From: a virus | Length of the DNA: 39,813 nt | Strand: one strand, 5' to 3' | Virus record (IMG/VR): IMGVR_UViG_3300027976_000084 | Coordinates: 1-39,813 of that record | In this document: positions 1 through 39,813 of the stretch, one piece after another | Layout of the letters: every line of letters starts with the position of its first letter | How positions within the stretch are numbered: the stretch's first letter is position 1 | Notes under the pieces: generated by a model | What the model was told of the DNA's origin: nothing | What the model saw: only the letters and a program-made list of their open reading frames with translations | Database searches by the model: none | Made by a program: the position numbers and the translations under genes

Positions 1-1
1 A

Positions 2-91
2 CAAAACTTAATGGGTGGCATAGAGTTTCAAGAGCGTTATGACACGCCCTACTACTGTAGCCCAAGCTCAGAAACTTACTGGAGCATGTAA
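2..91 (+). CDS. 3' end of a truncated hypothetical protein
   Basis: An open frame enters from the left edge and ends at TAA 89-91, giving 29 residues that end in SSETYWSM. No start codon is visible because the gene begins outside the window. The frame is plausible because it runs with the downstream genes and stops just before the promoter at 117. The family cannot be recognised from this piece. Confidence 0.4.
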   Translation, partial: QNLMGGIEFQERYDTPYYCSPSSETYWSM

Positions 92-116
92 TACCCAAGT
101 ACTACAAACTTTTTGG

Positions 117-145
117 TTGACGATAATTACCAAATTTGCTATAAT
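117..145 (+). promoter_or_regulatory. Sigma70-type promoter, TTGACG-N17-TATAAT
   Basis: TTGACG (117-122) and TATAAT (140-145) are separated by exactly 17 bp. The downstream sequence is almost identical to the promoter at 31440-31468, sharing a 26-nt block over the -10 and start region. An 8-bp inverted repeat, TTTGCTAT (135-142) and ATAGCAAA (152-159), spans the -10 box and the expected start point. It should drive the small ORFs from 178 onward. Confidence 0.85.
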
Positions 146-177
146 ATACACATAGCAAAGCAAAACAGGAGTTCTAG

Positions 178-528
178 ATGGCATACGTATCCCAGGAAAT
201 GAAGGCAAAGTTAGCCCCTACTATCAAAGCAGTGCTGAAAAAGTACAAGATGAAAGGCAGCATCAGTGTTCGCAATCATATGAGTTTGGTTGTGACTGTC
301 AAAGAAGGCGTCATCGACTTTGGCAAGGATTGCATTGATGTTAACCCTTACTGGATTCATGACCACTACGAAGGCAATGCCAAGGCGTTCCTGACAGAGT
401 TGTTGGATGCAATGAAAGGTCCTGACTTCTTTGACGAAAGTGATGCAATGACAGACTACTTCCACCGTAGCCATTACCAGGACATCTGTATTGGCAAATG
501 GAACAACCCCTACGCATTAGTGAAATAA
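178..528 (+). CDS. Hypothetical phage protein (116 aa)
   Basis: First gene behind the promoter at 117, with an AGGAG ribosome binding site at 167-171, 6 nt before the ATG. The product is soluble, mixed charge, with an acidic and aromatic C-terminal half (motifs such as DVNPYWIHDHYEG) and no signal peptide or membrane segment. I do not recognise the family. Position behind a strong promoter in a run of short genes suggests an early host-takeover or accessory protein; that is inference only. Confidence 0.75.
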   Translation: MAYVSQEMKAKLAPTIKAVLKKYKMKGSISVRNHMSLVVTVKEGVIDFGKDCIDVNPYWIHDHYEGNAKAFLTELLDAMKGPDFFDESDAMTDYFHRSHYQDICIGKWNNPYALVK

Positions 529-538
529 GGAAACAATA

Positions 539-757
539 ATGGGACATCGAGTTATTGCAGACAAGAGCCAAATGGACATGATGCGAGTCAAGTACGGAGC
601 CCGCAAAGGACTCGAAGGCCCTTTTAACTTCAGCGGTCGAGTGTTGTATTATGATCCAACAGAAGGTGCCTATTACGATCCTACCACGGACTGGTTTGTT
701 GAGAGAGAGGAAATGGACATGATCCACGCTCGCTTGTTAGCAGTCCTTTCAGCTTGA
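539..757 (+). CDS. Hypothetical phage protein (72 aa)
   Basis: Starts 10 nt after the preceding stop with an AAGGAAA ribosome binding site. The protein is small and Tyr/Asp rich (VLYYDPTEGAYYDPTTDWF) and carries a repeated YYDPT motif at about residues 38-49. No membrane segment or recognised domain. Cotranscribed with its neighbours from the promoter at 117. Confidence 0.7.
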   Translation: MGHRVIADKSQMDMMRVKYGARKGLEGPFNFSGRVLYYDPTEGAYYDPTTDWFVEREEMDMIHARLLAVLSA

Positions 758-772
758 TATCAGGAGACCAAT

Positions 773-1063
773 ATGAACATACAACAAATCAACAGCACAA
801 TTATTTCTGGGCAACTTTCCAACAGTGATTTAGAAAGCATTGTGTCAGCGATCAAGTTTGCTCGCACTCAACTTACTCGGCAAAAAGCCGGCACATTGGT
901 GATTGGTACTCACGTCAAGTTTACTAGCAGTCGTAGCGGCTCCGCAGTATACGGTGTTGTGGACAAAGTGAACCGCAAATATATTCATGTTCGCGAAACC
1001 AATATGGGTCGATTGACTGCTGGTGTGTGGCGTGTACCTGCCAACATGCTGGAAGCGGCCTAA
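773..1063 (+). CDS. Hypothetical protein with an SH3-like beta segment (96 aa)
   Basis: Good AGGAG site before the ATG. Residues about 40-96 (GTLVIGTHVKFTSSRSGSAV, then VYGVVDKVNRKYIHVRE) look like a small beta-barrel of the KOW or SH3 kind, with a helical N-terminal stretch of about 35 residues. This type of short protein recurs in large phages of aquatic proteobacteria. Function unknown; nucleic acid binding is only a guess. Confidence 0.7.
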   Translation: MNIQQINSTIISGQLSNSDLESIVSAIKFARTQLTRQKAGTLVIGTHVKFTSSRSGSAVYGVVDKVNRKYIHVRETNMGRLTAGVWRVPANMLEAA

Positions 1064-1234
1064 ATGAAAAAAGAATGGAAGCTGGAACTCAGCAAAGCAG
1101 AACAAATGAAGTTTATTGCTGGCGTGAGAAAACTCCAAGAAGAAATGATCGAGCTGTTGGTTTCAAGTGAAGAACACAACGGCTTTCCTAAAGCAACCAA
1201 ATTGATTGAACATATTCAGCAACTGGGAAAATAG
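1064..1234 (+). CDS. Small charged hypothetical protein (56 aa)
   Basis: ATG 1064 directly abuts the upstream stop TAA (1061-1063) and the frame closes at TAG 1232-1234. The product is helical and charged (MKKEWKLELSKAEQMKFIAG at the start). It fits between its neighbours without leaving a gap, which is the main support. No homology recognised. Confidence 0.6.
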   Translation: MKKEWKLELSKAEQMKFIAGVRKLQEEMIELLVSSEEHNGFPKATKLIEHIQQLGK

Positions 1235-1235
1235 T

Positions 1236-1403
1236 ATGACAAAAGATACAGCGTTCCGTATATGGCTAATGAAAATTTGGACAGACAATCGAGACGAACG
1301 TCAGGAGTTCAAAGAACCAGTTATTGCACTAGACGAATACGTCAACCGATACAAATACTGGCTCAAACGAGAATTCCGATACCAACAGCGCATTAGTAAA
1401 TAG
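1236..1403 (+). CDS. Small basic hypothetical protein (55 aa)
   Basis: ATG 1236 follows the previous TAG by one nucleotide. A longer frame could begin at TTG 1206, but that would overlap the upstream gene and lacks a better ribosome site, so the ATG is preferred. The product is Trp/Arg/Tyr rich and basic at its C-terminus (YKYWLKREFRYQQRISK). Function unknown; it leads directly into the ligase gene. Confidence 0.6.
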   Translation: MTKDTAFRIWLMKIWTDNRDERQEFKEPVIALDEYVNRYKYWLKREFRYQQRISK

Positions 1404-1404
1404 T

Positions 1405-2775
1405 ATGAACACAATAGATTTCAGCACAGACAAATTCAAAGGGATCAAGTTGGCAGCAGATTGGATTCGTGATCTTGAATCAAGCGACAGCAGGCTGCAC
1501 AAAGAGTCTGTGGTTGAAAAAGCCTACATGGCTTCTCAACTCGGCAGTGCCAGCGCCCAGTGTTTTTTGTTCAACTGCTATCAAGCATACAATCCTTACT
1601 ATGTTTTTGGTGTCAAGCAAGTGCCAGAAACAGACGGACTTGAGTTTCGAGCTAACCCTTGGCCCAAGTTTTGGGCACTGTGCGAAGCACTTCGTACTCG
1701 TAGTATATCGGGACATGCCGCACGGGACCGTATACTTGAAGTTGCCAACGAGTTTGACAGTGAAGAATGGAACAACCTTTGCCGTCGTGTGTTGATCAAA
1801 GACTTGCGATGTGGCATCAGTGAAAAAACCTTGAACAAAGTACTGGGCAAAACAGAATGGAAAATCCCTGTGTTTGCTTGTCAGCTTGCTACCGACAGCG
1901 AAAAGCATGTGGGCAAACTCAAGGGCCCTATGCGTATCGAAAAGAAACTTGATGGTGTCCGAGTGTTGGCAATCGTGTCACCTGGCGGCGCTGTGCTGTA
2001 TAGTCGCAATGGCAAAGAGTTCAACAACTTTCCCGAAATAGCAGACGCAATATACAAAGCTCGCAGTCTCTTTATGTTTCATTCAAATAAATCTTTTGTG
2101 TTGGATGGCGAGATCATGGGCGAAAGTTTTCAAGCACTGATGAAGCAAGCACAACGTAAAAGCGATGTCAAAACAAAAGACATGGTGTATAATATTTTTG
2201 ATATTGTACCATTGGATGACTTTGAGCGCGGCCACTGGAATAAACCGTTAAATAAACGCATTGAGCTGTTGGCGTTGGCCAGTGAAAAACTAATAGGAAT
2301 TCCAAATTTAAAAATTACCTCAGGCATTGAAGTTGATCTAGACACAGCCGAAGGGCACGATACAATGCGCCGATATGCCAATGATGCTGTGGCTGAAGGT
2401 TTTGAAGGCATTATGATCAAAGCAATGCCTGCACCTTATGAATGCAAGCGTAGCAGTTTTTGGATGAAATGGAAACCAGTTATCACAGTAGATTTAACTA
2501 TTGTTGGTTTTGAAGAAGGAACTGGTCGCAATGCAGGGCGGTTGGGTGCTATAATATGTGAAGGAGAAGACGATGGACGTAAAATACGTGTTAATGTTGG
2601 CAGCGGTTTGTCTGATAGCAATCGCGATGAGTATTGGGTCAACCGGGATAGCCTATCTGGTAACTTGGTCGAAGTTGAAGCTGATGCAGTTACTCAAAAT
2701 CAAGACGGATCATACAGTTTGAGATTCCCGAGATTTGTTCGCTTTAGAAGTTTTGAAGCGGGAGAAAAGATATGA
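1405..2775 (+). CDS. ATP-dependent DNA ligase
   Basis: Seals nicks in duplex DNA through an enzyme-AMP intermediate, for phage replication and repair. At 456 aa it is close to T4 gp30 (487 aa). The nucleotidyltransferase core is clear: motif I K181-L-D-G-V-R186 with K181 as the adenylated lysine, motif III DGEI at 234-237, motif IIIa YNIFDI at about 262-267, motif IV EGFEGIMIK at 331-339 and motif V WMKWK at 353-357. The C-terminal 95 residues form the OB-fold domain. Residues 1-170 are a helical N-terminal region as in viral ligases. The ATG follows the upstream TAG by one nucleotide, and its stop overlaps the next gene by ATGA. Confidence 0.95.
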   Translation: MNTIDFSTDKFKGIKLAADWIRDLESSDSRLHKESVVEKAYMASQLGSASAQCFLFNCYQAYNPYYVFGVKQVPETDGLEFRANPWPKFWALCEALRTRSISGHAARDRILEVANEFDSEEWNNLCRRVLIKDLRCGISEKTLNKVLGKTEWKIPVFACQLATDSEKHVGKLKGPMRIEKKLDGVRVLAIVSPGGAVLYSRNGKEFNNFPEIADAIYKARSLFMFHSNKSFVLDGEIMGESFQALMKQAQRKSDVKTKDMVYNIFDIVPLDDFERGHWNKPLNKRIELLALASEKLIGIPNLKITSGIEVDLDTAEGHDTMRRYANDAVAEGFEGIMIKAMPAPYECKRSSFWMKWKPVITVDLTIVGFEEGTGRNAGRLGAIICEGEDDGRKIRVNVGSGLSDSNRDEYWVNRDSLSGNLVEVEADAVTQNQDGSYSLRFPRFVRFRSFEAGEKI

Positions 2776-3479
2776 TTATTATTGCAGGTGATAGTTGGGG
2801 AGTTGGTGAGTGGTCACTTGACTATATTAATACACACACCGGACTACAACAATACTTAGAAGACGATGGACACACAGTACTTAATGTAAGTGTTGGTGGT
2901 TCTTCGTTGTTCGGTGCCTGCAATGCATTAAGTTGTTGTTTGTATATCTTAAAAGCACTTAAATTAGATCATAACATTACCAATGTGTTTTTATTTCAAA
3001 CAGAATGGCATAGAGAAGCAAATCTAGACATTACAAAAGATACAGAATTCAATATCGAATACATACATCGTTCACTGTCATGGCATTACAATAGATTTTC
3101 CGAAATCGCTCAAAAATACAATATAACTATTGGATTAATCGGCGGAGCCGGTGATGTAATTTGGCTTGATAGATTTGCTAACGAATACCCAGGACTTTAT
3201 ATAGCTTGTCAAAGTATGATCAATTTGTGTATAAATGATAATCATAGAATAGCTAACCCGTTGTATAGTCTGATCTATCCAGCAAAATTGATAGAAACGC
3301 TCAATAATATAAGTTTAAAAAATAAACAATTTTTGATAGATCAAATGGAATTAACTCAAAATCGCAGAAAAGAAATGAAACAGTTGCTTTACTATTTTGG
3401 TCCAGATTCTATCCATGCTAATCGTAACGGACACAAAAAATTATATAATTTTTTGAAAGAGCAACAAATTTTAACATGA
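2772..3479 (+). CDS. SGNH/GDSL-like hydrolase (putative)
   Basis: The N-terminus carries a block I GDS motif (G6-D7-S8, in IIIAGDSWGVGE), a glycine-rich block II segment (NVSVGGSS, about 38-45) and a C-terminal block V D212-S-I-H215, which together match the SGNH hydrolase layout with Ser, Asp and His in the expected order. Such enzymes remove acyl groups from glycans or lipids, but the substrate here is unknown. No signal peptide. It overlaps the ligase stop by ATGA, so translation is coupled. The gene is markedly more A+T rich than the ligase, suggesting a separate origin. Confidence 0.7.
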   Translation: MIIIAGDSWGVGEWSLDYINTHTGLQQYLEDDGHTVLNVSVGGSSLFGACNALSCCLYILKALKLDHNITNVFLFQTEWHREANLDITKDTEFNIEYIHRSLSWHYNRFSEIAQKYNITIGLIGGAGDVIWLDRFANEYPGLYIACQSMINLCINDNHRIANPLYSLIYPAKLIETLNNISLKNKQFLIDQMELTQNRRKEMKQLLYYFGPDSIHANRNGHKKLYNFLKEQQILT

Positions 3480-3937
3480 TAAAAAGCGTAAGGACAGATT
3501 ACTATTTGAATTTTATCAAGGACGACCCCGTTCGTCCTCACTTGCCTACCTTTTGGCGTGTTGAACCCAATCGAGAAGTGTATGTTATTGAGGACGACAC
3601 CACAAACGATTTAAACGCAATGATATGCGTGGCCTACTGTGATCAAGTGCCAGTAGACGAAGGAGAATTAGAAAAGTTCTCCACTCCAGCTGAAGAAAAC
3701 GCACCCGAAGGGCACATCGCAGTGTTTTACACTGTGTGGAGTTACAAGCCCGGGGCAGGACGAGACCTTGTGTTGGGTGTTGCTGACTTGATCAGACGTA
3801 CCAAACCACATGTGACACGATTTGTTACATTAAGCCCAATGACTGATATGGCTCGCCGATTCCATCTTAGAAACGGCGCTTCGGTATTGCAAGTCAATTC
3901 TACATCGGTCAATTACGAATACCGGTTCGAAGATTAA
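3476..3937 (+). CDS. GNAT-like acetyltransferase fold protein (putative)
   Basis: 153 aa, overlapping the upstream stop by ATGA. The segment IAVFYTVWSYKPGAGRDLVL resembles the beta4-alpha3 acetyl-CoA binding motif of GNAT enzymes (hydrophobic strand, then an R/Q-x-x-G-x-G/A loop), and the later MARRFHLRNGA stretch matches the usual Y/F-x-x-x-G-F motif. Substrate unknown. An alternative is a structural GNAT-like domain without activity. Moderately confident in the fold, not in the reaction. Confidence 0.5.
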   Translation: MIKSVRTDYYLNFIKDDPVRPHLPTFWRVEPNREVYVIEDDTTNDLNAMICVAYCDQVPVDEGELEKFSTPAEENAPEGHIAVFYTVWSYKPGAGRDLVLGVADLIRRTKPHVTRFVTLSPMTDMARRFHLRNGASVLQVNSTSVNYEYRFED

Positions 3938-3946
3938 CTACTAACT

Positions 3947-3975
3947 TTGGCACAGTTATTACCGATAAATATTAT
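3947..3975 (+). promoter_or_regulatory. Possible promoter TTGGCA-N17-TATTAT
   Basis: TTGGCA (3947-3952) and TATTAT (3970-3975) have a 17-bp spacer. The -10 ends only 3 nt before ATG 3979, and no Shine-Dalgarno is visible, so transcripts would begin at or just inside the start codon. An overlapping GATAAATA (3964-3971) resembles the late promoter box of T4-like phages. Weak evidence. Confidence 0.35.
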
Positions 3976-3978
3976 ATT

Positions 3979-6117
3979 ATGTTCTTAAGTTTACTCACAT
4001 TATTTGTGGCATTGAGCCTATCGGTTATTGCGGCATATTATTCAATTGCAGGACTTGCTGCCATATTTGCTGCTGCAGTGATGCCTATTATCATTATGGG
4101 TTCGGTATTAGAAGCTGCAAAAATTGTGGCCACATTGTGGTTGCACGAGTATTGGGATCAGTGCCGTGCATTGATGAAAATCTATTTGGTGCCGGCTGTG
4201 ATAATGTTGATGTTGATCACATCAATGGGCATTTTTGGTTTCTTGTCAAAAGCGCACATACAACAGACCAGTGCCGGAGAGGAAAGTGTCGCACAAGTAC
4301 AACGGCTGACCACTGAAATTGACAGACAGCAAGATGTGGTCAAACGTGCAGAAGAAAAGATTCTCCAATTACAAACCAGTGGCACAGGCAGCGATGCCAA
4401 TGTGCAAGCACAAATTGACAAAGAACAACAACGCATTGACAATGCTTATGCTCGTATACAACCTGCTATTGATGAGCAGAATAAAATCATTGGCAGTCAA
4501 GCAACTCTATTTCAAAACGAACTAAGCAACATTGACACTGCCCTTGCACAGTTGCAGAGCTATATTGACGCTGGCGGCAGAGACAACATTAAAAAAGCAC
4601 AGGCAATGGTGGGCGCAACAGCAGACGGTGGCTTTGGTCCCAATACTGCTGCCAAGTTCAAAGCATGGCAGACTGAGCAACAGTCGAAACGCCAAGCACT
4701 GTTGACAAAAATTCAGCAAGCAACCAACAATCCGCAAGCTCGTGCCGCTGCCAAAGAGATCACACGTATACGCACCACAGTAGAAATACAAATTGCAGAG
4801 TCCAACAAACTGATCAATCGTTTGAGAGCAAACATCGGCAAGGTAGACAAGACTGCTGATATTGATGCACAAGTAGATGAGCAGAACATTCGTATTAAAA
4901 CTGCTAACAACAGTATTGATAAACTTACAGAAGAAAAATACACGTTAGAAATCAAATATAGAAAACTAGAAGCCGAAGTTGGACCAATCAAGTACATTGC
5001 TGAGTTTATCTATGGTGAACAAGCAGACAAGAACATGCTTGAAAAAGCAGTTACATGGGTAATCATACTTATAATATTTGTGTTTGATCCATTGGCTATT
5101 ATGATGTTGCTAGCCGCTACAGAAAGTTTAAAATGGGCACGTGAAAAGAAAACATCATTGCTAAATCTAATGGCTCCCAGGGTTGATCCAACAATCACAT
5201 CTGTTTATGTAGACGAGCCGCCTAATTTTGACGACGAGGTTGATGACATGATCAACTGCTATAAGTGCGGCACAGAACTTATTAATGCACCTGGCATTGG
5301 TCCGTTTTGTCCCAACAAGGAATGCGATGTAGCAGACGGTCCTTTTATAAACAAAAGCGAAGCGCCGCATCACCCAGACACACATCCTTACCTGAAGGCA
5401 GGATTTGGCGGTGGCCTCAACGATATAAAACCAATGGTTGCACCAGTACCTGAATACGAACAAGACGATGGGCCGCTGACTGAAGAACAGATTGAACAAA
5501 TCAAACACACTGTCGAAGAGCTCAAAGAAGTAAAAAAAACGGCTGAAATTATAGAAGAGGAACAACATGTTGAAGAAATTGTTAACACTGGGATTACCAA
5601 ACCTGACGAAGTCGTACCAAAAGTACCGCAAACTATCACCGTTGTCCAAGATGAAGTGGCTGACGACGATGATGACATGCACGGCATGGATGCTAACGAA
5701 AAAGAAGCTGCCAGACGGTGGAAAACAGCGTACCCAGACCGCACATTAAAGTTCTACCGTCGTTTAGTAGAAACTGGCAAAGCAACAGAGTTGCCATGGA
5801 TGGCTGCGCAATATTATTATAAACTGACTCCGGACTCTGAGCTAGGAAACGAAACACAATCAGGGTTTGGCATTGCATTTCCGTTGAACCCCGGCAAAGG
5901 CGATAGCTTTTTGCGAGTAGACCGTTTGCCAAGTGTGCTATACAAGTTTAACGGAACAAGTTGGATTGAAGTAGATAAAGCATTGAATGATCGTTACGCA
6001 CATGACGAAGCATACATAGATCATCTAATTGCCAAAATAGATTCGGGCGAATACGATCCTGATTTGATAAGTGATGCAGAGCGAGATCAAATAGAACAAC
6101 GCCTAACAGGAAACTAA
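3979..6117 (+). CDS. Large membrane coiled-coil protein with peptidoglycan-binding-like segment and zinc ribbon
   Basis: 712 aa. Three hydrophobic segments fill residues about 3-90, then a long coiled coil (about 100-335), then another membrane segment (about 359-380) and a long acidic cytoplasmic tail. Inside the coil, residues 205-235 (MVGATADGGFGPNTAAKF) look like a PG_binding_1 repeat. Cys427, Cys430, Cys444 and Cys449 form a CxxC-x13-CxxxxC zinc-ribbon-like knuckle. The last 140 residues are a compact unknown domain. The architecture suggests an inner-membrane protein with a large periplasmic coiled-coil loop; superinfection exclusion or lysis control are possible roles. Ends 1 nt before clpX. 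Confidence 0.75.
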   Translation: MFLSLLTLFVALSLSVIAAYYSIAGLAAIFAAAVMPIIIMGSVLEAAKIVATLWLHEYWDQCRALMKIYLVPAVIMLMLITSMGIFGFLSKAHIQQTSAGEESVAQVQRLTTEIDRQQDVVKRAEEKILQLQTSGTGSDANVQAQIDKEQQRIDNAYARIQPAIDEQNKIIGSQATLFQNELSNIDTALAQLQSYIDAGGRDNIKKAQAMVGATADGGFGPNTAAKFKAWQTEQQSKRQALLTKIQQATNNPQARAAAKEITRIRTTVEIQIAESNKLINRLRANIGKVDKTADIDAQVDEQNIRIKTANNSIDKLTEEKYTLEIKYRKLEAEVGPIKYIAEFIYGEQADKNMLEKAVTWVIILIIFVFDPLAIMMLLAATESLKWAREKKTSLLNLMAPRVDPTITSVYVDEPPNFDDEVDDMINCYKCGTELINAPGIGPFCPNKECDVADGPFINKSEAPHHPDTHPYLKAGFGGGLNDIKPMVAPVPEYEQDDGPLTEEQIEQIKHTVEELKEVKKTAEIIEEEQHVEEIVNTGITKPDEVVPKVPQTITVVQDEVADDDDDMHGMDANEKEAARRWKTAYPDRTLKFYRRLVETGKATELPWMAAQYYYKLTPDSELGNETQSGFGIAFPLNPGKGDSFLRVDRLPSVLYKFNGTSWIEVDKALNDRYAHDEAYIDHLIAKIDSGEYDPDLISDAERDQIEQRLTGN

Positions 6118-6118
6118 A

Positions 6119-7324
6119 ATGATCAGTAAAACAACTCCTACAAATTGTAATTTTTGCGACAAGCATAAAGATCAAGTAATCAAACTGATTGTAGGACACC
6201 ACGTAGGCATATGCAACGAATGTGTTGAATTTTGCCATGATTTGCTTGCAAAAGAACCTGCATCCAAAAAAGTTTCAAGCAAGTCACTGTTGGATCCGCG
6301 AGAAATACACAAACATCTTGACCAATACGTAATAGGACAAGACACTGCAAAAATGGTGTTGAGTGTTGCTATTGCAAATCATTATAAACGCATTGCTAAC
6401 CAAGATGCCGATAACGAAATACAAAAAGCAAACATTCTGATAACAGGGCCAACCGGCACAGGCAAAACACTGATGGCTCGCACAGTGGCCAAGTACTTGG
6501 ATGTTCCGTTTGTTATTGCAGACGCCACTACATTGACCGAGTCAGGCTATGTTGGCGACGATGTTGACAGTGTAATACAGCGATTGTATCAAGCAAGCGG
6601 AAACGATGCAGAGCGTACACAACGCGGTATTGTTTTCTTGGATGAAGTAGATAAAATAAGTCGCAAAAGCGAAAGCTCCACAGTGTCTCGAGACGTGTCT
6701 GGCGAAGGTGTCCAGCAAGCATTGCTCAAACTGATCGAAGGCACCAAATGCAAAATAGCTTACCAGAATGGACGCAAGGCCGCCAACGGCGAAACATTTG
6801 AAATTGACACTTCAAACATATTGTTCATTGTGGGTGGCGCATTTGTTGGACTAGATAAAATCATCAAGAGCCGAACGCAAGGAACCACCATTGGTTTTGG
6901 ACGTGCAGTGGAAGTGCCAAAAGATGCAATTTCCGAAACAATTACACCAGAGGACCTAGTACGCTACGGCATGATACCAGAGTTTGTGGGCAGATTTCCC
7001 AGCATTGTGCAATTGGAAGAATTGACCAAGCTGCAACTTGTTACTATTCTTACCGAAGCAAAGAACAATTTGGTTGGCCAGTACAGATGGTTGTTTGACC
7101 AAGATGGTGTAGGGCTGGACTTTGATACGGACAGTTTAGATTTGATCGCAGAACGAACTATTAGTAAAAAAACTGGTGCTAGAGGATTGCATACAGAACT
7201 TGAGCGTGTGTTGTTGCCGCACATGTACAATCTACAAGATTACAAATCACGCAATATTTTAAAAATTGCCATCGACAAAACACAAGTGGTCAATCCACTT
7301 AAATTAGCACAACAAAATTCTTAA
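6119..7324 (+). CDS. clpX: ClpX, AAA+ unfoldase subunit of the Clp protease
   Basis: 401 aa against 424 in E. coli; recognises tagged proteins, unfolds them with ATP and feeds them to ClpP. The N-terminal zinc-binding domain has Cys10, Cys13, Cys32 and Cys35. Walker A is GPTGTGKT (110-117), the pore-1 loop is GYVG (143-146), Walker B is IVFLDEVD (171-178), and the sensor-2 region is GARGL (353-357). The ClpP-docking IGF tripeptide is kept at 258-260. The RKH pore loop of bacterial ClpX reads RKA here (219-221). It starts 1 nt after the membrane protein gene and lies upstream of the groES promoter. The phage also encodes ClpP, so a phage ClpXP is feasible. Confidence 0.97.
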
Positions 7325-7345
7325 TCTAATTTTCTACCAATTGAG

Positions 7346-7374
7346 TTGACACATCGTTCAGTATGTGTTATAAT
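7346..7374 (+). promoter_or_regulatory. Consensus sigma70 promoter for groES-groEL
   Basis: TTGACA (7346-7351), 17-bp spacer, TATAAT (7369-7374): a full match to the consensus, 29 nt upstream of groES. No CIRCE element (HrcA operator) is visible, so expression is expected to be strong and not repressed by the usual heat-shock repressor. Confidence 0.9.
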
Positions 7375-7403
7375 TTTAATGTACCATTTTTACAAGGAAA
7401 ATT

Positions 7404-7700
7404 ATGAAACTTATCCCTATCCGTGACCGTATTGTAGTACGCTTGCTAGAAGCAGAAACTACAACCGCAGGCGGCCTTATTATCCCAGATAACGCCGCAG
7501 AAAAACCCAGTCAAGCCGAAGTACTAGCAGTAGGCGAAGGCAAACTCAATGATGATGGCACACTGATTCCAATGGTAATCAAACCCGGTGACCGTGTGCT
7601 GTTCAGCAAGGATGCTGTGCAAGAAGTCAAAGTTGATAACGAACAATTTCACATCATGCGCGAAAGTGATGTGATGGCAATTTTAAAACAAGGAGAATAA
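7404..7700 (+). CDS. groES: GroES co-chaperonin
   Basis: 98 aa, full length (E. coli 97). Heptameric lid of the GroEL chamber. The start PIRDRIVVRLLEAET matches the family, the mobile loop that contacts GroEL is present (about 17-32, TTTAGGLIIPD), and the roof and C-terminal strand (ESDVMAILK) are intact. Preceded by AAGGAAA and followed 3 nt later by groEL, the usual bacterial order. T4 uses its own Gp31 in place of GroES; this phage instead brings both halves of the bacterial machine. Confidence 0.97.
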   Translation: MKLIPIRDRIVVRLLEAETTTAGGLIIPDNAAEKPSQAEVLAVGEGKLNDDGTLIPMVIKPGDRVLFSKDAVQEVKVDNEQFHIMRESDVMAILKQGE

Positions 7701-9317
<1,617 letters not shown>

Positions 9318-9319
9318 AA

Positions 9320-9381
9320 AACTGAATACAACAATTCAGTTATAAATATCAATGTGGCGCCGATAGTCGGGCCACATTGAT
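9320..9381 (+). other. Two tandem hairpins between groEL and hsp20
   Basis: Hairpin 1: AACTGAAT (9320-9327) pairs with ATTCAGTT (9334-9341), 6-nt loop. Hairpin 2: ATCAATGTGGC (9348-9358) pairs perfectly with GCCACATTGAT (9371-9381), and inside it CCGA pairs with TCGG around a TAG loop. Neither is followed by a T-run, so they look more like mRNA-processing or stability elements than simple intrinsic terminators. A TATAAATA box (9341-9348), like T4-type late promoters, lies between them. Confidence 0.7.
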
Positions 9382-9412
9382 AAGTCATCTTGCTTAATAA
9401 AGGAGAAAACAA

Positions 9413-9871
9413 ATGACAAAAACTCTCACACTTCGTAGTTTTGATATTCCTGCAATTCACAAATTTGGTATCGGGTTTGATAACATGTTTGATGATCTAA
9501 TGCGCGGATCAGCTCAACAATCCACTTCTAACTATCCACCTTACAATATTGTACAACTCAATGAAGACGAGTACATAATTGCAATGGCAGTGGCCGGATT
9601 TGGGCCAGACAATCTTTCAGTTGTCAAAGAAAAGAAATTCTTAATAGTTGAAGGCACACATGCATTGGCCAAAACTGACGAAGAAACCGTAAGTTACAAT
9701 TATATACACAAAGGCATTAGCGAAAGAACATTCCGCAGGGAATTTCAATTGGCTGACCATGTGGAAATTGTCAATGCTCATCTTGAATTGGGTATTCTGA
9801 ATGTTTATTTAAAACGTGAAATTCCAGAAGAATCTAAGCCAAAGAGTATTGCTATCACTCACACAAAGTAA
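9413..9871 (+). CDS. Hsp20/IbpA-family small heat shock protein
   Basis: 152 aa. Holdase chaperone that binds unfolding proteins. The alpha-crystallin domain spans about residues 41-140: YNIVQLNEDEYIIAMAVAGF at its start and LELGILNVYLKRE at its end (the conserved G-x-L-x-V). The C-terminal SIAI provides the I-x-I type tail that mediates oligomerisation. Closest in style to the IbpA group. Strong AAGGAG site before the ATG. Hsp20 genes are common in T4-like cyanophages; here it sits directly after groES-groEL. Confidence 0.95.
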   Translation: MTKTLTLRSFDIPAIHKFGIGFDNMFDDLMRGSAQQSTSNYPPYNIVQLNEDEYIIAMAVAGFGPDNLSVVKEKKFLIVEGTHALAKTDEETVSYNYIHKGISERTFRREFQLADHVEIVNAHLELGILNVYLKREIPEESKPKSIAITHTK

Positions 9872-9895
9872 TATAACAGTAGCAGTCATAAGTAC

Positions 9896-9924
9896 AATGG
9901 CAACACACTTAGTGTGTTGCCATT
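9896..9924 (+). other. Perfect 13-bp hairpin between hsp20 and clpS
   Basis: AATGGCAACACAC (9896-9908) pairs with GTGTGTTGCCATT (9912-9924) around a TTA loop. Only weakly T-rich sequence follows (TATAAT), so termination may be partial. It is the same style of long, tight hairpin as after groEL and could set relative mRNA levels. Confidence 0.6.
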
Positions 9925-9943
9925 TATAATACAAGGATATACC

Positions 9944-10255
9944 ATGTCATCTCCAGATATTAACGCAGTAACAAAAACACAAATAGAATTACGCGAGCCA
10001 CCGTTGTTTAAGATTATCTACTTGAATGACAGCAAGACATCTGTAGATTTTGTGGTTGAAAGTTTGATCACACATTTTGATTACACAGCAGACACTGCTG
10101 TTTCAATTACAGAAGATATTCACAACGCTGGGTCGGCTGTGGTGGCTGTTTTGCCATACGAGATTGCTGAACAAAAGGGAATCGAAGTCACAGTAGATGC
10201 TCGTAATAAAGATTACCCATTGCAGATCAAACTGGAACCTGCAACAGTTGTTTAA
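9944..10255 (+). CDS. clpS: ClpS-like N-degron adaptor
   Basis: 103 aa from ATG 9944, which has an AAGGA site at 9933-9937; an upstream in-frame ATG at 9914 lies inside the hairpin and is rejected. ClpS delivers proteins with destabilising N-terminal residues to ClpA. The family core is clear: PPLFKIIYLNDSKTSVDFVV, then DIHNAG, then IAEQKG. The residues that bind the N-terminal amine are kept: Asn28, Asp29 and His60 (E. coli Asn34, Asp35, His66). Pocket residues differ: E. coli Met40 is Val34 and Met62 is Thr56. No ClpA is visible here, so it probably works with host ClpAP. Confidence 0.9.
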   Translation: MSSPDINAVTKTQIELREPPLFKIIYLNDSKTSVDFVVESLITHFDYTADTAVSITEDIHNAGSAVVAVLPYEIAEQKGIEVTVDARNKDYPLQIKLEPATVV

Positions 10256-11040
10256 TAATCAATAGTGATGCGTTTAGGATAATAAGCCGGAATCCATTCG
10301 GCGTCGTCCTTCCGTCCCTTACAGTTGTTAATATAGTGTACCCCGTTGATGTCGCGATCTATTGAATTATGATAGTGACCAAAACACCATGTGTCTATTT
10401 TGCCTTCGGTGTCTTCGTCGAATACCAACGACATAAGTGAATTGCCCATTTTGTTAAACTTGTAAGTATCGCTCAACTCAACATCGTGTTCAATCAGTTC
10501 TTTTGTTGGAACAGTATGCGTGACAATAACAATACGTTTAACACCTTGATGTTTTTGCAAACGTTTCACACTACTAATCAAATACGCCGTGTCGTTATGT
10601 GCCAAATCAATAATGTCGTTGGTTGTGCTGTAACTGGCCTTCATAGCATCCATCCACCATAACTTGCTTTGCTCGTCGTCGATTTGATCATCAAAGTCCC
10701 ATGTCCACCAACCGTTGGTGCCTATGATAGCAACACCATCAACAATTACACAATTATTATGCAAGAACACAACGTTGGGCATGTCGATCAGCTCGTCCTC
10801 AAGCATATCATAACTAATATCGAGCATATTTAAATTATGCCTGTGCTCGTTATTACCGTCTATATAAAACACTGCTTGATAACATTTTCCCAGATGTTTG
10901 AGTGTTTCTTTGACAGTTTCTATGTCGCGGGAAATATCTCCGGCTACAATACAAACGGAACTGGTTGCTTGCCCGGTCCAGTCAAAGGTTTCGTGTGGAC
11001 CCAAATGAAGGTCGGAAATTAAATCAAAATTGAATTGCAT
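10252..11040 (-). CDS. Calcineurin-like metallophosphoesterase
   Basis: 262 aa, on the opposite strand and overlapping the clpS stop by 4 nt. Metal-binding motifs in order: D10-L-H12, G-D35, G62-N63-N64-E65-H66, T-H175-T-V-P and G-H222-Y-H224. The third motif is GNNE instead of the usual GNH(E/D), so the catalytic His is replaced by Asn, with a His two residues on. Substrate unknown; relatives hydrolyse phosphodiesters, nucleotides or diadenosine polyphosphates. No signal peptide, so it acts in the cytoplasm. Confidence 0.9.
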   Translation of the reverse strand: MQFNFDLISDLHLGPHETFDWTGQATSSVCIVAGDISRDIETVKETLKHLGKCYQAVFYIDGNNEHRHNLNMLDISYDMLEDELIDMPNVVFLHNNCVIVDGVAIIGTNGWWTWDFDDQIDDEQSKLWWMDAMKASYSTTNDIIDLAHNDTAYLISSVKRLQKHQGVKRIVIVTHTVPTKELIEHDVELSDTYKFNKMGNSLMSLVFDEDTEGKIDTWCFGHYHNSIDRDINGVHYINNCKGRKDDAEWIPAYYPKRITIDY

Positions 11041-11066
11041 GATACATATTTAAAAGGAATTATAAC

Positions 11067-11429
11067 ATGAACATTATTATTGACCCAGAACAGTTAGAAG
11101 AGTATCAAAAAAAGTACACTGTACTAGAACTAGATACGTTTCGCATAGTGCCCGAGAACAAAGAAGTAAAAGCGTACTGTGTGGTTGAAACAATCCCTAT
11201 TGGAGAAATACAGTTGACCCAGAGCAATAAAAATCTACACAACGGATTGATGGAAAGTTATCGTACTCGCAACTGGAACTATTGCAACGAAGCATTGGAC
11301 CATTTGGTTGGCTGCTGGAACAAAGAGCTAGATTCTTTCTACGAAGACCTACGCACCAGACTCAACATGCACATGGAAAATGATCCTGGCGATTTGTGGG
11401 ACGGGATTATAGAAAAACACACAGCATGA
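11067..11429 (+). CDS. Hypothetical protein (120 aa)
   Basis: Divergent from the metallophosphoesterase, with AAAAGGAAT before the ATG. Acidic, soluble, alpha/beta N-terminus and a helical C-terminal half rich in Trp and Asn (SYRTRNWNYCNEALDHLVGC). No recognised domain. Its TGA overlaps the ATG of the following dehydrogenase, so the two are translationally coupled. Confidence 0.7.
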   Translation: MNIIIDPEQLEEYQKKYTVLELDTFRIVPENKEVKAYCVVETIPIGEIQLTQSNKNLHNGLMESYRTRNWNYCNEALDHLVGCWNKELDSFYEDLRTRLNMHMENDPGDLWDGIIEKHTA

Positions 11430-12223
11430 AAATAGGTATTGTTGGGTTTGGATATGTAGGCTCTGCTGTTGCAGCCAGTTATCCTGAAAGTGATGTTATG
11501 ATTGCAGACCCAGCATACCCAGATATATCAGTTGATGTTGGCAAACTGAAAAGTCAGTGTGCAGTTATTTTTGTATGTGTTCCGACACCCAGTGGTCCAT
11601 CGGGCTGTGACACAAGTATTGCAGACAGTGTGCTGGTTAAATTGGCCGGTTATAATGGTGTTGTTGTTGTAAAATCAACTGCGCCACCAGCTTGGTATAC
11701 CTTGGCAGAGGCCACTGCAGGACTGCGCATTGCACATGTGCCAGAATTCCTGACACAAGCCAGGGCAAAGTACGATTATGTAAACCCTTACAAAATTGTT
11801 GTGGGCTGCAAGACAGAATTGCGTGATGAAATTGCATGTATTCTGTTGGCCAGCGCTGTCAACTTTGATCGTGTCAACATCGAATACTGTTCAATTGCAG
11901 AAGCAAGTTTCTTCAAGTACATGGCCAATACCATGCTGGCTATGAAAGTTGTGATGAACAACGAATTTGCTAAACTAGCAGATTCAACTGGGATGGATTG
12001 GGAAACTGTAAGTTCTATTGCCAAAACTGATTCTAGATTAGGAAACACACACTGGGCTGTGCCAGGGCTTGACGGTGAATTGGGATTTGGTGGTGCATGC
12101 TTTCCCAAGGATACTGAAGCATTGGCAGTTATTGCCAAACAAGCCAATGTTGATATGACAATGCTTGACACTGCTATCCGTACAAACAACCAACTCAAAG
12201 TCAAAGTCAAAGTTATTTCTTAG
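11426..12223 (+). CDS. Short UDP-sugar/GDP-mannose dehydrogenase-like protein
   Basis: 265 aa from ATG 11426 (ATGA overlap); a start 30 nt upstream is in frame but would extend into the previous gene. The Rossmann motif is GIVGFGYVG (4-12), the catalytic lysine lies in FFKYMANT (Lys164), and the nucleophilic cysteine is Cys225 in GFGGACFPKD. The protein stops about 35 residues later, so the C-terminal UDP-binding domain of normal enzymes (390-440 aa) is missing. The end is encoded by three copies of AAAGTC (KVKVKV), where slippage might have truncated the frame. May act on a nucleotide sugar, or need a partner for its missing domain. Confidence 0.85.
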   Translation: MKIGIVGFGYVGSAVAASYPESDVMIADPAYPDISVDVGKLKSQCAVIFVCVPTPSGPSGCDTSIADSVLVKLAGYNGVVVVKSTAPPAWYTLAEATAGLRIAHVPEFLTQARAKYDYVNPYKIVVGCKTELRDEIACILLASAVNFDRVNIEYCSIAEASFFKYMANTMLAMKVVMNNEFAKLADSTGMDWETVSSIAKTDSRLGNTHWAVPGLDGELGFGGACFPKDTEALAVIAKQANVDMTMLDTAIRTNNQLKVKVKVIS

Positions 12224-12278
12224 TTGCTGGTTACGAGTTCCAGCACTGCTCAATCGTTGCAGCCGGTTTATTTTAAAA

Positions 12279-13154
12279 TTACTTTGCCCAAAGATCTCTA
12301 GATTCTGCTTTGATTTTGTCGCTTAGTGCAACATAGTCCAATGACTCTGCAATAGCATCGTTGTTGTAGCACCAGTCAAAGAATTTGTAAACATCTTTTG
12401 TTCGCTCGCCGTTGGGGTAAACAATAATGAATGTAGATGCTGTTAGTGCCCACTCGCCACTCTTAAATGCTGCTGCACTAGGCTCAACTCCATTAATCTT
12501 TGTAGTTGTCAATCCGTTTTGTTTTGCGTATGCATATTCAACATAACCGATAGCACCTTTGATCTGCCCAACCATTGCTGCAACACCAGCATTACCTTTG
12601 CCGCCTACAGTATTGCCTTGCCACTTGACCGCTTTACCTTCACCAATCTTAGCTTTAAAGTCTGCTGATGCTGCTGACAAGTAGCCGGTAAAGATTGCTG
12701 TGGTTCCTGAACCGTCGGCCCGATGAACAATAGCAATTGCACTGTCGGGTAGTCCGGAAGCAACGTCTTTCCAGTTAGTGACAGTACCAGAGAAAATATC
12801 TGCCGTCTGCTTCAATGTCAAGTTGAGTTGATTGGACTCTACACCCGGTAGGTTAACAACTACAACAACTCCGCCCATGACCATTGGGAACTGTACCTGT
12901 CCCATCTTGTCTAATTCTTCTTGACTACGAGCAACGTCACTTGCACCAAAGTCTACCGTCTTCTTGTCAATTTGTTTGATACCACCGCTTGAACCAATTG
13001 ACTGATAGTTAATTGCATTGCCTGTTTCTGCTCTGTATGCCTCTGCCCATTTAAAGTAGACCGGTGCTGGGAAGCTGGCTCCAGCTCCTGTTATATTTTG
13101 TGCATACGCGGTTGTTGATAAAGTGACAACCAGTGCCGCTAATAGTTTGTTCAT
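12279..13154 (-). CDS. pstS: PstS, periplasmic phosphate-binding protein
   Basis: 291 aa from the ATG complement at 13154, chosen for its AAGGAG site and because it gives a proper signal peptide (MNKLLAALVVTLSTTAYA, residues 1-18); the longer frame adds 11 residues with no site. Mature protein begins NITGAGASFPAPVYFKWAEA, typical of PstS, with the phosphate-binding segments IGSSGGIKQI, VDFGASD and HRADGSGTT. It captures phosphate for the host PstCAB transporter; no other pst gene is present. A Pho-box-like site lies upstream. Cyanophages carry pstS in the same way. Confidence 0.96.
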   Translation of the reverse strand: MNKLLAALVVTLSTTAYAQNITGAGASFPAPVYFKWAEAYRAETGNAINYQSIGSSGGIKQIDKKTVDFGASDVARSQEELDKMGQVQFPMVMGGVVVVVNLPGVESNQLNLTLKQTADIFSGTVTNWKDVASGLPDSAIAIVHRADGSGTTAIFTGYLSAASADFKAKIGEGKAVKWQGNTVGGKGNAGVAAMVGQIKGAIGYVEYAYAKQNGLTTTKINGVEPSAAAFKSGEWALTASTFIIVYPNGERTKDVYKFFDWCYNNDAIAESLDYVALSDKIKAESRDLWAK

Positions 13155-13189
13155 TTGTGTAATACTCCTTTGTGTTAAATTACACAAAT

Positions 13190-13223
13190 ATTTAAGTGAT
13201 CAATTGTTACAATTTTGTGACAA
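13190..13223 (-). promoter_or_regulatory. Pho box and -10 for pstS
   Basis: Read on the minus strand, TTGTCAC (13223-13217), AAAA spacer, TTGTAAC (13212-13206): two 7-bp direct repeats 4 bp apart, matching the PhoB box layout CTGTCAT-N4-CTGTCAC. TTAAAT (13195-13190) lies 10 nt downstream, the usual place for a -10 in PhoB-activated promoters, and no TTGACA-type -35 is present. This suggests host PhoB turns on the phage pstS during phosphate starvation. Confidence 0.7.
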
Positions 13224-13342
13224 TGCAGCCAGTTTACCGAATAACCCAACTTAATAATTATAACCTTCTATGTAAATATAATTGAGCGTAAAGATTGCTT
13301 GCAACACAACAAGAGGATGAAAAATCCCAGTACAATTGATTC

Positions 13343-13522
13343 ATGAATACATTTATAGTATATTTTTTTACGATAGTCAACAACGGAACAGCATATGTCA
13401 TTGACACAATGCCAGTTGACAGTGAAAAAACATGCATGACTATAGTAAAGACTGTAAACGTACAAGCCCCGCCCGGTGGCCGAAAAGTACGTGCAGCGTG
13501 TTATGTTTTGGTTGTAAAGTAA
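13343..13522 (+). CDS. Small hypothetical protein (59 aa)
   Basis: ATG 13343 to TAA 13520-13522. Hydrophobic start MNTFIVYFFTIVNNGTAYVI followed by a polar middle and KVRAACYVLVVK at the end, giving a small beta-rich protein with two cysteines. No clear ribosome site, which lowers confidence. The rest of 13224-13342 holds nothing I can assign. Confidence 0.5.
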   Translation: MNTFIVYFFTIVNNGTAYVIDTMPVDSEKTCMTIVKTVNVQAPPGGRKVRAACYVLVVK

Positions 13523-13546
13523 AAATTTAAGAAAAGCAAGCAACAT

Positions 13547-14038
13547 ATGGATCCAATTACCTTACTAGCAGCAGCGTCAACAGCATTCAATGGCGTTAAG
13601 AAATTGATCGAGCACGGCCGTGAGATTGAAGATGTATTTGCGCAATTGGGAAAATGGGCCGTTGCCACATCTGACCTGCAAGAGTGGTGTAAACAACAAG
13701 ATGCTACACAAAGTATTTTTAAGACCCTGAGCTTCAAAAACGATACTGCTGCTGCATTGGATGCTGTGACGGTTCGTATGAAACTGGCCCAGCAAGAAAA
13801 AGACATACGAGAAATGTTCAAATGGTATGGCCCGCCAGATTCATACGAAGAATTTATTCTGGAACGCAGAAAAATCAAAGCTCACCGTGAAAAAATGATT
13901 TACCAACAAGCACGTCGCCGCAGAGAGTTCTTATGGTTCTGCGTCAACTCCACTGTGATTGTATTGGCGTTGGCATTTGTTGGCTGGTTTGGCTGGTTAT
14001 TCTTTGTGTTGATAGCAACACGGGGTGCATCATTTTAG
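13547..14038 (+). CDS. Hypothetical tail-anchored membrane protein (163 aa)
   Basis: Helical, charged cytoplasmic region (about 1-125, including an E-R-R-K-I-K-A-H-R-E-K segment and the basic QARRRREFLW) followed by one strong membrane helix at about 130-157 (FCVNSTVIVLALAFVGWFGWL). Similar small proteins occur in large aquatic phages but their role is not known. A holin or spanin role is possible but not supported by a pair of membrane helices. Convergent overlap of 9 nt with the next gene. Confidence 0.7.
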   Translation: MDPITLLAAASTAFNGVKKLIEHGREIEDVFAQLGKWAVATSDLQEWCKQQDATQSIFKTLSFKNDTAAALDAVTVRMKLAQQEKDIREMFKWYGPPDSYEEFILERRKIKAHREKMIYQQARRRREFLWFCVNSTVIVLALAFVGWFGWLFFVLIATRGASF

Positions 14039-14338
14039 TACCATTTTATCGGGACTGGGTTGGGGAATCTGAAACTTAAATCCCTCACCAATATCGATCA
14101 CACATGCAACGTTACCGTCGGTTTGCACAATAGTCCATGATTGTGTTTCAACATTGACCATAAAGACAACTGTTGACGCTGTCAAAGTACCAACAAACAT
14201 TGGTTGCTCATCAAACTTGGCAAGCGCTGGAAATACCACATTTGCATCGTTGCAAACAACTTCTTTGTTCAATCTGACCTGTTCCGCAAATGCCACTAGC
14301 GGAACAGCCATTGCACATAACAATAATAATTTACGCAT
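14030..14338 (-). CDS. Small exported protein (102 aa)
   Basis: Signal peptide MRKLLLLCAMAVPLVAFA (1-18, AxA-type cleavage). Mature part has two cysteines (VVCNDA and VACVID) that could form a disulphide, fitting a periplasmic protein. AGGAG site upstream of the start. Family not recognised. Another short exported protein, at 37654-37953, has the same layout. Confidence 0.7.
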   Translation of the reverse strand: MRKLLLLCAMAVPLVAFAEQVRLNKEVVCNDANVVFPALAKFDEQPMFVGTLTASTVVFMVNVETQSWTIVQTDGNVACVIDIGEGFKFQIPQPSPDKMVLK

Positions 14339-14365
14339 ATACTACTCCTTGGTGTAGTATTTAAC

Positions 14366-15643
14366 TTATTTTAAAGATCTTATGTAACGATTGTAGTAGC
14401 CTCTGGCCTTGAGTAAAATATATATAATCCTTGTTTTGTTGAGCAACAGGTACTGTTTTAAAGATGGGCTAAATTTCAGAGTTGTAAAAAATTTCTTTCG
14501 TAACGAAAGAAAGTTTTTGCTGGTATTAGTTTCTTCTACCTCAATAAGTCCCTGTTTTAAATTGCATTTTAATTCTTCAACTATCAACTTGAAAAATACA
14601 TCGCTAAAAAAGTATTTTTTATTATAAGCTGCAATTTCTTTAATTTTTTTCCAATTATCAAGTTGTTCCTCTCCGGACCACTGGGTAATATCTTTCATTG
14701 CTTTAACAATCAGATGTAGTCTTGCAATAGGGTTAGCTTCGGAGTCGTAAGATTCATCAATGATTCCGCCAAACGTTTTAAACCCGTAGTTCCTTAAATA
14801 TTCTAAACTACCGGCAGCAGATGCTAATATAAACGGATGTTCGCAAGCAATAGGTCTGAGTATTTTTTCGGTCAACTGTATTCTAGTGTCATCAAATAGT
14901 GTTTCTAAAACTACTTCAATCTTTGTACTAGCATAATCGTTGATGGTAAAATCTGCGCTTGCATGACTTGACGCAGTTGTTATAGGAAATGTATCCTGTA
15001 AATCAGTCAACGGTTTGAATAACGCATTGTTAAACACATGTTCAGAAAAGTGAATATTGTGTTCCTGATCAACAGGGTTAACTGATGATTGACATTCGTT
15101 TACCAAGTTATTTTGTTGCAACAGCTCTACAAATTTAAGTCTGTATTCTCTTGTGCCGCTCCATGCACGATTGTATATCAAGAATTGTTTTTGTGTACTG
15201 CTGGATTCTATATTAATATTCTTTGCATAACGAAACCAGTCTAGTGCAATAATAGCATGAGCCCAGTAGTACACAGGAATAAAATGACTATCTCTATATT
15301 TTTGAACATCAATTGAATATTTTTCACTGTGCAACAATAAACATTTATCGTATATATTATATGGAAATATTCTTAGATTTATTCCAGGTACTTTATCATG
15401 CATTTTGGCAATCGCTGAGTAAGTATTTTTTTGATAGAAGTCGTAATTAAGTGGTTCTTGGTCGTTACAATACAATTGCGGGTACTGCAAACTTATCAGT
15501 GGTCCTTGTACTGTAAGAGATACTAAATCTTCAATTTTTTTTGATCCATGCGGCGCAAAGCGATAAATTAATACACAATCACCATATACTTCTTCGGCGA
15601 CCCCTTGGATGTAGTGGTATAATCGATCTAACGGAACACTCAT
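14366..15643 (-). CDS. Glycosyltransferase-like protein (putative)
   Basis: 425 aa, A+T rich compared with neighbours. The segment TEKILRPIACEHPFILASA followed by GSLEYLRNYGFKTF is the type of C-terminal nucleotide-sugar-binding motif found in GT10/GT47-like and other phage glycosyltransferases (T/SEK-x-h-R/K-x-h-x-x-x-PhI). The N-terminal half has no recognised motif. It diverges by 3 nt from the UDP-sugar dehydrogenase at 15647, so the two are next to each other but on opposite strands. Donor and acceptor are unknown. The low G+C content suggests recent transfer. Confidence 0.5.
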   Translation of the reverse strand: MSVPLDRLYHYIQGVAEEVYGDCVLIYRFAPHGSKKIEDLVSLTVQGPLISLQYPQLYCNDQEPLNYDFYQKNTYSAIAKMHDKVPGINLRIFPYNIYDKCLLLHSEKYSIDVQKYRDSHFIPVYYWAHAIIALDWFRYAKNINIESSSTQKQFLIYNRAWSGTREYRLKFVELLQQNNLVNECQSSVNPVDQEHNIHFSEHVFNNALFKPLTDLQDTFPITTASSHASADFTINDYASTKIEVVLETLFDDTRIQLTEKILRPIACEHPFILASAAGSLEYLRNYGFKTFGGIIDESYDSEANPIARLHLIVKAMKDITQWSGEEQLDNWKKIKEIAAYNKKYFFSDVFFKLIVEELKCNLKQGLIEVEETNTSKNFLSLRKKFFTTLKFSPSLKQYLLLNKTRIIYILLKARGYYNRYIRSLK

Positions 15644-15646
15644 AAT

Positions 15647-16714
15647 ATGAAAAATATAGGCTTTATTGGCATTGGTAAATTGGGACTGGACTGTGCAGAA
15701 GTCATGGCAGAAAAGTTCACAGTCCGGGGTTATGATATTTACCCAAGAACCAGTGACCTAATAAAAGTTTGTGGCATCGAAGAAACTGTAAACGAAAGTG
15801 AATGGATATTTATTGCTGTTCCAACACCACACGAAGAAGGCTACGATGGTAGTGTGCCCAGTAGCCACATGACGCCCAAAGATTTTGGACACGATGCTGT
15901 GAAAGATGCCATCAACAAAATTAATCAGTATGCCACCGGTCCCAAAAAGGTCGTACTGATCAGCACAGTGTTGCCTGGCACAACCCGCAGACACTTTATA
16001 AACTTGTTGGACAACCAACATCAATTTTTATACAATCCATACTTGATTGCCATGGGCTCTGTCAAATGGGATATGGCCAACCCAGAAATGATTATGATTG
16101 GTACCGAAGACGGAAACTGGAACGGTGTCGCATCCGAGCTAGTAGACATCTACAAACAGATCATGCAAAACAGCCCGCGCTACGAAATTGGCACATGGGA
16201 CGAATGCGAAGCAATCAAAATCTTCTACAATACATTTATCAGTGCCAAAGTTGGACTGGTAAACATGATCCAAGACTTTGCTATGAAGATTGGCAACATT
16301 GATGTGGACGTGGTAACTGATGCATTGGCTCGTAGCACTATGCGTATCATGGGACCCAAGTACATGACAGCAGGTATGGGCGATGCTGGTGCTTGTGTGT
16401 TACCCGAATTTAAAGTTACTGTAAATGGTGTTGCTATTACAATGAAAGATTTGTACACAGAATACTGCTCGGATTCTGAAAAGATTCGGCTTGTTGATTC
16501 TGTAAATTATTCATGCCGGATTCGAGACCAGAAAAAAATTGACATTGTTACCTGCCGAGATTATACTGGAGAATTAATTAAATTTACCACAGATGACGGG
16601 GACGAATTATTAACAACTCCGGAACATTTAATTCCTGTGTTGCGCAACGGAACCAGGATTATTGTCAAAGCAGAAGAAATTTTAGAAACAGATAAATTGT
16701 ATAAGATTGGGTAA
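15647..16714 (+). CDS. UDP-sugar 6-dehydrogenase N-extein fused to N-half of a split intein
   Basis: 355 aa. Residues 1-249 are the NAD-binding and central part of a UDP-glucose 6-dehydrogenase (Rossmann GFIGIGKLG at 4-12; VPTP at 58-61; end TAGMGDAGA). At Cys250 the sequence turns into an intein: block A starts C250-V-L-P-E-F-K-V, and block B has the T-x-x-H motif T324-P-E-H327. The intein half is 106 residues and stops at TAA 16712-16714. The matching C-half is at 17571. Protein trans-splicing would rejoin 249 + 165 residues into a normal 414-aa enzyme. The site is exactly the catalytic cysteine motif (G-x-G-x-x-x-C-x-P-x-D). Confidence 0.9.
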   Translation: MKNIGFIGIGKLGLDCAEVMAEKFTVRGYDIYPRTSDLIKVCGIEETVNESEWIFIAVPTPHEEGYDGSVPSSHMTPKDFGHDAVKDAINKINQYATGPKKVVLISTVLPGTTRRHFINLLDNQHQFLYNPYLIAMGSVKWDMANPEMIMIGTEDGNWNGVASELVDIYKQIMQNSPRYEIGTWDECEAIKIFYNTFISAKVGLVNMIQDFAMKIGNIDVDVVTDALARSTMRIMGPKYMTAGMGDAGACVLPEFKVTVNGVAITMKDLYTEYCSDSEKIRLVDSVNYSCRIRDQKKIDIVTCRDYTGELIKFTTDDGDELLTTPEHLIPVLRNGTRIIVKAEEILETDKLYKIG

Positions 16715-16728
16715 TGCAGGCGCTTGCT
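16713..16728 (+). repeat. Relic of the dehydrogenase insertion site after the intein N-half
   Basis: ATGCAGGCGCTTGC (16715 region) repeats ATGCTGGTGCTTGT (16383-16396), the end of the N-extein; 11 of 14 bases match and all three differences are third codon positions. Read in the frame of the extein it gives N-A-G-A-C, against D-A-G-A-C at the real splice site. It lies between the intein N-half stop and the nuclease gene, and looks like a fragment of another allele of the dehydrogenase. Confidence 0.55.
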
Positions 16729-16761
16729 ATGTATATTTTTAATTCTGTACTAAATAATTGT

Positions 16762-17574
16762 ATGAAAATGCAAGAATTCAAAAAATCGTACTCGTGGACT
16801 GCCAAAAAAACTGGAAAAACAACTACAGTTCAAGAAACAATGGTAGAGTTAATTTGTGACTGCTGTAACAAGCTGCACACTCGCACTAAATCGCATTATG
16901 CTAAAATGCAAAAAAATCCATTATTCTCACAGGATTTTTGTAACAAATGTTGGCAAGCGCTACAAAATAATCAACCTGCACGAATTGAAAAAATGACAAA
17001 GGGAGTCCGGGACGCATATCAGAATCCTGTAGTTAGGGAGCGATTATCGCAGGCTATGAAAGGTGTCAATCTTGGTGAAAAAAATGCCATGAAACGTGCA
17101 GATGTAAGGGCTAAAGTTTCTGCAACCAGGTCAGTGCTAATGCAAGATCCCGAATTTCGGTTTAAATTCAAACAAGGATCTATAGATGCCTGGGCCCGCG
17201 GGGCATATGATAATTCCCAATTGTTGGGTTTACAAATGGGATACACCAAGTGGTACGATTATACCCACTCATCGGGTGTAACTTACAAGGTGCAAGGAAA
17301 ATATGAACTTGCATTCATAAAATTTCTCGACGAGAATACATTAACATTTGAGTGCCATCACGGTAAGATACCATATGTTGCTGATGACGGATTGACTCAT
17401 CATTATTTTCCAGACTTTTATGTGCATACCTGGCAATGTTATGTTGACCCTAAGGCGACCCACTGGTACAAAAAGCAATACAGAAAATTTGAGTTATTGG
17501 CCGAGCAACATCCGGACATTAGGATAGAGATCTTAACTGAAGATAAATTAAGGAAACTAGGAATTAAATTATGA
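16762..17574 (+). CDS. Free-standing homing endonuclease inside the split intein
   Basis: 270 aa from ATG 16762; an upstream in-frame ATG at 16714 overlaps the TAA of the previous gene but would read through the site relic, so it is less likely. A zinc knuckle with two CxxC pairs (about residues 32/35 and 60/63) is followed by a NUMOD3-like DNA-binding stretch (GVNLGEKNAMKRADVRAK) and a C-terminal nuclease domain with Glu182, the PDF motif (HHYFPDFYV, Asp218) and D229-P-K231, consistent with a PD-(D/E)xK or Vsr-like fold. It should cut intein-free copies of the dehydrogenase gene. Its TGA overlaps the C-half start. Confidence 0.75.
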   Translation: MKMQEFKKSYSWTAKKTGKTTTVQETMVELICDCCNKLHTRTKSHYAKMQKNPLFSQDFCNKCWQALQNNQPARIEKMTKGVRDAYQNPVVRERLSQAMKGVNLGEKNAMKRADVRAKVSATRSVLMQDPEFRFKFKQGSIDAWARGAYDNSQLLGLQMGYTKWYDYTHSSGVTYKVQGKYELAFIKFLDENTLTFECHHGKIPYVADDGLTHHYFPDFYVHTWQCYVDPKATHWYKKQYRKFELLAEQHPDIRIEILTEDKLRKLGIKL

Positions 17575-18188
17575 AAATTGAAAAAATTAACTACACTGGA
17601 AAAGTGTACAACTTAGAAGTTGAGCCAACCCATTCCGTCAACGATGACCAGTTTTACATAAATGCAGATACTGGACTAGTAGTGCATAATTGTCATCCTA
17701 GAGACAATATTGCACTACGTTGGCTTGCAGAGGAATATGACATTGGTTACGATTTGTTTGACACAGTTATGAGTGCTAGAGAAGTACAAGCAAAGAACCT
17801 AGCAGAATTTTTAATTGCACAAAGCCAACTCGAATTGGACTTGCCCATTGTGATTCACGGCAAGGCATACAAACCCGATGTTCCTTATTGTATTGGCAGC
17901 TACTCGACCTTGATTGGACATTACATCCAGCAGCGTGGCATTGATGTAAAGTATGTTGATCCGTTGGCAGATGATGCCACTGACGTTGTTGCAGAAGTTG
18001 ACGGTCCTGCTGTTTATTTGTGGGCACACAACCGCAAGATCACTTACGAATACACAGGCGACCAACTAGATACACAACCTTATTGTACAATACATCCAGG
18101 CAGTGTCATTGTCGATCCTTGGCGAAAAATATCCAAGACCATGGACGGTATTAAAGTGGTACACTATGGGAATACTCGACAAAAATAA
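17571..18188 (+). CDS. C-half of the split intein fused to UDP-sugar 6-dehydrogenase C-extein
   Basis: 205 aa. Residues 1-40 are the intein C-half: block F VYNLEVEPTHSVNDDQFYI and block G LVVHN, ending His39-Asn40, followed by the +1 nucleophile Cys41. C41-H-P-R-D-N-I-A-L is the catalytic motif of the dehydrogenase, so the same cysteine serves splicing and catalysis. Residues 41-205 give the central and C-terminal domains (IVIHGKAYKPDVPYCIGSYS is the UDP-binding domain start). Starts within the nuclease stop (ATGA), ends by TAATG overlap with the next gene. Only the spliced product can be an active enzyme. Confidence 0.9.
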   Translation: MKIEKINYTGKVYNLEVEPTHSVNDDQFYINADTGLVVHNCHPRDNIALRWLAEEYDIGYDLFDTVMSAREVQAKNLAEFLIAQSQLELDLPIVIHGKAYKPDVPYCIGSYSTLIGHYIQQRGIDVKYVDPLADDATDVVAEVDGPAVYLWAHNRKITYEYTGDQLDTQPYCTIHPGSVIVDPWRKISKTMDGIKVVHYGNTRQK

Positions 18189-18700
18189 TGCATACCGTAA
18201 AAAAATATCAACTGTACAAGTTTTGGGATGATGAGTTTAATAACTTGGACTATGTCAACGAACCATTCAATGATACAAGTTTAGTTGCCAAATGGACTGC
18301 ACTAGGGTATCCTACCAAGTTCACAGGTGACATGTGCGATATGCGCAGTGCACAGCCAAGTTGGAATCAACGGTTTGTTGATATCTTTTCTGCACAAGGA
18401 TGGCAAGACATTGGTACCAGTTACTACCGTATGAATACCGGAACAGTGTTGCCCACCCACGGTGATTTATATTTGAAATATATTGACCTGTTCAATCTGC
18501 AAGGACAGGAATCGAGTATACGACGTGCAGTTGTATTTTTAAACGATTGGGAACCCGGGCACTACGCAGAATATTGCAACGAGCCATTTGTAAATTGGGC
18601 AGCAGGATCTACAGTAGAGTGGAGTTATGATACTTTGCACATGGCAGCAAATTTGGGTCTGACACCCAGGTATACCCTTCAGGTCACAGGACACATATGA
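18188..18700 (+). CDS. 2-oxoglutarate/Fe(II)-dependent oxygenase-like protein
   Basis: 170 aa. The double-stranded beta-helix metal site is present: H91-G-D93 (LPTHGDLY) and distal His151 (TLHMAANLG), with Arg161 (PRYTLQVTG) ten residues on as the 2-oxoglutarate carboxylate ligand. VVFLNDWEPGHYAEY and WAAGSTVEW are typical internal strands. Such enzymes hydroxylate amino acids, sugars or nucleobases; substrate unknown. Coupled to its neighbours by TAATG and ATGA overlaps, so it is probably part of the same pathway as the dehydrogenase and amidinotransferase. Confidence 0.8.
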   Translation: MHTVKKYQLYKFWDDEFNNLDYVNEPFNDTSLVAKWTALGYPTKFTGDMCDMRSAQPSWNQRFVDIFSAQGWQDIGTSYYRMNTGTVLPTHGDLYLKYIDLFNLQGQESSIRRAVVFLNDWEPGHYAEYCNEPFVNWAAGSTVEWSYDTLHMAANLGLTPRYTLQVTGHI

Positions 18701-19614
18701 TCAACAGCCGTAACGAGTGGGATACACTAGAAGAAATAGTAGTCGGCAGTGCAACAAATGCAAACTGGCCCAGCTCTGATCCTGTGTTTGCACAAGAGTC
18801 CTTGAAGACATTGTGGACCGACACTCCTGTGCCCAGCGGACCAGTGCCTGGTTGGATTGTTGAGGAAGCCAATGTTGAACTTGATAACCTGTCAGAAATA
18901 CTGGTCAATTACGGCGCAACTGTGCGTAGGCCAACGCCTATGGATTTTGTAGCACGTGAAGGCATGTACAACTATTGTCCCAGGGATAGATTGATTGTAG
19001 CAGGCGATGTGTTGGTAGACTGCAACATGATGTATCCATGCCGCAATCAAGAAACAGAAGCATTACAACAAGTGATGAAACAAGCAAGAACTGTGCTGAC
19101 TATGCCACGTGATCAAGGTATGATTTTGGATGCAGCCAATGTTTGCAGACTGGGCGACACATGGTTATATTTAGAAAGCCACAGCGGCAACCGTGCTGCA
19201 TATGATTGGTTGTGTCAACAGTTTCCTGATATCAATATTGAGTTATGCAACTTCTACGCTGGCGTACACATTGATTCTACCATTGTTCCCATACGTGAAG
19301 GATTGGTGTTGTTGAACGCTGCGCGAGTAAACGAAACAAACTGTCCAAAGGCATTTGATTCATGGGAAAAGATATACATCAATGATGTAGTGCCACAAGG
19401 CTTTTTTGAGTATCCATACGCTTCAAAATGGATTGCAATGAATATGTTGGTGTTGGATCCGAAGACAGTTATTGTAGATCAGTACCAAACTGAGCTAATT
19501 ACAGTATTAAAGTCAAAAGGCGTTGATACTATTCCACACACACTGAGTCACAGTCGTACATTAGGTGGCGGATTCCATTGCGTAACACTTGACACACGGA
19601 GAAAACATGATTGA
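18697..19614 (+). CDS. Amidinotransferase (glycine/inosamine-phosphate type)
   Basis: 305 aa, guanidino-group-modifying superfamily. Catalytic residues are all visible: Asp145 (ILDAANVCR), His191 (AGVHIDSTI) and Cys295 (GGGFHCVTLD). NEWDTLEEIVVGSA at the start is the conserved opening of arginine:glycine and streptamine amidinotransferases. These enzymes move an amidino group from arginine to an amine such as glycine or an aminosugar. It overlaps the upstream gene by ATGA and the tail-fibre gene by 8 nt. The combination with a UDP-sugar dehydrogenase suggests guanidination of a sugar or surface component; that is inference. Confidence 0.9.
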   Translation: MINSRNEWDTLEEIVVGSATNANWPSSDPVFAQESLKTLWTDTPVPSGPVPGWIVEEANVELDNLSEILVNYGATVRRPTPMDFVAREGMYNYCPRDRLIVAGDVLVDCNMMYPCRNQETEALQQVMKQARTVLTMPRDQGMILDAANVCRLGDTWLYLESHSGNRAAYDWLCQQFPDINIELCNFYAGVHIDSTIVPIREGLVLLNAARVNETNCPKAFDSWEKIYINDVVPQGFFEYPYASKWIAMNMLVLDPKTVIVDQYQTELITVLKSKGVDTIPHTLSHSRTLGGGFHCVTLDTRRKHD

Positions 19615-20884
19615 TGCCGACGTAATAAAACGAATGATAGAACAGCAAATTACTGAAACTGTCAGCAGTCACGTGTCCGGCGTATTGACGTCAGATGAGT
19701 GGGCACAGCCAATTGAGCAAAAAATAGTAAAATACACTCAAGATCGTATACTTTCAAAGTTTGCTAATTCGGCTGCAATGCCCGAAATTATCGAAGCTGT
19801 CAAGACAAGTGTTGGTGAGTTGTTTGCAAACGGGCACATACCCGGAGTATCAACATTTGTTGACAACGATCTTATCAAAGTCACAGTGGATAAAGAAGTA
19901 GAAAAGCAAACTCAATTGACTGTGGTCAAACTGTTCAAAGACCCAGTGTGGTTAGAACGAATTGAAAAAGTAATTAATCAAGCAGTTGTACGTCAAACAA
20001 TGATAACAGTTGGATCAATTGATATCTCCACTATTATTCACGAACGTGTAGATGAAAACATGGCAAAGTTTAAGCAAGAAATGCTATCAGGGTTTTCAAG
20101 TACTGGCATCGACGACAAAGCCACTGCATGCCAATTGACTATCATGGACGAAACCACAGTGGTCGAAAATACGTTAACAGCTCGGTCTGCAAATTTTGTA
20201 GAATCCGTAACAGTCAGAGACTTGGCTGTAACAGGATCAATCAACACAGATAATCTCAGTTGGAATGTGTTGGCAGCTGATATCAGTGCCAAGACACTTG
20301 CACAACTTAGTAAAGATTGGAAAGACACGTTGGTAGATCAAGTGGCAAACGAGATCAAAACCAATGGCATTGACTTTGCCAACGTAAAAGTTGATGGTTA
20401 CCCATTGGTGTTGGGTGGTGAACTGGCTAGAACTGTTACACAAAGCAGTTTGCGCAGAGTTGGGCGCCTGCAAGGATTAGTCGTCGACGGCGAAACAAGT
20501 TTGAACGAAACAGTTGTTGTAGTTAAGAAACGATTGGGTGTCAATACTGAACAGCCGGATGCTGCGCTCAATGTATGGGATGAAGAAGTGAGTGTTTCTG
20601 CAGGCAAATACAAAAACCACGAAGCATATATCGGAACAAATCGTGATCAAGCATTGAACATAAGCATCAATCGTATGCCACAAATCACACTTGGTACCGA
20701 CGGTGTCACTGGTATTAAGAAATTGCGGGTAGCACAATACATGATTGGGCACGGAACATCTGTTCCTGGATATGCTGGTACCAAAGGCGACATTGTGTTC
20801 AATGTTGATCCAACACCTAAAAGTGCGTTTGCTTGGGTATGTTTAGGCGGGCATCAGTGGAAAGTTCTCAAGGCAGCAGAATGA
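19607..20884 (+). CDS. Tail-fibre-like structural protein
   Basis: 425 aa from ATG 19607, which has a CGGAG site; an in-frame ATG 18 nt upstream is rejected. Residues 1-200 are helical, the middle is low-complexity beta (SLRRVGRLQGLVVDGETSLN is a fibre repeat type found in many tail fibres), and the end GYAGTKGDIVFN...WVCLGGHQWKVLKAAE matches C-termini of fibres that follow the pattern G-D-I-V-F-N ... W-x-C-x-G-G-x-W. Likely a virion appendage used in host recognition. Its 8-nt overlap with the amidinotransferase links fibre and modification enzymes. Confidence 0.75.
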   Translation: MIDADVIKRMIEQQITETVSSHVSGVLTSDEWAQPIEQKIVKYTQDRILSKFANSAAMPEIIEAVKTSVGELFANGHIPGVSTFVDNDLIKVTVDKEVEKQTQLTVVKLFKDPVWLERIEKVINQAVVRQTMITVGSIDISTIIHERVDENMAKFKQEMLSGFSSTGIDDKATACQLTIMDETTVVENTLTARSANFVESVTVRDLAVTGSINTDNLSWNVLAADISAKTLAQLSKDWKDTLVDQVANEIKTNGIDFANVKVDGYPLVLGGELARTVTQSSLRRVGRLQGLVVDGETSLNETVVVVKKRLGVNTEQPDAALNVWDEEVSVSAGKYKNHEAYIGTNRDQALNISINRMPQITLGTDGVTGIKKLRVAQYMIGHGTSVPGYAGTKGDIVFNVDPTPKSAFAWVCLGGHQWKVLKAAE

Positions 20885-21438
20885 GAGTTAACTGGGTAGT
20901 TGCTGATTCCACTGTCATTGCACCGGATGTTGACATCAATGTCATCAAAGACATTGCCAGTATCTGGGGCAGTTGGCGAACATGGCGAGGATGCAGCACT
21001 GACAATGTGGTATGCAACGATGCCGGCAAAGCTCGCGAGTTGTTGAAACGCAACATGAACAAAATGTGCAACATGTATATTCCCGAATCAATGTATTCAG
21101 AGTTGGACCGGCCAGAGTCAGTTCAATTGTTTGGCGGCCAGTTTACATTTGAAGTGAACAACCAAGACGAACTTATTGCTATGCAACTTGTGTCTTCGCA
21201 AAGTGATATTGTGTTGCTGCTGGGATTTGATTGGACAGAAAAACCTGTAAGCACTGACAAACTATTGGCACACCGAGCACACAATTACCGCAGATTTGTT
21301 GCGGATGCTATCCGGAATAACCCAGATGTGCAGTGGGTTTTGGTTGACCATGAAGGAGAAACCATGCCCGAATTGAACAATTTTGATAATATTACACAAG
21401 ATACCCTTGAAAACGTAGTAGAATTACTGTCAGATTGA
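20881..21438 (+). CDS. Hypothetical protein following the tail-fibre gene (185 aa)
   Basis: ATG 20881 overlaps the fibre stop by ATGA. Alpha/beta, no membrane segment. SDIVLLLGFDW and DVQWVLVDHEGE look like Rossmann-type strands, and W-G-S-W-R-T-W near residue 30 is Trp rich. I do not recognise a family. Position suggests a fibre assembly or attachment factor, or an unrelated cytoplasmic enzyme. The TGA stop overlaps the -35 of the next promoter. Confidence 0.7.
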   Translation: MRVNWVVADSTVIAPDVDINVIKDIASIWGSWRTWRGCSTDNVVCNDAGKARELLKRNMNKMCNMYIPESMYSELDRPESVQLFGGQFTFEVNNQDELIAMQLVSSQSDIVLLLGFDWTEKPVSTDKLLAHRAHNYRRFVADAIRNNPDVQWVLVDHEGETMPELNNFDNITQDTLENVVELLSD

Positions 21439-21463
21439 CAGTAAAAAGCACCCATGCTATAAT
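21435..21463 (+). promoter_or_regulatory. Consensus sigma70 promoter, TTGACA-N17-TATAAT, leaderless
   Basis: TTGACA (21435-21440) and TATAAT (21458-21463), 17-bp spacer, full consensus. The -10 lies in an inverted repeat, ATGCT (21454-21458) and AGCAT (21466-21470). ATG 21469 begins only 5 nt after the -10, so the transcript would start at the start codon. Confidence 0.85.
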
Positions 21464-21468
21464 ACAGC

Positions 21469-21630
21469 ATGAAGCATATTACAGTATATCTCTTGTTTGT
21501 ATCAGCCCTGTTGCCCGGATGCGCCACAGCAATAGCTATTGCTGACGTCACCGTTGGAACTGCTATCTATGCAGGAAAAACTGTAGTAAACACTATTGAC
21601 GCAATCACACCGGACATTGTTAATGATTAA
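21469..21630 (+). CDS. Small lipoprotein (53 aa)
   Basis: MKHITVYLLFVSALLPGC is a lipoprotein signal with lipobox LLPGC (Cys18 lipidated); the rest, about 35 residues, is small and helical. No Shine-Dalgarno; the promoter at 21435 would give a leaderless mRNA. It could be a spanin outer subunit or an entericidin-like peptide, but no partner with a matching inner-membrane subunit is visible nearby. Overlaps uvdE by 8 nt. Confidence 0.65.
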   Translation: MKHITVYLLFVSALLPGCATAIAIADVTVGTAIYAGKTVVNTIDAITPDIVND

Positions 21631-22636
21631 AAGAATTGGTTTTGCTTGCAAATGGATAAATGACTCGTCTGAAGTAGGCGGCATGAAAGTCAATGCATTG
21701 GACCGAGACCTTAACGGGCGCTCGACTACTATGCGCTGGTTGCGCGAACACAAAGCAGAAGCCGAGCAGCGGCAGTGGGACATCATGAATCATAATACCA
21801 GCGCTGCTGTTAAGATGATTGAACGTGTGGCCACATTGCCTGCGGAGCGCAGAATGGTTCGTTTAGGATCCGAGATGCTGCAAGGCTATACACAAGACGA
21901 ATGGAAAAGCTGGTGGCAACAGCCAGATGTGCAGAATCATTTAGAACGCATATTTGCGCCCATTGGCGAAGCAGCACGTAGACTTGATGTACGACTGAGT
22001 TTTCACCCTGGTCAGTTCTGTGTGCTGGCCAGTGAGCACGATGTCATTGTGGAAAGATCAATAGAGGAGTTCGAATATCATGTGGATATGGCCCGCTGGA
22101 TGGGATTCGGTAAAAGTTTTCAGGACTTTAAAATCAACGTACACATCTCCGGTAGACGAGGTCCAACCGGTATCATTGACACCTTACAAAGACTCAGCCC
22201 CGAAGCAAGAAACTGCATCACAATCGAAAACGACGAAAACTCCTGGGGCATTGAATCAAGCCTTGAACTCGAAAAGCATTGTGCCCTCGTTCTGGATGTA
22301 CACCACCACTGGATCCGTACAGGAGAATACATTCAACCCTCCGACGATAGATACAAGCGTGTGATTGATGCATGGCGTGGAGTACGCCCTGTTGTTCATT
22401 ACAGTTACAGCCGTGCAGAACATGTAGGGCATATTGACAATGTTTTTCCTGATATGGCACAGTTGCTGGAACAAGGTTACAAGAAACAAAAATTACGTGC
22501 ACACAGTGACTTTTACCCTAACCGTACAGTCAACCAATGGGCGTTGTCGTTCAATGACACGGCAGATATCATGTGCGAATCCAAAGGCAAAAATATTTCC
22601 AGTGGAGAATTATTTGAGCAAAAACTAAATGCATAA
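21623..22636 (+). CDS. UvdE-type UV damage endonuclease
   Basis: 337 aa from ATG 21623 (MIKRIGFACKWI); a track start nine codons upstream has no better support. TIM-barrel nuclease that nicks DNA 5' of UV photoproducts and other lesions. Metal ligands expected from the T. thermophilus enzyme appear in order: His128 (SFHPGQF), His174 (NVHISGRR), Glu202 (IENDEN), Asp225 and His227 (LDVHHHW), His259 (VVHYSYSR). It would give the phage a repair route independent of host UvrABC in sunlit water. T4 uses the unrelated DenV for the same lesions. Confidence 0.92.
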   Translation: MIKRIGFACKWINDSSEVGGMKVNALDRDLNGRSTTMRWLREHKAEAEQRQWDIMNHNTSAAVKMIERVATLPAERRMVRLGSEMLQGYTQDEWKSWWQQPDVQNHLERIFAPIGEAARRLDVRLSFHPGQFCVLASEHDVIVERSIEEFEYHVDMARWMGFGKSFQDFKINVHISGRRGPTGIIDTLQRLSPEARNCITIENDENSWGIESSLELEKHCALVLDVHHHWIRTGEYIQPSDDRYKRVIDAWRGVRPVVHYSYSRAEHVGHIDNVFPDMAQLLEQGYKKQKLRAHSDFYPNRTVNQWALSFNDTADIMCESKGKNISSGELFEQKLNA

Positions 22637-22817
22637 AAAGTTTATAACAAGTATATTGGCAATCTTAACTGGATTATTTTTTGCTATCAATTCTCTAAAA
22701 TATTCATTGGGGGCAACCAGCAATATGGGTCCTGGATATTATCCGTTGGTGGTATCTTGTATTATTATAGCAATTGGTGTGGTATTACTGATGCGGACAA
22801 TGCATGAGCTTCGTTGA
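22629..22817 (+). CDS. Short TctB-like small membrane subunit
   Basis: 62 aa with two membrane helices (about 5-22 and 38-56) and the TctB signature NMGPGYYPLVVS. Usual TctB proteins are about 140-180 aa with four helices, so this one is roughly the N-terminal half only. It overlaps tctA by 14 nt in the order expected for the Tct operon. Could be a trimmed but working small subunit or a degraded gene. Confidence 0.75.
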   Translation: MHKKFITSILAILTGLFFAINSLKYSLGATSNMGPGYYPLVVSCIIIAIGVVLLMRTMHELR

Positions 22818-24303
22818 TGCTTTAATATTTGGTTTTTATCAAGCTGGCACTGTTAATAATTTAATGTTTTGTGTTGGTGGAGTGTTGTTGGGCACTCTTG
22901 TCGGAGTATTGCCAGGACTTGGTCCAATGGCAACTGTTTCCATATTGTTGCCAATGACATACAGCACAGGCGATCCATTGGCTTCAATTATATTGCTGGC
23001 CGGGATATATTATGGTGCTCAATATGGCGGAAGCACAACTGCTATCTTGTTACGACTTCCGGGCGAAGCATCGTCACTGGTCACTATGCTTGATGGAAAC
23101 AAAATGGCATTGAATGGCAGAGCAGGCGCTGCCTTATCAATTGCTGCAATGTCAAGTTTTTTTGCCGGAACAGTTGCAACATTGTTGATTGCTGTTGCAG
23201 GAGAACCAATGGCCAATTTTGCAATCAAATTTGGTCCTGCTGAATATACAGCATTGTTGATTATGGGATTGGTAATATGCGTGACTATCACTGACGGTGA
23301 TGCACTTGGTAGTGGTATTGTGTTGTTGATTGGAATATTGTTTGGTCTCGTTGGCACTGACGTTAATTCCGGAGTACCAAGATTTGAGTTTGGCTCATAC
23401 GAATTACTTGATGGCCTTTCGTTTGGTGTATTAGCAATGGGAGTATTTGGGTTATCTGAAATTTTATGGAACATGTTGCACGAGCCCAAGACACCATCGC
23501 CCAAACCGATAACTTTAAAGGATATGTATCCTACTCGAAAAGAATTCAATAATTCAATAGGGGCTACTTTTCGTGGCACAACAGTGGGCAGTATAATAGG
23601 ATTGATCCCAGGCGCCGGAGTTACTGTCAGTTCTTTTTTTAGTTACGCATTTGAAAAACAAATCAGTAAACACCCAGAAAAATTTGGCACAGGCATAGTT
23701 GAAGGCATTGCAGCACCCGAATCAGCAAACAATGCTGCTGCTCAAACCGGCTTCATACCAATGTTAAGTTTTGGAATACCAACTACTCCATTGATGGCGT
23801 TGATGGTAGGCGCTTTGGTGATGCAAGGCATCCAACCCGGTCCTCACGTGATATCAACTAATCCTGAGTTGTTTTGGGGGCTAATTGCAAGTATGTGGAT
23901 TGGTAATTGTATACTGCTAATTTTAAATTTACCAATGATAGGAATATGGGTCAAGGTATTGCAAGTACCAAGAATAATATTATTTCCTGTAATTATGTCA
24001 GCATGTTTGTATGGAGCATACAGTTTAAACAACAACATGTTTGATGTATGGATGTTGATTCCGTTTACCCTTTTGGGCTATCTGCTTAAATGGTTAGATA
24101 TTAACCCTACACCAATGGCGCTTGGATTTATAGTTGGGCCGTTGTTGGAAGAAACTTTTCGTCGATCTTTAATAATTAGTCAAGGAGAATGGGATACATT
24201 TGTACAGTCCCCGATATCGATATCAATATTAAGTATAACAGTAATGTCTATACTAGTTAAACTTTATACAGCATCAATTTCTTCCAAGTACAAAAATGAT
24301 TAA
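22804..24303 (+). CDS. tctA: TctA, large membrane subunit of a tripartite tricarboxylate transporter
   Basis: 499 aa, full length. About 12 membrane helices with the family signature motifs VLPGLGPMATVSILLPMTYS near the start and LIPGAGVTVSSFFSY in the second half, plus APESANNAAAQTGFIPML. Imports citrate-like or other carboxylates through the inner membrane with TctB and a periplasmic TctC binding protein; no tctC is visible in the window, so a host binding protein would be needed. Phage copies of tctA are uncommon. Sequence around it is A+T rich like other transferred genes. Confidence 0.95.
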   Translation: MSFVDALIFGFYQAGTVNNLMFCVGGVLLGTLVGVLPGLGPMATVSILLPMTYSTGDPLASIILLAGIYYGAQYGGSTTAILLRLPGEASSLVTMLDGNKMALNGRAGAALSIAAMSSFFAGTVATLLIAVAGEPMANFAIKFGPAEYTALLIMGLVICVTITDGDALGSGIVLLIGILFGLVGTDVNSGVPRFEFGSYELLDGLSFGVLAMGVFGLSEILWNMLHEPKTPSPKPITLKDMYPTRKEFNNSIGATFRGTTVGSIIGLIPGAGVTVSSFFSYAFEKQISKHPEKFGTGIVEGIAAPESANNAAAQTGFIPMLSFGIPTTPLMALMVGALVMQGIQPGPHVISTNPELFWGLIASMWIGNCILLILNLPMIGIWVKVLQVPRIILFPVIMSACLYGAYSLNNNMFDVWMLIPFTLLGYLLKWLDINPTPMALGFIVGPLLEETFRRSLIISQGEWDTFVQSPISISILSITVMSILVKLYTASISSKYKND

Positions 24304-24589
24304 TTTAGCCATATTCCAGCCCACTGTTGAGTGGATAAAAGACGACTGGCACAAAAACCCATTCCGATTTATAATGGAACTTGTTGCATGGGCAATGAGT
24401 ATTTCGTGTAGTTTTATTATGATGTTGACAGTGCCCACTCCGCCATTTTTGCTTTTGTATCCTATGTTTATTATACAATGCGTAATTTTTGGGTGGGCAT
24501 GCTGGACCCGACAGAGCTTCGGGATGCTGAGTAATTACATTCTGCTGGTCACTATAGATTCTATAGCACTAGCAAGAATGTTATTTTGA
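24296..24589 (+). CDS. Small membrane protein (97 aa)
   Basis: Three membrane helices at about 26-48, 50-68 and 75-95. KNPFRFIMELVAWAMSISCS and PTPPFLLLYPMFIIQ resemble a family of small membrane proteins in large aquatic phages. Overlaps tctA by 8 nt. Function unknown; may be a separate phage membrane factor rather than a transporter subunit. Confidence 0.75.
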   Translation: MINLAIFQPTVEWIKDDWHKNPFRFIMELVAWAMSISCSFIMMLTVPTPPFLLLYPMFIIQCVIFGWACWTRQSFGMLSNYILLVTIDSIALARMLF

Positions 24590-24847
24590 CTTGGGTGCCT
24601 TCTTGGCTGCTACTTTTTTAGCAGGAACTGCTTTTACTGCTTTTGGTTTTGCAACTTTTTTAACAGTCTTGTCTGCTGCCATATCCGCCTGGCTTGGGAA
24701 AGGCCAATTGGTATTCATATCAACAGCAGTATCAACAGGCGGTTCGTCTATTTGGACTCCGTAGCTGGCGTATACTGCCTCAAATACAGTAATGGGTTCA
24801 GGTTCCGGTTTTACAAATAAATTTTTGATCCATGAAAAAATAAACAT
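24581..24847 (-). CDS. Protein with Lys/Ala/Pro-rich tail (88 aa)
   Basis: Hydrophobic N-terminus MFIFSWIKNLFV, acidic and polar middle, then a histone-H1-like tail of Lys-Ala-Pro repeats (about 62-88, VKKVAKPKAVKAVPAKKVAA). The tail could bind DNA or RNA. It ends within the upstream convergent gene. AAAGGACTT ribosome site. No family recognised. Confidence 0.65.
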   Translation of the reverse strand: MFIFSWIKNLFVKPEPEPITVFEAVYASYGVQIDEPPVDTAVDMNTNWPFPSQADMAADKTVKKVAKPKAVKAVPAKKVAAKKAPKSK

Positions 24848-24894
24848 AAAAAGTCCTTTTTGGTTATGTGTTGAACATATTTACCCAAATTGAG

Positions 24895-24980
24895 TTTGTA
24901 GGTATAAAAAATATGTTATAATAACTAATGGTTTCTACTAAGAGACGATAAATAACTCAGTAGAAACACTATTAGTGTTT
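24895..24980 (+). promoter_or_regulatory. Promoter and structured leader for the 25015 ORF
   Basis: TATAAT (24917-24922) lies in a small palindrome GTTATAATAAC; the -35 (TTTGTA, 24895-24900, spacer 16) is weak. Downstream, GTTTCTACT (24931-24939) and AGTAGAAAC (24959-24967) form a 9-bp stem, followed by a second 7-bp hairpin, AAACACT and AGTGTTT (24964-24980). A GATAAATA box (24947-24954) lies in the loop. About 90 nt of structured leader precede ATG 25015. Confidence 0.5.
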
Positions 24981-25014
24981 ACACTGATAACATAACCTAA
25001 AGGAAAAACACACA

Positions 25015-25182
25015 ATGTTTAAAAAACTAAAAGAACTTGTACAACGAGTTTTTGCACAGAATACACAGCAGACTCTACTGGAACAATACATTTCCAGCAA
25101 GAACCCCACCTGCACAGCAGAACTAGAACAGCTAGTGATCAGCTACGAACGTGCATTAAGAGGCTCGCGTTATGGCTACTAA
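25015..25182 (+). CDS. Small hypothetical protein (55 aa)
   Basis: ATG 25015 has an AAAGGAAA site. MFKKLKELVQRVFAQNTQQT, then LLEQYISSKNPTCTAELEQL gives two helices with a short polar linker. The EQYISSKNPT style of motif occurs in short proteins of proteobacteria and their phages. Function unknown. First of a run of five very small genes. Confidence 0.6.
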   Translation: MFKKLKELVQRVFAQNTQQTLLEQYISSKNPTCTAELEQLVISYERALRGSRYGY

Positions 25183-25282
25183 AATTAAAAACTCATTGAA
25201 ATCGTTTGGACGTGCGTTGGTCAATGCAATGCTCATCAGTGGCGAAAGCCGCACTCGGCAAGTGTCGAGATGGTATGTATAA
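25172..25282 (+). CDS. Small basic peptide (36 aa)
   Basis: ATG 25172 overlaps the previous gene by 11 nt. MATKIKNSLKSFGRALVNAM, then a polar tail (SGESRTRQVSRWYV). Short, basic, possibly helical. Coding status rests on the tight overlap with both neighbours. Confidence 0.45.
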   Translation: MATKIKNSLKSFGRALVNAMLISGESRTRQVSRWYV

Positions 25283-25427
25283 TTTACTAAAGAAGATCGT
25301 TGCTGTGTTTTGTGATACAGAGTACGATAAAGAAATCATGCGTTGGGCAAAATCTGAATATAAAAAAGATTGGGAACACGCATACCACATGTTGGTACAG
25401 GGCAAAAAGCCCTACTCCGGAGTTTAA
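25275..25427 (+). CDS. Small hypothetical protein (50 aa)
   Basis: ATG 25275 overlaps the previous stop by 8 nt; a longer frame from TTG 25206 is rejected. MYNLLKKIVAVFCDTEYDKE then IMRWAKSEYKKDWEHAYHML. Mixed helical, no known domain. Confidence 0.5.
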   Translation: MYNLLKKIVAVFCDTEYDKEIMRWAKSEYKKDWEHAYHMLVQGKKPYSGV

Positions 25428-25428
25428 A

Positions 25429-25581
25429 ATGTTTAACACAATTATAGAGTTTTTTGAAGCACTAGGCAAAGCAAGAGCAGCTGCCACACTGGCCAGGCTG
25501 GGACACCATGAACTGGCAAAAAAAGTCATGTCGTCCGAAACACCAATGTTCAATGATCACCCGTTCGAAGTTCATCCATAA
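25429..25581 (+). CDS. Small helical protein (50 aa)
   Basis: ATG 25429, one nucleotide after the preceding stop. MFNTIIEFFEALGKARAAATLARLGHHELAKKVM: amphipathic helices resembling short bacterial helical proteins of the DUF1127 kind. Role unknown. Confidence 0.55.
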   Translation: MFNTIIEFFEALGKARAAATLARLGHHELAKKVMSSETPMFNDHPFEVHP

Positions 25582-25637
25582 TGTGGCCTGTGTCAGACGA
25601 AGAATGGGAAGAATGGTTTAACCAACCATCAAAGTGA
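25581..25637 (+). CDS. Possible 18-residue peptide
   Basis: TAATG overlap at 25579-25583 opens a frame for a Trp/Glu-rich peptide, MWPVSDEEWEEWFNQPSK. Only the overlap supports it, so it may not be expressed. Confidence 0.3.
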   Translation: MWPVSDEEWEEWFNQPSK

Positions 25638-25692
25638 TTCTTCCTGGCATACCAAAATAAAACTTTTTGGACAAATTGACCAGCAGAAATTG

Positions 25693-25731
25693 TTGCGGTG
25701 CAAGGTAAATCATAAATAAATGTGTTATAAT
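25693..25731 (+). promoter_or_regulatory. PhaR-like operator and promoter for the phasin gene
   Basis: TTGC-GGT-GCAA (25693-25703) is an inverted repeat of the CTGC-N3-GCAG type bound by the polyhydroxyalkanoate regulator PhaR. A TATAAT (25726-25731, in TGTTATAATAACA) lies 22 nt downstream with no good -35. A CATAAATA box (25711-25718) lies between. A roughly 65-nt leader with an AGGAG site leads to ATG 25800. Confidence 0.5.
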
Positions 25732-25799
25732 AACAAACATAGGATGCCGCAATAAGGCGGGTCTTAATTTTTAGTAAACTCGCTTAATAGGAGAAAATT

Positions 25800-26081
25800 A
25801 TGTTTACACCAGACAACTTCGTAGATGCTGTCCAAGCCGCAAAAAAGACTTGGGTCAAAACTTTCATCACGAACGATCACATTGCTGAATCAATGAATCA
25901 TTTCGTTGACAGCCAAGCCGATTACACCAAAAAAGCATTCAAAGCAACCTCTGATGCTGCAAAAGAAATTGTTGATGAAACAGTCAAAGCAGCCAAAGAA
26001 GGCTCTAAATTTGACTATTCCAAATTTGGCGAAGGCATTATGAAAGCCTACACTGCTCAAAATACAGCCAAAACCAAGTAA
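25800..26081 (+). CDS. Phasin-like polyhydroxyalkanoate granule protein
   Basis: 93 aa, helical throughout, with the phasin pattern of alternating Ala/Lys/Phe: ITNDHIAESMNHFVDSQADY, then TKKAFKATSDAAKEIVDETV. Phasins coat carbon-storage granules and some act as general chaperones. Full-length host phasins are usually 140-190 aa, so this is a short version. Strong AGGAG site. A PhaR-like operator upstream supports the call. Would be expressed when the host stores carbon, or could influence granule formation during infection. Confidence 0.75.
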   Translation: MFTPDNFVDAVQAAKKTWVKTFITNDHIAESMNHFVDSQADYTKKAFKATSDAAKEIVDETVKAAKEGSKFDYSKFGEGIMKAYTAQNTAKTK

Positions 26082-26099
26082 TATCCGGTCTAAAAAGAC

Positions 26100-26150
26100 T
26101 TGACCAATAAATCCAGTTCGTGTATACTATGTATATGAACTGGATTTTCT
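26100..26150 (+). promoter_or_regulatory. Promoter nested inside a terminator-like inverted repeat
   Basis: TTGACC (26100-26105), 17-bp spacer, TATACT (26123-26128). AATCCAGTTC (26110-26119) and GAACTGGATT (26137-26146) form a 10-bp stem followed by TTCTTTT (26147-26150 and on), so the same DNA could act as the phasin terminator. The -10 lies in the loop. Confidence 0.6.
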
Positions 26151-26182
26151 TTTGAGCAATTGTAGTAAAAATCCCACACTGC

Positions 26183-26211
26183 TTGACCAATAAATCAACT
26201 CAGCTTATAAT
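26183..26211 (+). promoter_or_regulatory. Promoter for the 26244 lipoprotein operon
   Basis: TTGACC (26183-26188), 17-bp spacer, TATAAT (26206-26211). CTTGACCAATAAATC here is an exact 15-nt copy of 26099-26113, so this promoter and the one before look duplicated. Followed by ATG 26244 after a 32-nt leader. Confidence 0.8.
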
Positions 26212-26243
26212 AAACACATAAACAACATTTTAGAGGTGTCAAA

Positions 26244-26957
26244 ATGAAACAGCATATTTTAACCGCCACAGCACTTGCAACATTATTGGTGCTAGGTGGT
26301 TGCGGAACCAATCCACTTATGCCAGTATCCCGAGGCGGCGGCGTTCAACCAGGGCCGTCTGCTACTACAGCCATCAGCGACCAAGTGGCTGTCAATGACT
26401 TTACTCGTATTGGCGTCAAGGTCAAATACAAGCTGACATCCGGTGAGCTTGAAAGCATTGAGGCAACAGGCTACGCACCAGTTTGGGGCAACAGTTCTTC
26501 GGCTGTTCGTGAAGCGTTCCGTGTTGCTGAACTCGAAGCCAAGAAAAGTTTAAACGATTTTATCAATCGCGAAAACATTACCAGTACAACATCAGTCAAA
26601 ATGATTAGTAAGAATCTGGAACAGGCCAACGACAACAAGAACAACAACTTTGTAAGCAATGTTGTAAAAGCGTCAGATGAATTTACTGAACTAGAAAATG
26701 AAGTAAATTCATCTGCTGACAACTCAGCCAACACATCCAACGTGAACGACAACAACACTGCTGTTCGTACTGATGCATTGAAAATTGCGTCCACCGTCAA
26801 CAACACAATCAATATCAAAGCCCAGGGTATCTTAGGCGGCTTATATTTGGTTGAAGGTAAAGTTATCAAAGGCGGCAAAAACGTTATGGCAACATATCGC
26901 TGGGATGCCAAGAGCAGTGTTACTCGCCCGGCAATCCGTGCATTGATGATGCAATAA
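26244..26957 (+). CDS. Exported lipoprotein (237 aa)
   Basis: MKQHILTATALATLLVLGGC is a lipoprotein signal peptide (lipobox LGGC, Cys20). Mature part begins GTNPLMPVSR and has an LPP20-like beta-alpha pattern at about 75-120 (YAPVWGNSSSAVREAFRVAE) and a low-complexity Asn-rich stretch. Probably anchored in the outer membrane. AGAGGTG site. Ends 1 nt before the next exported protein, so both are cotranscribed. Confidence 0.8.
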   Translation: MKQHILTATALATLLVLGGCGTNPLMPVSRGGGVQPGPSATTAISDQVAVNDFTRIGVKVKYKLTSGELESIEATGYAPVWGNSSSAVREAFRVAELEAKKSLNDFINRENITSTTSVKMISKNLEQANDNKNNNFVSNVVKASDEFTELENEVNSSADNSANTSNVNDNNTAVRTDALKIASTVNNTINIKAQGILGGLYLVEGKVIKGGKNVMATYRWDAKSSVTRPAIRALMMQ

Positions 26958-26958
26958 T

Positions 26959-28020
26959 ATGTTAAAGCAATTGTTGGTAGCAGTCAGTGCAACAATTGCG
27001 CTGACTGCCAATGCTAATATTGTTGAAATGCTGTTGCCCACGCCGTGGGGAGTTGGCATTGGGATAGCCCGCTGGCTACATGAAGGATCTGAAAAACTCT
27101 TTTATGTAGAAGTTGTGGGCGAAGGCAACACACTTGATCAAGCACGACAGCAAGGGTTTCGGTTGGCAGTGGAACATGCCGTGGGAACTGTGATTGCCAG
27201 TGAAACTGAAGTGCAAAACGATCGTGCGGCACGTGACGAAATTATCACATATGCATCAGGCTATGTTGATAGGTTTGAAAGTGTCAAGCAACAACAAATC
27301 AACAGTGGTGTTCAGGTACAGATGAAGATTTGGGTCAAGCACAACAAGCTGGCCAACAGACTATTAAACAAATCCGAAACAAACGGCTCAATCGACGGCG
27401 GACGCATCAGTGCACAACTAAACTCATTGCAACACGAGCGGGTGTCTGGTGACAAATTGTTAAAGACAGTATTGGCAGATTATCCTCGTAGAGCATTTGA
27501 TATTGAACTAGACAATACACGAGTATTTTTTGATGCCAACAGAAACGGACAGTTGGAAGTGGCATTTTATCTGTCATGGAACAAGTTGTATCTTGACAGC
27601 GTTGCAGAAGCAATTACTGCAATAAATCAGCGTCCTGACTGTGGAAGATTCCCTGGATGTTCCAATGTTACGTCTGAGATCAAAGTAATCCAACCCGGAT
27701 TTGCAAGCAATACAGTAGCGTACTTTGACGACAAAAATGCCCAAGAGTTGATACGAATAGAAATGGTTCAAAGCAAGCCAACTATTCGATTGTCCATTTT
27801 GGATACTGCAGGAACAGAGCAGTTTAAACAATGTTTACATGCCAAAGAGTTGGATTATCACCAGCCATCAACATTGTATTATGTAAAACTTGATTACAAC
27901 AACGTGTCCATAAACGGGCAAGCAGTCAAACGATTCAACACGTTTATCAACTTGAACTCTGTGCCAGCAACACAGTTGGACAAGGTAGAAATATCTATTG
28001 TGCGCGGCACTGACTGTTAA
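26959..28020 (+). CDS. Exported protein with LPP20/FlgT-like N-domain (353 aa)
   Basis: Signal peptide MLKQLLVAVSATIALTANA (1-19). YVEVVGEGNTLDQARQQGFR then LAVEHAVGTVIASETEVQND matches the N-terminal beta-alpha fold of LPP20/FlgT-type periplasmic proteins, where G-x-G...A...A..A.. is typical. The C-terminal 150 residues are beta-rich with paired cysteines. Probably a periplasmic partner of the lipoprotein upstream. Role unknown: could alter the infected cell envelope, perhaps to exclude other phages. Confidence 0.75.
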   Translation: MLKQLLVAVSATIALTANANIVEMLLPTPWGVGIGIARWLHEGSEKLFYVEVVGEGNTLDQARQQGFRLAVEHAVGTVIASETEVQNDRAARDEIITYASGYVDRFESVKQQQINSGVQVQMKIWVKHNKLANRLLNKSETNGSIDGGRISAQLNSLQHERVSGDKLLKTVLADYPRRAFDIELDNTRVFFDANRNGQLEVAFYLSWNKLYLDSVAEAITAINQRPDCGRFPGCSNVTSEIKVIQPGFASNTVAYFDDKNAQELIRIEMVQSKPTIRLSILDTAGTEQFKQCLHAKELDYHQPSTLYYVKLDYNNVSINGQAVKRFNTFINLNSVPATQLDKVEISIVRGTDC

Positions 28021-28026
28021 ATTGGA

Positions 28027-28087
28027 TTATGGCATAACTGTGCCATAAGTAGTTGTATATCAACCGGTTAGCATATACAATGCTAAC
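28027..28087 (+). promoter_or_regulatory. Two hairpins and promoter for clpP1
   Basis: TTATGGCA (28027-28034) and TGCCATAA (28041-28048) form the first hairpin; GTTAGCAT (28067-28074) and ATGCTAAC (28080-28087) the second. TTGTAT (28053-28058), 17-bp spacer and TACAAT (28076-28081) look like a promoter whose -10 fills the loop of the second hairpin. No T-run follows the hairpins. Confidence 0.5.
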
Positions 28088-28113
28088 TATTATGAAGTCC
28101 AACTACATATATT

Positions 28114-28686
28114 ATGGCAACCCAACACGAATACGTTAGTACAGACCACACACAAGCTCTTGCCGACAACGGCATGTATGTGCTGATGGGCGAAATTGAA
28201 TCTGAAACTGTCAAGCCTATTATCGAATGGATATTGCACGAAAATTATGTAAGCAAGAAACGCCGTAAAGAACTGCTGTTGATGATCTGTAGCGAAGGCG
28301 GCACAATGCAAGATGCATTTGCGTTGATTGATGTGATGCGCAGCAGTACCATTCCGATCAAGACTGTTGGTCTGGGAATGATTGCCAGTTCTGGGTTGTT
28401 GATTTTTCTTGCTGGCGGCAAAGGGCGTCGTGTACTAACACCAAACACTTCAATACTGAGTCATCAGTTCAGTTGGTACAACGAAGGCAAGGCTCACGAA
28501 TTGTTTGCCACAATGAAAGAGTTTGAGTTGACCCAAGTGCGTATGGTCAACCATTACAAAGAATGCACGGGCTTATCAGAGGATGAAATTCGTGCAAACT
28601 TATTGCCCGCACACGATGTTTGGCTCACTGCCGAAGATGCCAAACGTCTCAACATCTGCGACAATATTTCTGTACTGACTCGTTAA
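28114..28686 (+). CDS. Divergent ClpP-family peptidase (190 aa)
   Basis: Serine peptidase of the Clp proteolytic subunit family, diverged from canonical ClpP. Expected triad by alignment with E. coli: Ser92 (GLGMIASSG), His117 (ILSHQFSW) and Asp168 (PAHDVW), all present. The oxyanion strand reads ICSEGG where canonical ClpP has INSPGG, a Pro-to-Glu change. Length is normal. It may form a ring alone or mix with the canonical ClpP at 30396. The gene has no obvious Shine-Dalgarno and sits behind the hairpin-promoter region at 28027. Confidence 0.85.
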   Translation: MATQHEYVSTDHTQALADNGMYVLMGEIESETVKPIIEWILHENYVSKKRRKELLLMICSEGGTMQDAFALIDVMRSSTIPIKTVGLGMIASSGLLIFLAGGKGRRVLTPNTSILSHQFSWYNEGKAHELFATMKEFELTQVRMVNHYKECTGLSEDEIRANLLPAHDVWLTAEDAKRLNICDNISVLTR

Positions 28687-30275
28687 CGCTGGCGTTTGCG
28701 TCCCAAAGTCTTTTCGTTGCCCAAGGGCTTGACAATTTCTTCCTCTTCCAGACCACCTTTACGAGCAGTGATGCCAGAGCGTTTTTGTGTTGCTGTATCT
28801 AGATCGGCAGCCGACGTTTTAGCAGGTGCTGGAGCAATAGTAGTGTCGGATTCTTCATCTTGGTTTGGAATTTTTTTAGGATCTTTGTTGATGTTAAAGA
28901 CCAATTTGCCACCGGAACTTGCTGTGCTAGAATAACTCTTTGATGCTTCAAGTGTAACGTTGGTGAACAACTTGCTGGGCCATACTGTGTTAAACCCTTG
29001 AATAATGAACTCTCCTTGACCTTTTTTAGCAAGGGTGTACATTTGCACAAATGCTGAGTTATTAAGAATATCAGCCGCCGCCGCAGAAAAGTTAGTGTTC
29101 ATGTTAATGTAGTTAACCGCTTTGTATGCAATTGAGCTCACCATGTGATTTAGCGGCACAGCCCTGCTTGGGTCTTTGGCAGTGCGATCTTTGTATATTT
29201 TCTTTAAGTTGTCTGAGATATCAGTATCATCTATATCAAAGTTTTCGACTCCTGCATATTGTTTTAAACTCATTACTTCCTGTACTTCAGCTAGTGTGAT
29301 CATACCCTGGTCAACAGCTAATTTTAGTGGACCGGAATCGTGACTGCCTTTGTCAATGATTCCTAAAATATCAATGACGTCGCTGTATTGTTTTCTAAAT
29401 TGGGGCATTCCGGCTGCTTCAAGTTCCCGCACAGCCGTCAACAAGTTCACACTGGATGCCATGGCACCTTTGTCGCCTTTGCTAGACAGTTTGATTTGTT
29501 TGCCTTCTGGGCTGACCAGCAACGAATCGTATAATTCGCCTGATACACCTGCATTGAAACTAACTGTACAATCAGCAAATCCTGTTTTACCCATAAATGT
29601 TGCAGCAGCTTCCGCTGCATTACCTTTTACTGGTAATCCATTGATAAGCACAATAGGCTGTAGCATTTCGCAAAAGTAATCACGGAAGCCAGCAAAGTCC
29701 ATGTTGCCTGCTGGTACTGATATTGGAAAACTTTTTGCATTGGAAACAATAACAGCAGCCTTATACTCGTTGCTATCTTGACCGAACGCTGTGGCAATTT
29801 GTGCCAGAATTGATTCCGGAGTTTGGTCTCGTAAATTAGTCAACACATCACTGGGTTTGTACCCAACTTTTTCTTTACTGCCTTTTGCATCGGCTTGTCC
29901 AAAGCCTCCAGGAATGTCTTTGGTTTGAAAGAATTTGTTTTGATCAAATACAGGTTTAATATCTTGTGCAAATTTAGCCAAATATCGTGTGCCAACAGCA
30001 GTGTCAAATTCAGCTATAGCAAACGCTTTGAGTGCACTACTGGGTTGATTGATCTGATGAATTGGATGCGGCAACTGTTTTTGCACTGCATCAAATGCTG
30101 CTTGGGTTTCTTCCTGAGTTCCATATTTTCCAACTTTGGGATAGAATGTTAACTCTTGAAAAACAATTTGATCGTCGGGTGAATCGCCTCTTGTGTATTG
30201 TTCGCCTGGCTTGCGCCCGCTAAGTCCGCGGCTCTCGGCCATTATTGAGTCAAGTAAGTTTAAAATATCACGCAT
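28683..30275 (-). CDS. Hypothetical protein with SSKG motif (530 aa)
   Basis: Soluble, no membrane segment or signal peptide, acidic Pro/Glu-rich and Lys/Arg-rich tail (about 465-530). A conserved-looking core SGELYDSLLVSPEGKQIKLS, then SKGDKGAMASSVNLL, resembles the D...(E)xK-type nuclease strand of several restriction-like proteins, but the fit is loose. A structural or nucleoid-associated role is equally possible. Lies between the two clpP genes, on the opposite strand, overlapping the clpP1 stop by 4 nt. Confidence 0.6.
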   Translation of the reverse strand: MRDILNLLDSIMAESRGLSGRKPGEQYTRGDSPDDQIVFQELTFYPKVGKYGTQEETQAAFDAVQKQLPHPIHQINQPSSALKAFAIAEFDTAVGTRYLAKFAQDIKPVFDQNKFFQTKDIPGGFGQADAKGSKEKVGYKPSDVLTNLRDQTPESILAQIATAFGQDSNEYKAAVIVSNAKSFPISVPAGNMDFAGFRDYFCEMLQPIVLINGLPVKGNAAEAAATFMGKTGFADCTVSFNAGVSGELYDSLLVSPEGKQIKLSSKGDKGAMASSVNLLTAVRELEAAGMPQFRKQYSDVIDILGIIDKGSHDSGPLKLAVDQGMITLAEVQEVMSLKQYAGVENFDIDDTDISDNLKKIYKDRTAKDPSRAVPLNHMVSSIAYKAVNYINMNTNFSAAAADILNNSAFVQMYTLAKKGQGEFIIQGFNTVWPSKLFTNVTLEASKSYSSTASSGGKLVFNINKDPKKIPNQDEESDTTIAPAPAKTSAADLDTATQKRSGITARKGGLEEEEIVKPLGNEKTLGRKRQR

Positions 30276-30290
30276 AGTTCGATCTTTAGT

Positions 30291-30305
30291 TAAGTACAGT
30301 ACTTA
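30291..30305. promoter_or_regulatory. 15-bp palindrome between divergent genes
   Basis: TAAGTAC-A-GTACTTA (30291-30305) is a perfect 7-bp inverted repeat with one central base, 16 nt upstream of the minus-strand gene and 34 nt before the clpP2 -35. It has the shape of a repressor or activator site. Confidence 0.5.
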
Positions 30306-30338
30306 TCACAACACAACGCATATGAACAAATCACTGTG

Positions 30339-30367
30339 TTGACTATTGTGTGTATCAATGCTATAAT
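30339..30367 (+). promoter_or_regulatory. Promoter for clpP2, TTGACT-N17-TATAAT
   Basis: TTGACT (30339-30344), 17-bp spacer, TATAAT (30362-30367), 28 nt before ATG 30396. One mismatch to consensus. Confidence 0.85.
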
Positions 30368-30395
30368 AATGTATATTTAATAACAAGGAAACCCA

Positions 30396-30986
30396 ATGCC
30401 ACATTTAGTACCCATGGTCATCGAGCAAACAAGCAAAGGCGAACGTAGCTACGACATCTACAGCCGCTTGCTCAAAGACCGTATTGTCATGCTGGACACA
30501 GATGTCAGTGATCACAGTGCCAGTTTGATTGTTGCTCAAATGCTGTTTTTGGAAAGCGAAAATCCAGAGCAAGATATCTTGTTTTATATCAACAGTCCTG
30601 GTGGTGTGATCACAGCAGGCATGAGCATTTACGACACAATGAACTTTATCAAGTGTGATGTCAGCACTATTGTTATGGGCCAGGCCTGTTCAATGGGATC
30701 GTTTTTGGCACAAGCAGGCACAGCAGGCAAACGAATGATGTTGCCATATGCCAGGCACATGATTCACCAACCCAGTGGTGGTGCACGTGGTATGGCCAGT
30801 GATATTGAAATCAGCTACAAAGAAATCATGCATATGAAAAAGATGCTGACTGATCTGTATGTCAAACACAACAGTCAAGGCAAAACTTACGAGGACTTTG
30901 AACGTGATATGGATCGAGACACATTTATGAGTGCCCAAGAAGCATTGGATTATGGGTTGGTTGATAAAATTGTTGAAAAACGCTAA
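30396..30986 (+). CDS. clpP: ClpP, canonical Clp protease proteolytic subunit
   Basis: 196 aa, close to mature E. coli ClpP with almost no propeptide ([20 protein letters not shown] starts where the processed bacterial protein starts). Catalytic triad Ser99 (MGQACSMG), His124 ([10 protein letters not shown]) and Asp175 (DRDTFMSA), oxyanion strand YINSPGG (64-70), all intact. Forms tetradecameric chambers that need an AAA+ partner; the phage ClpX keeps the docking loop for it. AAGGAAA site upstream, own promoter, no other gene in the transcript before the next promoter at 30995. Confidence 0.97.
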
Positions 30987-30994
30987 AATAACAG

Positions 30995-31023
30995 TTGACG
31001 AATAAACCGCTATTTGCTATAAT
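30995..31023 (+). promoter_or_regulatory. Promoter TTGACG-N17-TATAAT
   Basis: TTGACG (30995-31000) and TATAAT (31018-31023). Downstream TTGCTAT...TTAGCAA is a degenerate copy of the inverted repeat at 135-159. Drives the small ORF at 31056. Confidence 0.85.
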
Positions 31024-31055
31024 AAACACTTAGCAACAAAAAACAGAAGGTTCAT

Positions 31056-31229
31056 ATGGCAGGCAAAGCAAAATCTTGTTATCTTTCGGTCACCAACCGC
31101 GAAACTCGAAAAACCGTATTGAATCGGATGTTTTTTAAAATGGCCGAGTTAAATGACTTTATAAAGAAAGAAGAGTTCAAAACATCATACCCAGAAGAAC
31201 TATTCCATATTGTCAAAGAAATTTACTAA
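31056..31229 (+). CDS. Small basic hypothetical protein (57 aa)
   Basis: ATG 31056 behind an AGAAGG site. MAGKAKSCYLSVTNRETRKT, helical and basic, with a C-terminal acidic stretch. First gene of its promoter. Family unknown. Confidence 0.6.
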   Translation: MAGKAKSCYLSVTNRETRKTVLNRMFFKMAELNDFIKKEEFKTSYPEELFHIVKEIY

Positions 31230-31261
31230 TGTATCTAACCAATTCAAACAAAGAGTCAACC

Positions 31262-31393
31262 ATGTCTAAACAAGTCACAATCCGTTCATCAACTGGCGGC
31301 ACAATTACCTACACAAAAACAGGTCTAATTCACAGTAGTGGTGGTGCTTATTCAGGCAAAATTGCCGCGCTGGAACAGCCTCCAAAAAAGTAA
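31262..31393 (+). CDS. Small hypothetical protein (43 aa)
   Basis: ATG 31262 with AAAGAG site; an in-frame ATG at 31229 would add 11 residues and overlap the previous stop (TAATG). Ser/Thr/Gly-rich beta-type peptide (STGGTITYTKTGLIHSSGGA). Ends just before the terminator. Confidence 0.55.
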   Translation: MSKQVTIRSSTGGTITYTKTGLIHSSGGAYSGKIAALEQPPKK

Positions 31394-31414
31394 TACTCAA
31401 GTACTACTGAAAAT

Positions 31415-31438
31415 AACCCGTCTTGATGGCGGGTTTTT
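31415..31438 (+). terminator. Intrinsic terminator
   Basis: AACCCG (31415-31420) pairs with CGGGTT (31430-31435), extended by a T-G and a C-G pair, 5-nt loop TTGAT, then TTTTT. It ends two bases before the next promoter. Confidence 0.8.
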
Positions 31439-31439
31439 G

Positions 31440-31468
31440 TTGACGCCAATTTACCAATTTGCTATAAT
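31440..31468 (+). promoter_or_regulatory. Promoter TTGACG-N17-TATAAT
   Basis: TTGACG (31440-31445), 17-bp spacer, TATAAT (31463-31468), almost identical to 117-145 through the -10 and 26 nt around it, including the inverted repeat TTGCTAT (31459-31465) and ATAGCAA (31475-31481). Confidence 0.9.
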
Positions 31469-31498
31469 ATACACATAGCAACACACAAAGGGTATAGT

Positions 31499-31756
31499 AT
31501 GTTTAAACTGACAGACGTGCAAAGTGCACAAATCAACGCAGTAGCACCCAACTACTCAATTGACTACAGTGATGAAGACTATGCAGAGTCGCTCGAGACA
31601 GACGCAGATGATTACATTGCCGAAGTCACAGGAGCAGATGTAAAAGAGGACATTGGTGGGCTCTGTGTGTACTTGCTGGGTAGTGAGATTGTGGCATTTT
31701 ATGACTACGAGCAGCAAGTGGGACACGTTTTTGAAGCTGCTGTAGATTGCTACTAA
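31499..31756 (+). CDS. Acidic hypothetical protein (85 aa)
   Basis: First gene after the promoter at 31440. Strongly acidic (YSDEDYAESLETDADDYIAE), C-terminal half beta. A DNA-mimic role is conceivable but unproved; no recognised family. Confidence 0.65.
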   Translation: MFKLTDVQSAQINAVAPNYSIDYSDEDYAESLETDADDYIAEVTGADVKEDIGGLCVYLLGSEIVAFYDYEQQVGHVFEAAVDCY

Positions 31757-31757
31757 C

Positions 31758-31844
31758 ATGACACAAGCACTGATTAATCTAGCAATTGTTTTGATGCCTG
31801 TTATTACAATGGGTATTGCATTGATCATCAAAGGAGAATTTTAA
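31758..31844 (+). CDS. Small membrane peptide (28 aa)
   Basis: ATG 31758, one nucleotide after the preceding stop. MTQALINLAIVLMPVITMGI: a single membrane helix. Its end carries the AGGAG site of the next gene and overlaps its ATG by TAATG. Confidence 0.4.
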   Translation: MTQALINLAIVLMPVITMGIALIIKGEF

Positions 31845-32332
31845 TGGGAACACGTTCGCGTATTGCAGTGATGCATGCTAATGTTGTCAAGTCAGTCAGT
31901 TGTCACTGGGACGGCTACTTGTCGTACAATGGCAAGATCCTGCAACAGTATTATGACAGTCCCAAAGTCAACAACTTGGTAGCACTGGGCAACATCAGTA
32001 GCCTAGGTCCCGATATTGGCAAAGAGCATCCGTACAGTCGTTTTGAGACAGACTTGTCAGACGAAGCGTATGACGAACTCTACGGCAACATGACCACTTT
32101 CTACGGTCGGGACCGCGGCGAAGAAAATGTAAGCTGGCAAGTGGCACACTCTTTTGAACAGTTCTTAGAGCAATGCCAAGACAGTGATGCTGACTATTAC
32201 TACATCATTCGAGACGGTATTTGGTACTGCGGCACTACATATGCCAACACTGAGATGTCAAACGTGTTGATGCCACTGGCAACTGCATTTGACAAACAAC
32301 TTGACAGCATACAACACAAGGATATGGTATAA
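31844..32332 (+). CDS. Conserved phage protein of unknown function (162 aa)
   Basis: Starts GTRSRIAVMHANVVKSVSCH followed by a WDGYLSYNGKILQQYYDSP segment, a conserved form seen in many unrelated tailed phages. Soluble alpha/beta; Tyr/Trp rich, acidic C-terminus. No enzymatic motif. Strong AGGAG site, ATGs overlap both neighbours. Confidence 0.8.
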   Translation: MGTRSRIAVMHANVVKSVSCHWDGYLSYNGKILQQYYDSPKVNNLVALGNISSLGPDIGKEHPYSRFETDLSDEAYDELYGNMTTFYGRDRGEENVSWQVAHSFEQFLEQCQDSDADYYYIIRDGIWYCGTTYANTEMSNVLMPLATAFDKQLDSIQHKDMV

Positions 32333-32520
32333 TGAGTAATTTAGAATTAGCAAAAAGCATACGCAACGGTATGTTTGCAGATCGCGGAACTGATCTCAAC
32401 GAAGCATACAACTATGCATTTTGGTTGATGCGCAATGACCCAGCCGTGCTCACTGGCATGATGGTGGTGTTGAATACACTGAGCAATATCATTATTGAAA
32501 ACGAAACGGAGACTGTATAA
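32332..32520 (+). CDS. Small hypothetical protein (62 aa)
   Basis: ATG overlaps the previous stop. Helical; SNLELAKSIRNGMFADRGTD at the start and a hydrophobic middle (MTGMMVVLNTLSNIII), possibly membrane-associated. Unknown. Confidence 0.6.
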   Translation: MSNLELAKSIRNGMFADRGTDLNEAYNYAFWLMRNDPAVLTGMMVVLNTLSNIIIENETETV

Positions 32521-32642
32521 TGCGAAAAGTAATTGCAACAATAATCCTGGTGATGCTGACCGGCTGCGGCACAGTTGGCGGAGCAGTATCAGGTGCTGCG
32601 CAGGACATGAATAAAGTCGGCGAATACATCAAAAACATTTAA
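32520..32642 (+). CDS. Entericidin-like lipoprotein (40 aa)
   Basis: TAATG overlap start. MRKVIATIILVMLTGCGTVG has a lipobox LTGC; the mature peptide GTVGGAVSGAAQDMNKVGEY is Gly/Ala-rich like entericidins EcnA/EcnB. Entericidins are small cell-envelope lipoproteins. The frame ends 10 nt before the next ATG. Confidence 0.65.
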   Translation: MRKVIATIILVMLTGCGTVGGAVSGAAQDMNKVGEYIKNI

Positions 32643-32652
32643 GGAAAATATC

Positions 32653-32811
32653 ATGAGCGGCATATACATGGAAGAACTAGAATACGATATCCAAGAGATG
32701 TTTATTGACGGGCAAGAACCCAACGAAATTGCAGAAAACCTTGGTGTTAGTGTGGGCAAGATTGTGGCAGTGCTGAACGAGTTTGGTATCAAAACAGCGG
32801 ACTGGTCGTGA
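32653..32811 (+). CDS. Small helix-turn-helix-like protein (52 aa)
   Basis: ATG 32653 with AAGGAAA site. QEPNEIAENLGVSVGKIVAV is a helix-turn-helix pattern. Could be a small DNA-binding regulator. Overlaps the next gene by GTGA. Confidence 0.55.
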   Translation: MSGIYMEELEYDIQEMFIDGQEPNEIAENLGVSVGKIVAVLNEFGIKTADWS

Positions 32812-33152
32812 AAGTAGTACAAGAAACAACTGACTGGAAATGTCAAAATCATGTGTACTTTCTTGATGACAGCCGTTCCAAAATGTTTGCATACCTGCAG
32901 TTGGGCACAGTGACTGTCAAGGAGTTCACTGTGCCCATTACTTTTCGAACCACAGGCCGCAAGTTTCGTGAAGTGCCGAATTCGTGGGGGTTTGAGCCAA
33001 AAGGTGCAGATGCAAAGTTGGGACGCAGTTGGCAGGTAGCAGGTTCAAAAGGCGCTGAATACACTGTGACAGACCGCGCAGGACAACTGAGTTGTTCGTG
33101 TCCAGGTTTCAAGTTTCGCGGCGAATGTAAACACACTGCGGCTGCATTATAA
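32808..33152 (+). CDS. SWIM zinc-finger protein (114 aa)
   Basis: GTG 32808 in GTGA overlap. The C-terminus LSCSCPGFKFRGECKHTAAA is a SWIM zinc finger (C-x-C-x9-C-x-H). The N-terminal 70 residues are beta-rich. SWIM fingers bind DNA or proteins. Ends at the bidirectional terminator at 33158. Confidence 0.75.
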   Translation: MKVVQETTDWKCQNHVYFLDDSRSKMFAYLQLGTVTVKEFTVPITFRTTGRKFREVPNSWGFEPKGADAKLGRSWQVAGSKGAEYTVTDRAGQLSCSCPGFKFRGECKHTAAAL

Positions 33153-33157
33153 AACAC

Positions 33158-33180
33158 AAAACCACCCTAGGGTGGTTTTT
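33158..33180. terminator. Bidirectional intrinsic terminator
   Basis: AAAACCACC (33158-33166), CTAG loop, GGTGGTTTT (33171-33179), T-run on the plus strand and A-run before it, between convergent genes. Confidence 0.9.
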
Positions 33181-33197
33181 CTTTGGCTACAGGATAA

Positions 33198-33668
33198 TCA
33201 GTATCCGCCGGTCAGTGCAGATCGTTTCCATGTGTTGGTAGCAGTACACACATATATGTAAGCAGCATCCCAACAAATCTGACCAGGTGTTCCGGTGTCT
33301 GTGGCTGCTTTGGTTTGCAGGGCAGCGCTCACAGTGCCACCTACTGTTAAGTTGTTGCTGACGTCTGCATATTGTGTATAAACTGTACTCCACCGAGCAG
33401 TGGTGCTGCCCAAGTTTTTTATGTTTGCGCTGTTGGGCACAATGTCCACATTGGCCACAACTTTGCCTATTCCGTTCGGAGCAAGCACCAAGTTTCCGTT
33501 GGTATTCAAGGTCAGGATGGTATTGTTGGTAATCCTTACATTTGAATCCACTGGACCGGCAGCATAAATTGCGGTAAAATTGGTATTGGTTTCTGTAAAC
33601 GCCGTGCGTAAAGGGTCACCAGTGCCGTCATTTGCTGCTGTGCCAGTGTCTATTATTAATTGAGCCAT
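33198..33668 (-). CDS. Tail/neck structural protein with GTGDPLRTAF motif (156 aa)
   Basis: TAANDGTGDPLRTAFTETNT, then NFTAIYA is a widespread N-terminal motif of phage neck, whisker and tail-fibre proteins. Rest is beta-rich and Asn/Thr-rich, with VGGTVSAALQTKAATDTGTP and an I-C-W-D...W-K-R C-terminal tip. Likely a virion component. Confidence 0.8.
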   Translation of the reverse strand: MAQLIIDTGTAANDGTGDPLRTAFTETNTNFTAIYAAGPVDSNVRITNNTILTLNTNGNLVLAPNGIGKVVANVDIVPNSANIKNLGSTTARWSTVYTQYADVSNNLTVGGTVSAALQTKAATDTGTPGQICWDAAYIYVCTATNTWKRSALTGGY

Positions 33669-33727
33669 TGTTGTCGTCCTTGTTTTGCCATTTCTGTTAT
33701 TTATGGCTAAATGCTATTCAAAAAGTA

Positions 33728-33756
33728 TTGCAATCTGATAGCAATTGTAGTATACT
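33728..33756 (+). promoter_or_regulatory. Promoter TTGCAA-N17-TATACT
   Basis: TTGCAA (33728-33733), 17-bp spacer, TATACT (33751-33756), followed by a 56-nt leader with a small hairpin (GCTGT...ACAGC) and an AAAGGT site before ATG 33813. Confidence 0.65.
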
Positions 33757-33812
33757 ATGTACATGCTGTGAACAACAGCTAATGTTTAATTATCAACGAA
33801 AGGTAACATTTT

Positions 33813-34079
33813 ATGCGTTTTAATCCTAAAACAAAAACTTACAAATTGTTTTCTGCCCTAAACTCAGGCAAAACAGTGACTGCTAGCCAAGCTGAAAAGC
33901 GTTTTGGCATCAAGAACATTTCTGCTGAAGTGTCGCGTATCCGCCATTCGGGCTTTGCTGTTTATGCAAACAGCCGTAAAGCTGGCAACGGTGTCAACGT
34001 CACGGAATATGCTATCGGCAAACCCAGCCGCAAGATTGTTGCAGCCGGATACCTAGCCATGTCATTGGGTTTGGTCTAA
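33813..34079 (+). CDS. Helix-turn-helix protein (88 aa)
   Basis: TASQAEKRFGIKNISAEVSRI is a winged-helix-like DNA-binding segment, with basic C-terminal tail (SRKIVAAGYLAM). Typical of short phage regulators. Own promoter and terminator, so it is a single-gene unit. Confidence 0.75.
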   Translation: MRFNPKTKTYKLFSALNSGKTVTASQAEKRFGIKNISAEVSRIRHSGFAVYANSRKAGNGVNVTEYAIGKPSRKIVAAGYLAMSLGLV

Positions 34080-34113
34080 ATCCCGTCGCTGTCCATTTCA
34101 ACCTGGACACACA

Positions 34114-34144
34114 AAAAAAGGTTACCGCCCTGGTAGCCTTTTTT
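34114..34144 (+). terminator. Intrinsic terminator
   Basis: AAAAAAGGTTACC pairs with GGTAGCCTTTTTT around GCCCT (one T-G wobble), ending two bases before the next -35. Confidence 0.85.
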
Positions 34145-34145
34145 C

Positions 34146-34174
34146 TTGACTTAAAATCCTGCATGTAGTACAAT
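34146..34174 (+). promoter_or_regulatory. Promoter TTGACT-N17-TACAAT, leaderless
   Basis: TTGACT (34146-34151), spacer 17, TACAAT (34169-34174); ATG 34181 follows 6 nt later without Shine-Dalgarno. Confidence 0.8.
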
Positions 34175-34180
34175 GAAAGC

Positions 34181-34639
34181 ATGATAAAACAACTCTTTCA
34201 AAGTTTAGGTCGTTACAGGTTAATCCTGGATCGCACAGAAGAACAACCGTATTTGGAACGATACTACTTGTTTCTTCGAGATCGCAAGCGTTTTCCCTTC
34301 AACATCTTTGTGCACAAGTTTTTGAAGTCAGACCCAGATGTGGTGCATGATCATCCTTGGCCATATGCCACACTGATACTCAAAGGCGGATATTGGGAAT
34401 GGGTGCCCAAATTTGACAGCAACGGAAAAATGGTCAGCGAAGCTCGTCACTGGCGTGCACCAGGATCATTTAGAACTGCGGCTGCAAACACTTACCATCG
34501 TGTGGAGTTGGAGCCGGGAATCACTCCGTGGACGTTGTTTATGCCTGGTCCACAGCAAAGGGATTGGGGGTTTTTGGTCAACAACAAATGGATTCCCAAC
34601 GTGGAATTCTTCAATTTGCGCCGCAAAAATGTTGCATAA
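34181..34639 (+). CDS. Cupin-like protein (152 aa)
   Basis: DPDVVHDHPWPYATLILKGG, then YWEWVP and a second strand set (ANTYHRVELEPG, TLFMPGP) gives a cupin barrel with metal-type His residues at HDH and YHR. Function unknown; in phages such proteins are common near regulators. Expressed from a leaderless promoter. Confidence 0.8.
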   Translation: MIKQLFQSLGRYRLILDRTEEQPYLERYYLFLRDRKRFPFNIFVHKFLKSDPDVVHDHPWPYATLILKGGYWEWVPKFDSNGKMVSEARHWRAPGSFRTAAANTYHRVELEPGITPWTLFMPGPQQRDWGFLVNNKWIPNVEFFNLRRKNVA

Positions 34640-34657
34640 AAACAACAGATATTTTGG

Positions 34658-34686
34658 TTGACGTAAAATGCCCAATTTGCTATAAT
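34658..34686 (+). promoter_or_regulatory. Promoter TTGACG-N17-TATAAT, leaderless
   Basis: TTGACG (34658-34663), 17-bp spacer, TATAAT (34681-34686). The upstream part TTTTGGTTGACG also occurs at 117. ATG 34693 follows 6 nt after the -10. Confidence 0.88.
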
Positions 34687-34692
34687 ATATGT

Positions 34693-35037
34693 ATGGACAC
34701 AAAAAAACAAACACGCAAAAAACGGGTAGACCGCACACACATCATTTATATGTTGGAGTCGGGAAATGACTTTTACATTGGTGTAACTGCCAAGACAGAA
34801 AGCACTGTTAACAAAAGTGTGTTGACCCGTTTCAACAAGCATGTTTATCGCTCACGTACTGAAGACAAAAGCTGGGCACTTTACGAAACGATGCGTGAAC
34901 GCGGTGTTGAATCTTTTGTCAAGTCCATTGTTTCAGTTGTGCGTGGCAAAGCAGAAGCTCATACACAAGAACGCGAACTGATCAAAATGTACCAACCCAG
35001 CTTAAATACTGATGTTCGAGGATGTAATTACAAATGA
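34693..35037 (+). CDS. GIY-YIG nuclease family protein (114 aa)
   Basis: ATG 34693; a longer frame from 34528 would run through the previous gene and the promoter. HIIYMLESGNDFYIGVTAKT is a GIY-YIG-type start (YML...YIG), with Arg in LTRFNKHVYRS and the late Glu in AHTQERELIKMY. Small free-standing nuclease, possibly a mobile endonuclease or DNA-processing enzyme. Confidence 0.85.
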   Translation: MDTKKQTRKKRVDRTHIIYMLESGNDFYIGVTAKTESTVNKSVLTRFNKHVYRSRTEDKSWALYETMRERGVESFVKSIVSVVRGKAEAHTQERELIKMYQPSLNTDVRGCNYK

Positions 35038-35246
35038 ATACTTGGGTTTTGATTGTTGCAATATTTGGCCAGGATGGTGCCTGGCTCAATAAGTATGTCG
35101 AAGGTCCAATCAAAACCCAACAAGAATGTGTTCAACGTGTCAAAAGTTTACCAGTCAAACACAACGAGATGATTTTCAAAGGTATTTGTGTTACATTCGA
35201 TCACTGGACTGGCAAAAAACCCATGCCCAATGTGGCACTAGACTAA
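35034..35246 (+). CDS. Hypothetical protein (70 aa)
   Basis: ATGA overlap with the previous gene. Starts MNTWVLIVAIFGQDGAWLNK, resembles small phage proteins with one hydrophobic start and a C-terminal beta hairpin. Function unknown. Confidence 0.6.
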   Translation: MNTWVLIVAIFGQDGAWLNKYVEGPIKTQQECVQRVKSLPVKHNEMIFKGICVTFDHWTGKKPMPNVALD

Positions 35247-35247
35247 A

Positions 35248-35397
35248 ATGCGAAATCTTGTAATTGATGAAATTTTAAAATTGATGCAACTCCTGCCCAT
35301 CCATTACGACATTAAGCCGTGGGATCAATGGAGTAACCGAGACTTGTTAGAGTTTTACGGTAATTTGAGAATTGATGTGGAAACAGAGGAATATTAA
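35248..35397 (+). CDS. Small hypothetical protein (49 aa)
   Basis: ATG 35248, one nucleotide after the preceding stop. MRNLVIDEILKLMQLLPIHY, then DIKPWDQWSNRDLLEFYGNL: helical, acidic end. Unknown. Confidence 0.55.
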   Translation: MRNLVIDEILKLMQLLPIHYDIKPWDQWSNRDLLEFYGNLRIDVETEEY

Positions 35398-35399
35398 TT

Positions 35400-36053
35400 A
35401 TGGCAACCAAAAAGCAAAAAGAACAACTGATGCAAACGCTCAAGTTCACACCATGCACATACACATTGACGCTGTCCGGATACGGCGGCGAGATTGTTTT
35501 AGGAAGTGTGCTCCGTGAACAATATCAGTACTTTGTTGACAACGACATTGACATTGAAGAATTTGCGTGCGGCGGCGATGACCAAGCAGAAGTTCCAGAA
35601 GAGATGCAACCATTCGAACCTGGCAGCTGGCACGAGTGTGATGATGTTGCACATGAATCTGGATGTGAACTAAGTGAGTACAACTCCATCACAGTAACTG
35701 ATGAAACTGGTAAACAGCACTGGCAGTCTAACTTGGGATATGCAACACTGGAAGAAGTCGGAGTTGAAGTAGACGAGTCAGACGAGTACTTGTGCGAGGA
35801 CCGCAAGGACAGAGAAAATACAGTGGGCTTTGTTGGACAAAGCACTGAGAAGGGTTGCTTCTTTGAAGGCGACCTAGAACTTACTGCTCCGTTTGATCCT
35901 GCAAAACTTGCAATCAGTTACATCGATATTGAAGGCTGGAGGTTAATCGGTGGTGTTACATATGATGGTACTGATATTGAAGGACATGATGGGTATGACA
36001 CTCGTGGCAAGGGTTCAGAGTTTAAATTTTACGACACTAACAAAGACGAGTAA
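35400..36053 (+). CDS. Hypothetical protein (217 aa)
   Basis: Soluble, strongly acidic (many Asp/Glu). LTLSGYGGEIVLGSVLREQY at the start is followed by three Cys residues and a beta-rich middle (KLAISYIDIEGWRLIGG). Ordinary length, no metal motif. Family found in several large phages by general resemblance, function unknown. Confidence 0.65.
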   Translation: MATKKQKEQLMQTLKFTPCTYTLTLSGYGGEIVLGSVLREQYQYFVDNDIDIEEFACGGDDQAEVPEEMQPFEPGSWHECDDVAHESGCELSEYNSITVTDETGKQHWQSNLGYATLEEVGVEVDESDEYLCEDRKDRENTVGFVGQSTEKGCFFEGDLELTAPFDPAKLAISYIDIEGWRLIGGVTYDGTDIEGHDGYDTRGKGSEFKFYDTNKDE

Positions 36054-36060
36054 TTATTAT

Positions 36061-36279
36061 ATGAACGAACGAATTGAAGAATTGGCCAAACAATCAGGTA
36101 TAGGACTGTTTAAAGATAACTCATTTGGTTGGAGTGTGCTCGCTGGAACTGATAGTCACCTACAAAAGTTCACCCAGTTGATTGTGGCGGAATGTGTCAC
36201 ATGGGTCAATGACAACGTTGGTATGGTAGACGAAGAAGCTCGTGTAGATTTACTAAAACATTTCGGAGTTGAAGAATGA
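36061..36279 (+). CDS. Member of repeated MNERIEEL family (72 aa)
   Basis: ATG 36061. MNERIEELAKQSGIGL, then a conserved core KFTQLIVAECVTW and an ending HFGVEE. Paralogues at 37164 and 39333, and a broken copy around 37984. Ends CGGAGTTGAAGAATGA, overlapping the next ATG. Confidence 0.75.
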   Translation: MNERIEELAKQSGIGLFKDNSFGWSVLAGTDSHLQKFTQLIVAECVTWVNDNVGMVDEEARVDLLKHFGVEE

Positions 36280-36485
36280 TACACTTTCTCTCTATCAAGA
36301 TCAACGAGAAGGGGCAGGGAGAAGACTACCGGGCCCTTCTCACATTTGCCGACAGTGACACCATGATGGCATACGAGATTCGTGGCTATGGCAACACACC
36401 CGGCAAGGCTGCTGATGATGCCTATGCCCGTTATGCTGGCCCAGACCGTGAGACTTTTGTATCAGATCAATGGGATTGGAAATGA
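36276..36485 (+). CDS. Hypothetical protein (69 aa)
   Basis: ATGA overlap. KINEKGQGEDYRALLTFADS, alpha/beta with TMMAYEIRGYGNTPGKAADD in the second half. Phage-only by style; unknown. Confidence 0.6.
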   Translation: MIHFLSIKINEKGQGEDYRALLTFADSDTMMAYEIRGYGNTPGKAADDAYARYAGPDRETFVSDQWDWK

Positions 36486-36649
36486 AAAGCGATAAGCATG
36501 CCATTGAAGTTCAAGTTGTTGTAAGAGATAAAAAATGCTCAGAAGTTCCACTTGAACTGCTACAACTGCTACAGGAACTTGCTGATGAATGGTACAACTC
36601 ACAGTTCCCAACTATTCCCTGTGGTTATGTGTCAAGGAATTCACGATGA
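36482..36649 (+). CDS. Hypothetical protein (55 aa)
   Basis: ATGA overlap. MKSDKHAIEVQVVVRDKKCS then VPLELLQLLQELADEWYNSQ. Helical leucine-rich middle, short polar end. Confidence 0.55.
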   Translation: MKSDKHAIEVQVVVRDKKCSEVPLELLQLLQELADEWYNSQFPTIPCGYVSRNSR

Positions 36650-36695
36650 AGTACAACAATGCGACAGTTTAAAAGACCTGTGGGAGATTGAATAA
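36627..36695 (+). CDS. Possible 22-residue peptide or gene remnant
   Basis: A frame overlapping the previous gene ends with LKDLWEIE and TAA 36693-36695, and shares a 19-nt block (36679-36697) with 39317-39335, the end of another gene ending MWEIE. Reads as the 3' remnant of a copy of that gene. Confidence 0.35.
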   Translation: MCQGIHDEVQQCDSLKDLWEIE

Positions 36696-37180
36696 TGGAT
36701 AATGCTGTACAAACACTACACATCTGCTTGGCTCACGCTGCCTATGTGGGTTTCCGAGACTATAATTATCAAGACCGAGACTGGGGCAAATATCGTAAGT
36801 GGCGGGAAGATGTGTTCGACCGGCTGAGCCGAGATGAAAAGAAAACGCTGTATGAGCAAGAACGCAGTACCGGCGTCCACATGGGCCCGTCAGTCGCAAA
36901 GACCCGCAAACATACTGATTATGACATGACTGTATCGGCCATGTTCACCCAGACTTGGGGCAGCGGTGCACTGGGCTTCGGGGGCATTAGCGGCCAAGTC
37001 ATCACCACTGCTTATGTGGTGATTGTGGAAAGCAACTTGACAGGAGAGTGGGCTGTGTATTTTGGTGGCAGACTGGCTTATGTTATTGATCGACCAAATG
37101 CAGAGTTTTACACTCACATGCATGCTCACACCATGATAGACGCTGATAAGGGAAAGGCCACATATGAACCAACGAATTAA
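36695..37180 (+). CDS. Conserved phage protein of unknown function (161 aa)
   Basis: Starts at TAATG. The C-terminal half (AMFTQTWGSGALGFGGISGQ, VITTAYVVIVES) is a pattern repeated in several tailed phages. No enzyme motif. Probably an early accessory protein. Confidence 0.7.
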   Translation: MDNAVQTLHICLAHAAYVGFRDYNYQDRDWGKYRKWREDVFDRLSRDEKKTLYEQERSTGVHMGPSVAKTRKHTDYDMTVSAMFTQTWGSGALGFGGISGQVITTAYVVIVESNLTGEWAVYFGGRLAYVIDRPNAEFYTHMHAHTMIDADKGKATYEPTN

Positions 37181-37376
37181 ACAACTTGCTGAACAGGCTG
37201 GATACTTACCTGATATGTTTGGTATTGGGCACTGGGATATGCCAGAATGTAAAAAGTTCGCCCAGTTGATTGTGCAGGAATGTGAATCGGTTAGTATTAG
37301 TAATAGCCGACGCGATGATGATATGGGTGCTATTATTGCTCAAAAGATTAAACAACATTTTGGAGTTGAATTATGA
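37164..37376 (+). CDS. Member of repeated MNERIEEL family (70 aa)
   Basis: ATG 37164, overlapping the previous gene by 17 nt. MNQRIKQLAEQAGYLPDMFG, core CKKFAQLIVQECES and ending IKQHFGVEL. Shares 22 nt (37252-37273) with the copy at 39448. Confidence 0.75.
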   Translation: MNQRIKQLAEQAGYLPDMFGIGHWDMPECKKFAQLIVQECESVSISNSRRDDDMGAIIAQKIKQHFGVEL

Positions 37377-37657
37377 GCGGCGGACATTTTAATTACACAC
37401 AGTATCAATTAACTCAGATTGCTGACGACATTGAGCAACTGATTATTGACAATGATAATGAAGAAAAGAACGAGTGGGGAGATGTTACAGGTCGTCACTA
37501 TACAGCAGAAACTATTGCGGAATTTCAAACCGCAGTCGATATGTTGAGACAATCTTATACATATGTTCAACGGGTGGATTGGTTAGTGTCTGGGGATGAT
37601 GGTGAAGAAGGTTTTCATACACGATTACGAAAAGAATTAGATCGCGAAACACCATGA
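37373..37657 (+). CDS. Conserved MSGGHFNY-type phage protein (94 aa)
   Basis: ATGA overlap. MSGGHFNYTQYQLTQIADDI is the conserved start of a widespread phage family of unknown function. Helical, acidic, ends with a positively charged RLRKELDRE. Confidence 0.75.
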   Translation: MSGGHFNYTQYQLTQIADDIEQLIIDNDNEEKNEWGDVTGRHYTAETIAEFQTAVDMLRQSYTYVQRVDWLVSGDDGEEGFHTRLRKELDRETP

Positions 37658-37953
37658 AATTATTAATTGCAAGTTTATTAGCGGTAGCATCATTTGCATC
37701 AAACGCAAATCAACAAATTGAGATTGCTTGCAATGATAGTAATGAAACACGGTCATGGTTAGTGGCTAGAGGGTATAGTCCCGTAACGTCTAGCAGAACT
37801 GCACAATTATATGATAGTTCTGATGTGAAGATTATCAGATACACTAATTCCGTCAACGGACGAGTTATGGTATTGGTATCACAGCCTAGTGACCGATTGT
37901 GTATGCTGTACACATATGACACCACTAGTATGTTGGTTGAGGCACATCATTGA
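37654..37953 (+). CDS. Small exported protein (99 aa)
   Basis: Signal peptide MKLLIASLLAVASFASNA (1-18). Mature part has two cysteines (EIACND, RLCMLY). Likely periplasmic. No family recognised. Confidence 0.65.
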   Translation: MKLLIASLLAVASFASNANQQIEIACNDSNETRSWLVARGYSPVTSSRTAQLYDSSDVKIIRYTNSVNGRVMVLVSQPSDRLCMLYTYDTTSMLVEAHH

Positions 37954-37963
37954 GGAATTAAGA

Positions 37964-37990
37964 ATGAACGAACGAATTGAAGAATGCTAG
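37964..37990 (+). pseudogene. 5' fragment of a broken MNERIEEL paralogue
   Basis: The first 22 nt (37964-37985) are identical to the start of the gene at 36061 (36061-36082), but the frame then meets TAG (MNERIEEC-stop). The methyltransferase ATG (37984) lies within its end. See the 3' fragment at 39110. Confidence 0.6.
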
Positions 37991-39096
37991 AACGTATCCA
38001 TACATTCTGGGGTATTAAACCAGAACACATTGTTAATGACCAGTTTACCGGTTATGAAGACAAATATAATGAATTGGATACGTTCACCAAAGAAGTATAC
38101 GACAACGATCCGGCTGGGACAATAGACAAAGTTTTTGATATATATCGAATCAGAGGTATTGTTCCCATTGACTATTACACAGAGCAAGGGTTAAAAACAG
38201 CACTTAAAAAGTTTAAAACAACAAACTATAATAAAGTAGAACAAAACGTTCTAGGCCTTGGAAATAATCAAGGACAAACTATCAACAGATTTTTATTTAC
38301 AAATATGCAAACTGCTGAACCAAAAGGCAGAGGTAGTAATAGTTTAAAGGATAGATTTTTTAATGATCCTAAATTACGCAGAGCAATCAGAATATGTTTT
38401 GAATTTCGTAAAGGAAATCATCTTGTGTACCCTACTGCATTACGTCGTGCATTGGAACTTGTTACTGGAGAAAATGTACAGAACTTTAAACCTCAACATG
38501 CAAGGGCATTAGCAGAATTCTTATGTCCAGTATTATGGGGCAGAATATATGACTACAGTTGTGGATATGGAGGCAGGTTACTAGGCATTAATAGTAGTAA
38601 CCTGAACTACACTTATATTGGCACAGATCCAAACACAGAAACATTTGACTATTTAAATTATTTAGACATGTTAATGGGAAATGACTCTGAGATTATTTGT
38701 TCACCATCAGAAGAATACCAATGCGAAAATATTGACTTAGCATTTAGTAGCCCACCTTATTTTAATTTAGAAAAATATTCAGACGAACCAACACAGTGCA
38801 TGGTTAAATACACAACAATGGATGATTGGTTTGAAGGATACGTTGTACCCACTATGCAAAACATACACAAAGGTTTAAACTCGGATGGAGTATTTGCTAC
38901 TAACATTGCAGACTACAAAAGCTATGGCAACAAGGAATACTATGTTGTGGACCGTTGGATTGAAACAGCTGAAAAGATCGGGTTCAAGCACACTGGCACG
39001 ATTAAAATGATGCTGAATACTAGACCAGGCGTGGGTAACGATAAACTAGCTGGTAGAGAAAAGTTTGAAGGGGTGTACGTTTTTGAAAAACGATAA
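37984..39096 (+). CDS. Site-specific DNA methyltransferase (N6-A or N4-C type)
   Basis: 370 aa. SAM-binding motif I YDYSCGYGGRLLGI (189-202) and catalytic motif IV SSPPYF (255-260) of amino-methyltransferases; a helical N-terminal region of about 180 residues is probably for target recognition. No restriction endonuclease is next to it, so it is an orphan, likely protecting phage DNA from host restriction. It lies between the two fragments of a small paralogous gene, which suggests it was inserted there. Confidence 0.85.
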   Translation: MLERIHTFWGIKPEHIVNDQFTGYEDKYNELDTFTKEVYDNDPAGTIDKVFDIYRIRGIVPIDYYTEQGLKTALKKFKTTNYNKVEQNVLGLGNNQGQTINRFLFTNMQTAEPKGRGSNSLKDRFFNDPKLRRAIRICFEFRKGNHLVYPTALRRALELVTGENVQNFKPQHARALAEFLCPVLWGRIYDYSCGYGGRLLGINSSNLNYTYIGTDPNTETFDYLNYLDMLMGNDSEIICSPSEEYQCENIDLAFSSPPYFNLEKYSDEPTQCMVKYTTMDDWFEGYVVPTMQNIHKGLNSDGVFATNIADYKSYGNKEYYVVDRWIETAEKIGFKHTGTIKMMLNTRPGVGNDKLAGREKFEGVYVFEKR

Positions 39097-39109
39097 ACAA
39101 AAAAATGTT

Positions 39110-39148
39110 ATGACATGGTGTAAAAAAGAAACCGGAGTTGAAGAATGA
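39110..39148 (+). pseudogene. 3' fragment of a broken MNERIEEL paralogue
   Basis: CGGAGTTGAAGAATGA (39133-39148) is identical to the end of the 36061 gene (36264-36279), giving GVEE-stop in the right frame, and overlaps the next ATG at 39145 as in the intact copies. Only a 12-residue reading frame (from ATG 39110) remains. Confidence 0.5.
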
Positions 39149-39333
39149 GAACACCTAGATTCTATTCTGCCGATGAAATCAACAACTGGAGTGTCCGCAG
39201 TCCTGATAGCCTTGGGTTTTGGAAATGTGTGAGACCCATGAGCTGGCCAGGACTCAATATTCAAAAACGATTGATAATGGCCTGGTGGGTATTCACTGGT
39301 AAAGGTGATGTTCTTATGTGGGAGATTGAATAA
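39145..39333 (+). CDS. Hypothetical protein (62 aa)
   Basis: ATGA overlap with the broken paralogue. Trp-rich (NNWSVRSPDSLGFWKCVRPM) with W-P-G-L-N and W-W-V-F-T motifs and an ending MWEIE shared with the fragment at 36627. Ordinary small phage protein, function unknown. Confidence 0.6.
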   Translation: MRTPRFYSADEINNWSVRSPDSLGFWKCVRPMSWPGLNIQKRLIMAWWVFTGKGDVLMWEIE

Positions 39334-39587
39334 TGAGCGGTGACCATAACCAATATCAAAAAGCAACTGGATGTGAAATGAACACAGATTTAATTAGACG
39401 TTTAGAAAAACAATGCTGGAACTATCAAGCCAATTGTTTAGATGCTGAAAAGTTCGCCCAGTTGATTGTAGAGGAATGTATTCAAGCAATTCAGAATGAA
39501 GGTCAAACATACGAGCACCTAGATGCTGGTGAGTTTCAAGCCAACAACTTTTCTCAAGCAGTGAAACAACATTTTGGAGTTGACTAA
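39333..39587 (+). CDS. Member of repeated MNERIEEL family (84 aa, chimeric start)
   Basis: From ATG 39333 (TAATG overlap) the first residues, MSGDHNQYQK, resemble the start of the 37373 gene; an internal ATG at 39378 would start like the other copies (MNTDLIRRLEK). Core KFAQLIVEECIQ and ending VKQHFGVD match the family. Confidence 0.6.
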   Translation: MSGDHNQYQKATGCEMNTDLIRRLEKQCWNYQANCLDAEKFAQLIVEECIQAIQNEGQTYEHLDAGEFQANNFSQAVKQHFGVD

Positions 39588-39781
39588 TGGAACAATATAA
39601 TCGTAGCGCAAAGTTTACTGAACTCAAACCGTATGACCATACAGCCAAAGAACATGACTTCATGGAAGTGTGTGAATGGCATAACTGCGAGGGTTTTGAC
39701 TTTACACTTAGTGAACGTCAATTCTCACTCACTTGGGGTCAATGGGATTGTTTGCAAGCACTGGTTAATTTTAAAGGATGA
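39587..39781 (+). CDS. Hypothetical protein (64 aa)
   Basis: TAATG overlap. MEQYNRSAKFTELKPYDHTA then a Trp-rich acidic part (MEVCEWHNCEGFDFTLSERQ). Unknown phage protein. Confidence 0.55.
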   Translation: MEQYNRSAKFTELKPYDHTAKEHDFMEVCEWHNCEGFDFTLSERQFSLTWGQWDCLQALVNFKG

Positions 39782-39786
39782 ATAAT

Positions 39787-39813
39787 ATGAGTAACTATCA
39801 AAAACATGCACTG
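39787..39813 (+). CDS. 5' start of a truncated ORF
   Basis: ATG 39787 opens a frame (MSNYQKHAL) that runs off the window edge. The AAAGGATG around 39773-39780 is a plausible ribosome binding site. Confidence 0.4.

What the first reader, a model, noticed from the sequence alone, without database searches (positions are those of the whole stretch)
15647..18188. Fractured UDP-sugar dehydrogenase: split intein, with a nuclease gene between the halves, inserted exactly at the catalytic cysteine
The sequence shows N-extein + 106-residue intein N-half (Cys250 block A, T-x-x-H block B), then a separate nuclease gene, then a 40-residue intein C-half ending His-Asn, followed by Cys41. The C-extein starts with the dehydrogenase active-site motif (C-H-P-R-D), so the intein's +1 nucleophile is also the catalytic cysteine of the enzyme. 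Three ORFs join by 1-4 nt overlaps (TAATG, ATGA). Known families: split inteins with an intervening endonuclease were described as fractured genes in phage-like metagenome sequences (helicase, ribonucleotide reductase, IMPDH hosts). Inference: a dehydrogenase as host gene and this exact site may be new; enzyme activity would be completely dependent on trans-splicing.
Basis: partly seen in the sequence, partly recalled or inferred. Interest (0 to 1): 0.92.

Follow-up and report, generated by a model that had tools for sequence, protein, structure and literature searches.

The report
Phage sugar enzyme in two spliced pieces
A virus of bacteria carries a sugar-processing enzyme gene broken in two by a self-splicing protein element with a DNA-cutting gene in the middle; the enzyme should work only after its two pieces are joined, and related viruses show how such broken genes spread, swap their nuclease or lose it.

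Summary
ORF 15647-16714 is a UDP-sugar dehydrogenase (UGDH) N-part plus a 106-aa intein N-half; 16714-17574 is a PD-(D/E)XK nuclease related to phage T7 endonuclease I; 17571-18188 is a 40-aa intein C-half plus the UGDH C-part. Splicing would give a 414-aa UGDH whose catalytic cysteine is the intein's +1 residue. Intein-free alleles joined at exactly this codon occur in 74 viral loci; 42 other viral contigs carry split versions (28 with the T7-endoI-like nuclease, 7 GIY-YIG-type, 6 without nuclease, 1 cut off). Against L004 the cassette has dS 0.24-0.50 while the exteins exceed 2, so it moved between divergent alleles. Two nuclease-less loci keep the last nuclease codons, which hold the ribosome-binding site of the C-half. 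What seems new is the fractured form in this gene and its evolutionary series. Splicing and nuclease activity are inferred, not shown. A second, short, uninterrupted UGDH in the window means dehydrogenase activity need not depend wholly on splicing.

The parts
15647..16393 (+). N-extein: residues 1-249 of the UDP-sugar dehydrogenase (NAD-binding and central domains), ending GMGDAGA
   Evidence: PF03721 2.5e-14 and PF00984 1.9e-9; PHROG 9148 3.4e-59; 74 uninterrupted homologues
16394..16711 (+). Intein N-half, 106 aa: Cys1, block B TPEH; stop codon 16712-16714
   Evidence: TIGR01445 32.9 bits, cut-off 24.5; PF14890 9.7e-5, below its cut-off; C1, T75, H78 invariant in 13 aligned sequences
16714..17574 (+). 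Nuclease gene, 286 aa as annotated; conserved start probably Met17 at 16762. C-terminal PD-(D/E)XK domain: E198, PD at 233-234, DxK at 245/247
   Evidence: PF05367 5.9e-5 (23.2 bits, cut-off 29.1); family profile against T7 endonuclease I 1m0d 2.1e-6; catalytic-type residues invariant in 9 sequences
17559..17562 (+). AGGA, likely ribosome-binding site of the C-half, inside the last nuclease codons (LGIKL)
   Evidence: Purine-rich site at about the same place upstream of the C-half start in the loci listed, and kept in L012 and L098, which have lost the nuclease
17571..17690 (+). Intein C-half, 40 aa, ending VVHN
   Evidence: TIGR01443 15.0 bits, cut-off 15.6; aligned with contiguous sister intein L114, whose AlphaFold model matches solved inteins
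17691..18185 (+). C-extein, 165 aa, starting at the catalytic Cys (CHPRD); UDP-binding domain; stop codon 18186-18188
   Evidence: Spliced 414-aa sequence aligns its Cys250 with the active-site Cys motif of solved UGDHs; PF03720 0.0025, below its cut-off; PHROG 9148 3.6e-20

Best explanation
This is a fractured gene. A class 1 split intein interrupts a phage UDP-sugar dehydrogenase at its catalytic cysteine, and a homing-type nuclease gene sits between the intein halves. The two precursors (355 and 205 aa) are translated from one gene cluster; the C-half start uses a ribosome-binding site inside the end of the nuclease gene. The intein halves associate, Cys250 of the N precursor and Cys41 of the C precursor carry the acyl shifts, Asn40 cyclises, and a 414-aa dehydrogenase is released with Cys41 as its active-site nucleophile. 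The nuclease most likely cuts intein-free dehydrogenase alleles near the Cys codon during mixed infection, so that repair copies the whole cassette. Shown by sequence: anatomy, intein-free alleles, movement of the cassette between alleles, purifying selection, loss of the nuclease with retention of the split. Inferred: trans-splicing, use of the ribosome-binding site, and DNA cleavage.
For: Class 1 splicing residues are intact in both halves in the relatives with complete halves. TIGR01445 above cut-off. The contiguous sister intein L114, folded with the split halves as its alignment, matches solved inteins at E 2e-10; the top hit is the phage Aes123 PolB1 split intein. 74 intein-free alleles joined at the exact codon. 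Against L004, DNA identity is 89-95% in the cassette and 75/69% in the exteins, with the change at the insertion boundaries; dS is 0.24-0.50 in the cassette and above 2 in the exteins, and omega is 0.04-0.08 in intein and nuclease. Intein and extein trees disagree in placing L240 and L105. The nuclease family matches T7 endonuclease I, and two relatives pass PF05367's cut-off. Two loci without nuclease keep both halves and a short remnant of the nuclease end.
Against: No expression, splicing or cleavage data were found for any member. The C-half scores just below the NCBIfam cut-off, and PF14890 is below its gathering score. The Foldseek search with the full nuclease model found nothing at E <= 0.001. 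The nuclease's target site is unknown. A second, uninterrupted short UGDH in the window (11396-12223) could lighten the need for this one.
Confidence: 0.88

Rival explanations
1. The gene is a dying, nuclease-broken dehydrogenase and the halves no longer splice; the second UGDH does the work.
For: A second UGDH with an intact GACFPKD site lies at 11396-12223; splicing has not been shown.
Against: Low dN/dS in intein halves and exteins; intact halves in many lineages; nuclease-less lineages L012, L098 and L227-L230 still keep both halves open.
Confidence: 0.05
2. The halves associate without splicing and the dehydrogenase works as a two-chain non-covalent enzyme.
For: Split enzymes that work unspliced are known in phages (a nuclease-split ribonucleotide reductase, a reference cited in PMC3322345).
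Against: The splicing residues are conserved, and the intein end directly abuts the active-site Cys, which would have to act with a 40-aa intein tail attached to it.
Confidence: 0.04
3. The nuclease is a resolvase-type gene that sits there by chance and has no homing role.
For: Its nearest solved relatives are phage endonuclease I structures, a family known as Holliday-junction resolvases; free-standing relatives occur in other phages.
Against: The six closest relatives found in the nuclease scan of viral contigs all lie between UGDH halves; the cassette moved as a unit; an unrelated GIY-YIG-type nuclease occupies the same slot in L090 and relatives.
Confidence: 0.1

Closest known systems
Fractured genes with split inteins (Dassa et al. 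2009; cited in held papers, its text not held here)
   Same: A conserved enzyme broken by a split intein with a free-standing endonuclease gene between the halves, in phage-like metagenomic DNA
   Different: From my memory of the abstract, those hosts are DNA synthesis and repair enzymes and half of the nucleases are Vsr-like; here the host is a nucleotide-sugar dehydrogenase and the nuclease is T7-endonuclease-I-like (GIY-YIG-type in some relatives)
'udp' intein allele of archaeal and bacterial UDP-glucose 6-dehydrogenase (PMC4071816; loci)
   Same: Same host family; the cellular loci show insertion at the same catalytic Cys
   Different: Those inteins are contiguous, many 460-490 aa long, and form a separate branch (100/100) in the tree
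T7 endonuclease I family (PF05367; PDB 1m0d)
   Same: PD-(D/E)XK catalytic domain and residues
   Different: Extra N-terminal region of about 180 aa; lies inside a split intein; the window's own score is below the Pfam cut-off

Membership tests
Class 1 intein (HINT domain) | Cys1, T-x-x-H in block B, C-terminal His-Asn, Cys/Ser/Thr at +1 | tested here: met
Class 1 intein (HINT domain) | Profile match to intein N- and C-terminal regions above curated cut-off | tested here: inconclusive
   N-half 32.9 bits, cut-off 24.5; C-half 15.0 bits, cut-off 15.6
Class 1 intein (HINT domain) | HINT fold | tested here: met
   Tested on sister intein L114 with the window halves in its alignment: mean pLDDT 76, 61 hits at E <= 0.001, those listed being inteins or related HINT domains
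Class 1 intein (HINT domain) | Protein splicing activity | not testable with these tools
   Needs expression
Fractured gene (split intein with endonuclease gene between halves) | Enzyme gene split in two ORFs, each carrying one intein half | tested here: met
Fractured gene (split intein with endonuclease gene between halves) | Free-standing endonuclease gene between the halves | tested here: met
Fractured gene (split intein with endonuclease gene between halves) | Host is a DNA synthesis or repair enzyme (typical in the original set, recalled; not treated as defining) | tested here: not met
   Host is UGDH
Contiguous 'udp' UGDH intein | Insertion before the catalytic Cys of UGDH | tested here: met
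Contiguous 'udp' UGDH intein | One continuous reading frame | tested here: not met
   Three ORFs
T7 endonuclease I (PF05367) | Score above Pfam gathering cut-off | tested here: not met
   Window 23.2 bits, cut-off 29.1; relatives L231 37.3 and L233 29.3 pass
T7 endonuclease I (PF05367) | E...PD...(D/E)xK catalytic residues | tested here: met
   E198, PD233-234, D245/K247 invariant in 9 sequences; PD and DxK aligned to 1m0d
Homing endonuclease | Site-specific cleavage of the intein-free allele | not testable with these tools
   Only indirect: cassette mobility

The most novel reading that the evidence does not exclude
The catalytic-cysteine site of phage UGDH carries, in one related set of inteins, every state of fracture evolution: empty, contiguous mini-intein, split with one nuclease type, split with an unrelated nuclease, and split after nuclease loss. 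The split outlives the nuclease because the C-half has come to depend on a ribosome-binding site inside the nuclease gene, so the host enzyme stays dependent on trans-splicing.
Probability: 0.5. Interest if true: 0.72.

Novelty: new member of a known kind. Interest (0 to 1): 0.58.

Why it matters
It extends fractured genes to a metabolic enzyme and gives a natural series at one site for asking how contiguous inteins become split, whether the split is reversible, and what keeps it once the nuclease is gone. It also offers a set of uncharacterised natural split inteins, several of them diverged from each other, that could be tested as protein-joining tools.

Tried and rejected
New site or new host gene: rejected. 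Vsr-like (EDxHD) nuclease of the published fractured genes: no such match; T7 endonuclease I matched instead. F-CphI-type (Endo VII) nuclease: a different motif. Foldseek on the whole nuclease model: no match at E <= 0.001, perhaps because the model is multi-domain with pTM 0.39. Ubiquitin hits in the phmmer search of the joined intein: weak repeat matches summed over polyubiquitin, ignored. Alignments A6 and A7 of L114 with both sets of halves were mis-registered; trimming the halves gave A8, which was folded. Whether contiguous L114 is ancestral or re-fused: the tree nests it among split inteins (96/93), but the AU test does not reject a single split clade (p 0.29). A promoter-like site inside the intein N-half (16539-16567) belongs to a set of sites no more numerous than in shuffles and is altered in L004. 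LR756502 looked as if it reached into the intein, but its UGDH is intein-free. No paper on a split UGDH intein was found in six searches of a library that lacks many subscription papers.

Full report
What is there. Three plus-strand ORFs follow each other: 15647-16714 (355 aa), 16714-17574 (286 aa) and 17571-18188 (205 aa). The first is the N-terminal part of a UDP-sugar dehydrogenase (residues 1-249) followed by a 106-aa intein N-half starting at Cys250. The last is a 40-aa intein C-half ending in His-Asn, followed by the rest of the dehydrogenase, which starts Cys-His-Pro-Arg-Asp. The record is an IMG/VR virus record of 39,813 bases.

Intein identity. The N-half passes NCBIfam TIGR01445 (32.9 bits, cut-off 24.5) and the C-half is just short of TIGR01443 (15.0, cut-off 15.6). 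C1, T75, H78 and HN+C are conserved in the relatives. One related locus, L114, has the same intein family in one unbroken frame. I folded L114's intein with the window's and the other split halves as its alignment (A8); the model (mean pLDDT 76, pTM 0.69) matches solved inteins, first the phage Aes123 PolB1 split intein (E 2e-10) and also KlbA, NrdJ-1 and gp41-1. This is a test on a sister, not on the window pair directly.

Catalytic cysteine. The joined 414-aa sequence aligns with solved UGDHs, and its Cys250 falls on the cysteine of their GGSC motif. That this is the catalytic cysteine of the family is established knowledge. The intein's +1 nucleophile is therefore also the enzyme's active-site residue.

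Empty alleles. In 74 viral loci the dehydrogenase is continuous and joins at exactly this codon. This fixes the insertion boundaries.

Mobility. Between the window and L004, DNA identity is 75% in the N-extein, 89% in the intein N-half, 92% in the nuclease, 95% in the intein C-half and 69% in the C-extein, changing at the insertion boundaries. Synonymous divergence is near saturation in the exteins (dS 3.1 and 2.2) but 0.50, 0.35 and 0.24 in the cassette, so a difference in protein constraint does not explain it. The cassette thus moved between diverged alleles. L089/L105 show the same pattern in dN, and intein and extein trees place L240 and L105 differently.

Nuclease. The C-terminal third matches T7 endonuclease I (1m0d: phmmer 5.1e-5; family profile 2.1e-6). 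PF05367 is below cut-off for the window but above it for relatives L231 and L233. E198, P233-D234, D245 and K247 are invariant. Free-standing relatives occur in other phages, for example next to the major capsid gene of Vibrio phage Va1. A homing role is inferred.

States at the same site. In 42 viral contigs besides the window the gene is split: 28 with the T7-endoI-like nuclease, 7 with a GIY-YIG-type nuclease, 6 with no nuclease (three lineages), 1 cut off by the contig end. The GIY-YIG label rests on its YIYKW...WYIGSR motif read by eye; Pfam gave no hit. Several contigs are near-copies, so these are not independent events, and three contigs (L002, L003, L082) carry the window's own version. 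L096/L101 carry a large contiguous intein of another kind at the same Cys.

Footprint of nuclease loss. In L012 the halves are separated by 21 nt that end TTAGGAATTAAATTATGA (overlapping the C-half ATG), and in L098 by a similar short stretch; both read LGIKL* in the frame of the nuclease end. A purine-rich ribosome-binding site lies at about the same place before the C-half in the other loci examined. In the intein tree L006, which has the nuclease, groups with L098 to the exclusion of L012 (97/87), consistent with two losses. My reading is that the C-half depends on that site, which is why it is kept.

Cellular relatives. A genome scan for an intein end plus C-[FLIM]-P-K-D found 88 stretches; 72 have a long open upstream frame, and UGDH similarity flanks the intein in most, in Haloarchaea, Planctomycetota, Omnitrophota, Actinomycetota and others. 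PMC4071816 lists a 'udp' allele, including M. jannaschii. The site is an intein hotspot, not new. The phage and the sampled cellular UGDH inteins form two separate groups (100/100).

Limits. No activity has been shown for any of the proteins. The Dassa 2009 text was not available, so comparison with it rests partly on memory. Viral scans return at most 80 loci and use patterns, so counts are lower bounds.

Noticed in passing
window 11396-12223 (+): A second, short UGDH (275 aa, PF00984 8.5e-23) with an uninterrupted GFGGACFPKD site and no C-terminal UDP-binding domain.
   Followed up: partly
L099 and L100, UGDH N-part (L099:4845-6701:-): A second, contiguous intein in the same UGDH gene (after IKVFYN, before TFISAK), in addition to the split one at the catalytic Cys.
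   Followed up: partly
L231, L232, L233, L241: Short-type UGDHs of other lineages are fractured at the same Cys with the same nuclease family; their C-exteins are only about 50-64 aa.
   Followed up: partly
window 22804-24303 (+): A full-length TctA-like tricarboxylate transporter subunit (PF01970, 8e-148) in a virus record.
   Followed up: no
window 6119-7324, 7704-9317, 12279-13187, 28114-28686: ClpX-like, GroEL-like, phosphate-binding (PstS-like) and ClpP-like genes in the same record.
   Followed up: no
window 18697-19614 (+): Protein that looks by eye like an amidinotransferase, just downstream of the fractured gene; matches only PHROG 25854 of unknown function.
   Followed up: no
L159, L185 (haloarchaeal contigs): UGDH intein C-ends whose open frame reaches only 204 or 166 aa upstream without touching the contig edge: frameshift or a cellular split form.
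   Followed up: no
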